NCBI GenBank assembly: GCA_944325585.1
Contig: CALVAS010000002.1
Span: forward strand, 1-61,552
Length of the DNA stretch: 61,552 nt
Direction of reading: 5' to 3'
From: Candidatus Gastranaerophilales bacterium
Lineage (GTDB): Bacteria > Cyanobacteriota > Vampirovibrionia > Gastranaerophilales > Gastranaerophilaceae
Shown here one piece after another: positions 1 through 61,552 of the stretch (positions within the stretch are counted from its first letter, which is position 1; every line of letters starts with the position of its first letter). A program made the translations under genes and the position numbers. The notes under the pieces are model-generated. The model searched no databases and was not told the origin of the DNA. It saw nothing but the letters and a program-made list of their open reading frames with translations.

Positions 1-39
1 TATTTTAAATTAAACAAGAATACTTTTTGCTCAATATAT

Positions 40-92
40 AGGCGCCCAATTAAATTTTAAACTATCATAGCAAGGGGTGCCTTTTTCTTTTG
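40..92 (+). terminator. Possible rho-independent terminator of an upstream gene
   Basis: AGGCGCCC (40-47) can pair with GGGTGCCT (75-82) through one G-U pair, and a T-rich run follows directly. The 27-base loop is long for an intrinsic terminator, so this is weak. It would end a plus-strand gene that lies left of the window. Confidence 0.35.
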
Positions 93-141
93 CTTTTTCC
101 CCTTGACTTTTACCGCAAAAACCTTAAATAAATATCAAATA

Positions 142-161
142 TATCATACGAAAGTATGATA
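142..161. promoter_or_regulatory. Perfect inverted repeat upstream of the TPR gene
   Basis: TATCATAC (142-149), GAAA, GTATGATA (154-161) forms a perfect 8-bp stem with a four-base loop. No T run follows, so it is not a terminator. It sits about 90 bp before the TPR gene and could be an operator or an mRNA 5' hairpin. The regulator is unknown. Confidence 0.4.
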
Positions 162-249
162 ACATTATGTGTAATTCAGGTTATAGTTAAAATGTCGCAT
201 TATCAGTCATAATGCAAAAGTTAGATTAGTGAGGTATTGTAAAACCGGT

Positions 250-1773
250 ATGGGGTTGAATTTAAACAATATTTACCAGCGCCCGTATATTGTAAGAGAC
301 GGCAGAGGACTTGTTAAAAAGAAACAGGATGATGATGCCCAAAAAACTCGTACACAGGCGGAGCAGGAAGAAAAATCACAAAATAACACCAGAAGCCGCG
401 GTTTACAATACGTAGAGCAGGCAAAAGACCAGTATGTCCAGTCTTATACCAATATAACCCCTGCACAGTCTCAAAGAGCTCAGCAGCTTTACGGGCAGAC
501 TGCAAAAACAGAGCAGACAAAGAGTTCTTCATCTTATACGGAAGGCCGTTCCTCTAAAATTAATATAGCGCAGATTTTGAAAGATTTTAAAAATACTGCT
601 GTTGCTATCGGAACTCCTGCAGATTTGAGTGAAGAGGTTAACAACAGAATCAGCCTTATTCAGGCACAGCTTGCGCAGCCAAATCCCGATACAAGTCTTG
701 TCAAATCCGATTTGATGAACGCTTCCCGCCAGCTTGACAGATATATTTCAAAAACTCTGAACAAAGATTCAAAGGTTGTTGAAAACTGGGTTAATGCGCT
801 CTTTTTACAGGATATTGATTTTAATTACAACGAAAAAGATATAAACCCGCAGTTTCTTGTCAAATTTCCTGAAGGATCAACCGAGCAGAAGAAGACAGAA
901 AAAGCAAAAACTCTGCCTGAGAATGTTTCTGATATGGAAGTCTCAAGCGGTGTTGTAGAAAATGCCGAAAGTGCGGAAAATGCTGCTGTACAGCAGACTA
1001 AAGTTTATATTCCGCAGGATAAAGAATTAAAATCACTTTTCCTCCAGTCTAAAAAGCTGGCGTATGCAAACGAACCGCAAAAAGCAATAGAAAATTTCCA
1101 AAAAGCGCTTAAAAGAGCGGAAGAAATCGGTGACACGGAAACAGGTGCAAAAATATATTATGAAGTCGGAAAAATTTACGACGATCACGATTATTACGCT
1201 CAGGCTCTGAAAAGTTACAACAAATCCCTCAATCAGACAACAGATAACAATGTAAAAACAAAAGCACATTATTCTATGGCGCAGATTTATGATGATGTAA
1301 ATCAGATTAAACCTGCATTAGACCATTATTACAGTTCTGTTGCGTGGGGCGGTGAAAGTGAAAATCTTGCGGCGCAATCAACATCTTTAACAAAGATGGG
1401 AAATATTTACACTGATATGTATGAGCAGGACGCCTTGGACTATTTGACCGTTGCGGATGATTTGGCGGCAGAAACCGATAATGCAAAAGTTAAAGGTTAT
1501 GTTTCATCAAGTCTTGCAAAGGCTTATGACAAGTTCGGCGAGCCGCAGGAAGCCTTAAAATCCTATTCAAATGCCGTAAAACATTATTCAGATGCCGATT
1601 CTCCGCTGAAAGTCGCACAGAGTTATATGGATGCGGCAAATATAATGCTTGACTACAATTGCAATAACAAAGCTCGCGGCTTGCTTGAAAAAGCAAAAAC
1701 TTATGCTGTGCAGGCCAACAACACAAGTTTAACTGACGAAATTAACCAGAAATTAGCGGCTCTTGCTGCTTAG
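250..1773 (+). CDS. TPR-repeat protein, unknown role
   Basis: This 507-residue protein has no signal peptide or clear membrane segment. Residues 1-110 are polar, Q/K/R-rich and probably disordered. Residues about 110-200 may form a small helical domain. From about residue 260 to the end there are at least five tetratricopeptide-like repeats with the usual A/Y/G/A pattern (for example KAIENFQKALKRAEEIGD and QALKSYNKSL). TPR arrays bind partner proteins, and nothing here identifies the partner. The reading frame opens at a GTG at 229, but the ATG at 250 begins the more natural N-terminus (MGLNLNNIYQ). Neither has an ideally spaced Shine-Dalgarno sequence. It is convergent with the prepilin-like gene, with the stop codons almost abutting. 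Confidence 0.8.
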   Translation: MGLNLNNIYQRPYIVRDGRGLVKKKQDDDAQKTRTQAEQEEKSQNNTRSRGLQYVEQAKDQYVQSYTNITPAQSQRAQQLYGQTAKTEQTKSSSSYTEGRSSKINIAQILKDFKNTAVAIGTPADLSEEVNNRISLIQAQLAQPNPDTSLVKSDLMNASRQLDRYISKTLNKDSKVVENWVNALFLQDIDFNYNEKDINPQFLVKFPEGSTEQKKTEKAKTLPENVSDMEVSSGVVENAESAENAAVQQTKVYIPQDKELKSLFLQSKKLAYANEPQKAIENFQKALKRAEEIGDTETGAKIYYEVGKIYDDHDYYAQALKSYNKSLNQTTDNNVKTKAHYSMAQIYDDVNQIKPALDHYYSSVAWGGESENLAAQSTSLTKMGNIYTDMYEQDALDYLTVADDLAAETDNAKVKGYVSSSLAKAYDKFGEPQEALKSYSNAVKHYSDADSPLKVAQSYMDAANIMLDYNCNNKARGLLEKAKTYAVQANNTSLTDEINQKLAALAA

Positions 1774-1774
1774 T

Positions 1775-2560
1775 TTAATAAAGCGGATAATCTTTGTCAA
1801 TTTGCCAGCTGGCTTGCATTATAAGTGTTGAACAATGCGTGCCGTAAGTTTGACAATTTTGTATAAGCATTTCTTTTGTCTGGTTTTTGTAAGTCTCCGG
1901 ATGTTTTAATGCTGCGTTTTCCAAATCAATAACAAAGTAAAATACATCCTTGCCTAGCATATTGGGATTTTGATTGCCGTTAACGTCTATATACAGTCTC
2001 TGTTTTTTTGAAAATTTAGCAACGGGTGTACCATCTGTTGTATCCCAACTAAAGTAAATTAACAAAACAAATGTCCCATCAGGCATAAAAAATGATGTTC
2101 TTGTATTTTCATCGACTATTCCGGTGTCAAATGCGTTGCCATTCGGTTGCCTCCATGCTGTTGCCGTTTTATAGCCGCAATATGAACCCTGAGCGCAAAT
2201 TCTGGCCGTTTTAATGTAAGGTTTCCAATATGTTTCAAAATACTTTTTGGCTGTTTCTATGTTAATTTCTTCGCCGTCATTTACCCAGTCTACAGGTGAA
2301 CCGTTGTCATTTTGTGATGAAAGTAATGCTTGCGAAAAAACAGAATAAACTTTTTTAAGTTTGTTTACTGTCGTGACTTTTTGGTGCTTGGCAATTATGC
2401 CGGGTAATGTAAGAGCTGCAATTATTCCAATTATTCCTAATGTTATTAAAACTTCCGATAAGGTAAATGCATTTATAATTCCACTGAAATTCAGTATTTT
2501 AGGGTTATTTAAGCCCCCCCCGGGGCGCTGTAATCCTCTTGTAGTCAATATTTTAAGCAT
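1775..2560 (-). CDS. Prepilin-like protein with G8 tract in leader
   Basis: This 261-residue protein carries a type IV prepilin methylation motif, AFTLSEVLITLGIIGIIAAL, at residues 31-50. It has Phe at +1 and Glu at +5, with Ala rather than the usual Gly at -1, followed by a hydrophobic helix. The leader is 31 residues, far longer than the usual 5-10, and holds GGG encoded by eight G in a row next to four C (plus strand 2514-2525). There is no in-frame ATG between the G tract and the pilin motif, so the tract length sets expression. The start at 2560 has a strong AGGAGG; an upstream extension to 2620 is unlikely. The C-terminal half has paired cysteines and the motif YIDVNGNQNPNMLGKDVFYF. It is probably a pseudopilin or minor pilin assembled by a type IV pilus or secretion machine. 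It follows a 63-residue gene by 13 bp. Confidence 0.85.
   Translation of the reverse strand: MLKILTTRGLQRPGGGLNNPKILNFSGIINAFTLSEVLITLGIIGIIAALTLPGIIAKHQKVTTVNKLKKVYSVFSQALLSSQNDNGSPVDWVNDGEEINIETAKKYFETYWKPYIKTARICAQGSYCGYKTATAWRQPNGNAFDTGIVDENTRTSFFMPDGTFVLLIYFSWDTTDGTPVAKFSKKQRLYIDVNGNQNPNMLGKDVFYFVIDLENAALKHPETYKNQTKEMLIQNCQTYGTHCSTLIMQASWQIDKDYPLY
2514..2525 (-). repeat. Homopolymer tract C4G8 in prepilin leader
   Basis: On the minus strand CCCC is followed by eight G (plus strand CCCCCCCC at 2514-2521 then GGGG). It lies at codons 12-16 of the prepilin-like gene. Runs of this length are prone to slipped-strand mispairing, and a change of one base would stop translation before the pilin helix. 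As drawn the gene is in frame. Confidence 0.7.
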
Positions 2561-2573
2561 TTTGCCTCCTGAT

Positions 2574-2765
2574 TTATGATTTTTTAACGTCGTCTTTAAT
2601 GATAATAAGGTTATTTGCAATCTTCATTGCGCACGTCGGAAGCACAACATGATTAAGTCCGTCCGCAATGCTCAAAATGCTTCTGGCCTTAAGAGTAACG
2701 TCTTCTCCTTTGTATTGAAAAGTGTAATCCGTGTCTCTGTCTGAACGAATTGTAATTTTATCCAT
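2574..2765 (-). CDS. Small conserved-looking protein, unknown
   Basis: A 63-residue protein (MDKITIRSDRDTDYTF...) that I do not recognise. It has no membrane segment or cysteine pair. It looks like a small beta-rich domain, with alternating hydrophobic residues and an ILSIADG/IANNLIII core. The ATG at 2765 follows AAAAGGGGAAAAT, which is a plausible ribosome site; the longer frame from 2792 has no better one. It ends 13 bp before the prepilin-like gene on the same strand, and the pilin's AGGAGG lies in that gap, so the two are probably co-transcribed. A role in pilin regulation or assembly is only a guess from position. Confidence 0.6.
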   Translation of the reverse strand: MDKITIRSDRDTDYTFQYKGEDVTLKARSILSIADGLNHVVLPTCAMKIANNLIIIKDDVKKS

Positions 2766-2831
2766 ATTTTCCCCTTTTCTGTCGGCTAACAATTTTAAAT
2801 TATATCACAATTTTTAAAATAAATCAATACT

Positions 2832-3179
2832 TTATTCTGTAAACCCCTTGTCTTGTTTGATTCCCAGAGGATTGTAGAAAATTCCTTCCTCCATAACTTC
2901 ATTATACAAATCCTCGTCTTTTTTAAAGTCAGCAGGAGTGTACGGGTACAAATCAATACAAACATCTAAATCAGTCTCAATTTTACCGATTAACGGCCAA
3001 ATCTGTTCTCGTTTTGATTTGTCTTCAACATCAAAAATTGCAACGATTTCAATATCTTCGTCTTCGTGTTCGCGGCCGTCAAGATAAGCCCCGAAAAGAT
3101 ATAAGCCTCTGTAGTCATCAAACCGCTTTCTGAAACTGTTTGATAACCTTTTGATTACCTCATTTGATTTTTCAGACAT
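2832..3179 (-). CDS. MNT-type nucleotidyltransferase-like protein
   Basis: A 115-residue protein resembling minimal nucleotidyltransferase domains. LYLFGAYLDGREHEDEDIEI aligns with the usual GSxxxGxxxxxSDIDL signature, but the Ser is Ala and the second catalytic Asp is Glu. A third acidic position may be the Asp in DVCIDLYPY. The degenerate motif makes activity uncertain. Its start ATG overlaps the hisS stop by 8 bp, and AAGGAG lies about 11 bases upstream inside hisS, so it is translationally coupled to hisS. No HEPN partner gene is next to it, so a classical MNT-HEPN toxin pair is not supported. Confidence 0.6.
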   Translation of the reverse strand: MSEKSNEVIKRLSNSFRKRFDDYRGLYLFGAYLDGREHEDEDIEIVAIFDVEDKSKREQIWPLIGKIETDLDVCIDLYPYTPADFKKDEDLYNEVMEEGIFYNPLGIKQDKGFTE

Positions 3180-4416
3180 TTTTAAATTCACTCCTTAAAT
3201 TTTTTCTGTCAATTGCTTTCTGAACTGACGTTGACAGATTTTTTACGGAAACCATATTATTTTTTATTTCGTCTTCGCCCAGTATAAACGCATATTGAGC
3301 TATTTTGGATGCTTTTTCAAGTTGTTTTGTGAATTTTTTGTTCTGCATGTCAAATTCAACCGTCAAACCTTCATTTCTTAAAGTTTCGGCAAGTTTAAAC
3401 GCTTCAATCGTTGAATTTGATACAATATATGCGTCGATTTTTTGCGGTTCAATAGTCGGAATCAATGAAATTAATCTTTCCATTCCCATTGCCCAGCCGA
3501 CAGCAGGAGTATCATCCCCGCCGAGATTTCTGACCAGACTGTCATAGCGTCCGCCGCCGCATACAGCGTTTTGTGAACCCAGATTGTTTGATTTTATTTC
3601 AAAAACCGTTCTGTTATAATAATCCAAACCTCTTACAAGAAGTTTATTTTCAATATATTTTACTCCGAGTTCATTCAAATATGTTTTCAATTTAGAATAG
3701 TGTTCGGCACATTCTTCGCAAATAAAATCAGACTGAATCACAGCTTTTATTTCCGGTTTTTCGAAAATCGCTTTGCAGCTTTCGACTTTGCAATCCAGAA
3801 GTCTCAATGGGTTCTTTTCATATCTGTTTTTGCAGTCGTCGCAAAGATTATCAAATTCGGGTTTTAAAACTTCTTTAATTCTTTTTTTGTATGCTTCACG
3901 GCACTCGGGACAGCCTAACGAATTGATTTCAACTTCCAAATCATTAAGTCCGAGTGATTTTAAATAATCAACAGCAAGAAGAATAGCCTCGGCATCTGCC
4001 GTCGGCTCTTTTATTCCGAACATTTCAATCCCGACCTGATGAAACTGGCGCTGACGGCCTGCCTGAGGTCGTTCATAGCGGAACATCGGGCCTTTGTACC
4101 AGAGTTTAACCGGAGGGGACAGTCTGCTCATTCCGTTTTCAATATAAGATCTGACAACGCCTGCCGTGTTTTCGGGCCGAAGTGTTAAAGAGCGGTCGCT
4201 TTTTTCAAATGTGTACATTTCTTTGTTCACAATGTCCGTTGTATCGCCGACTCCCCGTGCAAACAGTTCTGTTACTTCAAAAATCGGTGTTCTTATTTCT
4301 TTGTACCCGTATTTTGAAAAAATATCAAGTGCATTTTTCTCAAGCAAGTGCCACATTGGCATATCTTGAGGCAGTATATCTTTTGTCCCTTTTACAACAT
4401 TTAAAATCTTAGCCAT
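3172..4416 (-). CDS. hisS: Histidine--tRNA ligase
   Basis: A 414-residue class II aminoacyl-tRNA synthetase that charges tRNA-His. The N-terminal VKGTKDILP, motif 2 (FRYERPQAGRQRQFHQ, about residues 112-127), the histidine-specific LVRGLDYYNRTVFE, motif 3 GGGRYD and AVGWAMGMERL are all present. The C-terminal anticodon-binding domain follows (about 330-414). Length is normal for bacterial HisRS. The divergent intergenic region (4417-4590) separates it from a small plus-strand gene and holds an HLR1-like box. The nucleotidyltransferase-like gene overlaps its 3' end. Confidence 0.97.
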   Translation of the reverse strand: MAKILNVVKGTKDILPQDMPMWHLLEKNALDIFSKYGYKEIRTPIFEVTELFARGVGDTTDIVNKEMYTFEKSDRSLTLRPENTAGVVRSYIENGMSRLSPPVKLWYKGPMFRYERPQAGRQRQFHQVGIEMFGIKEPTADAEAILLAVDYLKSLGLNDLEVEINSLGCPECREAYKKRIKEVLKPEFDNLCDDCKNRYEKNPLRLLDCKVESCKAIFEKPEIKAVIQSDFICEECAEHYSKLKTYLNELGVKYIENKLLVRGLDYYNRTVFEIKSNNLGSQNAVCGGGRYDSLVRNLGGDDTPAVGWAMGMERLISLIPTIEPQKIDAYIVSNSTIEAFKLAETLRNEGLTVEFDMQNKKFTKQLEKASKIAQYAFILGEDEIKNNMVSVKNLSTSVQKAIDRKNLRSEFKNV

Positions 4417-4482
4417 ACAAAAATTATATTTTGCGGGGAGCTATTTGTCAAGAAATCAAGTAGTACAAGGTTTTTAAACAAA

Positions 4483-4500
4483 TATGTAAACTTTTGTAAC
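4483..4500 (-). promoter_or_regulatory. HLR1-like direct repeat (RpaB-type box)
   Basis: On the minus strand GTTACAAA-AG-TTTACATA fits the cyanobacterial HLR1 consensus (G/T)TTACA(A/T)(A/T), two bases, (G/T)TTACA(A/T)(A/T) at every position. It lies 38 bp before the ACTTTATATAT element of the 4591 gene. HLR1 is bound by the response regulator RpaB in cyanobacteria; binding here is inference. Confidence 0.55.
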
Positions 4501-4535
4501 TATTTTTGTGATATCACGCAATTATATTGGAATAA

Positions 4536-4558
4536 TATACTTTATATATGTATAAGAG
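4536..4558 (+). promoter_or_regulatory. Promoter element shared by three small genes
   Basis: TATACTTTATATATGTATAAG precedes the 4591 gene by about 33 bp. The core ACTTTATATAT (4539-4549) recurs exactly at 24089-24099 and 53581-53591, each time shortly before a small gene of unknown function and 34-39 bp after an HLR1-like box. It probably contains the -10 region. Confidence 0.55.
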
Positions 4559-4590
4559 ATATAGAGTTTCTGTAACCAAGGAGATACATT

Positions 4591-4815
4591 ATGTCAGATG
4601 GAATGAGAATTGACGCAATCGGCGGCGTTAAAAACGATAAATATTTAGAAAAAATGAGTGACGGGTTTGCACAACCAAAAGTTAAAATAAACAGTGCGTT
4701 TGAAGAATACAGAAAAAAACTTGCAGTCAGCCAGCCGCCTGCGGATACTCAAACGGTTGCAATGATGCTGCCCTCATTTAGCGGTGAGAATATTAACAAC
4801 GCACACAATGCATAG
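4591..4815 (+). CDS. Small protein of unknown function
   Basis: A 74-residue polar protein (MSDGMRIDAIGGVKND...) without a signal peptide, membrane segment or cysteines. It is rich in N, K and A and probably partly disordered; I do not recognise a family. AAGGAG precedes the ATG by 7 bases. Its interest is the promoter: an HLR1-like box and an ACTTTATATAT element, shared with the unknown genes at 24128 and 53620, suggest one regulon. A hairpin at 4841-4871 lies after its stop and may end its transcript before coaX. Confidence 0.65.
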   Translation: MSDGMRIDAIGGVKNDKYLEKMSDGFAQPKVKINSAFEEYRKKLAVSQPPADTQTVAMMLPSFSGENINNAHNA

Positions 4816-4817
4816 TT

Positions 4818-4845
4818 TTGCATAAAAAAATATTTGTTATAAAAT
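4818..4845 (+). promoter_or_regulatory. Promoter candidate for coaX
   Basis: TTGCAT (4818-4823), 16 bases, TAAAAT (4840-4845). The expected start of transcription, near 4852, falls after the left arm of the hairpin at 4841-4871, so only read-through RNA from the upstream gene could form that hairpin. Confidence 0.5.
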
Positions 4846-4875
4846 AGTCCTTGAAACAAGAGGACTATTTTTATG
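4841..4875 (+). terminator. Hairpin between the 4591 gene and coaX
   Basis: AAAATAGTCC (4841-4850) pairs perfectly with GGACTATTTT (4862-4871), and the T-rich arm runs to the coaX ATG at 4873. The coaX Shine-Dalgarno AGAGG sits at the loop/right-arm border. It could terminate the upstream transcript, mask the coaX ribosome site in read-through RNA, or both. Confidence 0.5.
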
Positions 4876-5637
4876 CTTTTAACCGCAGATATAGGAAATA
4901 CAAATATTACGCTCGGATTGTTTGAGGAAGATGCGCTTGTTGAAGAATTCAGACTTGCATCAGACAAAGATTTGTCTTTAGAGGAGTACGAAGTGCTTTT
5001 GAAGTCCTTATTTAAGGATTTCAATGTTGATGGCTGCATAATTTCTTCTGTTGTTGAGGAATTGAACGAAAAATTTAAAAATGCAGTAAAAAACGTGTTT
5101 AAGTTAGAGCCGATGTTTTTGAGTACGGCGATTAATACCGGTATTAAGATTGTACTGGACAATCCTGAAGAAGCCGGCGCAGACAGAATAGCCAATGCCG
5201 CAGGAGCATATGTTCTTTACAACAAACCCGTTATTGTTGTTGATTTTGGTACAGCGACAACTTTTGATATCGTAAATCGCAGCGGTGAATTTATCGGCGG
5301 CGTTATTGCGCCCGGATTAAGTTTACAGATGAAGGTTTTAAACAAATTTACATCAAAACTTCCGAGAATTGACGTTGCAATTTCAAACAATGCAATCGGT
5401 CACAATACGGCGGATGCAATATTATCCGGCGTAATCAGAGGTTCTGCATGTATGATTGACGGGCTTGTCAAACAGTGTGAAAAAGAGCTTGGCGAACGCG
5501 CGGTTCTTGTTGCAACAGGCGGCTATTCCGGTCTTATTGCAAATTACTTAAAGCGCCCGTTTGATTTCATCAATCCTACATTGACGCTTGAGGGCTTAAG
5601 ATATCTTTATCAACTTAATTGTCTTACTGCTGTATAA
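4873..5637 (+). CDS. coaX: Type III pantothenate kinase
   Basis: A 254-residue ASKHA-fold kinase that phosphorylates pantothenate, the first step of coenzyme A synthesis. It shows the N-terminal phosphate motif DIGNTN (residues 6-11), the GADRIANAAGAY stretch (about 99-110), VVDFGTATTFD (about 122-132), GGVIAPG (about 142-148) and the C-terminal ATGGYSGL and P-T-L-T-LEGL. Type III enzymes are not feedback-inhibited by CoA and often need a monovalent cation. Length is normal. It is convergent with rex, with only 1 bp between the two stop codons. panD, another CoA-pathway gene, is elsewhere in the window. Confidence 0.96.
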   Translation: MLLTADIGNTNITLGLFEEDALVEEFRLASDKDLSLEEYEVLLKSLFKDFNVDGCIISSVVEELNEKFKNAVKNVFKLEPMFLSTAINTGIKIVLDNPEEAGADRIANAAGAYVLYNKPVIVVDFGTATTFDIVNRSGEFIGGVIAPGLSLQMKVLNKFTSKLPRIDVAISNNAIGHNTADAILSGVIRGSACMIDGLVKQCEKELGERAVLVATGGYSGLIANYLKRPFDFINPTLTLEGLRYLYQLNCLTAV

Positions 5638-5638
5638 G

Positions 5639-6253
5639 TTAAATATTGTATGTAAACTGTAAAAAGTTGCCCATAAGATTTTCGTTCCAGACCTGAACGT
5701 CTTCCGGAACTGACAGAACTACAGGGGCAAAATTCCAGATATATTTGATATTTGCTTTGACAAGATAATCCGCCGTTGTTTGCGCAAAAGTTTTTGGAAC
5801 GGTTAAGATTGCAATATCGACGCCCGATTTCCGGCTCAGATTCGGAAGTTTCTCAATATCAAGAATCAATTTATTGTTTACTGTTTTTCCGATTTTTTTT
5901 GTGTCGTTGTCAAAAAGAGCAATTATATTCAGACCGTAGTTTGTAAAGTTGTCATATTTTGCAAGTGCCATACCGAGGTTTCCCGCGCCGATAATGAATG
6001 CATTTTTGGTTTTGGAAAATCCGAGAGTTGTTTCAATGGATTTTTTTAATTCTTTGACAATGTAGCCGACGCGGCATTTGCCGGAATTATTTAAAATACT
6101 GATGTCTTTTCTCACCTGAGAATCGTCAATATTCAAAAGCGATGCAATCTGATTGCTTGCAATAAACTCAATATTTTTATTGATATAATCGTCTAAAATG
6201 CAATGATAGAGCGTTAAGCGGTTAATAACTTTTTCGGAAATCTTTTTATTCAT
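5639..6253 (-). CDS. rex: Redox-sensing transcriptional repressor Rex
   Basis: A 204-residue protein with an N-terminal winged helix (about residues 1-75; SQVRKDISIL is the recognition region) and a Rossmann domain starting at FIIGAGNLGMAL, where NADH binds. The tail (WNFAPVVLSVPEDVQVWNENL) is typical of Rex. It represses fermentative and respiratory genes when NADH is low. The frame extends to a GTG at 6268, but the ATG at 6253 is preferred. That ATG has no Shine-Dalgarno and lies 6 bases after TATAAT (minus strand 6265-6260), so the mRNA may be leaderless. A structured RNA with a terminator lies directly upstream. Confidence 0.93.
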   Translation of the reverse strand: MNKKISEKVINRLTLYHCILDDYINKNIEFIASNQIASLLNIDDSQVRKDISILNNSGKCRVGYIVKELKKSIETTLGFSKTKNAFIIGAGNLGMALAKYDNFTNYGLNIIALFDNDTKKIGKTVNNKLILDIEKLPNLSRKSGVDIAILTVPKTFAQTTADYLVKANIKYIWNFAPVVLSVPEDVQVWNENLMGNFLQFTYNI

Positions 6254-6320
6254 ACTAATATTATACACGTAAAATAAAAAGAGCGGTTAAATATTTCCGC
6301 TCCGCGTATATGATATTAGT
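6254..6320 (-). promoter_or_regulatory. rex: Long inverted repeat around the terminator before rex
   Basis: On the minus strand ACTAATATCATATACG (6320-6305) pairs with CGTGTATAATATTAGT (6269-6254) at 15 of 16 positions, one by G-U. The right arm ends at the base before the rex ATG and contains the rex TATAAT. The terminator hairpin (6302-6270) lies inside the repeat. It could be an operator or an RNA stem controlling the rex start. Confidence 0.5.
6270..6302 (-). terminator. Rho-independent terminator of the candidate RNA
   Basis: Reading the minus strand, GAGCGG (6302-6297), a 10-base loop, CCGCTC (6286-6281), then TTTTTATTTTA. This is a clear intrinsic terminator shape placed just before rex. 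Confidence 0.75.
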
Positions 6321-6460
6321 CTAAGAGATTGTGGATTTCAAGTTTGATATATTAAGGGGTGCCGTTGTGGCAGCAACGGCACGTATATTGAATGGTTGCG
6401 CTTCTGCCAAAGTACATTTCATTCGGGGTTAATATAAAAACTGTAATCGATATCCCTTAT
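6270..6460 (-). ncRNA. Candidate structured RNA (6S-like or rex leader)
   Basis: This stretch of about 190 nt reads leftward. TATAAT at 6470-6465 would start it near 6459. Its 5' UAAGGGA pairs with UCUCUUA (6328-6322). Inside that, GAUU/AAUC, CA/UG, GUUU/AAAC and UAUAUUAA/UUAAUAUA build a long interrupted stem, topped by a perfect 9-bp hairpin (GTGCCGTTG at 6382-6374 reading as CAACGGCAC on the other strand, plus strand 6359-6382). A possible GAAUG...CAUUC side hairpin would make a three-way junction. It ends in an intrinsic terminator. Size and closed shape would suit 6S RNA, but the position 17 bp before rex also fits a regulatory leader. I do not recognise conserved motifs of a known family. 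Confidence 0.55.
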
Positions 6461-6464
6461 CTAT

Positions 6465-6509
6465 ATTATATATATACCACGCAACTAATTCTTTATAACT
6501 ATTTGTAAA
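6465..6509 (-). promoter_or_regulatory. Promoter and HLR1-like box of the candidate RNA
   Basis: TATAAT on the minus strand at 6470-6465. Upstream, TTTACAAA-TA-GTTATAAA (6509-6492) is one base off the HLR1 consensus and would cover about -33 to -50. There is no good -35 hexamer, which fits an activator-dependent promoter. Confidence 0.4.
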
Positions 6510-6602
6510 GAAAAATTAATACTTTAGAATTATTTTTTCATAAATTAATTACAGCCTTTAGAATTAGGCCTTAAAAATAAGAAAAACTTTTTTCTAATCC
6601 TT
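6510..6602. other. AT-rich spacer with weak hairpin
   Basis: No gene seen. AGAAAAA-AG-TTTTTCT on the minus strand, around 6580-6596, could help end transcription of the minus-strand gene that stops at 6603. Nothing else stands out. Confidence 0.3.
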
Positions 6603-6917
6603 TTAGTTTAATTCTCGTTTTTCTTCCTGTTTTAAAAATTCGCACATCCCCTCAAGTCTGTTGTCCTCCATTGCATCAATCAATTCTTGCACATCCTTGA
6701 TTTTATTTAGTGCAAAACTCGTTTCAGCAAGCAAAACACAGTCGTTGCAGAGTCTGTAAGAGCCGTATTGAATGGAACCTGCAAGGCACTTATATTGTCC
6801 GCAGCAGTCGCAGTCGAAAAATTCATTTACAATATCGGGATTTTCCTCTATATCATCAAGTTTCATTTGTTCTGCAACCTGCTGCATTTCTTCAATTATT
6901 TCTTTTTTATCTTTCAT
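6603..6917 (-). CDS. Small putative zinc-ribbon protein, unknown
   Basis: A 104-residue protein with a helical acidic N-terminus and a central cysteine cluster: FFDCDCCGQYKC (about residues 33-44) and LCNDC (about 56-60). The spacing looks like a zinc-binding knuckle pair. A final helix rich in E and K follows (about 70-104). There is no signal peptide. I do not recognise a named family. It starts 31 bp after the pdxJ stop on the same strand and is probably in the same transcript. A role in nucleic acid or protein binding is guesswork from the cysteine pattern. Confidence 0.65.
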   Translation of the reverse strand: MKDKKEIIEEMQQVAEQMKLDDIEENPDIVNEFFDCDCCGQYKCLAGSIQYGSYRLCNDCVLLAETSFALNKIKDVQELIDAMEDNRLEGMCEFLKQEEKRELN

Positions 6918-6948
6918 TGATTTTCCTTTAGCGCTTTTTAAGTGTGAA

Positions 6949-7659
6949 TTATTTTATCAATTCTGCCATTGTACAGACAGCTTCCGGCAGTCCGGTAAAT
7001 ACGGCACGTGAAATTATTGAATGCCCGATGTTAAGTTCAAAAAGTCCCGGAATTTCATGCATTCTTTTTACGTTTTGATAATTTAGCCCGTGGCCCGCAT
7101 TTACAGTTAATCCGAGGCTTTGCGCCAGTTCTGCCGAATTTTTTAATTTCAAAAATTCAACTTCCTCTTTATCGGTTCCGAACATTTCTGAATAAGTTCC
7201 CGTGTGCATTTCAATGAATTGTGCGCCTGTTTTGGCAGATGCTTTCACCTGTGCTTCATCCGGATCAATGAAAAGGCTTACTATAATGCCGGCATCAAGA
7301 ATCGGTTTGATAAATTCAGATACTTTTTCTGTTTGTCCTGCAACATCAAGTCCGCCTTCGGTCGTAATTTCCTGTCTTTTTTCCGGAACAAGACAAATTG
7401 AATGAGGTTTAATTTCAAGCGCGATTTTTTGAATGTCGTCTGCCATTGCCATTTCAAGGTTTAAGCGTGTTTTTAATGTTTTTATAAGCGTGTAAACATC
7501 TTCATCTTTAATATGTCTTCTGTCTTCTCTTAAATGTGTTGTAATTGATGTTGCACCGTTTTCTTCTGCGATTTCTGCAGCCTTGATTACGGAAGGTTCA
7601 ATTCCGCCTCTTGCGTTTCTGAGTGTTGCAACGTGATCTATATTTACACCTAAAAGCAT
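6949..7659 (-). CDS. pdxJ: Pyridoxine 5'-phosphate synthase
   Basis: A 236-residue TIM-barrel enzyme that condenses 1-deoxyxylulose 5-phosphate with 3-amino-2-oxopropyl phosphate to pyridoxine 5'-phosphate in the DXP-dependent vitamin B6 pathway. GVNIDHVATLRNARGG at the N-terminus, the THLREDRRHI loop (about 40-50), the FIEMHTG segment and VNAGHGLNY (about 190) match the family closely. Length is normal. It is about 97 bp downstream of murT on the same strand, with TTTTCTCTTTTC-rich DNA between them. Confidence 0.96.
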   Translation of the reverse strand: MLLGVNIDHVATLRNARGGIEPSVIKAAEIAEENGATSITTHLREDRRHIKDEDVYTLIKTLKTRLNLEMAMADDIQKIALEIKPHSICLVPEKRQEITTEGGLDVAGQTEKVSEFIKPILDAGIIVSLFIDPDEAQVKASAKTGAQFIEMHTGTYSEMFGTDKEEVEFLKLKNSAELAQSLGLTVNAGHGLNYQNVKRMHEIPGLFELNIGHSIISRAVFTGLPEAVCTMAELIK

Positions 7660-7756
7660 TTTTTACCTCTTTTCTCTTTTCGGTTCCGGTCAAAATTATT
7701 TACACAATAAATATTTTGAAACAAGCGAAAGCCCTTGTCAATGAATATAAAATATG

Positions 7757-9100
7757 TTATTTTTTGAGTTTAAGTTTGTTAATTTTTAAAAGCGCTGTGT
7801 ATGACGGAAGAATCGTTATTTTTTCATTTTTGTCTTCATCTTTTGCAGCTAATTCAATGGCTTTTTCAATTGAAGGTTCAACGGTTATTCTATTTTGCGG
7901 AATCCCTGCGTATTTAAGCCTTAACGCCATATCATTTGCGCGAACGCCGGAGGTGATAACTTTTTTCTCTGCATTTTTAAGTTGTTCGAAATCAGAATCC
8001 CAGAGCCAGCTTATATCGCGGCCGTCGGCATAATTATCGTTAATCGCAATTACAATATTTGAATTTAAATCTACTGTTTTCAAGACTTCACTTGCACCTG
8101 TCGGGTTTTTAATCAATTGAATAAGAGTTTGATGCCCGTTAATTGTGCGTCTTTCAGTACGTCCGAAAATAGATTTGTAACTGTCCAGAGCTTTTTGGAT
8201 TTCAGCCTGATTAAGCCCGAGTTCAAAAGCCAGAGCGATTGCCGCAAGAGCATTATATGCATTGTAAAGCCCGATAAGATTAATTCTGAAATTGTACCTG
8301 ATTTCGTTGTGGTTTACTTCAATATCCGAAAAATCGTTGTGAATAACCGCATTGGCCGAATAATCACATGAATGTCTTTTGTAGCCGCATTTGGGGCAAA
8401 AATAATGTCCTTGCTGCGCAAAAAATCTTTTTGAATATTTAAGCGGTTCTCCGCAAAGGCAGTTGAAAACTTCTGACGGGGCGTTTGAATCCTGTTTGTA
8501 ATCGCAGGCAAACTGCACATCTTCAAAACCGTAATAAACCGCATAATTTGTATTATCCATAGATGCAACAAGCGGGTCATCCGAATTTAAAACCAGTTTT
8601 AAATCAGGATTTTTGCTGATTGCGTTTTTGATAAATCCGGCTGTTGTGGCAAGTTCTCCGTATCTGTCAAGCTGATCCCGAAACAGGTTTGTTACAACAA
8701 GATAGTCCGAAGGCATAAAATCATAAAGTTTTGTAAGATATGCTTCATCAGATTCAATAACGGAATAGTCAAATTTTTTAAACGGCTCCAGCTCAAGCGC
8801 AAAAACATTTGCGACACCTGTCAGCATGTTGGCGCCCTTAAGGTTGTGGATAACTTTTTGATGTGCGGTTTCCAGAATATGTGAAATAAGTCCGGACGTT
8901 GTGGTTTTTCCGTTTGTGCCCGTAACCGTTATGCTCTTTTCGTTTATATAATCTCTGCAGTGAGCCAGAAAATTCGGATAATATTTCAGAACAGCCATTC
9001 CCGCAAACGAAGTGCCGCCTGACTTTGAAAGCATTTTAATCCCCGTGTGCGCTGTTCTTGCAAGAAGCAAAGATGTATAAAATTTGAATTTGTTAAGCAT
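7757..9100 (-). CDS. murT: Lipid II isoglutaminyl synthase subunit MurT-like
   Basis: A 447-residue Mur ligase family protein. It has the P-loop GTNGKTTT at residues 61-68 and a four-cysteine zinc ribbon (C214, C216, C235, C238) inserted in the central domain, which separates MurT from MurC-F. The C-terminal domain has RDISWLWD (about 361-368), whose Asp matches the catalytic Asp of MurT enzymes. MurT with GatD amidates the D-Glu of the stem peptide. No gatD lies next to it, unlike in Gram-positive bacteria where the two genes form an operon. MurT in a bacterium with lipid A genes is noteworthy. The divergent gene at 9184 is 83 bp away. Confidence 0.88.
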   Translation of the reverse strand: MLNKFKFYTSLLLARTAHTGIKMLSKSGGTSFAGMAVLKYYPNFLAHCRDYINEKSITVTGTNGKTTTSGLISHILETAHQKVIHNLKGANMLTGVANVFALELEPFKKFDYSVIESDEAYLTKLYDFMPSDYLVVTNLFRDQLDRYGELATTAGFIKNAISKNPDLKLVLNSDDPLVASMDNTNYAVYYGFEDVQFACDYKQDSNAPSEVFNCLCGEPLKYSKRFFAQQGHYFCPKCGYKRHSCDYSANAVIHNDFSDIEVNHNEIRYNFRINLIGLYNAYNALAAIALAFELGLNQAEIQKALDSYKSIFGRTERRTINGHQTLIQLIKNPTGASEVLKTVDLNSNIVIAINDNYADGRDISWLWDSDFEQLKNAEKKVITSGVRANDMALRLKYAGIPQNRITVEPSIEKAIELAAKDEDKNEKITILPSYTALLKINKLKLKK

Positions 9101-9153
9101 AAATAGTCCTTTAGACGTATTTCCAATCTCTCTTTAATAATTTATAATTCAAA

Positions 9154-9159
9154 TATAAT
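9154..9159 (+). promoter_or_regulatory. -10 candidate for the 9184 gene
   Basis: TATAAT lies 24 bp before the ATG at 9184 in the AT-rich region divergent from murT. I see no convincing -35 hexamer at 16-18 bases. Confidence 0.35.
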
Positions 9160-9183
9160 ACAAAATAAGAAATAATTAAATTT

Positions 9184-9543
9184 ATGTTTTTATTTATTGC
9201 AACAATTTTTATAGCGGAAATAATTATTGCAATCACCTTAATTTCGTACATTGTTAAGGCTGATAATGCCGTTGTCGGCGTGAGAAAGAGTGTAATTGCT
9301 CTTAAACCTCAGATAAAAGCGGGACTTTCCGGTGTACGCGACGGGGTTCATACCGTAAAAGAAAAGCAGGGGCTCTTTTTTGAATATATAGAGAAAAAAC
9401 GTAATCAATATATTATAAAAGCTGTGACTACCGTATTAATGTATCTTTTGCTTTTCATATTAAAAGGCAGATGCAAAAGAGCAGCTTCAATTTGCAATGG
9501 GTTATTGCTTGCAAAAGACGTCTGGGACAATATTTCAGCCTAA
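9184..9543 (+). CDS. Small membrane protein, unknown
   Basis: A 119-residue protein with a strongly hydrophobic N-terminal segment (about residues 2-24), a polar middle that may be amphipathic helix, and a second hydrophobic segment (about 77-93). There is no clear ribosome-binding site at 9184. I do not recognise a family; size and topology resemble the DUF948 and YtxH proteins just downstream. It heads a plus-strand run of four small membrane proteins, and the group may act on the envelope or in stress adaptation. Confidence 0.65.
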   Translation: MFLFIATIFIAEIIIAITLISYIVKADNAVVGVRKSVIALKPQIKAGLSGVRDGVHTVKEKQGLFFEYIEKKRNQYIIKAVTTVLMYLLLFILKGRCKRAASICNGLLLAKDVWDNISA

Positions 9544-9548
9544 AACGC

Positions 9549-9576
9549 TTGTAAAATTCAAAAAAAATGTTATAAT
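9549..9576 (+). promoter_or_regulatory. Promoter candidate for the first YtxH gene
   Basis: TTGTAA (9549-9554), 16 bases, TATAAT (9571-9576), about 30 bp before the ATG at 9607. The -10 is a perfect consensus. Confidence 0.55.
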
Positions 9577-9606
9577 GTGTATATACAATGAAAGAAGAGG
9601 TTAAAT

Positions 9607-9927
9607 ATGAGTAAGAATAAATCCTTTATGTTCGGAATGGGTTTGCTTGCGGGTGTTGTCGGCGGAATTGTAGCCGGTGTGCTTTTTGCTCCCAAATCCG
9701 GAGAAGAATCGAGGAGAGAAATAAAAGAAGCTGCCTGTGAGTTGTATGAAAAACATTCACCGGCAATAAACGAAGCAAAGAGACAGGCATTAGAAAATGT
9801 TGATTTGATGAAATATAAGTTAGAAAGACAATTCAGAAAATTCAACAATATGATAAAATCAAAGAAGCTGCAAAAGGCTAAAGCTCTGGAAGAGGGGGCT
9901 GAATGCAACGAATTTGATTATCAATAG
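9607..9927 (+). CDS. YtxH domain protein
   Basis: A 106-residue protein with one N-terminal glycine-rich membrane helix (GLLAGVVGGIVAGVLFAPKS, residues 12-31). The APKSGEESRREI sequence that follows is the YtxH family signature. The rest is a charged helix, probably cytoplasmic coiled coil. YtxH proteins are linked to general stress in Bacillus, where ytxH sits with the DUF948 gene ytxG. The same pairing is seen here. GAAGAGG precedes the start. A second YtxH paralogue is at 10468. Confidence 0.85.
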   Translation: MSKNKSFMFGMGLLAGVVGGIVAGVLFAPKSGEESRREIKEAACELYEKHSPAINEAKRQALENVDLMKYKLERQFRKFNNMIKSKKLQKAKALEEGAECNEFDYQ

Positions 9928-9968
9928 ATTAGTGTTGTCAGAACTAACTTAAAGAAGGAACTTAAAAA

Positions 9969-10328
9969 ATGGAATTTTCACAAATCGCATTAAATCAGGG
10001 GCTGACATTTTTGGCCTGGGTTACGGGAATCGTAATTCTTGTCGTTGGCGGCTTTTTAATAAAACTGCTTATTGATTTGTCGGCACTTTCAAAAAACTTA
10101 AATGAGACATCAATTTTAATTAACACAGAATTAAAGCCTACATTAAAAGAGATTAACGAGACATTACATGCGGTAAATTCGCTTGTTCAAAGTACAGACA
10201 GGAATGTAGACAGCTTTAAGAGTGCAGTTGAGAAAACTTTCGGAAAAACAAAAATGATTTCCGAATCAATAGTTAGCGGATTAGTAAAAGGCTTTGTTAC
10301 CGTAATGGGCTTGTTTTCAAAACGATAA
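9969..10328 (+). CDS. DUF948-like membrane protein (YtxG type)
   Basis: A 119-residue protein with one N-terminal membrane segment (about residues 13-34) followed by a long amphipathic helix with spaced Asn, Thr and Leu (LIDLSALSKNLNETSILI...). This is typical of the DUF948 family. The C-terminus has a second weakly hydrophobic stretch (VSGLVKGFVTVMGLF). GAAGGA precedes the start. It lies between the two YtxH genes, as expected from ytxG-ytxH clusters. Molecular role unknown. Confidence 0.75.
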   Translation: MEFSQIALNQGLTFLAWVTGIVILVVGGFLIKLLIDLSALSKNLNETSILINTELKPTLKEINETLHAVNSLVQSTDRNVDSFKSAVEKTFGKTKMISESIVSGLVKGFVTVMGLFSKR

Positions 10329-10467
10329 AAAATAGTCGTTTACGGTGATTATTTTGCCGTAATGTGCTGTTAAAATTAAAGGGCAAGTCATAAAACAGTG
10401 ACAGGGGTTGCTTTTCCCGAAGTACAAAACAAATAACCGGATTATAAAAGAAAAGGAGTGATTAATT

Positions 10468-10749
10468 ATGTCAGCAACAAAATTTTTAGCAGGATTCATT
10501 GTCGGCGGTGCAATTGGAGCAATCGCAGGAATTTTATTGGCGCCGAAATCAGGTGAAGAAACAAGACAAATAATTGCGGATACTACAAAAGACGTAATGC
10601 GTCGTGCTGATGAAACCGTAAAAGAAATTCAATCAAAAGCAGATGATGTAGTTTCTGATATGCAGAAAAAAGGTGATGAAATAAGAGACAGATTACAAAA
10701 TCTTATAAATCAGCAAAAGACAGCTTCAGCTACAGCATCTGAAGAATAA
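10468..10749 (+). CDS. YtxH domain protein, second copy
   Basis: A 93-residue paralogue of the 9607 product, with the same layout: a Gly/Ala-rich membrane helix (FIVGGAIGAIAGILLAPKSG, residues 10-29) and a charged helical tail with ERxxE-like heptads to the end. AAAAGGAG sits before the ATG. A strong bidirectional terminator closes the cluster after it. The duplication of YtxH around a DUF948 gene is clear in sequence; whether the copies have different partners is unknown. Confidence 0.85.
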   Translation: MSATKFLAGFIVGGAIGAIAGILLAPKSGEETRQIIADTTKDVMRRADETVKEIQSKADDVVSDMQKKGDEIRDRLQNLINQQKTASATASEE

Positions 10750-10764
10750 GAAATTATGATAAAT

Positions 10765-10797
10765 AAGGCGCCGCATCCGCGGCGCTTTATTTTATTT
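10765..10797. terminator. Bidirectional terminator
   Basis: GCGCCGC (10768-10774), ATCC, GCGGCGC (10779-10785), extended by A/T pairs, with T runs on both strands. It serves the YtxH cluster on the plus strand and the LapA-like gene on the minus strand. Confidence 0.9.
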
Positions 10798-11169
10798 ATT
10801 CTTTTTCAAAGCATCTTCAAGCGCCTTTTCAAGCACCTGAATTTTGTTTTCAAGAACTTTTACCCTTGCATTGCTTTCATCATTTGAAACAGCAGTTTTT
10901 TCAAGCCGTCTTTCATAGGCGCCTTCTTTTTCTCGTGATTTCATCAAAAACGGTTTTACAAAGAATATGGCAGCCCACGAGCCGAGAATGTAAACCGCAA
11001 GAATTAAAATACCCATATTGACGGTCAATCTTTTGGGAGACATTCCAAGAATCGCCGCCGGCGCGTTATCAAGAAGTGTAATCCCGCCAAGTGACGTTAG
11101 ATTTGAAAAAACAAAATACAGCCATACAACTGTTATAAAAATCGCAATTGTCCAAAATACATATTTCAT
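10792..11169 (-). CDS. Two-TM coiled-coil protein, LapA-like
   Basis: A 125-residue protein with two hydrophobic segments (about residues 3-23 and 50-73) and a C-terminal coiled coil (about 85-122, ARVKVLENKIQVLEKALEDA). The layout resembles LapA/DUF1049 membrane proteins, but I see no diagnostic motif. It starts 4 bp after the pseudouridine synthase stop, so it is probably translated from the same mRNA. Function unknown. Confidence 0.65.
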   Translation of the reverse strand: MKYVFWTIAIFITVVWLYFVFSNLTSLGGITLLDNAPAAILGMSPKRLTVNMGILILAVYILGSWAAIFFVKPFLMKSREKEGAYERRLEKTAVSNDESNARVKVLENKIQVLEKALEDALKKNK

Positions 11170-11173
11170 AAAT

Positions 11174-12082
11174 TTAACTCCTGTTTTTCAGATAGTTTAA
11201 AACTTTTTTAATTTTTTCATCAGGTTCAATTTCAAGCTCTATTATTTCATCAGAGAACGGTTTTGTAAACCGTAAATAATAAGATTGTAAAACTTGTTCA
11301 TCTGTTTTGACTTTTGACATTCCGGCACCGTAAAGAGTGTCGTTAAAAACGGGATATCCTTTGTGCTTTAAATGAACCCGTATCTGATGGGTTCTGCCTG
11401 TGACAAGCGTAATTTCCAAATAAGTTGCCTCTTTAAATCGTTCAATAACCTTTACAATCGTTGTGCTTTCTTTGCCGCCGTCAATTACAGCCATTTTGTG
11501 AGGCTGTGTCGGATGCCGTCCTATCGGGAAATTTAAGGTCTCTTCCTCAAGCGGATAAACGCCTTTTACTACAGTTCTGTATTTTTTAGTTAACTTGTGA
11601 TTTTTTATTAAATCAGCAAGATATTCATGTGTTTTGTTGTTTTTGGCAATCATCAAGAGTCCGGAGGTGTTTTTATCAAGCCTGTGAACTATCCCGCGCC
11701 GAAAGTCCCCGTTTATATCGGACAAATTTTCACCGTATTTAAACAAAAGTGCATTTACCAGAGTTCCGCTTGTCTCCTGAGATGTCGGATGAGTAAGCAT
11801 TCCTGACGGTTTATTTACAACAAGCATATTTTCATCTTCATAAACAATTTCAACCGGAATATTTTCGGGTTCGATTTTTAAGCCTTCATTTTCAGGAATT
11901 TCAAACTCTATTTTGTCATTTTCTTTAATCAGGTAAGAAGGCTTTTTGATTGAGTTGTTTACAGTGACAGCCCCTGCCTTTATAAGATTTTGGAGCTTAG
12001 AGCGTGACAAATCTTTTGTTACAGCTGCTAAAAAACTGTCCAATCTGGTGTTTTCATCATTTTCGTCAGCATAAAATATCAT
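11174..12082 (-). CDS. RluA/RluD-family pseudouridine synthase
   Basis: A 302-residue RNA pseudouridine synthase. An N-terminal S4 RNA-binding domain (about residues 12-60, RLDSFLAAVTKDLSRSKLQN) is followed by the catalytic domain with GIVHRLDKNTSGLLMIAKN (about 132-150), where the Asp of HRLDKNTSG is the nucleophile. VTGRTHQIRVHL (about 228-239) completes the active site. S4 plus this domain order is RluD-like, an enzyme that modifies 23S rRNA helix 69, but substrate assignment within the family is not certain. It is followed by the LapA-like gene and preceded by lspA, an arrangement common in many bacteria (lspA-rluD). Confidence 0.92.
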   Translation of the reverse strand: MIFYADENDENTRLDSFLAAVTKDLSRSKLQNLIKAGAVTVNNSIKKPSYLIKENDKIEFEIPENEGLKIEPENIPVEIVYEDENMLVVNKPSGMLTHPTSQETSGTLVNALLFKYGENLSDINGDFRRGIVHRLDKNTSGLLMIAKNNKTHEYLADLIKNHKLTKKYRTVVKGVYPLEEETLNFPIGRHPTQPHKMAVIDGGKESTTIVKVIERFKEATYLEITLVTGRTHQIRVHLKHKGYPVFNDTLYGAGMSKVKTDEQVLQSYYLRFTKPFSDEIIELEIEPDEKIKKVLNYLKNRS

Positions 12083-12116
12083 AAATTTTTATTCCGAAAA
12101 GTTATCGGAATCTCCT

Positions 12117-12581
12117 TTACTTTGTTTTCTTAAGTAAAATCAGTATAATCAAAGCAATTACACCGATTGTGATAAATATATCAGAAATATTGAAAACAGG
12201 AAAGTTAAATGCTCTTATTTCAAAAAAATCTCTCACATATCCGTATGCAATTCTTTCATGCAGATTTCCTGCGATTCCTGCAGACAAAAGCGAGATAAAA
12301 AATATACTTTTAAAAGAAATTGATTTTAAATGCTTGATTACATAGCCGAAAAGAAGAGTTATGGCCACAACTGACAGAATAATCAGAATTTCCCGCGAGT
12401 TTTGCAGAATGCTGAAGGCTGCGCCGTAGTTTTTGACATAAGTAAGCGCAAAAACAGGTGTGGAAATTTTCATTCCGTGAGAAAGCTGCCTTACAAGCTG
12501 GGCGGAAAAATATAAGTCAACCCAGAGAAAAAATATAAAGCAAACTATCAAATATATTGAACTACTCAGTTTTTTGTGCAT
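12117..12581 (-). CDS. lspA: Lipoprotein signal peptidase
   Basis: A 154-residue inner-membrane aspartyl protease that removes the signal peptide from diacylated prolipoproteins. Four hydrophobic segments are visible. Conserved blocks are YVKNYGAAFSI, AGIAGNLHERIAYGYVRDF and FNISDIFITIG; the Asp residues of VRDF and NISD are the expected catalytic pair. GNLHERI differs from the commoner GNLIDRL. The ATG at 12581 has GAGGA 6 bases upstream, so the TTG at 12593 is less likely. It overlaps the end of the upstream secreted-protein gene by 20 bp, so the two are coupled. Confidence 0.92.
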   Translation of the reverse strand: MHKKLSSSIYLIVCFIFFLWVDLYFSAQLVRQLSHGMKISTPVFALTYVKNYGAAFSILQNSREILIILSVVAITLLFGYVIKHLKSISFKSIFFISLLSAGIAGNLHERIAYGYVRDFFEIRAFNFPVFNISDIFITIGVIALIILILLKKTK

Positions 12582-13479
12582 TATCTTCCTCAACGGTGAT
12601 GTATTTGTTTTCCGGAATTACATTAACGCGTGTCATTAAAAACGCAATTCCCGATACATAAACTCGTGCTCTTGTTTCATCATACGGAACCGCTTTTGCA
12701 ATGCCGATAGATGCCGTTGCATATTCGTTTATGTTTTTTTTGTTTGCGTTAAATATTCTTTCAAGTTCATTTTGAGAGCCAAGTTGTCTGAATATTTCTT
12801 TCGGGGTATCGAGCGGATGAATAATTTCCTGATTTTCGATAGATGCAATTGCACTTTCATTTTCACCGAGTTCAATATTCAGGGATGCCGTGTATTCCTG
12901 ACCGGCATTAATCATATTTGGAGCCGTCAAATCCATTTTTATAAATCTGGCATCTCCGTATTTAAGCTGTGATTTTTCATTTAATATTTGTTCTGCGGTG
13001 ATTTTCCATTTTTCACCGAATTTTTTAAGATAATAAATGCTGTTTGCAGTTGAGCGGAGTTCGCCGAAAGCATCAATCGTATCGGATTGTTCATGCGTTG
13101 TAGCAAGAGCAGTTTCATATGTTTGAACTGTTGCAAAATCTCCGTCGATTTGAATATCACGGATTACCGTGCTGTATATTATGTCGGAATATGTATCCCA
13201 GGTATCTTTTATGAGTTGAAAATAAACTTTTTTGCCGAATCCGTCCGTATTTACAAAATCTTCGGAATAAAGTTCCGAAAGTTTTTCGAGGTTATGGCTG
13301 TTTGTATATTCATCCTGTTTTTCAAAAACTTTTTTAACGTCTTCTCGTGTGTTTTTGTATTCTTTGTTTTTGGAAATCTGAGCTTTATAAGTTTTTAAGA
13401 AACCTGCGTGTGCCGGTTCCGTTTGAATACTTACAAAAGCTAAACTTAAAATTAACGGTAAAATAATTCTCTTCTTCAT
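12562..13479 (-). CDS. Secreted NTF2/SnoaL-like domain protein
   Basis: A 305-residue exported protein. Residues 1-25 are a signal peptide ending AHA-G. Residues about 45-165 resemble the DUF4440/SnoaL-like NTF2 fold: a helical start with VKKVFEKQDEYTNSHNLEKL, a strand pattern, and YYLKKFGEKWKITAEQIL at its end. The rest is a beta-rich region of unknown type. There is no lipobox, so it is probably periplasmic. NTF2-like domains can be enzymes or ligand-binding modules, and I see no catalytic set. It is coupled to lspA by overlap. Confidence 0.7.
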   Translation of the reverse strand: MKKRIILPLILSLAFVSIQTEPAHAGFLKTYKAQISKNKEYKNTREDVKKVFEKQDEYTNSHNLEKLSELYSEDFVNTDGFGKKVYFQLIKDTWDTYSDIIYSTVIRDIQIDGDFATVQTYETALATTHEQSDTIDAFGELRSTANSIYYLKKFGEKWKITAEQILNEKSQLKYGDARFIKMDLTAPNMINAGQEYTASLNIELGENESAIASIENQEIIHPLDTPKEIFRQLGSQNELERIFNANKKNINEYATASIGIAKAVPYDETRARVYVSGIAFLMTRVNVIPENKYITVEEDNAQKTE

Positions 13480-13601
13480 AATACAAAATTATAATATAAA
13501 TATTTAAAAACGGTAATAGTTTAAATAAATTATTTTCTTAAATTTGCGAAAGAAAAGTTTTTATGCTACCCTTTTGTGTGCGAAGAATTAGGGAGAAAAA
13601 G

Positions 13602-16097
13602 ATGAAAGAATCATACTATCCGCAGGAAATAGAAAAGAAATGGCAAAAAGTCTGGGAAGATAATAAAGCATTTAAAACAACTGATGACAGTGACAAACCT
13701 AAATATTATGCGCTGTCAATGTTTCCGTATCCGTCCGGAAAACTTCATATGGGACATGTGAGAAATTACACGATTACGGATGTTATCGCGCGTTACAAAA
13801 AGATGAACGGATTCAATGTTCTTCATCCGATGGGCTGGGACAGCTTCGGACTTCCGGCAGAGAATGCAGCCATGAAACACGGTGCAAATCCTGAAATCTG
13901 GACAGATGAAAACATAAAATATATGACCAAACAGCTTAAGATGCTGGGGCTTTCATACGATTGGGACAGAGAAGTTACAACCTGCAAACCCGATTATTAC
14001 AAATGGACACAGTGGCTGTTTTTGCAGCTTTATAAAAAAGGACTTGCATATAAAAAAGAAGCGGCAGTCAACTGGTGCGACGAATGCGGAACGGTTCTTG
14101 CAAACGAACAGGTAATCGACGGCAAATGCTGGAGATGCGACCATGTTGTCGAGAAAAAATATCTTTCACAATGGTTCTTAAAAATTACGGATTATGCAGA
14201 AGTACTGCTGGAAGATCTGGACAAACTCACGGGCTGGGGCGACAACGTAAAAACAATGCAGGCCAACTGGATAGGAAAATCACAGGGTGCTATTTTGAGA
14301 TTCAAAGTTTGTGATATGCCGGACGGTTCAGAACTTGAAATTCCGGTTTATACAACACGACCTGATACTGCTTACGGCATAACTTACCTTGTTGTGGCTC
14401 CGGAGTACAAAGATATAGAAAAATTAACAACTCCCGAAAATAAAAAAGCAGTTGAAGAATATCGTGCAAACGCCCGCAAAATGACTGAAATTGAAAGGCT
14501 TTCGACAGAAAGAGTTAAAACGGGTGTTCCACTCGGCACACATTGTATAAACCCGTTTACGGGAGAGAAATTCCCGCTCTGGACTGCGGACTATGCGCTT
14601 GTTGAATATGGAACGGGTGCTGTAATGGCCGTTCCGACACATGATACAAGGGACTTTGACTTTGCAAAGAAATACAACCTACCGATGAAAGTTGTTATCG
14701 AAAATCCTGAAAATCCTTCGGACTGCAAAGATGCGGCTTATACAGAACCCGGTATAATGGTTAATTCCGGCGAGTTTAACGGAATGAGTAATGAAGATGC
14801 CAAAAAAGCGATTACAGAAAAGGCTGTGAAAGAAGGTTTTGGTGAATTTAAAACCCAGTACAGACTTCGTGACTGGCTGGTTTCCCGCCAGAGATACTGG
14901 GGGGCTCCGATTCCTGTTGTATATTGCGAAAAATGCGGGATTCAGCCTGTTCCAGAGGATCAGCTTCCCGTTCTTTTGCCAAAAGATGTTGACTTTAGCG
15001 TAGTCGGCAAATCCCCGATTACAACATCTAAAACTTTCGTGGAAACAACCTGCCCTTGCTGCGGCGGCCCTGCAAAACGTGAAACCGATACAATGGATAC
15101 ATTTGTATGTTCAAGCTGGTATTACTTGAGATATTCAGATGCCCGAAACGACAAAATGCCTTTTGCAAAAGACAAAGTAAACAAATGGCTTCCTGTAGAC
15201 CAGTATGTCGGCGGAATTGAACATGCTATTCTTCACCTTTTGTATTCAAGATTTTTCACAAAAGCATTGAGAGATTTAGGATTGTTAGACTTTGACGAAC
15301 CTTTCAAAAATCTTCTGACACAGGGAATGGTTTTGAAAGACGGCTCTAAAATGTCCAAGTCCAAAGGTAACACTGTAGATCCTGACGAAATCTTTGAAAA
15401 TTACGGGGCTGATACAGCAAGATTGTTTATCCTGTCAGATTCTCCGCCGGCAAGAGATTTTGACTGGTCAGATGCAGGTGTTGAAGGCTGTTACAAATTC
15501 CTGAACAGAGTTTGGAGATTGATTTCATCAAATGCAGGAAATATTGTGTTGAACCTTCCTGAACTTACCGCAGGCTCGCTGAAAAAGAAAGAAAATGACG
15601 AGCTTTTGAGAAAAGTTCACATTGCAATCAAGGGAATTTCAAACGATATTGCGAACGACTTCCAGTTCAATACCGTAATTTCCAAGTATCGTGAACTTGT
15701 AAATACAATTTACGACTGGCAGGGCAAAAAGCCTTCTCTTGATGAAGAAGACAAACAGGTGCTGAGTTTTGCGATTTTAACATTGATAAAACTTATGTCA
15801 CCCGTTGCGGTTCACCTGACGGAAGAGGCCTGGCATGAACTCGGCTGTGAAGGCTCAATTCACGAACAAAAATGGCCGGAGTGGGACGAAAACCTTGCAA
15901 AATTAAGTTCGATTACGCTTGTCGTGCAGGTAAACGGCAAACTGAGAGATAAAATCGAGGCTGATGAATCTTCAAGCGAAGACGAACTGAAAGCTCTGGC
16001 ACTTGCAAGCGCCAAGGTGAAAGAGTTCACGGAAGGCAAAACAATTGTAAAAACAATTGTTGTTCCCAAAAAACTCGTTAATATCGTTGCAAAATAA
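13602..16097 (+). CDS. leuS: Leucine--tRNA ligase
   Basis: An 831-residue class I synthetase. PYPSGKLHMGHVRNYTI holds the HIGH box (HMGH, about residues 45-48). A zinc-type insertion CDECGT...CWRCD follows. The editing domain has TTRPDTAYG (about 240) and MAVPTHDTRDFDF. A second cysteine group is CPCCGGPAKRETDTMDTF. KMSKSKGN (about 586-593) is the ATP loop, and the anticodon and C-terminal domains complete it. The frame opens at 13563, but the ATG at 13602 follows GGGAGAAAAAG and starts the family-typical MKESYYPQEIEKKWQ. A terminator follows. Confidence 0.97.
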   Translation: MKESYYPQEIEKKWQKVWEDNKAFKTTDDSDKPKYYALSMFPYPSGKLHMGHVRNYTITDVIARYKKMNGFNVLHPMGWDSFGLPAENAAMKHGANPEIWTDENIKYMTKQLKMLGLSYDWDREVTTCKPDYYKWTQWLFLQLYKKGLAYKKEAAVNWCDECGTVLANEQVIDGKCWRCDHVVEKKYLSQWFLKITDYAEVLLEDLDKLTGWGDNVKTMQANWIGKSQGAILRFKVCDMPDGSELEIPVYTTRPDTAYGITYLVVAPEYKDIEKLTTPENKKAVEEYRANARKMTEIERLSTERVKTGVPLGTHCINPFTGEKFPLWTADYALVEYGTGAVMAVPTHDTRDFDFAKKYNLPMKVVIENPENPSDCKDAAYTEPGIMVNSGEFNGMSNEDAKKAITEKAVKEGFGEFKTQYRLRDWLVSRQRYWGAPIPVVYCEKCGIQPVPEDQLPVLLPKDVDFSVVGKSPITTSKTFVETTCPCCGGPAKRETDTMDTFVCSSWYYLRYSDARNDKMPFAKDKVNKWLPVDQYVGGIEHAILHLLYSRFFTKALRDLGLLDFDEPFKNLLTQGMVLKDGSKMSKSKGNTVDPDEIFENYGADTARLFILSDSPPARDFDWSDAGVEGCYKFLNRVWRLISSNAGNIVLNLPELTAGSLKKKENDELLRKVHIAIKGISNDIANDFQFNTVISKYRELVNTIYDWQGKKPSLDEEDKQVLSFAILTLIKLMSPVAVHLTEEAWHELGCEGSIHEQKWPEWDENLAKLSSITLVVQVNGKLRDKIEADESSSEDELKALALASAKVKEFTEGKTIVKTIVVPKKLVNIVAK

Positions 16098-16124
16098 CAA
16101 ATTTATATTTGTTGAAAAACAAAG

Positions 16125-16165
16125 CAGACACCTTTTTTAAATAAGGGTGCCTGTTTTGTTTTTTG
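16125..16165 (+). terminator. Rho-independent terminator of leuS
   Basis: CAGACACC (16125-16132) pairs with GGTGCCTG (16146-16153) with one mismatch, followed by TTTTGTTTTTT. The minus-strand acetyltransferase gene ends inside the loop. Confidence 0.75.
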
Positions 16166-16766
16166 GAAGATACATTGAAATACACCATTTACGGTATTTG
16201 TCCGGTACGGGCATCTTATTTTTCATAAGATTGTCAATAATTTCAATTTTATGTCTGTCTTGAGAGTCAAACCCCATTTTTCTGTAGAAATAGAACGGAG
16301 GATTATCAGGGTTGAGAGCGTCAAGATGGACTTTCCCTTTACAGCCGGAGCGCCAGCTTTCTCTTTGGGCAAGATTTATCAGCTTTTGTCCGGTGCCTTT
16401 CCTTGGAGGTGTTGCATCTAATCTTATGATATAAAAAGATTCGTAAATATCCATATTCGGATAATATTCCTCTGTTTCGCGAACCAGTGTCTTTGCGCCT
16501 TTCATTCTGCCGAGTTTTTGAAACGAAAATTTTCCGGTGGATTTATCAAAATCCATTTTTGACATTAAATAATTGTCACCTACTTTGGCAACAAGGTATT
16601 GCATGGTTTTGTCAAACGGTTTTATTTCCAGAAGTGATTTGACTCCGAGTTTTATTTTTAAACGTTCTGTTTTTCTGAACAGACGGCTGTTGTCAGCAGG
16701 GAAAAAGTAATTTTTAAGATTCTTTGGAAAGTCAATAAGTGTATTAAATTTTTCTAATATGCCCAT
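16137..16766 (-). CDS. GNAT-family N-acetyltransferase-like protein
   Basis: A 209-residue protein. The N-terminal 95 residues are specific to this protein. The C-terminal part shows a GNAT acetyl-CoA site: RLDATPPRKGTGQKLINLAQ (about 115-135, the R/Q-x-x-G-x-G/A loop), then LDALNPDNPPFYFYRKMGF, the beta5-helix-YxxxGF end of the fold. The acceptor is unknown. ATG at 16766 has no Shine-Dalgarno but lies 6 bases after TATAAT (minus strand 16778-16773), so the mRNA may be leaderless. A second GNAT-like protein of similar size is at 52499. Confidence 0.75.
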   Translation of the reverse strand: MGILEKFNTLIDFPKNLKNYFFPADNSRLFRKTERLKIKLGVKSLLEIKPFDKTMQYLVAKVGDNYLMSKMDFDKSTGKFSFQKLGRMKGAKTLVRETEEYYPNMDIYESFYIIRLDATPPRKGTGQKLINLAQRESWRSGCKGKVHLDALNPDNPPFYFYRKMGFDSQDRHKIEIIDNLMKNKMPVPDKYRKWCISMYLPKNKTGTLI

Positions 16767-16857
16767 ATACAAATTATAAAGAAGAAAATAAAAAAAATTG
16801 CTATAAAATTTTTTATTAAAATATTATAACAATCGTTCCTTTAAGAGATTTATGTAT

Positions 16858-16863
16858 TATAAT
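16858..16863 (+). promoter_or_regulatory. -10 candidate for the murC operon
   Basis: TATAAT lies about 40 bp before the murC start, with a poor -35 match (TTCCTT) 16 bases further up. Confidence 0.4.
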
Positions 16864-16902
16864 ATTGTTTGTAGAGACATAGAATAGAGTAGGGATAGAG
16901 CT

Positions 16903-18279
16903 TTGAACAGAAAATATCATTTTATAGCAATCGGCGGAATCGGAATGAGCGGGCTTGCAAAATATCTGCTTGAAAACGGATGTGAAGTTTCCGGTTCTGA
17001 TATAAAAGACAGCAAATATATTGATAAACTCAGAAAACTTGGTGCGAAAGTTTTTATCGGACATGATGAAAATAATATGCCGGATGATTGTATTGTAGTT
17101 GCAAGTACGGCAATAAAAGAGGATAATCCCGAGTTGCAGAAAGCCAAAAGATTAGGATTAACTGTTTATCACAGATCGGATTTGCTTGCAGAGATTTCAA
17201 AACAGGATAAATTTTTCATAGGTTTTTCCGGAACGCACGGCAAAACGACAACCAGCGGTCTTGCTTCATATGTTCTGGATCTGGCGGGATATGAACCGTC
17301 GTTTGTTGTCGGCGGAATTATTCCGGAATTAGGTGTAAATTCGCAATCAACAAAGGGCAGATATTTTGTTGCTGAACTTGACGAAAGCGACGGAACAATT
17401 GTAAAATACGCGCCGAATGTGTGCGTGATAAACAATCTCGAACCTGATCATCTGGATTTTTATAAAGACGGAATGAAATCTCTTCTTGCAACTTTTGAAA
17501 AATTCATTTCAAATTTAAAAGAAGATTCTGTTGTTCTGATTAATAATGACTGTGAAGTTTTAAAACAGCTTCATGCGCATAAAGTTATGACATTCGGGTT
17601 GAAAGATGCGGATTACACCGCAAAAAATATTGTTTTTACGCAGGATTGTACTACGTTTGACGTTTATTATAAAAACGAACTTTTGACATCACTTTCAATA
17701 ATTTTGAAAGGCCGCCACAATGTTTATAACGCGCTTGCCGTAATCGCAAGCCTCCATCAGTCCGGCGTTGATGTTGAAAAAGTAAAAAAACATTTTGCGA
17801 CCTTTACCGGTATGGGAAGACGATTCCAAAAAGTCGGTGAATTTGACGGCATTTCAATTTATGATGATTATGCCCACCACCCGACAGAAATAAAAGCAAC
17901 TTTATCCTGTGCGGAAAGTTTTAAGAATAAACGGGTAATAGCCGTCTTTCAACCGCACAGATTTACCCGCTTGAAAAATCTGTGGAATGATTTTTTGCAA
18001 GCGTTTGACGGTGTTGATAAAGTTGTTGTAACAGATGTTTATGCAGCTTCCGAAAATCCGATTGAAGGCGTAAGCGGAAGCGCTTTTGCTGCAGAATTGT
18101 CAGAAAAGACAAATATTCCGTGTGTTTACATCGGCGGTGATATGAAACATGTTGCAAAAGAGCTTTTCCCGTCGCTTGAAAACGGAGACGTGGTAATCGG
18201 GCTTGGTGCCGGAACAATTACAGCGCTCGGAAAAGAATTGTTGGAAATGAATGAGGGGCTTGCAAACGTTGCGAATTGA
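16903..18279 (+). CDS. murC: UDP-N-acetylmuramate--L-alanine ligase
   Basis: A 458-residue cytoplasmic ATP-dependent ligase that adds the first amino acid of the peptidoglycan stem. N-terminal IGGIGMSGLA (UDP-binding, residues 10-19), P-loop GTHGKTTTSG (about 110-119), the ELDESDGT metal region, NNLEPDHLDFY, the central H/N motif GRHNVYNALA and IYDDYAHHPTEI (about 320-332) are all present. The start is TTG, with TAGGGATAG upstream. It opens a compact cluster murC-murB-ddl-ftsQ-nadE, with murB starting inside its end. Confidence 0.96.
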   Translation: MNRKYHFIAIGGIGMSGLAKYLLENGCEVSGSDIKDSKYIDKLRKLGAKVFIGHDENNMPDDCIVVASTAIKEDNPELQKAKRLGLTVYHRSDLLAEISKQDKFFIGFSGTHGKTTTSGLASYVLDLAGYEPSFVVGGIIPELGVNSQSTKGRYFVAELDESDGTIVKYAPNVCVINNLEPDHLDFYKDGMKSLLATFEKFISNLKEDSVVLINNDCEVLKQLHAHKVMTFGLKDADYTAKNIVFTQDCTTFDVYYKNELLTSLSIILKGRHNVYNALAVIASLHQSGVDVEKVKKHFATFTGMGRRFQKVGEFDGISIYDDYAHHPTEIKATLSCAESFKNKRVIAVFQPHRFTRLKNLWNDFLQAFDGVDKVVVTDVYAASENPIEGVSGSAFAAELSEKTNIPCVYIGGDMKHVAKELFPSLENGDVVIGLGAGTITALGKELLEMNEGLANVAN

Positions 18280-19165
18280 GGAGAATTTTGAAATAAAAAA
18301 ATTAACGTCTTTCAAATGCGGCGGAAAAATAAAAAAAGTGTTTTTCCCGGAATCAGTTGATGAATTTGCGGATGTTTTGCGCGCGGAGCCGGAAGCGCCT
18401 GTTTTCGGTAATCTTTCAAACATGCTTATCTCATCTGACGGGTATGACGGAACCGTTATTATAACAACTAAAATGAATAATTTTAATTTTGACGGTGAAT
18501 TTGTTACGGCGGAATGCGGACTTAAAGGTGCAAAACTGGCACAGGCTGCAGCCGAAAAATGTATGAGCGGCGTTGAATTTATGATTGCTTTCCCCGGAAC
18601 AATCGGCGGTGAAGTTTTTATGAATGCAGGCGCGCACGGACAGTCTGTAAGTGATGTTTTTGTTGAAGCACTATGTTTTCATCCAAAGCGCGGGCTTGTT
18701 ACATTGAAAAAAGAAGATATGTGTTTTTCATACAGAACTTCTGTGTGCCAGAATGAAAAATTAACGGTGCTTTCCGCAAAATTTCATCTTACTCCGGATT
18801 CTGCCGAAAGAATAACGGAGAAAATGAATGAAAATTTGAGTTTTCGTAAAAACAAACAGCCGTCTCTAGCACTTCCAAACTGCGGAAGTGTTTTCAGAAA
18901 TCCTCAGGGGGATTCGGCAGGAAGACTTCTGGAATCTGTCGGAGCAAAGAGTTTTTCTGTCGGCGGCGCAAAGGTTTTTGAAAACCACGCAAATTTTATT
19001 ATCAATTTTAATTCAGCAACGTCCTGTGACATTCTGGAATTGATGACAAAAATGCGCGAGGCTGTAAGAGAAAAATATAATATAATACTTGTGCCCGAAG
19101 TAAGATTTTTGGGCGGTAAAAATCAAAGAGAGGTCGAATTATGCAAAATATTATATCAAAAGTAG
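18251..19165 (+). CDS. murB: UDP-N-acetylenolpyruvoylglucosamine reductase
   Basis: A 304-residue FAD enzyme that reduces UDP-GlcNAc-enolpyruvate to UDP-MurNAc using NADPH. SFKCGGK near the start, the FAD site NLSNMLISSDGYDG (about 56-69), PGTIGGEVFMNAGAHG (about 116-131), SYRTSV, and the catalytic region GSVFRNPQGDSAGRLLE (about 215-231) are visible. The frame overlaps murC by 29 bp; a TTG at 18269 is an alternative start. The length suits type IIb MurB. Translation is probably coupled to murC. Confidence 0.95.
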   Translation: MRGLQTLRIEENFEIKKLTSFKCGGKIKKVFFPESVDEFADVLRAEPEAPVFGNLSNMLISSDGYDGTVIITTKMNNFNFDGEFVTAECGLKGAKLAQAAAEKCMSGVEFMIAFPGTIGGEVFMNAGAHGQSVSDVFVEALCFHPKRGLVTLKKEDMCFSYRTSVCQNEKLTVLSAKFHLTPDSAERITEKMNENLSFRKNKQPSLALPNCGSVFRNPQGDSAGRLLESVGAKSFSVGGAKVFENHANFIINFNSATSCDILELMTKMREAVREKYNIILVPEVRFLGGKNQREVELCKILYQK

Positions 19166-20094
19166 ATAAAGATGCAAAAATCGCTGTTCTTGCAGGCGGA
19201 ATGTCAAGCGAAGCAGAGGTTTCAAAACGTTCGGGAAACGGATGTTATGAAGCGTTAAAACGTTTGGGTTATAAAAATGCCGAACTCGTTATTGTGGATA
19301 AGAATATTGCACAAACATTAAAAGAGGGCAAATATGATTATGCGTACAATGCACTTCATGGAAAATACGGTGAAGACGGCTGTATTCAGGGATTGTTGGA
19401 AATCCTGCGCATTCCTTATTCCGGCTGCGGTGTAATGTCAAGTTCGATTTGTATGAATAAAGAGTTTACTAAAAGAATTCTTTCAACAAATCCAGATATA
19501 ATAATGGCAAAATCTGCTTTTATCAAAAAAGGCGAAGATGTTTTTGAAAAGACGAAAGATTTAAAATATCCGCTTTTTGTAAAACCCGTAAGTGAAGGCT
19601 CAAGTTTCGGGATGACAAAGGTTGATAAAGCAGAAGATTTGGAAATCGCATACAATACGGCACGCGAATATAATGACGACGTTCTTGTTGAAGAATTTAT
19701 TGACGGATTTTTTGTAACCGTCGGAGTTCTTGAATGTAACGGAGAGCCGTTTGCCACGGAAATTCTCGAAATCCGTCCGAAAAATGAGTGGTATGATTAT
19801 GAAGCAAAATATTCAAGCGGAATGTCAGATTTTATAGTTCCTTCAACAAGTTTGAATGAAGAAGTGACTGCGAAAGTTAAAGAGATTGCGGTAAAGGCAT
19901 TTGAAACAGCTGGCTGCAGCGGTGTTGCAAGAATTGATTTTATGATGAAAGATAATATTCCTTATCTTCTGGAAATCAACACAAGTCCCGGAATGACGGT
20001 AATAAGCGATTTACCTGCTCAGGCTGCTGCGATGGACATAACTTATGACGAATTGGTGCAGTTAATTTTGAACAGCGTCGGATTAAATAAATAA
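19141..20094 (+). CDS. ddl: D-alanine--D-alanine ligase
   Basis: A 317-residue ATP-grasp ligase that makes D-Ala-D-Ala for peptidoglycan. GGMSSEAEVSKRSG (residues 19-32), HGKYGEDGCIQGLLE (about 75-89), FVKPVSEGSSFGM (about 145-157), VEEFIDG and ARIDFM...LLEINTSPGMT (metal and ATP site, about 258-285) are family motifs. KYSSGMSDF replaces the commoner KY.xGxTxY omega-loop start but keeps the Lys-Tyr; the Tyr suggests D-Ala rather than D-Lac specificity. It overlaps murB by 25 bp. Confidence 0.96.
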   Translation: MQNIISKVDKDAKIAVLAGGMSSEAEVSKRSGNGCYEALKRLGYKNAELVIVDKNIAQTLKEGKYDYAYNALHGKYGEDGCIQGLLEILRIPYSGCGVMSSSICMNKEFTKRILSTNPDIIMAKSAFIKKGEDVFEKTKDLKYPLFVKPVSEGSSFGMTKVDKAEDLEIAYNTAREYNDDVLVEEFIDGFFVTVGVLECNGEPFATEILEIRPKNEWYDYEAKYSSGMSDFIVPSTSLNEEVTAKVKEIAVKAFETAGCSGVARIDFMMKDNIPYLLEINTSPGMTVISDLPAQAAAMDITYDELVQLILNSVGLNK

Positions 20095-20108
20095 TCGGTA
20101 ATTATTTA

Positions 20109-20975
20109 ATGGAAGAAAATGGATATTCTCAACATGATGAAATAATTGACGGCAAGCGTCTGGTAAAAAAAATGCAGAGAAGCCGTCAGGTACGAAAAGG
20201 CAGAAAACGTCAGAATGCTTTCCGTGCCTTAATGTGTTTTGTTGTAAATATTCTTTTGATTTTTTCATTGTACTATCTGACGACTATGCCGGAGTGGTAT
20301 TTTGACAAAAATGCTTTTTCAACATCGGACAGCGGAACGTTGGATATATTAAACAATAATATCGTCTCAACCCAAAAGATTCTCTCGGCTCTAAAAACGC
20401 AAAAAGTTCCAGAAGTGCCTGTTTATATGGCGGACACAAAGGATTTAAAAGAAAAACTTTTGCAGTTTACTCCGATAGAAGAAGTTTATATAAGACGCTA
20501 CGCATTTCCGGCAAGACTGCAAATAATAGTGAGAGAGCGTGAACCTTTTATAACTATTTCGCCGGATGCCAAAGTGCCGCCCGTTGCATTTTTTACGCGC
20601 GACGGAAAGTTGATAGGACGTGAGTATTTGCCTCTGAATCCTAAATACAAAACTCTTAAAATCCTTTCGTACGGCAACAGGGGAGACGATTACGGCAAAT
20701 GGGATATGAAAAAGCTGCAAAAACTTGAGAGAATAGCAAAATACGTTGAAATTTATTCGAAAGAACCTGTTGAATATATTGATTTGCGTAATCCCGAAGA
20801 TGTTTATGTGAAAATAAAATCAGTGAATATAAGATTGGGAAGATTGGACGAAAATGTTTACGAGCGGATAAAACGTATTCCTTCAATTATTCCGCAGGTT
20901 CAGTTGATGGATTCAAAAATCAAATATCTTGATTTACGCTGGAAAGATACAAATTATTTAAAGTTGGATGAATAG
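20109..20975 (+). CDS. ftsQ: Cell division protein FtsQ-like
   Basis: A 288-residue bitopic membrane protein. A basic cytoplasmic start (about residues 15-37, KKMQRSRQVRKGRKR) precedes one membrane helix (about 40-58). A POTRA-like segment then has PIEEVYIRRYAFPARLQIIV, typical of FtsQ/DivIB, and YIDLRNPEDVYVKI further on. FtsQ links early and late divisome proteins. The assignment rests mainly on position after murC-murB-ddl plus this topology, because FtsQ sequence is poorly conserved. ftsA and ftsZ do not follow; nadE does. Confidence 0.85.
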   Translation: MEENGYSQHDEIIDGKRLVKKMQRSRQVRKGRKRQNAFRALMCFVVNILLIFSLYYLTTMPEWYFDKNAFSTSDSGTLDILNNNIVSTQKILSALKTQKVPEVPVYMADTKDLKEKLLQFTPIEEVYIRRYAFPARLQIIVREREPFITISPDAKVPPVAFFTRDGKLIGREYLPLNPKYKTLKILSYGNRGDDYGKWDMKKLQKLERIAKYVEIYSKEPVEYIDLRNPEDVYVKIKSVNIRLGRLDENVYERIKRIPSIIPQVQLMDSKIKYLDLRWKDTNYLKLDE

Positions 20976-20985
20976 GAGAACAATT

Positions 20986-22392
20986 ATGAAACTAGCAATT
21001 GCTCAAATAAAGTATAAAACTGCTGATTTCGGATTTAATTATGAAAATATCATAAAATATATTGAAAATACTGATTGTGATATGATTGTGTTTCCGTGTG
21101 CGGATTTGGACTCACTCGGCGGAAAAGATTTGATATATGACGGGGTTTGCCAGACGCGTGAAGCTGATATTTTTAATAAAATAGCTGAAAAAAATTATAA
21201 TAAAACAGTTTTAATCGGTAATGTTCTTATAAAAGACGGTCAGGCAGAGGACGTTGAGTTCTTTGAATTTGACGGGAAAAAAGTTTTTGTAACCGACGAA
21301 TTTGTTGATGATGTAATTTGTGATTTATATATTCTTTCAAAAAACAGATATTTTGTAATGAGGGGAAATCATGAGTTCTGTGAATCAATAAATCCGAAAT
21401 TTGATTTTATTTATATAAATTCAATCGGAATGGCAGATGAAAATATTTTTGCAGGCGGAAGTTTTGCCAAAAATAAACATAACGAATTCGTTTGTCAAAT
21501 GCCTTTGTGTGAGGAAAAAGTTGAAATTATCGACTTTGATTCATCTCAGCAAATTCAGGGGGAAAACTTTGAAGAAAGTATTTTCAAGGTAATCACCTTT
21601 GCATTAAGAGAATATTGCGAAAATACAGGCTTTAAAAAGGTTATTTTAGGCCTTTCAGGCGGAATTGACAGTGCTTTGACGGCTGCACTTGCTGTTAGTG
21701 CATTAGGCAGGGAAAATGTTTTAGGCATTCTTATGCCGAGTATGTTTTCATCAGACGGCAGTGTGACGGATTCGGTTAATCTTGCGCAAAATCTCGGGAT
21801 GCGTACAGTGAAACATTCAATTACACCGTTGTTTGACAATTTTATAGAAAAAATTGCTCATGAACGCCGTCATGATCTGGCGGAAGAAAATTTGCAGGCA
21901 AGATTACGTGCATTGATTTTGATGTTCTTCTCAAACAGAGACAATTATCTTTTGCTCTCTACAGGCAACAAATCCGAAGCTTCAATGGGTTACGGAACCC
22001 TCTACGGAGATCTTGCCGGCGGATATAATTTGATTTGTGACCTTACAAAAACAAATGTTTATAAACTTGCGAATTACATCAACAGAAATGGTGAAATAAT
22101 TCCGCAGGAAATTACAGATAAGGCTCCGTCTGCAGAGCTGCGTCCGAACCAGAAAGATCAGGATTCATTGCCTGAATATGCCGTTCTTGACGATATTATC
22201 GAAATGTATGTAGAGCAAATGAGACCGGTTGAAGAAATTTATGAAAAATATGGAAAATCTCTTACTGATGATACAATAAGAAAAATTTACCGCGCTCAAT
22301 TTAAACGTAAACAGTGCTGTCTCGGTATAAGATTAACGGAACGCTCTTTTCTGAACGGTGTTGAATATCCAATAATTCAGAAATGTTTCTGA
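20986..22392 (+). CDS. nadE: NAD+ synthetase with degenerate glutaminase domain
   Basis: A 468-residue protein. The C-terminal synthetase half (from about residue 190) is intact: LGLSGGIDSALTAAL (ATP pyrophosphatase loop), STGNKSEASMGYGTLYGDLAG, and KAPSAELRPNQKDQDSLPEY. The N-terminal half is a nitrilase-like domain (MKLAIAQIKYKTADFG...) shorter than usual. The expected FPE glutamate is replaced in FPCADLDSLGG, the lysine loop is contracted, and only a candidate Cys (VICD) remains. It therefore probably uses ammonia, or gets it another way, rather than hydrolysing glutamine. The ATG at 20986 has TAGGAG upstream and starts inside the operon, 10 bp after ftsQ. Confidence 0.92.
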   Translation: MKLAIAQIKYKTADFGFNYENIIKYIENTDCDMIVFPCADLDSLGGKDLIYDGVCQTREADIFNKIAEKNYNKTVLIGNVLIKDGQAEDVEFFEFDGKKVFVTDEFVDDVICDLYILSKNRYFVMRGNHEFCESINPKFDFIYINSIGMADENIFAGGSFAKNKHNEFVCQMPLCEEKVEIIDFDSSQQIQGENFEESIFKVITFALREYCENTGFKKVILGLSGGIDSALTAALAVSALGRENVLGILMPSMFSSDGSVTDSVNLAQNLGMRTVKHSITPLFDNFIEKIAHERRHDLAEENLQARLRALILMFFSNRDNYLLLSTGNKSEASMGYGTLYGDLAGGYNLICDLTKTNVYKLANYINRNGEIIPQEITDKAPSAELRPNQKDQDSLPEYAVLDDIIEMYVEQMRPVEEIYEKYGKSLTDDTIRKIYRAQFKRKQCCLGIRLTERSFLNGVEYPIIQKCF

Positions 22393-22432
22393 TTTCACGC
22401 TTAATATCCAATAAAAAGTGTATTAAATACTA

Positions 22433-22468
22433 TTTACAAATTTCAAGAAATATATTAAAATTTGTCAT
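22433..22468 (+). promoter_or_regulatory. Promoter of the MBL-fold gene, leaderless-type
   Basis: TTTACA (22433-22438), 17 bases, TAAAAT (22456-22461), then 7 bases to the ATG at 22469. Transcription would start at or next to the A of the start codon. There is no Shine-Dalgarno. Confidence 0.55.
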
Positions 22469-23251
22469 ATGGAATTAACAATACTAGTTGATAATAATAC
22501 GCAAAAAGATTGTGACCTTCTGGCAGAATTCGGACTTTCGATTCTGATAGAAGACGATTTTCATAAGGTTCTTTTTGACTGCGGCGCCAGTGATGTTTTT
22601 ATCAAAAATGCCTATCATATGAATATTGATTTGGGCGATTTAACTGATATTGTTCTTTCGCACAGTCATAACGACCATACGGGCGGCTTTTTGTGGCTCC
22701 AAAACCTTTATAAAAAACTTTTGAAAGTCGGGTTTGTAATTAATAACAAAAGGTTGATTGTGCATCCGTACGCATTTCAGCCTCATTATGACGCAAATTT
22801 TGAGAATATAGGATTTCCGGGGGACGAAAATTCCATAAGCGACTTTTTTGATATAACTTACACAAAAGAGCCGTATTATATAACGGAAAACCTGATATTT
22901 CTGGGTGAATTCCCTGTTTCTGACAGCGGGGAAGACCCTGATGAATCAGCACTTGTTTATACATCTCCAAAAGGGCTTGTGATAATTTCAGGCTGCTCTC
23001 ATGCAGGACTTGTAAATATTGTTGAATATGCAAAACAGGTTACAAACCAGCATAAAATTTATGCCATAATCGGCGGGGTGCATCTGCTTTCCAAATCCGA
23101 TAATGAGGTTAAAAAGTTAGGAATATACCTGCAGCGTCAGGGAGTTCAAATGATTTACCCGTGTCATTGTTCCGATTTGCGCGCAAAAATTATTCTATCA
23201 AAATATATCCCCGTAAAAGAAGCCTATTCAGGGTTTAAGATGTCGGTTTAG
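22469..23251 (+). CDS. MBL-fold metallohydrolase
   Basis: A 260-residue metallo-beta-lactamase fold protein. Metal ligands are in LSHSHNDHTGG (about residues 63-73, HxHxDH form), SGCSHAG (about 172-178), and GGVHL (about 200-204). This pattern is that of the family often annotated as dihydropterin ribofuranosyl aminobenzene phosphate synthase-like hydrolases. The substrate is unknown. It has its own leaderless-type promoter after nadE and precedes the ribosomal protein operon. No signal peptide, so cytoplasmic. Confidence 0.85.
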   Translation: MELTILVDNNTQKDCDLLAEFGLSILIEDDFHKVLFDCGASDVFIKNAYHMNIDLGDLTDIVLSHSHNDHTGGFLWLQNLYKKLLKVGFVINNKRLIVHPYAFQPHYDANFENIGFPGDENSISDFFDITYTKEPYYITENLIFLGEFPVSDSGEDPDESALVYTSPKGLVIISGCSHAGLVNIVEYAKQVTNQHKIYAIIGGVHLLSKSDNEVKKLGIYLQRQGVQMIYPCHCSDLRAKIILSKYIPVKEAYSGFKMSV

Positions 23252-23316
23252 GCCGCTCTTTACAATATTTACAAAGATATTGCAAAATAAAATCCATTGT
23301 AATACAATTTTAAATG

Positions 23317-23356
23317 CCGAAAGTTTTATGGCTTTGGTATGCCTGAAACTTTTTTG
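23317..23356 (+). promoter_or_regulatory. Leader hairpin/attenuator before rpmI-rplT
   Basis: AAAGTTT (23320-23326) pairs with AAACTTT (23346-23352), with GGC (23330-23332) pairing to GCC (23341-23343) inside, followed by T's. GGC can alternatively pair with GCC at 23317-23319. Two exclusive folds before L35-L20 suggest an attenuator, as known for L20-controlled leaders elsewhere. Confidence 0.45.
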
Positions 23357-23382
23357 TAACTACTTAACAAAAGGAGAAGAAA

Positions 23383-23592
23383 ATGCCAAAAATGAAAACA
23401 CACAGAGCCGCTGCGAAACGTTATAAAGTTACCGCATCAGGCAAAATTACGAGAAGAAAAGCCGGAATAGGCCACTTACTCCAACACAAATCTGCTTCAA
23501 GAAAACGCAGAATATTCAAGGTCGAACAAATTTCAGATTCACATGTAAAATTGGTATCTCATGAGTTACCATACAAGAAGTATTCAAGATAG
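23383..23592 (+). CDS. rpmI: 50S ribosomal protein L35
   Basis: A 69-residue basic ribosomal protein: MPKMKTHRAAAKRYKVTASG is the family start, and HLLQHKSASRKRR is typical of its middle. AAGGAG precedes the ATG. It is followed by rplT after 9 bp. infC, often the first gene of this operon, is absent; an MBL-fold gene sits upstream instead. Confidence 0.97.
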   Translation: MPKMKTHRAAAKRYKVTASGKITRRKAGIGHLLQHKSASRKRRIFKVEQISDSHVKLVSHELPYKKYSR

Positions 23593-23601
23593 GAGCAGAC
23601 A

Positions 23602-23952
23602 ATGAGAGTAAAACGTGGTAATGTAAGTCGTAAAAGACATAAAAAAATATTAAAACTTGCAAAAGGCTTTATCGGCGCAAGAAGCAGAATTTTTAAAGTA
23701 GCAAATATCGCTGTAATGAAAGCGTTGAAATATGCATATCGTGACAGACGTACTACAAAACGCAACATGCGTCGTTTGTGGATTATCAGAATCAATGCAG
23801 CAGTTAGAGAACGCGGAATGAGCTATTCTAGATTCGTTAATGCTTGCAAAAAAGCTAATATCATTGTAAACAGAAAAATGCTTGCTGATATGGCAGTAAA
23901 TGATCCTGAAGCATTTTCAGTTGTATTTGAAGCTGCAAAATCTGCAAAGTAG
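23602..23952 (+). CDS. rplT: 50S ribosomal protein L20
   Basis: A 116-residue large-subunit assembly protein. [54 protein letters not shown] and [13 protein letters not shown] match L20. In many bacteria L20 represses its own operon through the leader mRNA, and a folded leader is visible before rpmI. A strong terminator follows. Confidence 0.97.
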
Positions 23953-23971
23953 TTTTTCTTTAATAATCTTT

Positions 23972-24008
23972 AAAAAAATCCGTCTGTTGTTTACAGGCGG
24001 ATTTTTTA
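23972..24008 (+). terminator. Rho-independent terminator of rpmI-rplT
   Basis: AAATCCGTCTGT, TGTTT, ACAGGCGGATTT then T's. A strong stem with one G-T pair and a T run. Confidence 0.9.
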
Positions 24009-24036
24009 ATTGTGAAAAAAAAGTTTAACGGGATAT

Positions 24037-24054
24037 TTTACAAAACTTAACAAA
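24037..24054 (+). promoter_or_regulatory. HLR1-like direct repeat
   Basis: TTTACAAA-AC-TTAACAAA, one base off the HLR1 consensus. It lies 34 bp before the ACTTTATATAT element of the 24128 gene and is nearly identical to the box at 53473-53490. Confidence 0.5.
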
Positions 24055-24086
24055 GCCGCTAAAACGGTCAATATTTCCGGCAAAAA

Positions 24087-24106
24087 TTACTTTATATATT
24101 TACAGG
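24087..24106 (+). promoter_or_regulatory. Shared ACTTTATATAT promoter element
   Basis: ATTACTTTATATATTTACAG lies 22 bp before the ATG at 24128. Its core is identical to those at 4539 and 53581. Confidence 0.5.
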
Positions 24107-24127
24107 GTTAAAAATTGGAGTAAAGTT

Positions 24128-24355
24128 ATGGAATTAAAGGGGAATTACTTAACGGGAAATTTGGCGTGCCAGAATCTTGGCGATTGTTCACTTTGTTTTA
24201 TACCGACAATTGTGGAAAAAGACAAGGCGGATGAAAAAAAAGAACCAAAAAGTAAAGAAAAACAAAATATTGTACAAAAATTGTACAAAAATTGTTTAAG
24301 AAAAGTTAGTCCAATCATTGGATTAGCGGAAACGGAGACATTATGCCGTCACTAG
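24128..24355 (+). CDS. Small cysteine-containing protein, unknown
   Basis: A 75-residue protein, MELKGNYLTGNLACQNLGDC, with CxxC-like spacing in DCSLC (about residues 19-23) and two further Cys near the end. The middle is a lysine/glutamate-rich linker. There is no membrane segment. I do not recognise it. TTGGAG precedes the ATG. It overlaps the next gene by 13 bp, so the pair is coupled. It shares promoter architecture with the 4591 and 53620 genes. A triplicated TTGTACAAAAA-like stretch encodes the NIVQKLYKN part. Confidence 0.6.
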   Translation: MELKGNYLTGNLACQNLGDCSLCFIPTIVEKDKADEKKEPKSKEKQNIVQKLYKNCLRKVSPIIGLAETETLCRH

Positions 24356-24681
24356 CAGATGATTTTAATATGCCGATAATGTATGAAGATTTGCGGAAAC
24401 CTTCTATGGGAATGCTTCCTATGCCCGGATTCGGATTTTATACAAATTATCTGGGCGGAGTTACTCTGCCGCGTGAATTGCAGAATGATAAATTCGTTTA
24501 TCAAAACAGAGCATTGAAAGAGAAAAGCACTTTAAAAAAGGCGGCAATTCTTATTGGTGCTCTGGGCGGTGCTATATTTTTAAAACAGAAAGGTGCCTTC
24601 AAGTGGATTTCAACACAATGCACTAACGCAGGAAATTGGTTTAAGAATTTGTTCAAGTCAAAACCGCCTGCCGCACCATAA
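24343..24681 (+). CDS. Small membrane-associated protein, unknown
   Basis: A 112-residue protein. Residues 1-50 are rich in Pro, Met and Gly (MGMLPMPGFGFY), and residues about 66-82 (KAAILIGALGGAIFLKQ) can span or dip into a membrane. A basic, proline-ended tail follows (FKSKPPAAP). The ATG at 24343 has CGGAG 5 bases upstream, and the frame overlaps the 24128 gene. Function unknown. The pair is probably one regulated unit under the HLR1-like box. Confidence 0.65.
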   Translation: MPSLADDFNMPIMYEDLRKPSMGMLPMPGFGFYTNYLGGVTLPRELQNDKFVYQNRALKEKSTLKKAAILIGALGGAIFLKQKGAFKWISTQCTNAGNWFKNLFKSKPPAAP

Positions 24682-24775
24682 AAAAATTACGCAACCCGAA
24701 ATATAATGCGGAGAATAAAAATCTCCGCATTTTTGTGTTATTATGAGAAAGATAAAACAAACAGAGGGGGTTATT

Positions 24776-25276
24776 ATGGCAAAAGATTGCAGTTTCGATA
24801 TTGTTTCTGAATTTGACAAACAAGAGTTATTAAACGCGGTTGATCAGGCCAAGCGTGAAATTTCGTCAAGATTTGATTTGAAAAATTCGAATTCCGATAT
24901 TACACTGGAAGCGGACAAATCTATTACGATTACGACAAATGATGAGATGAAATTGAGAAATATTTTTGATATTTTGCAGTCAAAACTTGTCAAACGTAAT
25001 TTGAGTATAAGAATACTTGACCCGCAGGGGATTGAGAATGCTTTAGGCGGAAATGTCCGTCAGGTTTACAATTTGAAGAAAGGATTAACGCAGGAACTGG
25101 CGAAAAAAATAACCGCTGATATAAAAGAGATGAAAAAGAAAGTTCAAGCATCAATTCAGGGTGATTCAGTCAGAGTTTCCGGCAAAGATAAAGATGATTT
25201 GCAGGAGGTAATCAAAATGCTCCGCTCAAATGAGGAAAAATATGATTACCCGCTGCAGTTCACCAATTACAGATAA
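24776..25276 (+). CDS. YajQ-family nucleotide-binding protein
   Basis: A 166-residue protein. MAKDCSFDIVSEFDKQELLN at the start, EISSRFDLKNSNSDI, and the C-terminal VSGKDKDDLQEVIKMLRS...YPLQFTNYR are the conserved blocks of the YajQ (DUF520) family. Members bind nucleotides or RNA, and some bind cyclic di-GMP as cofactors of transcription regulators. The ATG at 24776 has GAGGGGG upstream; the frame extends to 24743 without better evidence. A GC-rich hairpin follows. Confidence 0.93.
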   Translation: MAKDCSFDIVSEFDKQELLNAVDQAKREISSRFDLKNSNSDITLEADKSITITTNDEMKLRNIFDILQSKLVKRNLSIRILDPQGIENALGGNVRQVYNLKKGLTQELAKKITADIKEMKKKVQASIQGDSVRVSGKDKDDLQEVIKMLRSNEEKYDYPLQFTNYR

Positions 25277-25284
25277 ATTACAAA

Positions 25285-25307
25285 GGCGCCGGCCAAAGGC
25301 CGGCGCC
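25285..25307. terminator. Perfect GC-rich hairpin after the YajQ gene
   Basis: GGCGCCGGCC, AAA, GGCCGGCGCC: a 10-bp perfect stem. No T run follows on either strand, so it may be a transcript-stabilising hairpin or a non-canonical terminator between two convergent genes. Confidence 0.5.
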
Positions 25308-25349
25308 TAATATTAACTATTTTAACAGCCCGATTCCGCTTATTGATAT

Positions 25350-25706
25350 CTAATGGATTTCTGTAATTTTATTCTTTTCATCAACCATAACAACGGTCGG
25401 TTTGTGTTTTTCAATTTCATCAGGTGTAAGATATGTATAAGATACTATAATAACCTTATCTCCCGGCTGTACCTTGCGCGCTGCAGCCCCGTTTAAGCAA
25501 ATACAACCGCTATTCGGTGTCCCCTTAATTACATAAGTCTGAAATCTTTCACCGTTATTGACATCTAATATTTCAACCTTTTGCCATTCACGTATGTTTG
25601 ATGCCTTCATTAAACTCTCGTCTATCGTTATTGAGCCGACATAATTTAAATTGGCATCAGTAACCGTTGCTCTATGTATTTTTGAAAATAAAAATTCCTG
25701 TAACAT
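25350..25706 (-). CDS. panD: Aspartate 1-decarboxylase
   Basis: A 118-residue pyruvoyl enzyme that makes beta-alanine for pantothenate and coenzyme A. It is made as a proenzyme that cleaves itself in YVGSITID, between Gly24 and Ser25, where the Ser becomes the pyruvoyl group. [41 protein letters not shown] and GDKVIIVSY are typical. Full length. It stands alone, convergent with the YajQ gene. A TTTACAAT-TT-CTCACAAA half-match to the HLR1 box lies about 110 bp upstream (25815-25832). Confidence 0.96.
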
Positions 25707-25833
25707 TTTGTATCCTCTATAATTAATTTTTAATTTCCTAATTCAAATAATTGGAATTTCCCTTAAATTAATCCCAAATAATTTTAAAACAAACAAATTT
25801 AAAAATAAATACGCGTTTACAATTTCTCACAAA

Positions 25834-25859
25834 GAATACAACCTTTTAAGGTTGTATTC
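25834..25859 (-). terminator. Terminator of the GH13 operon
   Basis: A perfect palindrome GAATACAACC...GGTTGTATTC sits just beyond the stop of the minus-strand GH13 gene. The T run is short, so it could also be a stabilising hairpin. Confidence 0.6.
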
Positions 25860-25880
25860 TTGTTGGTTTATTTAATGTGC

Positions 25881-27614
25881 CTAGAGATTTTGTCTGTAAA
25901 CTTTATCTGAATATTTTTCAATTTCAGGGGTGTCAATTTCAAATACATGAATTCTTGAAGGCCCGAGATCTACTCTTACCTCTCCGTCTGCCGCCTGTAA
26001 AATACTTTCTTTTCCGTATGATGGCAGAATATTATTTAAATCCTGATCTGCTTTTAATGTCGGAACTTTTACAATTGCTGCAACTTCGCGGTCAATATTT
26101 TTATTTGCAACGACAAGTAATGTTTTGCCGTTATAATGTCTTGCATAAGCAATTATTTGATCGTTTGCATCACCTTTTTTCTCAAGTTCAATAAACGAAC
26201 CTTTTGTTATCACATCTTTGTATTTGTCTCTTGCTTCAAACGTTTTGGTCATAAACCTGCCGATTTCAGGGTGGCTTCCGCCCGGTTTTCTTGAGAGGTT
26301 AAACAAATCAAGTTTTCCGGGGTGTGCAGTCATTTCATGGTTGTCCGTCATTGTAACAGGATTATATTTGTCGCGGTAAGAATAATCATAATAATCTCCG
26401 GATTGATAACCGTCTACAATATACGGATTTACCATCGGCAAAGTCGCCTGCAATCCCATTGTTAAATTGCAATAGTCAGTTCCGCCGTGGAACATTGGGG
26501 AAATATCGTCGTGTGTTGCAAAGGAACCGATTAATGATTTACCTTTATCCAGACGTTCTGACAGTTCAAGATTTTCTTTTACATAATCCATAAGCGTGCT
26601 GGCGTTAGTCCATTCGTGGAAAATGTGGTATTGTCCGTATATAGAATCAAATCCTACTCTAAAAGAGTCTTCCGGTCTGTCAAACGGCATGTTTGCCTGA
26701 GGTGAAGCATCTTCATATGTATAAGTTTCCGCAAGCCATGCAAATTCCGGATCCTGTTTCCTTGAATACGGTATTATAATGTCCCAGAATTCCACAGGTT
26801 TGGCTCGTGAAACATCAGCTCTTATTCCGTCGACGCCTGCGGCTATGCATAAATCAATAAATTTTATATGAAGATCCAATAAGTCTTTGTTTAAAATTCT
26901 TTTCCCTTCATCAGCCCATGGTTGGAACATTCTGATATCATTCCAGCCTTGAGGCGTTTTTGCAAGTCCGTCACGCTCTTTTGCCATAAGTTCAGGTCTT
27001 TCAAGAAACATTTCATAAGATGCGCAGCTTGGCAAATCCAACATTACACGTATGCCGCGCTTATGGCATTCATCTGTAAATTCCTTAAATTGTTCCACAG
27101 GTTTTCTTGGGTCATTCGGATCTAATAAAACAGGATCAATTGCAAGTAAATCTTTCGGAGAATATACAGAACCTGCTGTTCCCATAGCTTTCTTTTTACC
27201 CGGAGTGTTCACCGGCAGAACGTGTAGTGTATTAAAACCTTCTGCCTGTATTTCATCCAAACGTTTTATTGCATTTTTGAAAGTCCCCGGCGTTTCGTTT
27301 CCGTCAATATATTCATTGCCGTTTATATCGTTTGCGTTAAATATTCTCGGAATAATGGCCAGAATTTTAGCTTCATTATTTTTGAATAAAGTTCTTAAAT
27401 CGTTATGAAACTCAACAGTAGGCGCAGATGATGGTTTTTGCGTTTTTTCTACCGCTGCAGCGTTAATTCTTGCGAGATTGTCAAGATATGACGTGAGTAA
27501 TCCGCCAGAAACCTGATTTTGTGTTTCTACAGCCGGTGCAGAAACTTTTTGCGTACCGGAATTTTGTTGAAAACTATTCATTCTTTGAGTTAAGAGATTT
27601 GTTTGACTTATCAT
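25881..27614 (-). CDS. GH13 (alpha-amylase family) glycosidase-like protein
   Basis: A 577-residue protein. Residues 1-65 are Q/N/T-rich and look disordered, with no signal peptide. The (beta/alpha)8 barrel begins about residue 80: VMLDLPSCASY (region I), GVDGIRADVSRA (region II, nucleophile Asp), FAWLAETYTYED (region III, acid/base Glu) and GSFATHDDIS (region IV, His-Asp). GH13 enzymes act on alpha-glucans. In the first region a Leu-Pro pair replaces the common VxNH, so substrate and activity may differ. It is the last gene of a unit with two large unknown proteins, and starts 1 bp after the previous stop. Confidence 0.82.
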   Translation of the reverse strand: MISQTNLLTQRMNSFQQNSGTQKVSAPAVETQNQVSGGLLTSYLDNLARINAAAVEKTQKPSSAPTVEFHNDLRTLFKNNEAKILAIIPRIFNANDINGNEYIDGNETPGTFKNAIKRLDEIQAEGFNTLHVLPVNTPGKKKAMGTAGSVYSPKDLLAIDPVLLDPNDPRKPVEQFKEFTDECHKRGIRVMLDLPSCASYEMFLERPELMAKERDGLAKTPQGWNDIRMFQPWADEGKRILNKDLLDLHIKFIDLCIAAGVDGIRADVSRAKPVEFWDIIIPYSRKQDPEFAWLAETYTYEDASPQANMPFDRPEDSFRVGFDSIYGQYHIFHEWTNASTLMDYVKENLELSERLDKGKSLIGSFATHDDISPMFHGGTDYCNLTMGLQATLPMVNPYIVDGYQSGDYYDYSYRDKYNPVTMTDNHEMTAHPGKLDLFNLSRKPGGSHPEIGRFMTKTFEARDKYKDVITKGSFIELEKKGDANDQIIAYARHYNGKTLLVVANKNIDREVAAIVKVPTLKADQDLNNILPSYGKESILQAADGEVRVDLGPSRIHVFEIDTPEIEKYSDKVYRQNL

Positions 27615-27615
27615 T

Positions 27616-30228
27616 TTAATTATCCTTATTTGTTTCCGGAGTTTGCGGAATCGGTTTTGGTGTTTTCATTCTTCCGAAGAAAAACTGAGCAAAAACAGTT
27701 AAACCTAAAAGTACAGCACCTGTTGTTCCAAACATTTTGAGCCATTTGTCCGTATTATATGTTTGTTTACAGTAGTTGTGAACGATTTCATCAGTTGCTG
27801 CTCCTATTGTTTCAAAAATTGTTTTGCTGTTTAAAGAGCAGCCGGCGTCTTTGTTGTTTGCTAAATCAACTTTGTGTAATATTTTTTCAATATAATGAAT
27901 ATTACCGATTTGGTGGAATACAAGTTCTCTATATTTGAGAAATTCGCCGTAGAGTTCTTTGTACGGTTTTAAAATCTGTTCGGTTTCGTCAAGTAAAGAC
28001 TCTTTATATTGCAGGCTCATTACCTGTTTAAAGAATGAGGCATCCTGTGGAATATCAATTCGTTTTGTATGTTTTTGTTTGTTAAAATATTTATAAACAG
28101 TTTTGCCGTTTTTGAGTTGAATTTCATCTGTATCTTGTACATTCGGTTTAGGATGTCTTTTACTGAAGAATTTTGTGAAGAAATCTGCGGTGTGCGCGTT
28201 AATTCCCAATCCTTTTGATAGTTCCACAGCTTCTTCTTTTACTTCACGCGGCAGGTCATGAAGAGACGTGATATATTTTTTGTCCCCAACAGCAATACGG
28301 CGGTGAAGATCAAGAGCATTAAGTATTCTGTAGAAGGAACTTTTTACCCCGAGCAAACGTTCTTTTAACATTACTTTATATACATCTTTATAAGAGCCGT
28401 TATGATTTTCAGGTGACAATGCGCTGTTACCTGAACCTATAAATTCTCTAATAATACATTCCATATTTCCATTTTCAAAATATGGAATATCTTTGAGGGT
28501 TTTTGCAAATTTGTTGAAGATTGCATCAATTCTTGCGTCAAATTTGGTTGCTTTGCTGTCATTTGTCAGTATATTATCATTTACATCAGTTTGTTTAATC
28601 AATTTGTTAATTTTAGATATTTGTTTTACCAGTTTGCTAACAACTTGATTATAAAGTTTTTTATCTGAAGCTATCCTGTCATATGAATCTCTCAATAATT
28701 CTGCAACAGCCAGTCTGTCGCCTCTGACTGCCTCCATTTGTTTGTGAGATAAGTTTAAACATTCAATAAATGTTTTTACCGTATTGTTCCAATAGTCGGC
28801 AATTGTTGTTTCAGGAGCCTGACCGAGTTGATTCATTAAATATTTCTCGGCTGCTGACAATTCAGCACGCAAATCATTAAGAGCCTGAGCAATAAATCTG
28901 ATGGTTTTCTGATTATTTGCATCAAGAACTGTGTATGTCTCTTGAGTTAGGCCTTTATAAATAGGATTATTCTTTTGCGGGGCAAATAATAATCTGTCCT
29001 GAATTTGCATAATTGTTTCTTCAGAAAGCGGATTAGCTGCAGTTTTGTTGTAATCCTCCAATCTTTTTAACATAAGATTTTGATATTCTCTGAAAATTTT
29101 GTTTATTTGAGCAGGAGTTTGAGAATTCAGGAAGTATCCTTTTTCATAATCAAAATAATGAGTTAAATCTTCTGAATTCATTACCAATTTATCAATTGCA
29201 TCCGGGTCGTCTACAAGATTCTTAAGAGCGTCTCTTGAACCTTTAATAATAGTCTTTATTGAGTTGTCGTCAATAACAAAAGTTTTTGTGTCCAAAAGAC
29301 CTTTTAAATCTTGAGTAACAGCATCTGTTACATATGGAGAATCAAATCCTTTTGTCATTTCAGCTGACAATTGTTTTAATAATTTCTCGGTTAGGGGCTG
29401 GTTTTGATTGATTGAAAGAAGATTATTAACGTTTTTAATAATGTCGTTTGTGTTGTTAACGGATTTAGTGAAGTGGTTCAAAATGTGATTGTTTGCGTTA
29501 TTTCTGTTTGCGGAAAGTAGTGAACCGAGAGGTTTTTCAAGCTGATTACATATTAATGCACTCATTACGGGCGTTGCAAAACCGGCCGTCAGCATCCAGA
29601 GAGTATTATTCTGGATTGCTATTTTTTTCATTTTTTCCTGAATAAAATCACGTCTGTTTTCAATATTTCTTGGAACTCCCATTCTGTCGCCGATTTTATT
29701 AATTTCGTCGTCAGAGTATAAATCCCATGGCAGGAATTGCGGATCCTGGAAGAAAGGTTTTTTACGTCCCATGCTGTCTACATATTGCTGCTGCACGTTA
29801 AATCCGTGGATTAAGCGTGCCGGAATCTGAAGTGCGATTTTGGGCCACAAAGCCATTGATGCAAAGAAAGAACCAAGTCCGACAAATTCCATTGCTTTTG
29901 TCATCGGTGTTTGTCTTCTTGTGAATAGATAGCCAGCAATAGCAAGTCCTCCGACTTTCATACCTAAATCGTTCATTTTGCCGAGTTCGTGATCATTGGC
30001 TTTCCCTTTTACGCTGTGGTTAAGCGCATTAATATCATATACCGCGCTTTTAACCATAATTGCAGGTGCATCAAAAATATTGCTTTTTATAAGATATCCG
30101 TTACCTTTTAAAGGTCTCATAAAAGTTTTGTTTTTAAGTTCATGGTCAAGGTCAAACTCCCTGCCTTTTTTGTGATAAGGCAAGAAGTTTTGAGTATTTA
30201 TGAAGGATTGGATTAAATTAGTCTTCAT
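27616..30228 (-). CDS. Large helical membrane-associated protein, unknown
   Basis: An 870-residue protein that I do not recognise. Residues about 95-145 contain hydrophobic stretches (GLAIAGYLF, GLGSFFASMALWP), residues about 210-230 another (LWMLTAGFATPVMSALI), and about 838-855 a final membrane helix (GTTGAVLLGLTVFAQFFFG) followed by a short basic/proline tail. Between them lie about 600 residues of charged helix, with coiled-coil-like spacing and many Asn and Lys. There is no signal peptide. It starts 2 bp after the 342-residue gene and ends 1 bp before the GH13 gene, so the three are one operon. The layout is like the 41415-43085 protein. Confidence 0.7.
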   Translation of the reverse strand: MKTNLIQSFINTQNFLPYHKKGREFDLDHELKNKTFMRPLKGNGYLIKSNIFDAPAIMVKSAVYDINALNHSVKGKANDHELGKMNDLGMKVGGLAIAGYLFTRRQTPMTKAMEFVGLGSFFASMALWPKIALQIPARLIHGFNVQQQYVDSMGRKKPFFQDPQFLPWDLYSDDEINKIGDRMGVPRNIENRRDFIQEKMKKIAIQNNTLWMLTAGFATPVMSALICNQLEKPLGSLLSANRNNANNHILNHFTKSVNNTNDIIKNVNNLLSINQNQPLTEKLLKQLSAEMTKGFDSPYVTDAVTQDLKGLLDTKTFVIDDNSIKTIIKGSRDALKNLVDDPDAIDKLVMNSEDLTHYFDYEKGYFLNSQTPAQINKIFREYQNLMLKRLEDYNKTAANPLSEETIMQIQDRLLFAPQKNNPIYKGLTQETYTVLDANNQKTIRFIAQALNDLRAELSAAEKYLMNQLGQAPETTIADYWNNTVKTFIECLNLSHKQMEAVRGDRLAVAELLRDSYDRIASDKKLYNQVVSKLVKQISKINKLIKQTDVNDNILTNDSKATKFDARIDAIFNKFAKTLKDIPYFENGNMECIIREFIGSGNSALSPENHNGSYKDVYKVMLKERLLGVKSSFYRILNALDLHRRIAVGDKKYITSLHDLPREVKEEAVELSKGLGINAHTADFFTKFFSKRHPKPNVQDTDEIQLKNGKTVYKYFNKQKHTKRIDIPQDASFFKQVMSLQYKESLLDETEQILKPYKELYGEFLKYRELVFHQIGNIHYIEKILHKVDLANNKDAGCSLNSKTIFETIGAATDEIVHNYCKQTYNTDKWLKMFGTTGAVLLGLTVFAQFFFGRMKTPKPIPQTPETNKDN

Positions 30229-30230
30229 TC

Positions 30231-31259
30231 TTAGTTCACCACGTACTTTCTTTCTTTTTCGATGATATCTCCGCTGTCGAGTTTTGACGGTTTTAATGAA
30301 CTTGACATTACATTCAATACTCCGAGCATTGATGCGGCCAATGACGTGAATATCATAGCTTTGCCTGTATATTTACTGTATTTTGAGCCGTCGCCTTTGT
30401 AGAAGTTATACAAACTTCTCTCCAGACTTTTGGCGAAAATTGAGAGCGATTTACCAAATTCTTTCGGTTTCCAGAATTTTAGTGTAGCAACGTTGAAAAA
30501 TTCTTCCCAAGGTTTTTGGAAGGCAAGAGCTACACCTGTTGCAGCCCACAAATATGAGGAAAGGTTTTGTGCAAGGTTAGTTTTTACAACAATTTCTTTT
30601 ATTCTTGGCTTAACTTCCTGATCAGAATCTTTAAGATTTGTGCCGAGTCCTAATTTTTTGGCAACTTTATCAAAATATGTATTGCGCGGTTTTCCGCTTG
30701 AGGAATCCATATACAACAAATCCCATCTCGGAAATTCTACGCTTTCAAAAACTTTATGATATTCAATACTTGTAATATCCGTATCATAAATGTCATCCGG
30801 CAGTTCATAATTAACTTTTGCATACGGAAGATTTGTATCAACACCGGTTATCCAGTGCACAGGTGATGTTACCAGATTTTTTGAAAACTCTTTTGCAAGC
30901 CCGTAGAAAATAACACCGAGTGCCATTTTTTTGCCGAGCGGAGCCGCTGCTTTTTGGGCATCAGGACTAAAGAAATGTCTTGCGCCGTTAAATACCGCCA
31001 TCAGCATACCGCTTCCGATTAAATAAGGAACCTGTCCCATTGTTAAAAATTCATAAAAATTAGCGTTGCGGTTGCCTTTTAAGCCTTTTGCGGGATATAA
31101 AGTGATTGCATTGGTAAATTTATCCATACCGATGCGAAAACGGGTAGAAAAATTATTTTGTAATAATGTATCGTGATTATATTTTTGTTTTTTTTCATCG
31201 GACTTTTCCGCAGAAAAATCCGTTTTTTGGTTTAAGTTGCTGCTAACTGGTAAAATCAT
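30231..31259 (-). CDS. Membrane protein, first gene of the GH13 unit
   Basis: A 342-residue protein with a polar N-terminal 50 residues (MILPVSSNLNQKTDFSAEKS) and hydrophobic stretches near residues 77-100 (GQVPYLIGSGMLMAVFNGA), 113-122, 230-245 and 305-325 (AMIFTSLAASMLGVLNVMSS). The C-terminus is basic. I do not recognise a family. GGAG lies 5 bases before the ATG at 31259; the frame can extend to 31274. It shares FGKSL, PW and GKAM-type segments with no protein I know. Its neighbours suggest a joint role with the 870-residue protein and the GH13 enzyme. Confidence 0.7.
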   Translation of the reverse strand: MILPVSSNLNQKTDFSAEKSDEKKQKYNHDTLLQNNFSTRFRIGMDKFTNAITLYPAKGLKGNRNANFYEFLTMGQVPYLIGSGMLMAVFNGARHFFSPDAQKAAAPLGKKMALGVIFYGLAKEFSKNLVTSPVHWITGVDTNLPYAKVNYELPDDIYDTDITSIEYHKVFESVEFPRWDLLYMDSSSGKPRNTYFDKVAKKLGLGTNLKDSDQEVKPRIKEIVVKTNLAQNLSSYLWAATGVALAFQKPWEEFFNVATLKFWKPKEFGKSLSIFAKSLERSLYNFYKGDGSKYSKYTGKAMIFTSLAASMLGVLNVMSSSLKPSKLDSGDIIEKERKYVVN

Positions 31260-31355
31260 TATTACTCCACACAAATTTATGCAATATATTAATATCCGTA
31301 AAAGAAATATTTTGTCAGTTAGGTGTTTATAATTTACATTTTTTTACAAAATATT

Positions 31356-32201
31356 TTACGCGTAAATGCTGAAAAATATTAAAGTTCCAATACCTGCCAA
31401 GATACAGTACCAGCCAAATATTGCAAGTGAAAATTTGGAAACAAATTTAAGAAAATATTTTATACATGCATATCCGACAAGTCCAGAAACTATAGTTCCG
31501 CAGATTATGGATAACCAGTTGTAGGTGACTGCTTCATGAAGGTCAATTTTAATGAACGGATACACCATGGATGCCCCTAGAATAATAGGGATACTTAAAA
31601 GAAAGGAATATTTTGCCGCAGTAATTCTGTCTAACCCCGTAAATAGTCCTGTCGCGATTGTCCAGCCTGAGCGTGAAAGTCCCGGAAGAACGGCAAGCCC
31701 CTGTGCAAGTGCAATCAGAATTGAACTTTTCAAATCAACATTTTCTTTTCTTGCAACAACGTTTTTGGAGATATATTCGCTTACAAAAAGTGCGATTCCG
31801 GTAATTACAAGAAGGCCGCCGACAATTGCAGGTGAAAAGACAAGCATTTCCGCAAAATCATGGAGCGGAAGCGCCAGTGCAACAGTTATAATTGTACCGA
31901 GAATTATATACAGTCCGATTTTAGCTTCCTGATTTGAATAATCTTTTGTTTTTACGGCATGTATTAATGCTTTCAAAATCGACCAGATTTCTTTGCGGAA
32001 AAATATTAAAACAGCAATTAACGTTCCGAAGTGCAGCATAATATCAAAAAATACTTCTTCGTTTGACTGCTGAACAATTTCTATTCCCTTAAAAACTTTG
32101 TAGAAATTAGAAGTAAAAACAAGGTGTGCAGAGCTTGAAATCGGTAAAAATTCACTCAATCCCTGTACAATTCCCATTAATATTGCCTGTATAAAATTCA
32201 T
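31356..32201 (-). CDS. uppP: Undecaprenyl-diphosphatase
   Basis: A 281-residue polytopic membrane enzyme (BacA/UppP) that recycles undecaprenyl diphosphate to the monophosphate carrier for peptidoglycan and O-antigen precursors. GIVQGLSEFLPISSSAHLVF (residues 10-29, the E-rich box) and LPGLSRSGWTIATGLFTGLD (about 172-191, the PGxSRSG box) are both intact. At least seven hydrophobic segments. GAGGAG precedes the ATG. It is the last gene of kdsD-kdsC-queD-uppP, 3 bp after queD. Confidence 0.95.
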   Translation of the reverse strand: MNFIQAILMGIVQGLSEFLPISSSAHLVFTSNFYKVFKGIEIVQQSNEEVFFDIMLHFGTLIAVLIFFRKEIWSILKALIHAVKTKDYSNQEAKIGLYIILGTIITVALALPLHDFAEMLVFSPAIVGGLLVITGIALFVSEYISKNVVARKENVDLKSSILIALAQGLAVLPGLSRSGWTIATGLFTGLDRITAAKYSFLLSIPIILGASMVYPFIKIDLHEAVTYNWLSIICGTIVSGLVGYACIKYFLKFVSKFSLAIFGWYCILAGIGTLIFFSIYA

Positions 32202-32204
32202 TGA

Positions 32205-32570
32205 TTATTGCTCCTCTTCATAATAGCTGGCGCATGATGTCTGTGTTTCCCAAACGGAAATCTTGCTTAATTGAACGATTTTTTCTTTTAATTTTGAATA
32301 AATAAAAGCTGCAATCATTTCTGACGACGGACTTTCGTTATGAAATTCCGGAATTTCATTAATGTCTTTGTGGTCAAGAAGATCAAGAACCGCATTAAGT
32401 TCCCGCTTTAAAACCTTATAGTCAATCAAAATATTACTTTTATCAAGGGTTTCACCTTTAACGTATGCTTCTACCATCCAGTTGTGTCCATGCTGGTTTT
32501 CGCATTCGCCGTCATAATTAAGTAAGTGATGTGCGGCTGAAAAAAATGCCTGTGTTTTAATTTCGTACAT
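32205..32570 (-). CDS. queD: 6-carboxytetrahydropterin synthase QueD
   Basis: A 121-residue enzyme that converts 7,8-dihydroneopterin triphosphate to 6-carboxytetrahydropterin in queuosine (7-deazaguanine) synthesis. FSAAHHL (first zinc His), CENQHGHNW (catalytic Cys then two zinc His, about residues 23-31), the LDHKDIN segment (about 65-71) and the C-terminal VWETQTSCASY with its Glu are conserved. Length is normal. queC and queE are not seen here. AGAAGGA precedes the start. Confidence 0.93.
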   Translation of the reverse strand: MYEIKTQAFFSAAHHLLNYDGECENQHGHNWMVEAYVKGETLDKSNILIDYKVLKRELNAVLDLLDHKDINEIPEFHNESPSSEMIAAFIYSKLKEKIVQLSKISVWETQTSCASYYEEEQ

Positions 32571-32606
32571 ATTTAATATCCTTCTGCCGTTTTGCGGCTT
32601 AAATTG

Positions 32607-33095
32607 TTATCTGTTTTTAAGAATGAGTTCGCAAAACTCTCTGACTGCACCCCGCCCTCCGTTTTTTGACGAAATAAAATGCGCGGATTGTTTTACTGCA
32701 TCAACCGCATCATTAGGACAGCCTGCAAGACCTGCTTTTTCCAAAATGCACAAGTCCGGAATATCATCACCCATGTATGCGGTATTTTCAAGCGTCAGAT
32801 TGTATTTTTTTAGAATTTCTTGTAAAGTTTCGATTTTATTTTTGGAACCCTGATGAATTTCTTTGAATTTAAGGTTTTCTGCGCGGTGCTGAACTGTACC
32901 GTTGCAGCGTGCCGTAATTATTGCGGTTATAATCCCTGCATTGTTAAGCATTGTGATACCCTGGCCGTCTTTTGCGTTAAACGTTTTATATTCAACACCG
33001 TTTTCATCATACGTTATGCTTCCGTCAGTCATAACGCCGTCAACATCAAAGGCTGCAAGTTTAATTTTTGATGCTCTCAATTCCAAATCATTCAT
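32607..33095 (-). CDS. kdsC: KDO-8-phosphate phosphatase
   Basis: A 162-residue C0-type HAD phosphatase. LAAFDVDGVMTDGSITY (residues 13-29, DxDG nucleophile), NAKDGQGI, ITARC (about 60), QGSKNKIETL and MGDDIPDL (about 108-115) are the family motifs. It removes phosphate from KDO-8-P in the synthesis of 3-deoxy-manno-octulosonate, the sugar joining lipid A to the LPS core. It starts 3 bp after kdsD. kdsA and kdsB are not in the window. Confidence 0.94.
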   Translation of the reverse strand: MNDLELRASKIKLAAFDVDGVMTDGSITYDENGVEYKTFNAKDGQGITMLNNAGIITAIITARCNGTVQHRAENLKFKEIHQGSKNKIETLQEILKKYNLTLENTAYMGDDIPDLCILEKAGLAGCPNDAVDAVKQSAHFISSKNGGRGAVREFCELILKNR

Positions 33096-33098
33096 ATT

Positions 33099-34085
33099 TT
33101 AAGCAACTCCTGCCTTTAATAAGTCATGGATATGAATAACTCCGATTGGTTTGTTATTTGCGTCTACAACAGCAAGAGCAGTGATTGAATATTTTTCCAT
33201 AATGTTTAATGCACTTGCGCCGTATGAGTCTGCTGAAATTGTTTTCGGATTTTTTGTCATAACTTCTTTAATCAGCAGATTGGAGGTGTTGTTATATTTT
33301 AATAAAGTTCTTCTGATGTCTCCGTCTGTTAAAACTCCGGTTAAAACTCCGTTGTTATCCAGAATCATTGCCATGCCGAGTTTGAATTGAGTAATGATTT
33401 CGATTACATCCGTAAACTTGTCATTTTCATGTGCAACAGGCAGTTTTGCTTTATCGGCAAGCATAAGATCTCCGACTTTGTAGAGGAATCCTTTTCCAAG
33501 AGCGCCTGACGGGTGGAAAATAAGAAAATCTTCTTCTGAAAAGCCTCTTTTTTCCAGTAAGCAAACCGCAAGAGCATCACCCATAGCAAGGGTTGCTGTT
33601 GTGCTGGCTGTCGGTGCTTTATTAAGCGGGCATGCTTCGCGCTCGACCGAAATGTCAAGAGTTACGTCGCTGGCATGAGAAAGCGTTGAATTTAAGTTTC
33701 CGGTCATGCCTATCATTGTGACGCCGAAACGTTTAATCAGCGGAAGAAGGTTTAAGAGTTCCTGCGTTTCGCCGCTGTTTGAAATCGCAATAATCACATC
33801 ATTTCTTGTTATGATTCCGGAGTCTCCGTGAGTGCTTTCTGCAGGATGAAGAAAATATGAAGGTGTTCCGGTTGATGATAATGTTGCTGCTATTTTTCGG
33901 CCGATAAGTCCGGATTTTCCCATTCCCGTAACGATTACACGGCCTTTACAGTTGTATAAAATTTCAATAGCTTTATCAAATTCCTCACCGATATTATTTT
34001 TCAGTCTCAGAATAGAATTAGCTTCAATTGTCAAAACTTCTTTTGCAAGTTCGTTAATATTTTTTGCTGCCATTACGATACCCAT
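33099..34085 (-). CDS. kdsD: Arabinose-5-phosphate isomerase
   Basis: A 328-residue enzyme that interconverts ribulose 5-phosphate and arabinose 5-phosphate, the KDO precursor. An SIS domain (about residues 40-180: GMGKSGLIGRKIAATLSSTG, HGDSGIITRNDVIIAISNSG) is followed by two CBS repeats (about 205-325, GVLTDGDIRR and GVIHIHDLLKAG). The ATG at 34085 has AGGAAGG with good spacing, so it is kept over the one at 34073. First gene of the kdsD-kdsC-queD-uppP unit. Confidence 0.95.
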   Translation of the reverse strand: MGIVMAAKNINELAKEVLTIEANSILRLKNNIGEEFDKAIEILYNCKGRVIVTGMGKSGLIGRKIAATLSSTGTPSYFLHPAESTHGDSGIITRNDVIIAISNSGETQELLNLLPLIKRFGVTMIGMTGNLNSTLSHASDVTLDISVEREACPLNKAPTASTTATLAMGDALAVCLLEKRGFSEEDFLIFHPSGALGKGFLYKVGDLMLADKAKLPVAHENDKFTDVIEIITQFKLGMAMILDNNGVLTGVLTDGDIRRTLLKYNNTSNLLIKEVMTKNPKTISADSYGASALNIMEKYSITALAVVDANNKPIGVIHIHDLLKAGVA

Positions 34086-34196
34086 ATCATACCTTCCTAA
34101 TCTTTTTTCAAATTCAAGTATATAATAAAATCATATAAATGTATTAAAAACAGGTGAAATATTAAAATTTATTTATTTTTTGCCGTTTCGGAAGTT

Positions 34197-34475
34197 ATGA
34201 ACGGAATGAAATGTATAAATTTAATATATCCGCAATCATCAAATCCAGAGAAGGCTGCAAATGAAATAAAAAAGATTCTTAAAAAGGCGGAAATTCAGGA
34301 TTTGGAACTGGATTTGTCAGCAATGAATGTTCTTGACGCAGTAAAAGTTCTTGTTTTGACATCTTCATATCTTTATAAAAATCTGCCGGAGGAAAAATTA
34401 AAATTTCGTTTTGTATCCGCAGATATAAAAAGTCTTTTATCTTCATTTTCCTTAAAAAATATGGAAATGGTTTAA
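34197..34475 (+). CDS. Small protein, possible STAS-like fold
   Basis: A 92-residue cytoplasmic protein: MNGMKCINLIYPQSSNPEKA. The alternation of IQDLELDLSAMNVLDAVKVL, an Asp-Leu-Ser followed by helix, then LKFRFVSADIKSLLSSFSL resembles a STAS-type antisigma antagonist or MlaB fold, but no diagnostic residue confirms it. There is no strong Shine-Dalgarno. It stands alone between the divergent kdsD unit and the prepilin-like gene. Function unknown. Confidence 0.5.
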   Translation: MNGMKCINLIYPQSSNPEKAANEIKKILKKAEIQDLELDLSAMNVLDAVKVLVLTSSYLYKNLPEEKLKFRFVSADIKSLLSSFSLKNMEMV

Positions 34476-34537
34476 AGTTGTATAAATTTAAAAACAGTGT
34501 TAAAATAGCAAAGAAGTAAAAATATAAAGGAGCTTAA

Positions 34538-34588
34538 ATGGTGAAAAAACAGACTATGATTGAATTTCAGGGGGGGGGGGGCAAGTAA
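34538..34588 (+). CDS. Short ORF ending at the G12 tract
   Basis: AAAGGAG then ATG at 34538 encodes MVKKQTMIEFQGGGGK and stops at TAA 34586, just after a run of twelve G. The ribosome site is the best one in this region. Removing one G (or adding two) would fuse this frame to the prepilin-like ORF, giving a 53-residue leader. As it stands it is a 16-codon upstream ORF. Confidence 0.55.
   Translation: MVKKQTMIEFQGGGGK
34570..34581 (+). repeat. G12 homopolymer tract
   Basis: Twelve consecutive G (34570-34581) between a well-placed start codon and the prepilin-like frame. In G12 the upstream frame is closed; G11 or G14 would join it. Such tracts are classic slippage sites. A homopolymer-length assembly error is the main alternative. 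Confidence 0.8.
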
Positions 34589-34682
34589 GAACAGCTCTCT
34601 CAACCGTCAAAAGTTAACATTCTTTTCTTTTGCCCTAAATAATGACATATTGTCTAATATATTAGGTATAAAAGAGGGCAGA

Positions 34683-35399
34683 ATGAAAGTTAAAGCATTT
34701 ACCATGGCGGAGGTTTTGATAACCCTCGGGATAATCGGCATTGTAGCGGCAATGACTATGCCGGTGCTAATCGGCAAATATCAAAAACATGTAACCGTAA
34801 CCCGTCTTCAAAAAGTTTATTCCGTATTGTCTCAGGCAATAAACTTTGCGATAAAAGATAACGAAGATATTCAATACTGGGATTTCGAACTTTCATCTCA
34901 GAAATTTATGGAACAATATATTGAACCGTATTTGCAAAATATCGCATCCGTTACTGAATATGATGATACCGACAGGTATTCAAAAATTTATGCGCTCACT
35001 GACGGAACTACATTTTACGGCTGGATGTATAAAAATCCAAGACCTGAAAACCATGACATCACAACATTTTACTCATTTTATGTGGATATAAACGGCGAGA
35101 CAAAGCCAAATCAGTTAGGTCGGGATAAGTTTATATATTATATTTTTCCTGCAAAATCAAGATTTTATAACGGCGGCAAGGGAAATCTTGCTCTAAATAT
35201 TCCGCGGGCAGGGCTTTATCCTGACGGGTACGGAATTGATCGTGAAACATTAAAAAATTATATTTGGCGCGGCTGTAATACAAGTCAAGATGCAGAACCG
35301 CCGGAAGGTTATGAAGGTCATTCACTTGCTGCCGGAGCTTATTGCACTGCTTTGATTATGGTTGACGGTTGGAAAATTTCAGACGATTACAATTGGTAA
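34683..35399 (+). CDS. Prepilin-like protein, possibly phase-variable
   Basis: A 238-residue protein from the ATG at 34683 (AGAGG five bases upstream), with the short classic leader MKVKA and then FTMAEVLITLGIIGIVAAM. Phe +1 and Glu +5 are present, with Ala at -1. The open frame continues upstream to 34560, through the G tract. The mature part has KxxVTVTRLQKVYSVLSQAI after the helix, the motif YVDINGETKPNQLGRDKF (about 145-162), late cysteines, and a C-terminus DGWKISDDYNW. It resembles the 1775-2560 protein throughout. It is likely a minor pilin or pseudopilin. Whether the 34538 or 34683 start is used depends on the G-tract length. Confidence 0.8.
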   Translation: MKVKAFTMAEVLITLGIIGIVAAMTMPVLIGKYQKHVTVTRLQKVYSVLSQAINFAIKDNEDIQYWDFELSSQKFMEQYIEPYLQNIASVTEYDDTDRYSKIYALTDGTTFYGWMYKNPRPENHDITTFYSFYVDINGETKPNQLGRDKFIYYIFPAKSRFYNGGKGNLALNIPRAGLYPDGYGIDRETLKNYIWRGCNTSQDAEPPEGYEGHSLAAGAYCTALIMVDGWKISDDYNW

Positions 35400-35438
35400 A
35401 ATCGACCATATAATTTCTCTTATCTTAAAATCTCTAAT

Positions 35439-35466
35439 TTGCATTTAATTCTTTTTATTATAAGAT
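35439..35466 (+). promoter_or_regulatory. Promoter candidate for the 35504 transporter
   Basis: TTGCAT (35439-35444), 16 bases, TAAGAT (35461-35466), about 38 bp before the ATG. Confidence 0.5.
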
Positions 35467-35503
35467 TGAATGTGTATGGTTACAAATTAAGAGGGAGGTA
35501 TAA

Positions 35504-36829
35504 ATGGAATTTTTACACAATATTGTGCAGGCGCACAGTGTTGCAATCTCTGCAAGCATTTTGATTATTGCTTACATTTTTATTGCGCTTGAAAAAATCC
35601 CGAAAGTTACAATTGCACTTTTGGGCGGCGCAATTACGATTATTCTGGGACTTGTGAGTCAGTCAAAAACTTTAGATGGAGGCTTAGATCCCCATTATTT
35701 TATCAATTTCGTTGATTTCAACGTAATTTTCCTTCTTGTTTCAATGATGATTATCGTAAGCATTGCAACAAGAAGCGGTATGTTCAACTGGATTGCAAAC
35801 CAGTTTCTAAAACTTACCAAAGGTCATCCTGTCGGGGTTTTACTTGTTTTAGGTGCATTTACAGCATTTGCATCAGCATTTCTTGATAATGTTACGACAG
35901 TTATTTTGATTATGCCGGTTACGTTCTTTATTGCAAGCAAACTGGACATAAATCCTGTTCCGTATCTTTTGACGGAAGTTTTTGCATCAAATATCGGCGG
36001 AACTGCTACTTTAATCGGTGATCCTCCGAATATTATTATCGGAAGCGCCGCAGGACTTTCATTTATGGATTTTGTAAATGAGTTAACTCCGATAATTGTT
36101 GTGATAATGATTGTTGTTCTTGCTATTTTGTGGTTGTTCTTCAGAAAAGAGCTTCATACAACTCCCGAAAGAATGGCAGAAGTCGCAAATCTCGACAATT
36201 CAAAAACAATTACTGACTTCCCGCTGATGATTAGAAGCGGAATTGTTCTTGTACTTGTAATACTTGGATTTGTGCTCCATGATGTTACTCATATTGAAAC
36301 CTGTGTTACTGCAATGCTCGGCGCCAGCTTTTTGTTGCTGTTTGAAAAACCGAAAGATATTCTTTGCGATGTTGAATGGAATACGATTTTCTTCTTCATA
36401 GGATTATTTATCATAATCGGCGGTTTGGAAGCGTCAGGCGGAATTGCTTTGATGGCAAAATGGATTCTGAATGTTACGGAAGGTTCTCAATCCGCAACAG
36501 CTATGATTATCCTTTGGGCTTCAGGCTTTATAAGCGGTGTTATTGATAATATTCCGTACACAGCAACAATGACTCCGATGCTTCTGGAAATCAGAAACGT
36601 TATGGGTGCTGAATACACATTGCCTTTGTGGTGGTGCTTGTCTTTGGGTGCATGTCTCGGCGGAAACCTGACAATCATCGGTGCTGCTGCAAACGTTATT
36701 GTATCTGAAACTTCTGCACACCACGGACATAAAATAACCTTTATGCAATTCCTGAAATACGGTGTTGTTGTAATGATTACATCATTAGCATTGAGTACTG
36801 TTTATATCTGGCTGAGATTTTTACACTAA
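35504..36829 (+). CDS. ArsB/NhaD-type ion transporter
   Basis: A 441-residue polytopic membrane protein of the ion transporter superfamily. At least ten hydrophobic segments are visible. Two inverted copies of the hallmark appear: FASAFLDNVTTVILIMPVTF (about residues 125-144) with ASNIGGTATLIGDPPNIIIG (about 165-184), and ISGVIDNIPYTATMTPML (about 345-362) with LGACLGGNLTIIGAAANVI (about 385-403). These are the hairpin regions of ArsB, NhaD and SLC13 carriers. The substrate (Na+/H+, arsenite or dicarboxylate) cannot be told. No ars genes are nearby. GGGAGG precedes the ATG. Confidence 0.88.
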   Translation: MEFLHNIVQAHSVAISASILIIAYIFIALEKIPKVTIALLGGAITIILGLVSQSKTLDGGLDPHYFINFVDFNVIFLLVSMMIIVSIATRSGMFNWIANQFLKLTKGHPVGVLLVLGAFTAFASAFLDNVTTVILIMPVTFFIASKLDINPVPYLLTEVFASNIGGTATLIGDPPNIIIGSAAGLSFMDFVNELTPIIVVIMIVVLAILWLFFRKELHTTPERMAEVANLDNSKTITDFPLMIRSGIVLVLVILGFVLHDVTHIETCVTAMLGASFLLLFEKPKDILCDVEWNTIFFFIGLFIIIGGLEASGGIALMAKWILNVTEGSQSATAMIILWASGFISGVIDNIPYTATMTPMLLEIRNVMGAEYTLPLWWCLSLGACLGGNLTIIGAAANVIVSETSAHHGHKITFMQFLKYGVVVMITSLALSTVYIWLRFLH

Positions 36830-36912
36830 TAATCAGGCTTGATAAAAAGGCGGATGTATAAAAAATTCCCGTTGTTTATTATCATATTGTGAAATAATGA
36901 TGGGGATTTTTT

Positions 36913-37926
36913 ATGAAAAAAATTATCTTTTTTGATGTTCAGGATTACGAGATTGAATATTTAACCTCGGCCTGTCATGGTCGATTTGAGTTTGAAATAA
37001 TCAGAGAGCCGATTAATGATTTGTATAATTTGTCGGATATTCAAAAACAGGTGGAAATAATTTCCTGTTTTACAACTTCGCGGGTAACAAAAGAGGTCTT
37101 AGAAAAGTTTGAAAATCTGAAACTTATAGCATTGAGATCTGTCGGATTTAATCATATTGATATTGACTTCTGTAAAGAAAAGGGAATTTATGTTGAAAAC
37201 ACGCCGAACTATGGAAACATGACAGTTGCGGAATTTGCATTTGCGCTGTTGCTGGATGTTACACGCAAAGTAACATATTCATACAATGACTTAAAGAAAG
37301 CGGTTGTAAATCCGCATAATACAATCGGTGTGGAACTTTTCGGAAAAACAACGGGAATTGTCGGACTCGGCGCAATAGGTGCGGAGATGGCAAGAATTTC
37401 TCACGGTGTCGGGATGAAGATTCTGGGGTTTGATATAAAAGAAAGAGAAGAATTGAAAGAAAAGTATAATGTACAATATACAGATTTTGAAACGTTAGTA
37501 AAAAATTCCGATTTCATTTCGCTTCATTCTCCGCTTACAAAAGACAACTATCATTTGTTTAATAAAGAAGTTTTTGAAATGATGAAGCCGTCTGCATTTA
37601 TAGTAAATACAGCCCGTGGAGAATTGATTGATACACAGGCTCTTTACAATGCATTGACCGATAAAAAAATTGCGGGAGCCGGACTTGATGTTCTGGAGAG
37701 CGAAGAAACGCTTACGGATCCTGATTATCTGGTTGATATCGGCAGAATGACAACTCAGTCGTTGCAGAAAACAGTTTTAAACAACAGTCTTTTAAAACTG
37801 GATAATGTAATAATAACCCCTCATATTGCTTACGATACACACGAGGCAATCAACAGAATTTTGAATACGGCAATTGAAAATATTTTAGCTTTTGCGGAAG
37901 GTAAAATTCAGAATAATGTTTATTAA
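36913..37926 (+). CDS. D-2-hydroxyacid dehydrogenase
   Basis: A 337-residue NAD-dependent enzyme of the D-lactate dehydrogenase group. LIALRSVGFNHIDIDFCKEK (about residues 75-94) holds the substrate Arg region, GIVGLGAIGAEMARI (about 150-164) the nucleotide loop, FIVNTARGELID (about 237) the catalytic Arg, LDVLESE (about 261-267) the catalytic Glu, and ITPHIAYDTHEA (about 302) the catalytic His. Closest in layout to fermentative D-lactate dehydrogenase, which would fit an anaerobe under Rex control, but substrate is not proven. GGGGATTTTTT precedes the ATG. Confidence 0.87.
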   Translation: MKKIIFFDVQDYEIEYLTSACHGRFEFEIIREPINDLYNLSDIQKQVEIISCFTTSRVTKEVLEKFENLKLIALRSVGFNHIDIDFCKEKGIYVENTPNYGNMTVAEFAFALLLDVTRKVTYSYNDLKKAVVNPHNTIGVELFGKTTGIVGLGAIGAEMARISHGVGMKILGFDIKEREELKEKYNVQYTDFETLVKNSDFISLHSPLTKDNYHLFNKEVFEMMKPSAFIVNTARGELIDTQALYNALTDKKIAGAGLDVLESEETLTDPDYLVDIGRMTTQSLQKTVLNNSLLKLDNVIITPHIAYDTHEAINRILNTAIENILAFAEGKIQNNVY

Positions 37927-37989
37927 TAAATGTAAAAAATCTTAAAGTTTTATCATTCCTAATCCGTAAACGGGAATAGGAAGGTTAGA

Positions 37990-39288
37990 ATGACAGAGAA
38001 TTTTATTGTTGAAAATCAGGAAATAGATTATTATATCTCTCCTTTAAACGGAATATGGATGTGGTTTAAGCTGCAGCGTGTTATTAAATCAGGCAAGGCG
38101 ACCTCTATGACATATAATAATCTTGCGGAAATTTGTCAATGGTACGGATTTTACAAAAAAGCCCGTAAATATGTACTAAAAGCTTTACGAATGAACAAAA
38201 ATAATGCTCTTGCATATATCACATTAGGGAATTTAAAAGATTTTGAGGCAGGCAAAAAATACTTTTTAAAGGCACTTAAAATAGGCAGCCGCTATGATTA
38301 TCAGGCTCTGGCGTATCTTGCAGTGTACGAAAGAGATAATTATAAAGAATCAGTTGTTTATTATAAAAGATTTTTTGAATGTCAGAGTGACGATGCGGGT
38401 TATGTTTACTGGCGGGCATTATTAAATGTTGCTTTTCTTGATATTGGTGCCGCAGTTAAAGATTTGCCGCTGCTGTTTAAAAAAATAATAAATGAAAGAC
38501 TATACATTCCGATTTCGTCGATGGGGTGTCTGCTGTTTGCAATCCTTTGGAGCGGGGCATTAGAGTTGTGCTTTCGTGAAAATTTTATTGTTGCAAGAGC
38601 AACAATGCTGCTGAATTCAGACAGGGAAAAAGAGGCTGTTGATATGATTTTTGACGCAGCATCAAAAGGTAAAAATAAAAAACATATAGAAAATGGTTAC
38701 TACTACCTGCTGAATTTCTATTTTGACCGCAAAGAATACAAAAAATGTATTGATATCGCAAACAAAATTCTGATAAAAGAAAAATTTGAAGGAGCTTTCA
38801 TATATAAAATAAGGTCTTATGTGGAGCTTGAAGAATATGATAAAGCTATTGAGCTTATGAAAACGGTAAAAGAAAACTATAAAATTAATTACAGCTTATG
38901 GGGTGATTTTAATATTGGAGTTGTGTATTATAGAATGAAGGATTATGATAATGCGCTTAAGTATTTTAACAAACGGATAATGTCAAATCAGGATCCGGAA
39001 GCCTTAGGCTATAAAGGGATATGTCTGGAGGAAACAGACTGCTACGAAGAAGCTATAAAAGCCTATCAGCGGAGTCTTGAGTATAAACAGGATGACCGCT
39101 GGTATTATCGAATAGCAAACCTTTATTACAGGATGAATGATTACGAAGAAGCTCTTGAGAACATAAACAGAAGCCTTATGCTGTGCAAAGATTCTTACAA
39201 TTACAATCTTAAAGGCGATATTCTGACTTCTCTTAAGCGTATTAAAGAGGCCCGTGCATGCTATAAGAAGGCCGAAGGGCTGGAATAA
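37990..39288 (+). CDS. TPR-repeat protein, unknown role
   Basis: A 432-residue protein with tetratricopeptide repeats through most of its length: AEICQWYGFYKKARKYVLKA (about 46-65), several in the middle, and a good C-terminal run (YYRMKDYDNALKYFNK, CYEEAIKAYQRSLEYK, LYYRMNDYEEALENINR). A hydrophobic stretch near residues 177-192 (SMGCLLFAILWSGALEL) could be a buried helix or a membrane segment. No signal peptide. AGGAAGG precedes the start. The stop codon abuts that of the convergent MCE gene, with no spare base. Role unknown. Confidence 0.8.
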   Translation: MTENFIVENQEIDYYISPLNGIWMWFKLQRVIKSGKATSMTYNNLAEICQWYGFYKKARKYVLKALRMNKNNALAYITLGNLKDFEAGKKYFLKALKIGSRYDYQALAYLAVYERDNYKESVVYYKRFFECQSDDAGYVYWRALLNVAFLDIGAAVKDLPLLFKKIINERLYIPISSMGCLLFAILWSGALELCFRENFIVARATMLLNSDREKEAVDMIFDAASKGKNKKHIENGYYYLLNFYFDRKEYKKCIDIANKILIKEKFEGAFIYKIRSYVELEEYDKAIELMKTVKENYKINYSLWGDFNIGVVYYRMKDYDNALKYFNKRIMSNQDPEALGYKGICLEETDCYEEAIKAYQRSLEYKQDDRWYYRIANLYYRMNDYEEALENINRSLMLCKDSYNYNLKGDILTSLKRIKEARACYKKAEGLE

Positions 39289-40242
39289 TTACCGATTCGG
39301 AACCTTAGGGCTGCAGTTTTTATAACAATTGTTTTTGACAGGTTTACCGAAAATCAGTCTTAATCCGCCGAAATTCTGAGATAACGTTGTTCGTAAGCCT
39401 GAAGTAATTTCTGCAATGTTGCAGGTGATGACCTGTGCATTAGAAATGGTCTTTGCTATGTCCGGCGAATTTTTATTGAGATCATTTGTAAAAATATTGA
39501 TGTTTTTAGTTATTCCGTCAAGATTGTCGGTTGTGATGACTGCATTGGATGAGGTTTTGTCAAAATTGGTGAAAGTATTTTGAAGCTGCTGCTGGTTTAT
39601 TGCACTGTTAAGTTTGAATGCAAAAACACGCAGGCTGTCAGACATTCTGGCAAGATTTCCTGTCATAATCTTTATAGACGGACGGTTTTCGTCCACTGTC
39701 TCAGTCAAAACATTCATCAATTGCGTAAGCGCCTCACTTGTATCTTTAAGATTTTCTAATAGTTCATTTATGTTATTTGAAATTTTGTCAAGATCACCTG
39801 ATAGTGCTTTGCTTGAAAAATAGCTTTCAATATCAACTGTCGTAAAACCGTTAATTCTATCCCCGCTCACAAGCGAAATATCAGAAGGTTCATCAGGATA
39901 AATCAGATTGATAAAATCAATTTCGCGTCTTTCTCTTTTTTCACGTGTCAAAAGCGCTGTTGTATTTATCGGAAGTTTTAAATGCTTCGGATAAAGTACA
40001 ATCGTGACCATTGTTGTTTTGAAGTCGGAACTGGGTTTAATTTTTTCGACTTTTCCTATTCGGTAACCCTTGTAATAAACCGGAATTTTGTTTCTGACAG
40101 GCCGCGCTTCATTAAACACTACTGTAAGATATGTATATGTCTTAAATCTGTAAACGCACATAATTACGCTTAAAATTATAAAAATCACAAGCGCGATTCT
40201 CGATGTGGTTTTCGTTATCGGTGAAGTTAAAAATTCTTTCAT
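39289..40242 (-). CDS. MCE/MlaD-family lipid-transport protein
   Basis: A 317-residue protein with a basic N-terminus, one membrane anchor (about residues 15-32), then an MCE domain (about 35-120; VFNEARPVRNKIPVYYKGYRIGKVEKI is its core). A long helical region with heptad-like Asn/Leu (about 145-285) follows, ending in three Cys near the C-terminus. MlaD-type proteins form periplasmic rings or needles that carry phospholipid or other lipids between membranes. In cyanobacteria and plants single-MCE proteins act with an ABC transporter. No mlaE or mlaF gene is adjacent. Confidence 0.8.
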   Translation of the reverse strand: MKEFLTSPITKTTSRIALVIFIILSVIMCVYRFKTYTYLTVVFNEARPVRNKIPVYYKGYRIGKVEKIKPSSDFKTTMVTIVLYPKHLKLPINTTALLTREKRERREIDFINLIYPDEPSDISLVSGDRINGFTTVDIESYFSSKALSGDLDKISNNINELLENLKDTSEALTQLMNVLTETVDENRPSIKIMTGNLARMSDSLRVFAFKLNSAINQQQLQNTFTNFDKTSSNAVITTDNLDGITKNINIFTNDLNKNSPDIAKTISNAQVITCNIAEITSGLRTTLSQNFGGLRLIFGKPVKNNCYKNCSPKVPNR

Positions 40243-40307
40243 ACCGATAATATTATAATTTTAAACGTTTTTATAAATTGCCGCAGCGTCTATACATGAG
40301 GATAAAT

Positions 40308-41339
40308 TTACTCAATCATATTGGCAAGTTTATACAAATAATCGTCTTTTGCGCTTGTGTGAAATCCCGTCGGAATAAAATGTTCTTTATATTTTTCAAT
40401 CGCGTAGCGATCAGTCATTCCGGAAATGTAATCTGTTACAATCCGTTCAATTCTGGATTCGTCGCAGATATTTTTCAGTTTGTCCGAATAAAGGTAAAAT
40501 AATTCTTTTATCACATTGCGCGCTTTATTTTCCTCTAATTTTGCGGGTGAATCCATATAAACATTTTCAAACATCCATTTTCTGAGTTCTGTTGTATAAC
40601 CCCAGGCTTCCTCGCTCATTGAAACTGCCGGTTTGCCGAGAGAATTGTGAATAATTTCAGTTATCATTTTGTTCAGACGTTTGCTTTGAACTGAGGAAAA
40701 ATAATTTATACAGTCTTTTGGCAGATCGCTTTCAGAGATTATTCCGGCGCGTATGGAATCTTCAATGTCGTGGTTTATATAGGCGATTTTGTCCGCAAGC
40801 TGGACAATCTGAGCCTCCGGTGTGTTTGGTTTATAGCCCCAGGTATGAGTTAAAATGCCGTCAATAGTCTCTTCGCAAAGATTTAACTTTTCCAGAATTT
40901 CAACTACTCTGACACTTTGAATATTATGGTGAAATCCGCCTTGTACAAGTTCGTTCAAAACACCTTCTCCGCAGTGTCCGAAAGGTGTATGACCCAAATC
41001 GTGTCCGAGTGCAATGGCTTCTGTCAAATCTTCATTGAAATTCAGCGCTCTTGCAATTGTTCTCGCGATTTGAGAAACCTCAAGCGTGTGAGTAAGACGT
41101 GTTCTAAAGTGATCATCAAAAGGCGACAAAAACACCTGTGTTTTATGTTTCAGACGGCGAAATGCTTTTGAATGCAAAATTCTGTCGCGGTCACGCTGAA
41201 AACATGTTCTTAACACGCATTCTTCTTCCTGAATTTTCCGCCCTTTTGAAAATCTGCTTTTGGTTGCATATTCACTTAAAAAATCAATTTCTCTTTGTTC
41301 TAAATTTTCGCGTATTGTGTTATTTTCGGTTGTAGTCAT
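40308..41339 (-). CDS. dgt: Deoxyguanosinetriphosphate triphosphohydrolase-like (HD) protein
   Basis: A 343-residue HD-domain hydrolase. It has SKAFRRLKHKTQVF (about residues 56-69), the H...HD...D metal set in RLTHTLEVSQIA (about 82-93) and ALGHDLGHTPFGHCGE (about 109-124), and ADKIAYINHDIED (about 180-192). These are the motifs of the dGTPase family, which cleaves dNTPs to nucleoside and triphosphate. The ATG at 41339 follows GAGAAG; the frame runs to a TTG at 41351. Confidence 0.9.
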   Translation of the reverse strand: MTTTENNTIRENLEQREIDFLSEYATKSRFSKGRKIQEEECVLRTCFQRDRDRILHSKAFRRLKHKTQVFLSPFDDHFRTRLTHTLEVSQIARTIARALNFNEDLTEAIALGHDLGHTPFGHCGEGVLNELVQGGFHHNIQSVRVVEILEKLNLCEETIDGILTHTWGYKPNTPEAQIVQLADKIAYINHDIEDSIRAGIISESDLPKDCINYFSSVQSKRLNKMITEIIHNSLGKPAVSMSEEAWGYTTELRKWMFENVYMDSPAKLEENKARNVIKELFYLYSDKLKNICDESRIERIVTDYISGMTDRYAIEKYKEHFIPTGFHTSAKDDYLYKLANMIE

Positions 41340-41414
41340 AAATCTTCTCAAAAAAATTTTACGTTGCAGATGAATTATAGCAAAAACATAAAATTTTATG
41401 TTACATCATCCGTA

Positions 41415-43085
41415 TTAATTAACGGAATTATTTTTAGCATTTTCATTTACAGGAAAATATTTTTTCCGGTAATTGTCGAGCATTGAGCCGGCTTTACTTA
41501 TCAGCATACCTGAAATTGCACCGTAAAGCATTGCGCGGCCGCCGGAAACAAGGCTTGCCGAAAAGTATAGGGATGTTGCAATTGCACCGACTGCAGGAAT
41601 TCCGGCTTTTAAGAGAACTGTATTTTGCTGGTCTTTATTTTCGGCTTTAGAAAGTCCGATGCCGATTGCGCCGATGGCTGCAAGAATTGATAATATATCT
41701 GTTGGCGCCGAACCCATTTTCAAATCCCGCATCATGTCAAAAAAGCTGTCTGTTTCTTTTGTTATTGCATCATCAATATATTTTACTGTTTTTGCAGAGC
41801 TTTCTTTGAGATTCAAATAGTCTTCTCTTGGCATCAGTTTTTTGTATATGGTTAAGATTTCCTGAAGTGCGCCTTTTCCGCTTTCGCCCAGAATTTGGTT
41901 GATGCCGGCAATATTTTTGACAAATTGATTAACGGTTTCTGTGTCGTATTTGTAAATACTTTGATTTTCTCTTATTGTGTTAGAAAGATTTTGAAGAAGA
42001 GAATGAATCTCTGAATCTATTTCAGTACGTTTTTTAGCTTCTCCGAGGCCTGAAAGTTTTTTGTATTTTTCAAGATTCAGCCGTAAAGATTTAATCAATT
42101 CACGAGCTGTTTTATCTTTCGGATTGACAAATGATGTGATATTTCCGACAACATCAATCGTGCTGTTATAAATATCATCAATATCGCGGGTGATTTTATA
42201 TCTTGAGTGTTTAGCGTCATTTATGATTTTAAGTTTTTTACCGGCAAGTTGTTCTTCCGCAATAAAAGTTTCATAGACATCTTTTTTCGTAAAATTATCG
42301 AATTTTCCGACAGTTGCTTCCCAAACATCATCAGGAAGCGTTTTTACTGCGGTCTGAATGTTTTTATAGCGTTCTTCGCGTGCTCTTTTGCCAAAATCCG
42401 TGTTCCAGGTACGCCGGATTTTAGTCTTTAAATTTTCAATGTCATCAAGCCATTCTTTTACTTTTCTGCCATCGATTGTTTCTTCACCGTTTCTTGTATT
42501 TAAGAGTATTTGGTCATCATAATCTTCAAAGGTTTGAAACATTTTATAAATTTTGGATTTTGCTTTGTCATACGATTTGTTGACAGTTCTTTTTCCTATG
42601 GCTTCGTAAACATCAGTAATTTTTTCATGAATTTTACGGGTAAATTGGTTTTTGAACATGAGTTTTTTAAACGAAATATCTTTTACACAGACAAAATTGT
42701 TGATACTTTTGGCTTTGTCCAAAAAAGTGCCGAGTTTGTTGAGTGTAAATGTGTAAAATTCTTCGAATTTGCCGACATTTCCGTTTTCTCTGGAAGTGTT
42801 CAGCTTTGCCTCAAGTTTTGTACTCCATTTTTCAATCGTTTTGTAGGCGTTTTTAGGCAGTCCTCTCATTAAAAACAAAATTCCGGCACCAATTCCCACG
42901 GCTGACAGTGCTATTGTTTTTCCGAGTTTGCTCGTCTCTTTTTCCTCTTTTGCTTTTTCTGTTAAAAAGCTGTCGCTTGATTGAGGCAGTTTTTGCGTAG
43001 CAAAATAATAGTTCGTCTGCTTTGATTTAAATTCCGCAAACGGGTTGTTTGTAATATTATTTTGTAGACTAACCGTTTCTGCCAT
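41415..43085 (-). CDS. Helical membrane-associated protein, unknown
   Basis: A 556-residue protein of unknown family. The first 45 residues are polar and Asn/Phe-rich (NNITNNPFAEFKSKQTNYYF). A hydrophobic helix with a Gly-rich face follows (TIALSAVGIGAGILFLMRG, about 50-68). About 370 residues of charged helix, probably coiled coil, come next. The C-terminus has three hydrophobic segments (about 455-525, DILSILAAIGAIGIGL, AGIPAVGAIATSLYF, AMLYGAISGMLISKAG) and a basic tail. The layout is like the 870-residue protein at 27616. No signal peptide. It lies between dgt and lpxB on the same strand, about 70 bp from each. Confidence 0.7.
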   Translation of the reverse strand: MAETVSLQNNITNNPFAEFKSKQTNYYFATQKLPQSSDSFLTEKAKEEKETSKLGKTIALSAVGIGAGILFLMRGLPKNAYKTIEKWSTKLEAKLNTSRENGNVGKFEEFYTFTLNKLGTFLDKAKSINNFVCVKDISFKKLMFKNQFTRKIHEKITDVYEAIGKRTVNKSYDKAKSKIYKMFQTFEDYDDQILLNTRNGEETIDGRKVKEWLDDIENLKTKIRRTWNTDFGKRAREERYKNIQTAVKTLPDDVWEATVGKFDNFTKKDVYETFIAEEQLAGKKLKIINDAKHSRYKITRDIDDIYNSTIDVVGNITSFVNPKDKTARELIKSLRLNLEKYKKLSGLGEAKKRTEIDSEIHSLLQNLSNTIRENQSIYKYDTETVNQFVKNIAGINQILGESGKGALQEILTIYKKLMPREDYLNLKESSAKTVKYIDDAITKETDSFFDMMRDLKMGSAPTDILSILAAIGAIGIGLSKAENKDQQNTVLLKAGIPAVGAIATSLYFSASLVSGGRAMLYGAISGMLISKAGSMLDNYRKKYFPVNENAKNNSVN

Positions 43086-43153
43086 ATTAAAACACTGCCT
43101 GTTTTAATAAACGTTATAAAGCTGATTTTTTTGCGTTTTGGTACCAAAATAAC

Positions 43154-44290
43154 TTAACTTATGTTAACAAGTTCGTTATTAATTTCTTTTGCGGCTTCGG
43201 ATGAAGAAATTTTGTCTGACAACAGATTTTTAATATCGGAAAGTTGTTCGATATAATTTTTTCTGTATTCATTATCATAAAGTATTTTTTCGATTTCATA
43301 CGTAATTTTGTTTACGTTTACGTCCGCCTGTATAATTTCGGGAACTATAATTTTGCCTGCGATTATGTTTGGCAGAGAAACCATTTTTATACATCTTACA
43401 GCCAGATAAATCATATAAAAAAGCCATGGCCCGCGGTATGCTATAATCATAGGCGTTTTATAAATCGCAGCTTCCAGAGCAACTGTGCCGGAGGCAAGGA
43501 TTAGGGCATCGGAAACACTAAGAAGCGCCTGATTGTCACCTTTAATAATTTTATAATCGGTTTTTGTCAAATATTTTTCAAAAACATTGTCCGGCAGGTT
43601 CGGTGCATGCGAAATTACAAACTGTATGTCAGGATGAAGGTTTTCAAGGTTTTTAGCCGTTTTGACAAAAACATTCATCAATTGTTTAAGTTCAAACTTT
43701 CTTGAGCCTGGAAATATTGCAACAAGTTTTTTATTTTTATCAAGCCCGTATTTTTCAAAGAAAGCATCTCTGTCAGCTTTTGGCGGAAGCTGTGAAACAA
43801 GCGGATGCCCGCAATAGTGTGTTTTTATTCCGTAACTTTCATACATCTCTTTTTCAAACGGAAAAATACACAAAACCTCGTCAATATTCTTTTTGATTGT
43901 ATTGATTCGCCATTTGCGGCTTGCCCACACCTGCGGCGGAATGTAATAAAAAATTTTTATTCCCGCTTTCTTTAAAAACTTGGAAATAGAAAGGTTGAAT
44001 GCGCCGTAATCAGTTAAAATTACAACATCCGGCTTATATTCTTCAGTCAAATATTTGAGAATATTTTTGCCGAGAATATAATGGCTGAAAATTATCGCGG
44101 GCGAAATCCCGACTGCTCCCATTTTTTTGTGATCGGAAAACAGTTTTACCCCTGCCGATTTCAAATTCTCTCCGCCTACGCCTTCAATTGTTATATCCGG
44201 ATTTATTTCATAAAGCCTTCTGGCAACCTGTGAGGCATGTATATCGCCTGAATATTCGCCGGTAATTATAAAAACTTTTTTCATACTCAT
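43154..44290 (-). CDS. lpxB: Lipid-A-disaccharide synthase
   Basis: A 378-residue GT19 glycosyltransferase that joins UDP-diacylglucosamine and lipid X to form the lipid A disaccharide. ITGEYSGDIHASQVARRL (residues 9-26), VGGENLKSAG, VILTDYGAFNLSISKFLKKAGI, YYIPPQVWASRKWR (about 116-129), FEKEMYESYGI, HYCGHPLV, FPGSRKFELKQL and ASGTVALEAAI are conserved LpxB blocks. The ATG at 44290 overlaps the lpxI stop as ATGA; the ATG at 44284 is an alternative. Its presence, with lpxI, argues for a lipid A outer membrane. Confidence 0.95.
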   Translation of the reverse strand: MSMKKVFIITGEYSGDIHASQVARRLYEINPDITIEGVGGENLKSAGVKLFSDHKKMGAVGISPAIIFSHYILGKNILKYLTEEYKPDVVILTDYGAFNLSISKFLKKAGIKIFYYIPPQVWASRKWRINTIKKNIDEVLCIFPFEKEMYESYGIKTHYCGHPLVSQLPPKADRDAFFEKYGLDKNKKLVAIFPGSRKFELKQLMNVFVKTAKNLENLHPDIQFVISHAPNLPDNVFEKYLTKTDYKIIKGDNQALLSVSDALILASGTVALEAAIYKTPMIIAYRGPWLFYMIYLAVRCIKMVSLPNIIAGKIIVPEIIQADVNVNKITYEIEKILYDNEYRKNYIEQLSDIKNLLSDKISSSEAAKEINNELVNIS

Positions 44291-45108
44291 GAATTTACTG
44301 CCATCAATACGATATTGTTTTCGTCTGCAAATTTAATTACTTCTTCCTGATTAACAATAATGGTTTCGTTTGCCTCAACCGCAAGAAGAGCCGCTTTGTA
44401 GCGTTTCATTGTTTTTAAAGTTCTTAAGCCGACCGCCGGAATATCAAAACGTTTGTCCTGCGCGGGTTTTGCTACTTTAACCACAACGGCGCCTTGTTTT
44501 GCAAGTTTGGCTCCGCGTTTGATGCACATATCGGTTCCTTCAATAGCTTCTACTGCCATTGCCATTTTGTCTTTTATTATGACGGACTGTCCGACATCAA
44601 TTTTTCCCATTTCTTTTGCCAGCCAGAATCCGTAATTTACATCCTGAAGCTGTGCTTCCGTCGGCTTATTTTTACCGAGAACACCGGCCGGAATCATAAG
44701 ATTTTTGATGAAAATTGTCTGGTCAAGTACCGTTATTCCTGCTTTTTCAAATTCTTTCACAATCAAAAGCATAACTTCATCATCGTTTAGTCTTTTGATT
44801 GTTTTCAAAAGTTCAATTGCGCGGGAGTCAAACTTGTGAAGCTGAAGCAAAACCCTTTTGTGAACTTTTCCCAAAAAAGTTGCCTGTTTAATTTCTTCTG
44901 TTTTAAGAATATTTTCAATTTTATTTATTTCGCCCGGGTGGCAGTCGTAAACTTTTGAACAATATTTTTTTAATTTTGAACGGTTATCTTTCGCAAGAGA
45001 AATACAAACGACATCAAATCCGTTTTCTTTTGCATATTGAGCCATTTTTACCGGAAGTATTCCGTCGCCTGCGATTAATCCCTGTTTGTTTTCTAACATT
45101 AATGACAC
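44287..45108 (-). CDS. lpxI: UDP-2,3-diacylglucosamine diphosphatase LpxI
   Basis: A 273-residue enzyme that hydrolyses UDP-2,3-diacylglucosamine to lipid X and UMP. It is the unrelated replacement for LpxH used in alphaproteobacteria, cyanobacteria and others. GLIAGDGILPVKMAQYAKEN (residues 10-29), FLGKVHKR, AGVLGKNKPTEAQLQD, DVGQSVIIKDKMAMAVEAIEG and FDIPAVGLRTLK are typical. Start is GTG 45108 or ATG 45099. It is fused by ATGA overlap to lpxB, so the two consecutive steps are co-translated. Confidence 0.93.
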   Translation of the reverse strand: MSLMLENKQGLIAGDGILPVKMAQYAKENGFDVVCISLAKDNRSKLKKYCSKVYDCHPGEINKIENILKTEEIKQATFLGKVHKRVLLQLHKFDSRAIELLKTIKRLNDDEVMLLIVKEFEKAGITVLDQTIFIKNLMIPAGVLGKNKPTEAQLQDVNYGFWLAKEMGKIDVGQSVIIKDKMAMAVEAIEGTDMCIKRGAKLAKQGAVVVKVAKPAQDKRFDIPAVGLRTLKTMKRYKAALLAVEANETIIVNQEEVIKFADENNIVLMAVNS

Positions 45109-45146
45109 TTTGATGTTTCCTCTTTTTACATGCTATTTTATCACAA

Positions 45147-45773
45147 TTATTTTTTTAGTGAATTAATTTCTTCAATTTCTTTTTCGGTTAATAAAGATGC
45201 GCCGCCAAGAAGTTTTGTCTGGAGAACAACCTGTGCATAACTTTCTGCCAGTTCCAGATTCAGGTATGCTTCTTTTATTGTTTTGCCTGCGGATATCATT
45301 CCGTGATTTGCCATAAGAATTACATTGTAATCTTTAAAATATTTTGCAGTTTTTAAAACCAGATCTTCTGATGACGGAAGTCCGTATTCGGCAAGCGGAA
45401 TTTTTCCGAAATAAAAAATATTCTCAGGCATTATAGGCTCGTCCAGTGCTGTCTTGCAAGCTGCAAAAGTGCTCAGATATGGCGAGTGCATATGAAGAAT
45501 GTAATTGATATCAGGTCGTTGTTTGTAATATTCAACATGAAGCATTTTTTCGCTTGACGGTTTTTTGCTGCCTTCAATAAGATTCCCTGCAAAATCAATT
45601 ACAACAAGTTCATCATCTTCAAGATATTCGTTTGCAGAGCCGGATGATGTGATTAATATTTTGTCTTCGCCGTATCTTGCAGACATATTACCAGAAATTC
45701 CCGGTGTAAAATTCTTTTGTCCTGCAAGTTTTCCATATTGTATCAGTTCGTCTTTTAATCTTTTTAATTCCAT
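45147..45773 (-). CDS. Class II aldolase/adducin-family protein
   Basis: A 208-residue zinc-dependent aldolase or epimerase-like protein. GISGNMSARYGEDKILITSSG (about residues 25-45), the catalytic Glu in PSSEKMLHVEYY (about 72-83), the zinc His pair in HMHSPY (about 94-99) and a further His in MANHGMIS (about 153-160) are present. L-fuculose-phosphate aldolase is the best-known member; the actual sugar is unknown. It lies between lptD-like and lpxI genes, 1 bp after the former, so a role in surface sugar metabolism is possible. Confidence 0.85.
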   Translation of the reverse strand: MELKRLKDELIQYGKLAGQKNFTPGISGNMSARYGEDKILITSSGSANEYLEDDELVVIDFAGNLIEGSKKPSSEKMLHVEYYKQRPDINYILHMHSPYLSTFAACKTALDEPIMPENIFYFGKIPLAEYGLPSSEDLVLKTAKYFKDYNVILMANHGMISAGKTIKEAYLNLELAESYAQVVLQTKLLGGASLLTEKEIEEINSLKK

Positions 45774-45774
45774 A

Positions 45775-48129
45775 TTAAATCTGCTCTTTGTTCGGATCTT
45801 CTATATTAATAACTTCTGCATAAGTGCGTTTTGCCGGTTTCTGCGGCTGATCTTCCGGAAATACAACCGGTTCTACATATTTTTTCTTTTCTTTACCAAG
45901 TTTATCGGGATGTCTGATTTCCATTCTGTCGTATTCGACAGATGAACCTTTTGTATCAAGTGCCATTGCAATTGTAAAATAAGTTTGTTCTCTCATAAAG
46001 TCATATCCTAAACTTACTTTAAAATCATCAGGCCCCAGTGCAATAATAAAGGCACTCTCTTGAATATCTTTGTTGTTTGGTGAATCTCCGGATAGATTTA
46101 TTGAGGTTGCGTAAGCAAGCGTAAGATATTTGTTTACCCGAAGAGCTTCTCTGATTGTTACGTTGGATTTGCCGTAGCGGTATGCGTCAAATCTAGGCAT
46201 CGGAGTTTCATCGGAGTATGCCGCCTGAAAATAACTTATATCTTGCATCCAGTATTTGTATTGCGTATGGAAATAAGGTCCGATTCTTCCGACAAACTGC
46301 GTATCGCCTGTTCCGTATAAAGCGGCGCTTCCCTGCATTGCAATACCTGCGTCCAGATGAAGTCTTTTATCTTTATTATGGAATGAGTATAGTGACTGCA
46401 TAATTTGCGCCATATATTTGAAACGCATTGTGCCGATATCTGATGAGCGGATTGCTGAATCAAATTTGTTAATATTTCCGGCCTGCATATAACCTGCTGT
46501 TATACGTTGTGTAAAATTAAGTGGTTTTCCTTCTCCCATAAAGCTATTAAAGGTAGTTCTGTCAGCATAAACTAATTCTGCCATATATTTTGCCATACGC
46601 TGACCCATCCACCAATCGTTCATATATGAATTTATACCGTATTGCAAATGAAGTCTGTCATCCAAATATTGACGGCCGCGTAATACAAAAATATCATTTG
46701 CGCTTCCGTACATCATATCTGTTCTGTTTGTTGAACTCGTATATCTTATTGCGCCGCCTATACCAAAGTCATTTTTGTAATTTAAGAACGGAATAAGTTT
46801 TACAGTTGAGGCAAACGGGGTATCAAAAGCAAAGCCGGGGCCTGCAAACATACCTATTTGAGAACGGGAGCCGAATTCAGGAATATTTGTTTCTACATAA
46901 CCGTGATTTTTGTTTGTGTGTGCCGTAAAACTTCTAAAGTTAAACAGCTTTGAATCTCCGAATTGGACAGTTCCGTCTTTTACGGTTATAACATCATGTT
47001 CTTCTTTTGCATCTACTTTAATATTTTTTGCAACAACTTTTACTTTGGTATGTCCGACCATGTCATCAAAGTGTGATTGCGCCGCATCAGGAATGACCAT
47101 TTTATCAATTCTGACTCTCATAAAACTGGTTTGAAGCCGTAAAACATAAGGATGTTCGGATTTTATAGACCCTTTTTCCAGAACAACCAGATCATCAGAG
47201 GCGTTTGCCGTATCTGCATAAACGGTCATATTCATCTGTTCTGATTTCAGATTAGTGACCAGAGCATTTTCTTCATTCATGTTGATTTGCAGAAAATCGC
47301 CGTACATTGTTTTGCCGTCTTTGTCAACTTCAACATTGTCAAAGGCTTTCAATACATTGGTTTCCGTGTTGTACGTTATTCTGTCGGCTGTGATGGATAC
47401 TCCCTGAGTCGGAAATGTAATTTTTGGGCGTCCGAGAGCTTCAACTTCACCGGTTTCTTCAAGATAATTAACGATATCACAGTCAAGTACGGCTTCTTTT
47501 TGCGCTTCAATTTGTTTTACGCCGCCCTCAATTTTAGTGATATCACCATCTTCAGAAGAGGATTCCTCCATATTTTCGGGAGCTTGCGTATCTTTTTGTT
47601 CCGTCAACTCAACTTCAGAAGAGTCATTATTTTTATCTTTTTTAAAGAAATTAAATTTTTTATTTTTATTTTTATTTTGCTCAGCTTTATTGTTTTTTTT
47701 CGCGGTTTCAATGAAGTTTTGAAGATTCTCTTCCATAAGGTCTTCTATATCCGCGTCATCATCTTCGTATTTTTCTTCAAGCTGTTTAAAAAATTCTTCC
47801 TGCAGCTTTTGTTCCTGAAGCATTTCTTCATGCGCTTTTATTTTGTAGTGGTTGGAAATTTTTATACGGAGCTGTTTGAACAGCGGCATTCCTCTAAGAT
47901 CCTTCATCATAGGACCGTTCAATTCTGTTACGCCTGTGTCAAACTTGTCCTCCTGAGATTTTACTTCAAACTTGCTTATAGGGCTTTCGTAAAAAAACTG
48001 CTGTATGTTTTCAAGCTCCCTTTGTTCTTTAGTTTGTTCGACCTCAGGACTTTCATACATATCCATGAATGCATGCGCTGCATTCGGAAACATTAAGGAT
48101 ATTAAAGCTATGATGACTAATTTTTTCAA
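45775..48129 (-). CDS. LptD/OstA-like outer-membrane protein
   Basis: A 784-residue exported protein. Signal peptide 1-20 (MKKLVIIALISLMFPNAAHA). Residues about 95-215 are an unusual charged insertion rich in K, E, N and D (with AKKNNKAEQNKNKNKKFNFF). An OstA/LptA-like beta domain follows (about 220-390, DCDIVNYLEETGEVEALG, ITADRITYNTETNVLKAFDN, TMYGDFLQINM). The rest is strand-rich with alternating hydrophobics and many aromatics, as in a beta barrel, and ends in a polar tail. LptD inserts LPS into the outer leaflet. The usual LptD cysteine pairs are not evident, and the C-terminal domain is divergent. Neighbours lpxI and lpxB support the role. Confidence 0.8.
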   Translation of the reverse strand: MKKLVIIALISLMFPNAAHAFMDMYESPEVEQTKEQRELENIQQFFYESPISKFEVKSQEDKFDTGVTELNGPMMKDLRGMPLFKQLRIKISNHYKIKAHEEMLQEQKLQEEFFKQLEEKYEDDDADIEDLMEENLQNFIETAKKNNKAEQNKNKNKKFNFFKKDKNNDSSEVELTEQKDTQAPENMEESSSEDGDITKIEGGVKQIEAQKEAVLDCDIVNYLEETGEVEALGRPKITFPTQGVSITADRITYNTETNVLKAFDNVEVDKDGKTMYGDFLQINMNEENALVTNLKSEQMNMTVYADTANASDDLVVLEKGSIKSEHPYVLRLQTSFMRVRIDKMVIPDAAQSHFDDMVGHTKVKVVAKNIKVDAKEEHDVITVKDGTVQFGDSKLFNFRSFTAHTNKNHGYVETNIPEFGSRSQIGMFAGPGFAFDTPFASTVKLIPFLNYKNDFGIGGAIRYTSSTNRTDMMYGSANDIFVLRGRQYLDDRLHLQYGINSYMNDWWMGQRMAKYMAELVYADRTTFNSFMGEGKPLNFTQRITAGYMQAGNINKFDSAIRSSDIGTMRFKYMAQIMQSLYSFHNKDKRLHLDAGIAMQGSAALYGTGDTQFVGRIGPYFHTQYKYWMQDISYFQAAYSDETPMPRFDAYRYGKSNVTIREALRVNKYLTLAYATSINLSGDSPNNKDIQESAFIIALGPDDFKVSLGYDFMREQTYFTIAMALDTKGSSVEYDRMEIRHPDKLGKEKKKYVEPVVFPEDQPQKPAKRTYAEVINIEDPNKEQI

Positions 48130-48145
48130 GAAAATTTCCCTTATC

Positions 48146-49270
48146 TTAAATATAATTAAGCGGATTGTTCGGTTTTCCGTTGATTCTTACTTCAAAGTGG
48201 CAGTGCGGGCCGGTAGAATATCCGGTTGTACCTTCAAGCCCTATAACCTGACCTTTTGTCACTGTTTGTCCGTTATTAACTTTTATTGTTGACATATGAG
48301 CATACAATGTCGTCATCGGATGACCGCCGACAATTCCGTGGTCTATAATTACGACTTTGCCGTAACCGCCGTACCAGCCGGAATAAATAACTTTTCCGCC
48401 GTTGGAAGCTCTGATGCTTCCGTAATTCGGTCCGCCGATATCAACTCCTGAGTGGAATGTACGGCTGTTGAATATCGGGTGTGTTCTCCAGCCGAACGGT
48501 GATGTTATTCTGCCCGCAATCGGTTTTATGAAGCCGGTAGATGAAACTTTTACCGTAGAATTTTGATAACCTTTGCTTATCATCTTTTGAAGGCTTTCTG
48601 ACTGTCTTTCAAGTTCTCGTTCCGCTTTTTGATAATAAGCCTTGTCAGTTTTTAATTTGTTTATCATGCTTTGATTTTGAGCAATAGCCTGTTTTATGGA
48701 CTTTTGCTGTGAATTCATTTCATCAATTGTTGAAGCAAGTGCCAGCTTTTGCGCTTCGACATCTTTTTTCATTTTTGCAAGTTTTATTGATTTATCTTTA
48801 AGCTCAACCATTTTTTGATAGTCTCGCTTAATTATGATTCTCTCAAAATAAACAACGTCAAGAAGAGCATTTAAGTCTTTGGCTGACAGAATAAGTTCAA
48901 ACATTCCGAGACGCTGGTTTTTGAAAACCTGCCTGATGCGGTTTTTCAACTGTGCATCAGAGTTGTTAAAATCTGTCTGGGCTTTTGCAAGCTCGGTTTC
49001 CATACGGCTAAGTCTGTTCTGTATTGCATAATACTGTGATTTTGTGCTTTCCAGTGTCGAATGGGTATTTTCCAGTTTTTGCTGGTTTTTGTACAGCTTG
49101 TTTTTTTCAAGTCCTTCCAGAAGCTGAATACGTTTAATTTTTTCTCTTGTCTGGCGTTTTTTCTGTTCAAGAGAAGTTGCATAAGCTGTCTGAGGTGTTA
49201 CCGTTACCGCACAGATTAACACCATCAGAGTAGTTATAAATGTATTTTTTATAATTTTATTTAAATTCAT
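48146..49270 (-). CDS. EnvC-like M23 peptidase / murein hydrolase activator
   Basis: A 374-residue exported protein. Signal peptide about 1-31 (ends TAYA). A long coiled coil (about 33-240) precedes a C-terminal LytM/M23 domain: GWRTHPIFNSRTFHSGVDIG (about 262-281; the His and Asp of HxxxD), and GPHCHFEVRING (about 355-366; HxH). With both zinc motifs intact the domain could be an active endopeptidase, unlike E. coli EnvC, which lacks them and activates amidases. It acts in the periplasm at septal or side-wall peptidoglycan. It ends 16 bp before the LptD-like gene. Confidence 0.9.
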   Translation of the reverse strand: MNLNKIIKNTFITTLMVLICAVTVTPQTAYATSLEQKKRQTREKIKRIQLLEGLEKNKLYKNQQKLENTHSTLESTKSQYYAIQNRLSRMETELAKAQTDFNNSDAQLKNRIRQVFKNQRLGMFELILSAKDLNALLDVVYFERIIIKRDYQKMVELKDKSIKLAKMKKDVEAQKLALASTIDEMNSQQKSIKQAIAQNQSMINKLKTDKAYYQKAERELERQSESLQKMISKGYQNSTVKVSSTGFIKPIAGRITSPFGWRTHPIFNSRTFHSGVDIGGPNYGSIRASNGGKVIYSGWYGGYGKVVIIDHGIVGGHPMTTLYAHMSTIKVNNGQTVTKGQVIGLEGTTGYSTGPHCHFEVRINGKPNNPLNYI

Positions 49271-49278
49271 TTAGTTTC

Positions 49279-49383
49279 CTATTTGAATAAAAGAGGCAGC
49301 ATCATAAGGCCGACCGTCCAAGCAATAAAAGTTACGGCTATAATGCCGATTATTAATTTCTGATGTTTTCTGAAAAATTCCAT
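49279..49383 (-). CDS. 34-residue membrane microprotein
   Basis: A short ORF from ATG 49383 encodes MEFFRKHQKLIIGIIAVTFI followed by AWTVGLMMLPLLFK and a stop. It has a basic start and one membrane helix. GGGGAAG lies 3-9 bases upstream, and the stop is only 8 bp before the EnvC-like ATG. The N-terminus resembles the membrane anchor of SurA/PpiD-type chaperones, but the protein stops after the helix. It is probably translated from the same mRNA as the EnvC-like gene. Confidence 0.6.
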   Translation of the reverse strand: MEFFRKHQKLIIGIIAVTFIAWTVGLMMLPLLFK

Positions 49384-49452
49384 CTTCTTCCCCTAAGTTA
49401 CTACATATATTGTACTATAAAAAATATTTTGTGCAATTATGTAAAAATTAAT

Positions 49453-49488
49453 TTGCAAAAAATCCCTTTATCATTTAATATTACAGAT
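49453..49488 (+). promoter_or_regulatory. Leaderless-type promoter of the P-loop/TPR gene
   Basis: TTGCAA (49453-49458), 17 bases, TAATAT (49476-49481), then 7 bases to ATG 49489, so the mRNA would begin at the start codon. There is no Shine-Dalgarno. Confidence 0.55.
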
Positions 49489-51885
49489 ATGGAATTTACT
49501 TTCATTGAAGACATCACGGACAAACGAACTTTTTTAAATACGGGCGATCATTTTATAAATCCTCTGCTTGCCGAAAATAATCTTGACAATTTTATCGGAA
49601 TGAAGGATTTTTTCAGATCAGAAAAATTTTTGCTTCTTGTCGACGGGCATATGGGAACGGGAAAATCCGTTGTTACGGATTATTTTTTAAACTATCTGGT
49701 TCCTGAAACCGTTGTCTTAAAATACAATTGTTTTGAGACGACAATTCTTGATGATATGCTTTTAACATTTTTTGAAGTGTTTAAAGAGTTGACTGCGGAA
49801 AACATTATTCAGCCGCCCAAAAATCGTTCCGAAAACTTTATTCAAAAAATCAACTCATATCTCCTTTCAATAACTTTGCCGATTGTAATTGTTATTGATT
49901 CGTTTGATATGATTTTAAAAGCAAACAAATCCGAAATCCTTGAATTTTTGAAACAAATTTCGCAGTTCGGAAAAATAAAAGTTGTTATTTGCGGAAGAAA
50001 TTTTGATTTAACTGATTTTGAGGCGTTTGATTTTGACAAATTAACTGTCGGGGCTTTGGAAAAGCATCTGTTTGAAAGATATTTGAAATCTTTTGATATA
50101 AAACTTATCGGGCCGGTGTCGGATGAGCTTTATAAATATACAAAGGGCTATTATTTGTACACCGCGCTTTCCGTAAAAATTATTCAGATAAGAGGGCTGA
50201 GTCTTTATGAATTTTTAAACGGATTCAGCAAAAGTTTTCTGTCCTACAACGATTTTATATTGCGCGAAGCTCTTGCGCTGATTGATCCTGTAAGCGGGCA
50301 TCTTTTCAGATTCCTTACCATAATAAGGCATCCGGTAAGCATCAATCTTTTGCGGGCATTCAGACTTTATGATGAGTTTAAAATTAAAGTTTTTATTGAT
50401 ACCTTAATTCTTGCTCAAGACGGAAATATGATTTATCTGCAGGATTATTATAAAACAATTGCGGAAAATTCTATTCCTCAAAATGTTGCTGCAAAACTTC
50501 ACAGAAGTTGTGTTGAACTTTACAATACACAACTTCCCCTGAAGCCTATGGAGCGTGATTTGTTAATTTCGCGTGCAACAATGAGAGCGGAAATCGAATA
50601 TCACAGCATGTTTTTGCCTAAAAAGCCGGTTCTTAAGCCAAAAGAAATCGCAGAAATAAACAAAGAAGAAATTCAGGTGCCTTCGGTTGAAGAACAGCCC
50701 GCTCCAAAAGACATCACAAGTATCAGGTTTATTTTTGAGAGCGAAGAAGAAGAAAATGATATAATGAACAAAATTGCGGATTCGATAAATGAGTTTATAT
50801 CTTTTTCTGACGAACAGCTTAAAGAAATAGAAAAAGAAAATAACATGACGCTTGTGGAGCTTATAAATCTTGCAAAGCAGGAGGAAAACAAGTTTAATTT
50901 TAAGCGTGTAGTAATGATTTATCAAAGAGCGCTGATGATGAAAAATAACAGCGACTATCAAATCTTTCTTCCGACAATATTTTCCAAACTTGCTGATGCA
51001 TACGGAAAACTTTCAGACTGGTTTAATGCGGTGAAATATTATAAAGAAGCGCTGAATTTATATGAAGCTGCGGGCGATTTTGCAAAATCGGCAGATATTA
51101 AGCTCTCGATTGCAAATATTTATTATCTGACTTTTAAAAAAGAGCAGGCGAAAGAGGTCTTAAATGAGATTCTTACAACTGAAAAACTTCCGTCGGATAT
51201 TTATATAAAAACATACATAATGCTTTCGGATTATACGGAGGACAACCCTGAATTGTCATATTCGTGTCTTAAAAAAGCCCTTGAAAATGCTGAAAATTCA
51301 GAAGATGAAATTCTTCTCGCAGAACTTTATTATAAATTTGCCGCCGCAAGTGATGAAATAGGTGAAACCAAACAGGCTGTAATGTTTTACAAAAGCTGTG
51401 TTGAAATAAACCGTAAAGGTAATGAGTATATTTCCGCTGCCTACTCAAATCTTGCGGGAATTTATGAAGAGAGCGGCGTAAAAGAGTCTGCCGTAAAATT
51501 CTACGAATTGAGTCTTCAGATAGATGAAGAAAATAACAATTTTAACGGAATTTATCTTTCTTCAATGAAACTTGCGGCTTTGAACAGAAAAATTAATCCT
51601 GAAAAGGCCTTGAAGTATTATGATTACGCTTATAATACCGCTTGCAGACTGAATGAAATCTTTTATAAAGTTTCCTCAACTCTTGCTGCGGGTGATTTTT
51701 ACCTGATGCTTAAAAATCCTGAAAAGGCTCTTGAAAAGTATTTTCGGGCAAAATCTCTTGCGGACGGAAATTTAAGTGAAAATAATCTTAAAAAGATAGA
51801 AAAAAGGATTAATGATCTGTCGACTCAGCTGGGAGAGGAAAAGTTTAATCAGATTAAGAACGGAATGAGTGATGATATTAAATAA
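49489..51885 (+). CDS. P-loop NTPase with TPR repeats (STAND-like)
   Basis: A 798-residue protein. Walker A GHMGTGKS (residues 53-60) and Walker B IVIVIDSFD (132-140) mark an NTPase domain (about 20-300). A helical region and a polar linker (about 370-480) follow, then TPR-like repeats from about 490 to 790 (FKRVVMIYQRALMM, WFNAVKYYKEALNLY, KQAVMFYKSCVEINR, ESAVKFYELSLQID). An NTPase joined to a repeat sensor is the plan of STAND regulators and Avs-type defence proteins, but no toxic effector domain is seen. It overlaps rsmG by 17 bp, which suggests a housekeeping role. The frame extends to 49363; 49489 is chosen from the promoter and the natural MEFTFIED start. Confidence 0.75.
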   Translation: MEFTFIEDITDKRTFLNTGDHFINPLLAENNLDNFIGMKDFFRSEKFLLLVDGHMGTGKSVVTDYFLNYLVPETVVLKYNCFETTILDDMLLTFFEVFKELTAENIIQPPKNRSENFIQKINSYLLSITLPIVIVIDSFDMILKANKSEILEFLKQISQFGKIKVVICGRNFDLTDFEAFDFDKLTVGALEKHLFERYLKSFDIKLIGPVSDELYKYTKGYYLYTALSVKIIQIRGLSLYEFLNGFSKSFLSYNDFILREALALIDPVSGHLFRFLTIIRHPVSINLLRAFRLYDEFKIKVFIDTLILAQDGNMIYLQDYYKTIAENSIPQNVAAKLHRSCVELYNTQLPLKPMERDLLISRATMRAEIEYHSMFLPKKPVLKPKEIAEINKEEIQVPSVEEQPAPKDITSIRFIFESEEEENDIMNKIADSINEFISFSDEQLKEIEKENNMTLVELINLAKQEENKFNFKRVVMIYQRALMMKNNSDYQIFLPTIFSKLADAYGKLSDWFNAVKYYKEALNLYEAAGDFAKSADIKLSIANIYYLTFKKEQAKEVLNEILTTEKLPSDIYIKTYIMLSDYTEDNPELSYSCLKKALENAENSEDEILLAELYYKFAAASDEIGETKQAVMFYKSCVEINRKGNEYISAAYSNLAGIYEESGVKESAVKFYELSLQIDEENNNFNGIYLSSMKLAALNRKINPEKALKYYDYAYNTACRLNEIFYKVSSTLAAGDFYLMLKNPEKALEKYFRAKSLADGNLSENNLKKIEKRINDLSTQLGEEKFNQIKNGMSDDIK

Positions 51886-52471
51886 AAATGATTATGCTAA
51901 ATATATTGATGCGTTTTTAAGACAAAATTCAATGCTCAATTTGATCTCCAAAAACGACGAGAAGTTTTTATGGGAAAAACATATTTATGACAGCCTTTCC
52001 ATTGAGAAGGTTTTTGCAAAATACGGAAAAGGTAAAAAACTTCTGGACATCGGGACAGGCGGCGGTTTCCCCTCTGTGCCGGTTGCGCTTTCATATCCTG
52101 AAATCGAAGTTTATGCGCTTGACAGTATCCGCAAAAAAATAAACGCAATTGAAAATTTGAAATCGGAACTCGGAATAAATAATCTCCATCCGGTATGCAT
52201 GCGGGCTGAAAATTTGAAAGAAAAGTTTGATATAATAACTTCCCGCGCGGTTGCTCCTTTAAAAATTATTACAGAATATGCCGCACCGCTGTTGGAAAAT
52301 AACGGATTTTTTGTTGCATACAAATCCCGCAAATCAGAGCAGGAAATTTCAGAGGCTGAAAATGTTTTAAAAAAGTTCAAACTCCATGTTTCGGATATAA
52401 TAGAATATGAGCTTCCTTTAGAGGAAAATCATGTAAGAAATCTTATAGTTATACAAAAAATAAAGCAATAA
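51872..52471 (+). CDS. rsmG: 16S rRNA (guanine-527-N7)-methyltransferase
   Basis: A 199-residue SAM-dependent enzyme (GidB) that methylates G527 of 16S rRNA. LNLISKNDEKFLWEKHIYDS (about residues 22-41), LLDIGTGGGFPSVPVAL (about 57-73, SAM loop), LDSIRKKINAI and SRAVAPL (about 122-128) are the family blocks. A GTG at 51869 is an alternative start. It overlaps the P-loop/TPR gene and is probably coupled to it. Confidence 0.94.
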   Translation: MILNKNDYAKYIDAFLRQNSMLNLISKNDEKFLWEKHIYDSLSIEKVFAKYGKGKKLLDIGTGGGFPSVPVALSYPEIEVYALDSIRKKINAIENLKSELGINNLHPVCMRAENLKEKFDIITSRAVAPLKIITEYAAPLLENNGFFVAYKSRKSEQEISEAENVLKKFKLHVSDIIEYELPLEENHVRNLIVIQKIKQ

Positions 52472-52498
52472 TTTTGATGGAGTTGTTTTAATCCTTAT

Positions 52499-53230
52499 AT
52501 GTTTAATATTTTCAATATTTTTAAGTCTGCCCCGCACAGGTTTCCATCTAAACTAGAATTTGCAACTTATGACAATCTTAAGTTTATAAAAAGAGTTCCG
52601 GTAAAAACAAATAATGACAAAGTGGTTTATTTGGAATCCCTGCCAAATAAAGACTTTTCAAATTCTCAAACTTTAATAACAAACAGATGGTTTAATATTT
52701 TGGGCGTTCATGAATACGATATGTTTCAATCTTTAGATTCGCTGGAAGGTTACACGATAGATGTTGTAAATAAAAAGCAAAAGCAGGGTATAGGTGAAAT
52801 CCTGCGGCTTGCAAGTCTTATTGAAATGAAAGAGAACGGAATTAAAGAGATAAGAATTAAATCAATCCCGAAAGCACTGCTTTTTCACTTGAAATACAAG
52901 TTTAAACCTTCGCTAAACAATCAGAGCCAGTTGATTAAAAATGTTTTAACAGATATTTCAAAAGACAACGGTGCTGATAAGACCTTTTCCGAAACTGCCG
53001 AAAAACTGCTTAATGATATTAATAAAAACGGATTCAACAATAGAAGTCAGGGCTATTATGGAATGATAAATTCCTTTATTCTTCAATATGCACAGGGAAA
53101 TTCACAGCGTTGGAGAGATACGCTTATTCACAATCAGATTCCTTTGATACTGACAGAAAGCGATGTCAAAAAGCACGCTTCTTTTTATAATAGCCTTTTT
53201 AAAAAGCACGGTCTTGATTACACTATATAA
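52499..53230 (+). CDS. GNAT-like protein, unknown substrate
   Basis: A 243-residue protein. Residues about 90-135 (IDVVNKKQKQGIGEILRLAS, then KEIRIKSIPKALLFHLKYKF) look like a GNAT acetyl-CoA loop Q-x-x-G-I-G and the following beta4-alpha-beta5. The C-terminal 100 residues are helical and unassigned. It lacks a clear Shine-Dalgarno, and TTTAAT lies 6 bases before the ATG. It resembles the 16137-16766 protein in plan rather than in sequence. A terminator follows. Confidence 0.6.
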   Translation: MFNIFNIFKSAPHRFPSKLEFATYDNLKFIKRVPVKTNNDKVVYLESLPNKDFSNSQTLITNRWFNILGVHEYDMFQSLDSLEGYTIDVVNKKQKQGIGEILRLASLIEMKENGIKEIRIKSIPKALLFHLKYKFKPSLNNQSQLIKNVLTDISKDNGADKTFSETAEKLLNDINKNGFNNRSQGYYGMINSFILQYAQGNSQRWRDTLIHNQIPLILTESDVKKHASFYNSLFKKHGLDYTI

Positions 53231-53243
53231 AGCATAAAAAAAA

Positions 53244-53272
53244 CCACTCATTACTGAGTGGGTCGTTTTCTG
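53244..53272 (+). terminator. Rho-independent terminator
   Basis: CCACTCA, TTAC, TGAGTGG (53244-53261) followed by a T-rich run. It ends the P-loop/TPR-rsmG-GNAT unit. Confidence 0.75.
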
Positions 53273-53472
53273 CATCCTAATGGTCTCTTTTAGTGTTTAT
53301 TATTTAGGAGTTTATATGTTTTTGGGGTTAATGAATCTATTTATATTTAGTGTTTCGACTACACTTAAATCTTATGTCCTTATTATTGCATATAAGATTT
53401 TAAATGTCAACTGAATAATGTTATGAATTTATCGACAAATCCCAAAATGCAAATATAGTGTAGAATTTACAC

Positions 53473-53490
53473 TTTACAAAACTTAATAAA
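53473..53490 (+). promoter_or_regulatory. HLR1-like direct repeat (distal)
   Basis: TTTACAAA-AC-TTAATAAA, two bases off the consensus in its second half. It is the same as the 24037 box except for one base. Confidence 0.45.
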
Positions 53491-53523
53491 GTGTTATTTT
53501 TCCTAAAAAACGGGCATGTGGTA

Positions 53524-53541
53524 ATTGTAAACAATTGTAAA
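53524..53541 (-). promoter_or_regulatory. HLR1-like direct repeat (proximal)
   Basis: On the minus strand TTTACAAT-TG-TTTACAAT matches the HLR1 consensus at every position. It lies 39 bp before the ACTTTATATAT core, the same distance as at the 4591 gene. Confidence 0.55.
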
Positions 53542-53577
53542 ACTAAAACCCACAAAAAGGCAATTATTTAAAAAGTA

Positions 53578-53598
53578 TATACTTTATATATATAAGAG
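53578..53598 (+). promoter_or_regulatory. Shared ACTTTATATAT promoter element
   Basis: TATACTTTATATATATAAGA (then G) lies about 22 bp before ATG 53620. It is nearly identical to 4536-4558 over its whole length, including the trailing TATAAGAG. Confidence 0.55.
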
Positions 53599-53619
53599 TA
53601 TAAAAATAGGACAAAGGAT

Positions 53620-53955
53620 ATGGCAAGCGGTTATAACAACGGCGGTATTGCTCCAATTAACAGAGTTAATTTAGATCCGAATGATGCACAGTTGGGTTTA
53701 AATAACACATACGATACATCAAAGATTGTTCAGTCTCAAAGTACGAGCAGATATACCCCAAATAATGATTACTGGAGTAAAAGCAATATTACAAAAAGCA
53801 GCTTCAATTTGGTCGGCAAAAACTGGCTGGCAAATCCGTTTGCACCAAATCCTGATGCCATTGGATTTATTGGAAAAACAACCCAGACCAAGGTTAATGA
53901 GTTTGGTGAAAAAATAGAGGTTCCGATAAGACGAACCGAAATAGCCTGGGCTTAA
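53620..53955 (+). CDS. Small Asn-rich protein, unknown
   Basis: A 111-residue soluble protein rich in Asn, Ser, Thr and Gly (MASGYNNGGIAPINRVNLDP) with no membrane segment, signal peptide or cysteine. The C-terminal third (NPDAIGFIGKTTQTKVNEFG) may form strands. I do not recognise a family. CAAAGGA precedes the ATG. It has the richest upstream region of the three genes with the shared promoter: two HLR1-like boxes plus the ACTTTATATAT element. A strong terminator follows, so it is a single-gene transcript. Confidence 0.65.
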   Translation: MASGYNNGGIAPINRVNLDPNDAQLGLNNTYDTSKIVQSQSTSRYTPNNDYWSKSNITKSSFNLVGKNWLANPFAPNPDAIGFIGKTTQTKVNEFGEKIEVPIRRTEIAWA

Positions 53956-53992
53956 AGAATCAGTTCTAAATTAAGAGCTGATTCTTTTGTTA
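53956..53992 (+). terminator. Rho-independent terminator of the 53620 gene
   Basis: AGAATCAGTTCT, AAATTA, AGAGCTGATTCT (53956-53985), then TTTGTTATGTTTT. Long stem with one G-T pair. Confidence 0.85.
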
Positions 53993-54112
53993 TGTTTTGT
54001 AAATTTTTTATAAAAAATAGCCATTCGGATAGCAAATATTTTATTTTGGGGGTTAAGTATATGTGTATAATTAAGTAAGTGGGTATTAATGAAATAGAAG
54101 GTGTAAAATACA

Positions 54113-55978
54113 ATGAAAGTAAGTCCTATTTCTTCGCTATGGTCAGTAAGTAAGAGCAATACGCAAAATCAAAAAAATTACATTCACAATCCTGTAACAG
54201 GCAATTCAGAGAATGATATATTTGTAAAATCAGAACCGTCAGTACAGTTTCCAAAACCTATAATGTTTATGGGGTATAAGGTTTATATTATTGACGATGG
54301 TGTGCATGCCGACTTTATGAAAAAGTTTTCGGAAGCAATCAGCAAAAAATATGAAGTTAATCTGTTTAATGCAATAAATGCTCCGGAATATCGCAGAAAT
54401 AAACCTATGCTTAATATTTTGGACAGATTGCAGTACGCAAACAGGCATGATCTTACAGAACCTGATTCATATGTTGCACTTCCTGTTTCAATAAACGTTT
54501 CTCTTAAAAACCTTGCAGAGCAATATAAGCAGGCAATGGGATACTATCTTCACCTCCGCCCGCATTCAACACAAACCTGTAAAGATAAATTGCTTACATT
54601 TTTAAAACTGCTTTACGAGCAGCCTGATAAATACCGCAAATATATAAGAGCAATGGATCCTGAAAATAAAGGCTTGGAATTTGCGTACGGTATTATTCAG
54701 GAAATTAATAAATTAAAATGTAAAAAGGTTTATATTCCGGCCTCAGAACCGCTTGCGGCACCTATGGCGCGTACGGCAAAAGATTGGGGAAACACTCCGG
54801 AGCTTACTAACTTTCTTGCAACCGGATACGATAAAGACGGCAAAGTTCAGCAGATGAAAAATTTCCTTCAAGAACGCGGAGAATATGATTTTAATCTTTT
54901 GTCTTTGTCCGACGCAAATATTGTAAACTTAAAAAAGGTTGACGGAAGAACGGATCACCTGTTTTCAGCATACGATACTACTGTGAAAGACGGTGCGCGT
55001 GGTGTGTATAATCTTACACCGATTCGTGAAAACGGAAAAATCGTGGGATACAGTTTTAATGATTCAGTGACGAACGAATATCCTGTAAATGAATTTCCGT
55101 TCAACGAAAAACTCAGCAAAATCAGTAAATTTGTCGGGTTAAGCACGGATGAAGCCGTTGCAAATGATGAAATGACAGCACGCTTTAAACAAGCGTTGAA
55201 TGAAAATCGTGTCACTGATGAGTTTGCGGAAAAACTTTATCCTGTATGGAAACTTTTTAGTCCTGATGAATTGAGAAATAAAAAAATCTATGAAAAAGGC
55301 GATTTTGTGGATTACAAATTAGAAAATTACTTCAGACGCAATCAGGATTATAAAATTATATATCCGATAGGCGATACAGAAAACAGCGGACGTCCGAGTG
55401 TTATGCCTTTGCGCGGAAGTAATTTCGCAATATTCAGTGCAATAAAGCGTGATGTTGAAAACAGAGACCTGCGTGATACAATGCTTTACAAGGATAATAT
55501 TGTATTGAACAAGGCAATTTACAGCTTGTTATCAGCAAGCCGGAGTTCAATGCGGGGCGGAAATTATCAAAATGCCGAAAAAATTCTGACAGATGTTGTT
55601 GACTATATTGAAATGGAAGGTTTTACCCGCAAAAATTCAGAATATATGGCAGCATACAAACTTCTTGCGGACGCAAAATTCAGAAACGGGGATTACGTCG
55701 GCGCAAACGGAATTTATAATTTCTATCTTAACAACAAGTGTAAAAATTATTTGGAACGTGTTAAAGTAGAACGGTATCAACAGACAAAAGATGAGTTGGA
55801 TGAAATTATTGCCTTATTCAAACGTCTGGCAGAGGTAGCGCAAAGAAGAGGAGAAAAGCGTCCGGAAATGGAATGTTTGCGGGCAGCAAAAGAACTTGAA
55901 TACGGATCAGAACTTGGAAATAAAGTTTTATACCGCCGTGCAAATGATGATATTAATATAGGAGATATATTCGGATGA
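54113..55978 (+). CDS. Large protein of unknown function
   Basis: A 621-residue protein without a signal peptide or clear membrane helix. Residues 1-50 are Ser/Asn/Gln-rich. About 52-400 look like a globular alpha/beta domain (YKVYIIDDGVHADFMKKFSE, KCKKVYIPASEPLAAPMART, FNLLSLSDANIVNLKKVDG). I do not recognise it. The final 150 residues are helical and TPR-like (NYQNAEKILTDVVDYIEMEG, FRNGDYVGANGIYNFYL). It overlaps the amidohydrolase gene by 4 bp (ATGA), so the two are translated together and may work in one pathway. Confidence 0.7.
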   Translation: MKVSPISSLWSVSKSNTQNQKNYIHNPVTGNSENDIFVKSEPSVQFPKPIMFMGYKVYIIDDGVHADFMKKFSEAISKKYEVNLFNAINAPEYRRNKPMLNILDRLQYANRHDLTEPDSYVALPVSINVSLKNLAEQYKQAMGYYLHLRPHSTQTCKDKLLTFLKLLYEQPDKYRKYIRAMDPENKGLEFAYGIIQEINKLKCKKVYIPASEPLAAPMARTAKDWGNTPELTNFLATGYDKDGKVQQMKNFLQERGEYDFNLLSLSDANIVNLKKVDGRTDHLFSAYDTTVKDGARGVYNLTPIRENGKIVGYSFNDSVTNEYPVNEFPFNEKLSKISKFVGLSTDEAVANDEMTARFKQALNENRVTDEFAEKLYPVWKLFSPDELRNKKIYEKGDFVDYKLENYFRRNQDYKIIYPIGDTENSGRPSVMPLRGSNFAIFSAIKRDVENRDLRDTMLYKDNIVLNKAIYSLLSASRSSMRGGNYQNAEKILTDVVDYIEMEGFTRKNSEYMAAYKLLADAKFRNGDYVGANGIYNFYLNNKCKNYLERVKVERYQQTKDELDEIIALFKRLAEVAQRRGEKRPEMECLRAAKELEYGSELGNKVLYRRANDDINIGDIFG

Positions 55979-57114
55979 AATTGGGTGAAGTGAAAGGGAT
56001 TTCTTTTAAAGGTTCAATAATTGATTCTCACATGCACTGGGGGCATTGGAATCGCGGCGGACAACTTTTGTTTCTTAATAATGATTATGTTGATGTGTTT
56101 GTCCGTTCTCCTCTTGATGTAACAGTTCAAGGTGTGAAGCAGCAGGACAACATTGAGAAAGTTTTGATTTCAAATTTGGATTGTTTTGTCAACGGCGGAA
56201 TTAAAGATGAATTAGAGGGCAATAAGGAGATGCTGGAGTTTTGCAACAATAATCCCAAATATTATGCTCTTGCCGCCTGCCAGCCTTCCAAAACCGAAGG
56301 AAATGCAGTTGTTTTAAACCGCCTTATAAAAGATAATCCGGGCAAATTCGTAGGATTAAAGATTCATCCGAGAAATTTCAATTTAAGCATAGATGATCCT
56401 GCATACGCTTCATATTTTAAACTCGCAGAGAGAAATAAACTTCCGTGTCTGGTGCATTCTGATATAAATTTAAATACAAACGGCAATGAGATTGATAAAA
56501 TAGCGTCACCTGAATTGATTCACAAAGTTGCAAAGAAATACCCGCATGTGCCTGTAATCCTTGCTCACATGGGAGCAGGAGACGAAAAATCCCATCAAAA
56601 TGCCATTGATGTTCTCTTAAGATCTATTGATGAAAAGGATTCAAAACTTTATGTTGATATTTCCTGGGTTGACTGGGGACATGACGGCTTGAGTACGGAA
56701 GAAAAACCGAGTATTGTAAAATTAATTAAAGAGTTGGACAAACGCAATGCAACGGATAGGATATTATTCGGAACCGATGCACCTTTAGGCTGTTACGGTG
56801 AAAATCTTCAGGGCGGGTTGTCGGCTAAACAAGCGTATGAAAAAACTGTCGGTGATATTAAAACTGTAATTAAGAAAAATTTCGGAGCAAAGGCTGACGA
56901 ATTAATAGACAAGATTTTTTATAAAAACGCTGACGAACTTTTCTTTAAAAAAGAGTGGGCTGTTCCAAAAAGTCTTGCTAAAAATAAAACAAGTGTGACA
57001 AAAGTAATATTGATGGTACTTGGCGCTTTGGGTGTTTTGACCGGCGGCAGTTATCTTGTAAAAAAGATTAATCCGGATTCTGATAAGAAACATCTCAATA
57101 AGAAATTGAAATAA
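55975..57114 (+). CDS. Amidohydrolase-family protein with C-terminal anchor
   Basis: A 379-residue amidohydrolase_2-type TIM barrel. Metal ligands: DSHMHWG (about residues 17-23), GLKIHP (about 124-129), VHSD (about 160-163), ILAHMG (about 195-200) and GTDAPLG (about 268-274). After the barrel comes a hydrophobic helix (about 343-361, VILMVLGALGVLTGGSYLV) and a basic lysine-rich end, so it is probably tail-anchored with the enzyme in the cytoplasm. The N-terminus, KGISFKGSIIDSH, is compact. The anchor is unusual for this enzyme family. Substrate unknown; related enzymes are decarboxylases or hydrolases. Confidence 0.85.
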   Translation: MKLGEVKGISFKGSIIDSHMHWGHWNRGGQLLFLNNDYVDVFVRSPLDVTVQGVKQQDNIEKVLISNLDCFVNGGIKDELEGNKEMLEFCNNNPKYYALAACQPSKTEGNAVVLNRLIKDNPGKFVGLKIHPRNFNLSIDDPAYASYFKLAERNKLPCLVHSDINLNTNGNEIDKIASPELIHKVAKKYPHVPVILAHMGAGDEKSHQNAIDVLLRSIDEKDSKLYVDISWVDWGHDGLSTEEKPSIVKLIKELDKRNATDRILFGTDAPLGCYGENLQGGLSAKQAYEKTVGDIKTVIKKNFGAKADELIDKIFYKNADELFFKKEWAVPKSLAKNKTSVTKVILMVLGALGVLTGGSYLVKKINPDSDKKHLNKKLK

Positions 57115-57133
57115 TAAAAATTTATTTATATAA

Positions 57134-57178
57134 GAACGGCGCGGACTGATATTCATCAGTCCGCGCCGTTCCTTTTTA
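57134..57178 (+). terminator. Very strong rho-independent terminator
   Basis: GAACGGCGCGGACTGAT, ATTC, ATCAGTCCGCGCCGTTC (57134-57171), then CTTTTTA. A 17-bp perfect stem. It closes the 54113-57114 pair; the reverse strand would end the DegT gene. Confidence 0.92.
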
Positions 57179-57185
57179 TCATTGA

Positions 57186-58310
57186 TTAAACACTTACTTT
57201 TGATTTTGACTTGTTAATACAATCAATCAACGTTTTTGCAACTGTTTGCTGCTCTTCTTTTGTAAGTTCAGGGAACATCGGAAGAGAGATAACCATTTCA
57301 GTATCTTTTTCGGTATAAGGCAAAGAGCCTTTTCCAACGCCTAAATATTCGTGAACTTTTTGTAAATGCAAAGGTATCGGATAATAAAGCATTGCACCTA
57401 TGCCGTTTTCCTGAAGCATTTTATGAACTTCATCTCTGTTCGGAATTTTAACAGTGTACTGGTGATAAACACAGTATGTATCTTTTAATTCTACCGGAGT
57501 TTGAATATCAGGGCAGTTTTTAAACAGTTCATTGTAGTAATAAGCATGCTCGCGACGTTTTTCATTCCATTTTTTAACATGCGGCAGTTTAACTCTTAAA
57601 ATAGCAGCCTGAATTTCGTCCAATCTGCTGTTAACCCCGATTTCATCATGATGGTAACGAATTGCACCGCCGTGGTTGCGTAATGCAACAACTCTGTCGC
57701 GGAGTTTTTCATCACTGGTCATAATCAAACCGCCGTCACCCATGCCACCGAGGTTTTTAGTCGGATAGAAACTTAAGCATCCGAAATCACCGAAAGTTCC
57801 GACCATTTTGCCTTTATATAAAGCACCGATAGCCTGACAGCAGTCTTCGATTACGTGGAGGTTATGGCGTTTTGCAACATCCATAATAACATCCATATCA
57901 CATGGCTGACCGTAAAGATGAACCGGAATAATGGCTTTAGTTTTAGGTGTAATGGCGGCTTCTATTTTAGAAGCGTCAATGTTGAACGTGTCAGGATCAA
58001 TATCAACAAAAACAGGTTTTGCACCGACAATTCCGATTGCTTCGGTTGTTGCAACAAAAGTAAACGCAACTGTGATAACTTCATCACCGGCACCGATATC
58101 CAATGCTCTTAATGCAAGATGAAGCGCATCAGTTCCTGAGTTGAGACCAACCGTATATTTACAGCCGATAAAATCAGCCATTTCCTGTTCAAAAGCCTTT
58201 GCATTCGGTCCTAAAATATATGAACCGGAACGTAAAACTTCACAAACTGCTTTTTCAACTTCACTGCCGATTTCGGCGTATTGACGTTTTGAATCTAAAA
58301 TAGGTATCAT
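57186..58310 (-). CDS. DegT/DnrJ/EryC1/StrS-family aminotransferase
   Basis: A 374-residue PLP-dependent sugar aminotransferase. GLNSGTDALHLALRALDIGAGDEV (about residues 55-78), EDCCQAIGALYKG (about 155-167), FYPTKNLGGMGDGG (PLP Lys, about 180-193), GVNSRLDEIQAAILRVKL (about 225-242) are typical. The family makes amino sugars for surface polysaccharide or glycoprotein from nucleotide keto-sugars. The product here is unknown. No sugar dehydratase is adjacent. AAGGAGATAAGT precedes the ATG. Confidence 0.93.
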   Translation of the reverse strand: MIPILDSKRQYAEIGSEVEKAVCEVLRSGSYILGPNAKAFEQEMADFIGCKYTVGLNSGTDALHLALRALDIGAGDEVITVAFTFVATTEAIGIVGAKPVFVDIDPDTFNIDASKIEAAITPKTKAIIPVHLYGQPCDMDVIMDVAKRHNLHVIEDCCQAIGALYKGKMVGTFGDFGCLSFYPTKNLGGMGDGGLIMTSDEKLRDRVVALRNHGGAIRYHHDEIGVNSRLDEIQAAILRVKLPHVKKWNEKRREHAYYYNELFKNCPDIQTPVELKDTYCVYHQYTVKIPNRDEVHKMLQENGIGAMLYYPIPLHLQKVHEYLGVGKGSLPYTEKDTEMVISLPMFPELTKEEQQTVAKTLIDCINKSKSKVSV

Positions 58311-58429
58311 ACTTATCTCCTTCTTAAATTACCCATATTTTAAGTTTACCACAACCTGCAAGTGCCTTTACATAAACTTAATAAACAGTTTAAAGCACAT
58401 TTTTAATATTTTTTAATTATCAAATTTAT

Positions 58430-58705
58430 TCATTTGTCGGTTAGTGAAAAATTTTCAGGCAATTCGTTTTCAACAAGTTTGATTAATTCGGAAACCGGCA
58501 TGTTGAGCGCTTCGCTAATCGTCCATATTGAAATAAGTTTAGGTTCGTTAATTCCGTTTTCCAATCGGGATAAAAGAGATTTTGGTATATCGTATTCATC
58601 TGCAAGCACGCGTAAAGATTTATTTTGGTTTTCTCTTTCTTGTCTGATAACTTTGGCAAGTGCTTTAATAATAATTTCTGACTTTTTTTTATTTGCATGT
58701 TGCAT
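58430..58705 (-). CDS. XRE-family helix-turn-helix regulator
   Basis: A 91-residue DNA-binding protein. Residues about 25-80 form an HTH_XRE/Cro-like domain (KSLRVLADEYDIPKSLLSRL, ENGINEPKLISIWTISEALN). It is divergent from the third prepilin-like gene, with 67 bp between them. A perfect palindrome TTCTATATATAGAA and a half-copy lie in that gap, so it may control itself and the pilin. It has no sensor domain. Confidence 0.9.
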   Translation of the reverse strand: MQHANKKKSEIIIKALAKVIRQERENQNKSLRVLADEYDIPKSLLSRLENGINEPKLISIWTISEALNMPVSELIKLVENELPENFSLTDK

Positions 58706-58753
58706 ATATAGAATATAAATGATAAAATTTTTAATATATTTCTATATATAGAA
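58704..58753. promoter_or_regulatory. Candidate XRE operators before prepilin gene
   Basis: TTCTATATATAGAA (58740-58753) is a perfect 14-bp palindrome, 20 bp before the prepilin ATG. ATATATAGAA (58704-58713) is a second partial copy, next to the regulator start codon. Confidence 0.5.
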
Positions 58754-58772
58754 CCATAAAGGGAAACATAAT

Positions 58773-59441
58773 ATGCAAAATAAGATATTTTTGTCCTTCA
58801 CAATTGCGGAAGTGCTTATTACACTCGGCTTAATCGGCATTGTTGCGGCAATGACATTGCCTACAGTTATTAAGAAATACCAGGAAGTTCAGTTTAAAAG
58901 TGCTTATAAAAAAGCGTATGCAGAACTTTCTCAAGTTTTTCAAGAGGCTTTGTTTAATCAAGAATTTACACGCACAAAAAGCTATGATGCAGCTTCAACT
59001 TTGGAAGAACTTGCTGTGTTTAAAGCAGGATTTAAAATTATGCTTGACTGCGGAAACAAGGATATTTATCGATGCTGGGCAAAAGGTGACACTGTTTGTG
59101 GCGGAAGTTGTTCTTCAGGCGATCAATCAGATGGAATTGACCTTGAAAATGGTTCACCGTCTGAAAATACATCATATTGTTTTTTAGATGTTTCTGGGCG
59201 AAGCTGGTGTGTGTATGAAAAAGGTCAAAATATATTTCTTGTCGATACAAACGGATTCTCTGGACCAAATTTATTCGGAAAAGACCGGTGGATATTTACA
59301 TTTGGTGATGCTAACAACAAACAGGCAAATCAGGCTCAAAAATACAAGAAAGTAATAACCTTTTATAATCAGGATATTTTAAAACAGAGCAGTTTTTGTA
59401 AACATCCACCGTGCTATTACTATAGCTGGCTTTTGAATTAA
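58773..59441 (+). CDS. Prepilin-like protein, third copy
   Basis: A 222-residue protein with a short leader MQNKIFLS, then FTIAEVLITLGLIGIVAAMT (residues 9-28); Phe +1, Glu +5, Ser at -1. The mature part has QFKSAYKKAYAELSQVFQEA, a cysteine-rich loop (CGNKDIYRCWAKGDTVCGGSC), the motif LVDTNGFSGPNLFGKDRW (about 164-181) and the C-terminus CYYYSWLLN. No G tract in this leader. GGGAAAC precedes the ATG. It is adjacent to and divergent from the XRE gene, which may regulate it. Confidence 0.85.
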   Translation: MQNKIFLSFTIAEVLITLGLIGIVAAMTLPTVIKKYQEVQFKSAYKKAYAELSQVFQEALFNQEFTRTKSYDAASTLEELAVFKAGFKIMLDCGNKDIYRCWAKGDTVCGGSCSSGDQSDGIDLENGSPSENTSYCFLDVSGRSWCVYEKGQNIFLVDTNGFSGPNLFGKDRWIFTFGDANNKQANQAQKYKKVITFYNQDILKQSSFCKHPPCYYYSWLLN

Positions 59442-59464
59442 AAGTCAGACTTTTTTGTATTCGC

Positions 59465-59884
59465 ATGAAACTTCAAGGAAAATATTATAGAGGCGTACAA
59501 TGCATCAAATTCTGTTTGTATAACAAGTCCATATATTTCACGGAAGTTTCTGTTGCTGCAGAAGACTCAAGAGTAACGTTTCAACTTACTGACGGCAGTT
59601 TGATTGTGCTCGGTATATATAGTACAGACAGTGCAGGTGAAAAATATAATTGGCAGGATGTTATTGTTGATATAAACGGAAAAAATAATCCTAATCGTTT
59701 TGGGCGAGATGTTTTTTATTTTGTAAAAACTTCTGAAAAGAGCGCAAAAGGTTTTTTGCCCCGCTGTTACAATAAAAGTTCGGATGAGATAAACACTGAA
59801 TGCAGCAAAAATGGTACAGGGATGTGCTGTGCAGCAAAGATTATTGGTGACGGCTGGCAAATTAGAGACAATTATCCATGGTGA
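59465..59884 (+). pseudogene. Chimeric pilin fragment joined to an antisense relic
   Basis: A 139-codon ORF without a prepilin N-terminus. Residues about 33-139 match the C-terminal part of the prepilin-like proteins: QLTDGSLIVLGIYS, IVDINGKNNPNRFGRDVFYF, paired Cys and GDGWQIRDNYPW. Residues about 3-32 come from DNA that, on the minus strand (59560-59471), encodes CSNRNFREIYGLVIQTEFDA, a close match to CGNRNFREIYGIYMRTGFDA in the neighbouring O-antigen ligase-like gene (18 identities in 30). The ORF is thus a recombination product, probably not a working pilin. It may serve as a donor cassette for the intact genes. Confidence 0.75.
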
Positions 59885-61191
59885 TTTTCTTTATTAACTG
59901 CAGAAATCACAGCAACCATTGTCCAGAAGATAAACTGCAATTGCGGTCTAAAGAATACCGTATCAACCAGTCCGTGAATCATAAGTGCACAAATCGAAAT
60001 TACTGCTGCTGATAAAAATATTACCTCTTTGGTATCAGCGGATTTAAGAATTATTTTGATACCGTCATGCAAAGTTGAGATTATAAATCCTAAAAAGGCA
60101 AGTAGTGCAAAAATTCCGCTTTCAACGGCAATTTCAAGAAATATATTGTACGCGGACAATGCATCAAAGCCTGTTCTCATGTAGATTCCGTAAATTTCTC
60201 GAAAGTTTCTGTTCCCGCAGCCTATTCCCAGCAGCCAGTTTTCTTTAAACATGTTAAAAGAAGACTGGTAAACGTTGAATCTGAAAGAATTTGAAGAATC
60301 CTGACGCATTGCAAACATGGACAAAACCCTTGCTCTAAGTGAGGCGGACAATAGAATCGCAGACGTCATTAGCGCAACGCACCCGCCAACGATTGAAATA
60401 TATATAGCTTTATAGTTTTGCCAGAGGTATTTTGCTGACACTAAGAACGTTCCGGCAAGAATCACCAGCATTCCGATATAAGATCCGCGGCATCCGGTTA
60501 AAAACAGGGCAGCACTTGATATAAGCGCCAAAACTCCGAAAATAATTCCGGCATTATATTTTTTATCCGTTAAAAATCCCGCGCAAACAGCGTATAAAGC
60601 AGGAATTCCGGCAACAAAATATCCGCCCAGAAGATTTGGATTGTAAGGTTTTAATGTTCCGTAAACCCGCGTCATAACTTCTTCCGGATTAAGTTTTGAA
60701 ACGTCCTGCCATGTTGAAATTTCTTCAACATGCGCAAAATTCTGCAAAAATCCGATTATTCCTTCAAAACTTATGCACAAACCTATTGTCATAAATATCG
60801 GAAATATTTTATCTCTGTTATTTTTTAAAAAGTGAGCTGTTGAAAGGTAAAAACCAAGATAAATAACCGTTTTCAAAAATCCTTTCAAACTGAGTGCAAA
60901 CAGACTTGAACCCGCAAGGCTTATGATAACAATCATAAAATATGCCAGAAGCCAGATTTCGGCTCCTGTAGCTTCCAGTTTTTCGCCCCTGACGATTAGA
61001 AGTTTCGCAAGTGTCAGAATCGTTGCGAAAAATGCTATAATTCCGATGTAATCAGACGGAAATACAGTTGACGTTACAAAAACAGCCAGTATTAATAAAT
61101 AAATGAATTTATCAATATTTTGAAGAATTAAACTGTTTTTATATAAAAATTGCGTATGATTTTGAGTAAAATTAAATAGTTTATTGAACAT
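59872..61191 (-). CDS. O-antigen ligase / Wzy-like membrane protein
   Basis: A 439-residue polytopic protein with about ten to twelve hydrophobic segments. The C-terminal half has the O-antigen ligase domain: a periplasmic loop with arginines (GSYIGMLVILAGTF preceded by FLTGCRG), RFNVYQSSFNMFKENWLLGI (about 300-319) and GCGNRNFREIYGIYMRTGFD (about 320-339), then SAYNIFLEIAVESGIFALLA. Such proteins join polysaccharide to lipid A core or polymerise repeat units. The substrate is unknown. The ATG overlaps the DUF4330 gene end by 11 bp, and its stop overlaps the chimeric ORF by 13 bp. Confidence 0.85.
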   Translation of the reverse strand: MFNKLFNFTQNHTQFLYKNSLILQNIDKFIYLLILAVFVTSTVFPSDYIGIIAFFATILTLAKLLIVRGEKLEATGAEIWLLAYFMIVIISLAGSSLFALSLKGFLKTVIYLGFYLSTAHFLKNNRDKIFPIFMTIGLCISFEGIIGFLQNFAHVEEISTWQDVSKLNPEEVMTRVYGTLKPYNPNLLGGYFVAGIPALYAVCAGFLTDKKYNAGIIFGVLALISSAALFLTGCRGSYIGMLVILAGTFLVSAKYLWQNYKAIYISIVGGCVALMTSAILLSASLRARVLSMFAMRQDSSNSFRFNVYQSSFNMFKENWLLGIGCGNRNFREIYGIYMRTGFDALSAYNIFLEIAVESGIFALLAFLGFIISTLHDGIKIILKSADTKEVIFLSAAVISICALMIHGLVDTVFFRPQLQFIFWTMVAVISAVNKENHHG

Positions 61192-61552
61192 TTTCCACTG
61201 CGCTCAATTGCTGATCTGTAACTGCTTCATCCGTTCCGTGCGTAAGCTGAATGTTTGAAACTGTTCCGTTTAGTCTGTAGTCGGAACCTTCCAGTGTTAT
61301 CGGAAGTCCTATTTTAATCTTGTTTCCGCCGACAACAGCACCGTCTTTTGTGATTTTTGCAGTGTCTTTAAGCGTAACAACCGCATCATAAACATTCGGT
61401 TGAGAAACGTCTTCAACAACTATAACGGTTTTTGTGTTTTTCGTATTCAAAACAGGCAGAACGATTTTTCTTTTGTCAGCCTTTACGTTTGTTATCATCA
61501 GGTCTGAATAAGGAACATTTCTGATACTGATAAAAGTTTTTTCATTTGCTTT
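61181..61552 (-). CDS. DUF4330-like protein, 5' part outside window
   Basis: An open frame of 123 codons that continues past the window edge. The first ATG inside is at 61498, but codons upstream (ending ISIRNVPYSDL) stay open, so the true start lies beyond 61552. IRNVPYSDLMITNVKADKRK and the strand-rich GAVVGGNKIKIGLPITLEGS are like DUF4330 proteins common in cyanobacteria and their relatives. They usually carry an N-terminal membrane helix, which would be off the window. It overlaps the O-antigen ligase-like gene by 11 bp, so the two are co-translated. Confidence 0.7.
   Translation of the reverse strand, partial: KANEKTFISIRNVPYSDLMITNVKADKRKIVLPVLNTKNTKTVIVVEDVSQPNVYDAVVTLKDTAKITKDGAVVGGNKIKIGLPITLEGSDYRLNGTVSNIQLTHGTDEAVTDQQLSAVENVQ

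Follow-up and report, generated by a model that had tools for sequence, protein, structure and literature searches.

Neisseria pilC, present as one or two genes encoding the pilus tip protein PilC, is switched by a poly-G tract. The locus described here resembles pilC in that a type IV pilus gene has a G tract close to its 5' end, and differs from it in that a large family of pilins, rather than one or two tip-protein genes, carries the tract. In Campylobacter jejuni, such tracts lie, as far as we know, in genes for varied surface structures, whereas here one gene family dominates and a leader cassette is common to its copies. The likeness to the C. jejuni phasome is in poly-G tracts switched by single-base slippage: PMC8224891 gives 12-29 genes with G7-G13 tracts, longer tracts leaning to deletion, and uses rates at G12 of 0.0001 for insertion and 0.003 for deletion.

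The opa genes of Neisseria, of which there are about 11 copies (PMC3745409), owe their switching to CTCTT repeats within the region coding for the leader peptide (PMC3960869). In both systems, a surface protein is encoded by numerous dispersed paralogs, each of which has a repeat of its own in a cleaved leader and a switch acting through the translational frame (PMC3960869). They differ in the repeat (pentamers vs single G), in the product (outer-membrane Opa proteins vs prepilins) and in copy number (about 11 vs dozens). Long leaders (19-248 amino acids), an anti-Shine-Dalgarno element and a different phylum set the present system apart. A switch inside a cleaved leader, which an initial annotation of this DNA had called unusual, thus has a precedent in opa, and by analogy the simplest account would be opa-like phase variation of a very large pilin family. 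A literature search for phase variation in Melainabacteria or Gastranaerophilales found none.

Anatomy of the window gene

Gastranaerophilales are uncultured gut bacteria of a cyanobacterial lineage. The window analyzed here is a stretch of 61,552 nucleotides from a Gastranaerophilales metagenome-assembled genome (MAG) of 1.76 Mb in 105 contigs, and the gene of interest lies on its forward strand. Direct reading places the Shine-Dalgarno sequence (SD) AAAGGAG, which is the same in cassette copies, at 34526..34532 (+), followed by the leader ATG and conserved leader codons (MVKKQTMIEFQ, 34538..34569, +; cassette profile of 127 loci) and by the G12 tract that would act as the switch (34570..34581, +). 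A TAA at 34586..34588 (+) closes the leader frame in the assembled state, and AGCTCTC at 34593..34599 (+) is a degenerate copy of an anti-Shine-Dalgarno element with the consensus AGCTCCT. The leader spacer (34582..34697, +) is open in the pilin frame from the tract on and leads into the mature prepilin-like protein (34698..35399, +), which begins FTMAEVLITLGIIG and comprises 233 amino acids. A tract of 11 or 14 G puts the leader ATG in frame with FTMAEVLITLGIIG at 34698, behind a leader of 53-54 codons, whereas with 10, 12 or 13 G the leader frame ends after 16-26 codons; as assembled, the gene is OFF, one G too long. An alternative internal ATG (34683..34697, +), five codons upstream of the mature start, would give the 5-residue leader MKVKA and has a weak, SD-like GAGGG upstream (GAGGGcagaATG). 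The initial annotation had placed AAAGGAG, ATG 34538, G12, the stop at 34586 and ATG 34683 exactly where we read them, and its statement that 11 or 14 G joins the leader to the prepilin frame is borne out by frame reading.

Three syntenic copies of the gene carry G12 (G000), G13 (G001) and G11 (G007), and all three have one G too many; the spacers of orthologs measure 116 vs 470 nt. A second prepilin gene of the window (1775..2620, -) is in the ON frame (MLKILTTRGLQRPGGGLNNPK...FTLSEVLITL), its leader containing a short G8 tract (2514-2521); it is possibly a locked-ON copy.

The product of the window gene contains the prepilin N-terminal motif, as TIGR02532 matched with 18.4 bits (cut-off 16.3). 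Pfam N_methyl scored just below its cut-off (19.4 vs 21.2) and DUF6613 matched at its cut-off. The pilins fit the prepilin signature (A or G, then F-x-x-x-E and a hydrophobic helix), and the residue preceding the F of the mature pilin was A or G in 127/127 loci. The AlphaFold2 model of the window pilin (pLDDT 83.6) has a helix at residues 3-55 followed by strands; a fold search of this pilin against the PDB returned no match at E <= 0.001. Furthermore, the genome encodes one match to a prepilin peptidase and four to T2SSE-type ATPases, all over cut-off. Regions matching the window pilin number 58 in the same genome and 10 to 102 in relatives of the genus.

Leader cassettes and tract lengths across genomes

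We observed 39 runs of eight or more G in the genome, 37 of which were of nine or more and only two of exactly eight. This scarcity of exact-8 runs is the opposite of random decay and most runs precede prepilins, which argues that the tracts are not there by chance. Prepilin genes carry about 30 of the 39 in their 5' leaders, in most cases within a shared cassette ordered as follows: SD AAGGAGCT, ATG AAA AAG CAG ACT ATG ATT GAA TTT CA, G10-14, CAACCCGCAATAAAGCTCCT, spacer and prepilin; in short, SD, MKKQTMIEF, G10-14 and CAACCCG..AGCTCCT. The single G12 of the initial annotation is one member of a genome-wide system of dozens of copies. A search of the GTDB r220 species genomes placed the leader pattern solely in MAGs of Gastranaerophilales or Melainabacteria and in one unnamed bin, and a search for the leader in viral contigs gave no match. 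A census across the order, with an open left end, showed the poly-G plus CAMCC cassette to be concentrated in the genus of the window.

A minority of long tracts have no adjacent prepilin (L059, L060 and L063 in G000; L154, L202 and L205 in G012; L171 and L180 in G002), and one poly-G prepilin copy of the window's genome (L360, G000 C8:25700-27700) adjoins the only MutS gene found there. In the same genome, 12/39 tracts are no more than 120 nt away from a contig end vs 0.6 expected (contigs C7, C17, C38, C43, C45, C59, C65, C68, C71, C73 and C89), as if leader repeats or variation in tract length had interrupted the assembly.

For the analysis of reading frames we used 148 prepilin-linked tracts, drawn from 14 genomes together with the genome-contig loci. 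Between tract and pilin, the pilin frame was open in 138/148 loci and the other two frames in 13 and 2; even spacers as long as about 700 nt, some with interspersed repeats, kept the pilin frame open. In two other genera, it was open in 28/28 loci vs 4 and 5 for the other frames. Predicted leaders ranged from 19 to 248 amino acids. The repeats in these spacers (e.g., CGGCTCGGAGGCCGGAATG and GTCATCCTGAGCCAAAGGCGAAGGATCC) leave the pilin frame open and accompany predicted leaders of up to about 250 residues; loci with such spacers include L072, L188, L195 and L217 in G012, L090 in G004 and L077 in G006. An SD-supported internal start was present in only 21/127 loci, and most OFF loci would thus lack a short-leader product. 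Swapping a long leader for a short one, as first proposed, is consequently possible for the window gene and a few paralogs and does not hold as a general rule.

G12 was the commonest length (87/148). Among the 127 loci with a clear start and an open leader, 23 were ON, 92 had one G too many and 12 were in the third frame. One G too many thus accounted for 92 of the 104 OFF loci, which is more uniform than free ON/OFF flipping predicts, and this bias is new. The modal length was 12, 13 or 11, set by the frame requirement of the locus, and loci differing in spacer phase likewise settle on one G too many. Length depended on the required frame (chi-square P about 2e-12, with related loci not independent), and ON loci were fewer than the 37.8 expected from within-genome shuffling (P = 0.00025). 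Substitutions at the tract edge account for part of the length difference among syntenic copies. In most of the 127 loci, a stop lies about 4-11 nt past the tract in the one-G-too-long state. The proposal that this state is favored since its stop precedes the anti-SD element fits the genus of the window (g1) and fails in G022, where the stop is often far. A pilin-frame start just before the tract in the same state was also rejected, as neither a consistent codon nor an SD was found.

Tract lengths thus vary between relatives, as the syntenic G12, G13 and G11 copies illustrate. Close gene pairs (80% identity or more) agreed in state in 15/28 cases vs 15.5 expected by chance, and simple inheritance of state from an ancestor is therefore not supported; gene conversion of leaders between paralogs could partly explain this loss of memory. 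A gene shared by G004 and G010, 99.8% identical over 900 nt, has G12 (ON) in one and G13 (OFF) in the other, with two further small indels beside the tract, so that a local sequencing error is possible there. Length variation and near-identical genes in different states support the initial claim that the tract is a reading-frame switch; state-changing differences between close relatives were seen between species and paralogs only. Some tracts are interrupted by A or T. Among those inspected, we saw one copy locked ON; several others, whose phase is OFF, go with damage elsewhere (mutated SD, broken leader or broken pilin), although some retain an intact pilin.

An anti-Shine-Dalgarno element and other genera

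GCTCC or CTCCT occurs 3' of the tract in 90/126 loci vs 3.6% expected; GCTCC itself lies at offsets 12-15. Its three phases relative to the pilin frame are about equally frequent (31/28/24), which argues that the element is conserved at the level of the nucleic acid and not of the protein. Pairing between the stretch 3' of the tract and its own SD was better than that with permuted SDs (0 of 10,000), and two flanking positions covary with the SD (P = 0.0002 and 0.005, values that relatedness may inflate). When copies were folded, four of them showed an SD-sequestering hairpin in the predicted centroid structure; the copy of the window gene, with its degenerate AGCTCTC, did not form this stem in its predicted fold. 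Pairing and covariation suggest that the element probably base-pairs with the SD and thereby lowers initiation. An anti-SD element placed after the tract and conserved regardless of frame is new.

G022 and G016, from other genera of the family, also have many poly-G tracts, again before prepilins and with quite different leaders. These separate poly-G leader cassettes in two other genera are new, and indicate that the switch design is wider than one cassette. One G too many again dominates (20/23 and 3/5, respectively), so the bias is not a by-product of a single leader sequence. The richest genome sampled is G022, whose 1.8 Mb contain 115 tracts of at least nine G; those sampled are mostly before pilins of the type FTMAEILLSLTIIGVVAAITL in open frames of about 320 residues.

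Probable phase variation and competing explanations

The arrangement has the form of translational phase variation: a repeat in the 5' coding region, of which one length modulo 3 gives the full protein. Judging from assemblies, we consider slipped-strand phase variation of a large pilin family to be the probable main function. Ribosomes would start at the SD and ATG 5' of the tract, and a single tract length modulo 3 would allow in-frame passage through the tract and the variable spacer into the prepilin. Prepilin peptidase would then cut after A or G, leaving no leader on the mature pilin. Gain or loss of G by slippage in living cells would toggle each gene, and with most copies OFF at any time, a population would sample combinations of dozens of pilins for pilus assembly. 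The excess of one G too many may reflect slippage biased to deletion, with copies accumulating next to an ON state that is costly, or leaky slippage in the one-G-too-long state itself.

The same bias fits programmed slippage. One G too many would then be the normal state, with RNA polymerase or ribosomes skipping one G at low frequency to yield a little pilin from unchanged DNA. The dominance of this state in three genera with different leaders (92/127, 20/23 and 3/5) speaks for such recoding, as does G022, where the stop of the dominant frame is often far (92-98 nt) and that of the other OFF frame near (7 nt), so that tight shut-off does not explain the bias. Frameshifting at a G run is known from the herpes virus thymidine kinase, where a run that has gained or lost one base can still give a little full-length product (PMC5009743), and a primary paper cited there names a net +1 shift in its title; that frameshift is a resistance mutation and not an evolved feature of a gene family. 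Against recoding, about 18% of copies are directly ON, close relatives change state freely, and interrupted one-G-too-long tracts tend to adjoin mutated SDs and broken leaders or pilins, with some pilins intact. Moreover, deletion-biased slippage, as described for long Campylobacter G tracts (PMC8224891), together with a cost of the ON state predicts the same bias. We therefore regard recoding as rather unlikely. A combined arrangement is similarly doubtful: one G too many would be a selected leaky default, the exact length full ON and the third frame dead, with DNA slippage, transcript or ribosome slippage and the SD/anti-SD hairpin jointly tuning dozens of pilins in a design that would recur in several genera with different leaders.

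The idea that MAG tract lengths are wrong and the genes simply in frame draws on the difficulty of sequencing long G runs and on the 12/39 tracts found no more than 120 nt from a contig end (0.6 expected). The leader, however, is repeated dozens of times, so that contig ends are expected there anyway, and the tracts recur across separately made assemblies. Furthermore, length tracks the required frame (P about 2e-12; shuffle P = 0.00025), which an assembler cannot know; the homopolymer error that the initial annotation named as a possible refutation is thus very improbable. It is equally hard to credit that the pilins arise from internal starts while the tract and leader form a separate element, e.g., a recombination or quadruplex site for antigenic variation. 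In the window gene and a few paralogs, an SD and ATG are indeed present 4-5 codons upstream of the mature pilin, and the ortholog spacers of 116 vs 470 nt point to recombination or insertion there. In contrast, such a start exists in only 21/127 loci, and the spacer is open in the pilin frame up to the tract; if it were not translated, this would be unnecessary.

The preponderance of one G too many poses a concrete puzzle, one that tells DNA-level switching apart from programmed slippage, and since existing metagenomes allow tract lengths to be read, switching is testable without culture. Under slipped-strand phase variation, a genome of 1.8-2.2 Mb with dozens of switchable pilin genes would hold one of the largest single-family phasomes known to us. 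Such a repertoire may serve antigen or adhesion variation or phage escape, and would offer these bacteria a clear route to host or phage evasion.
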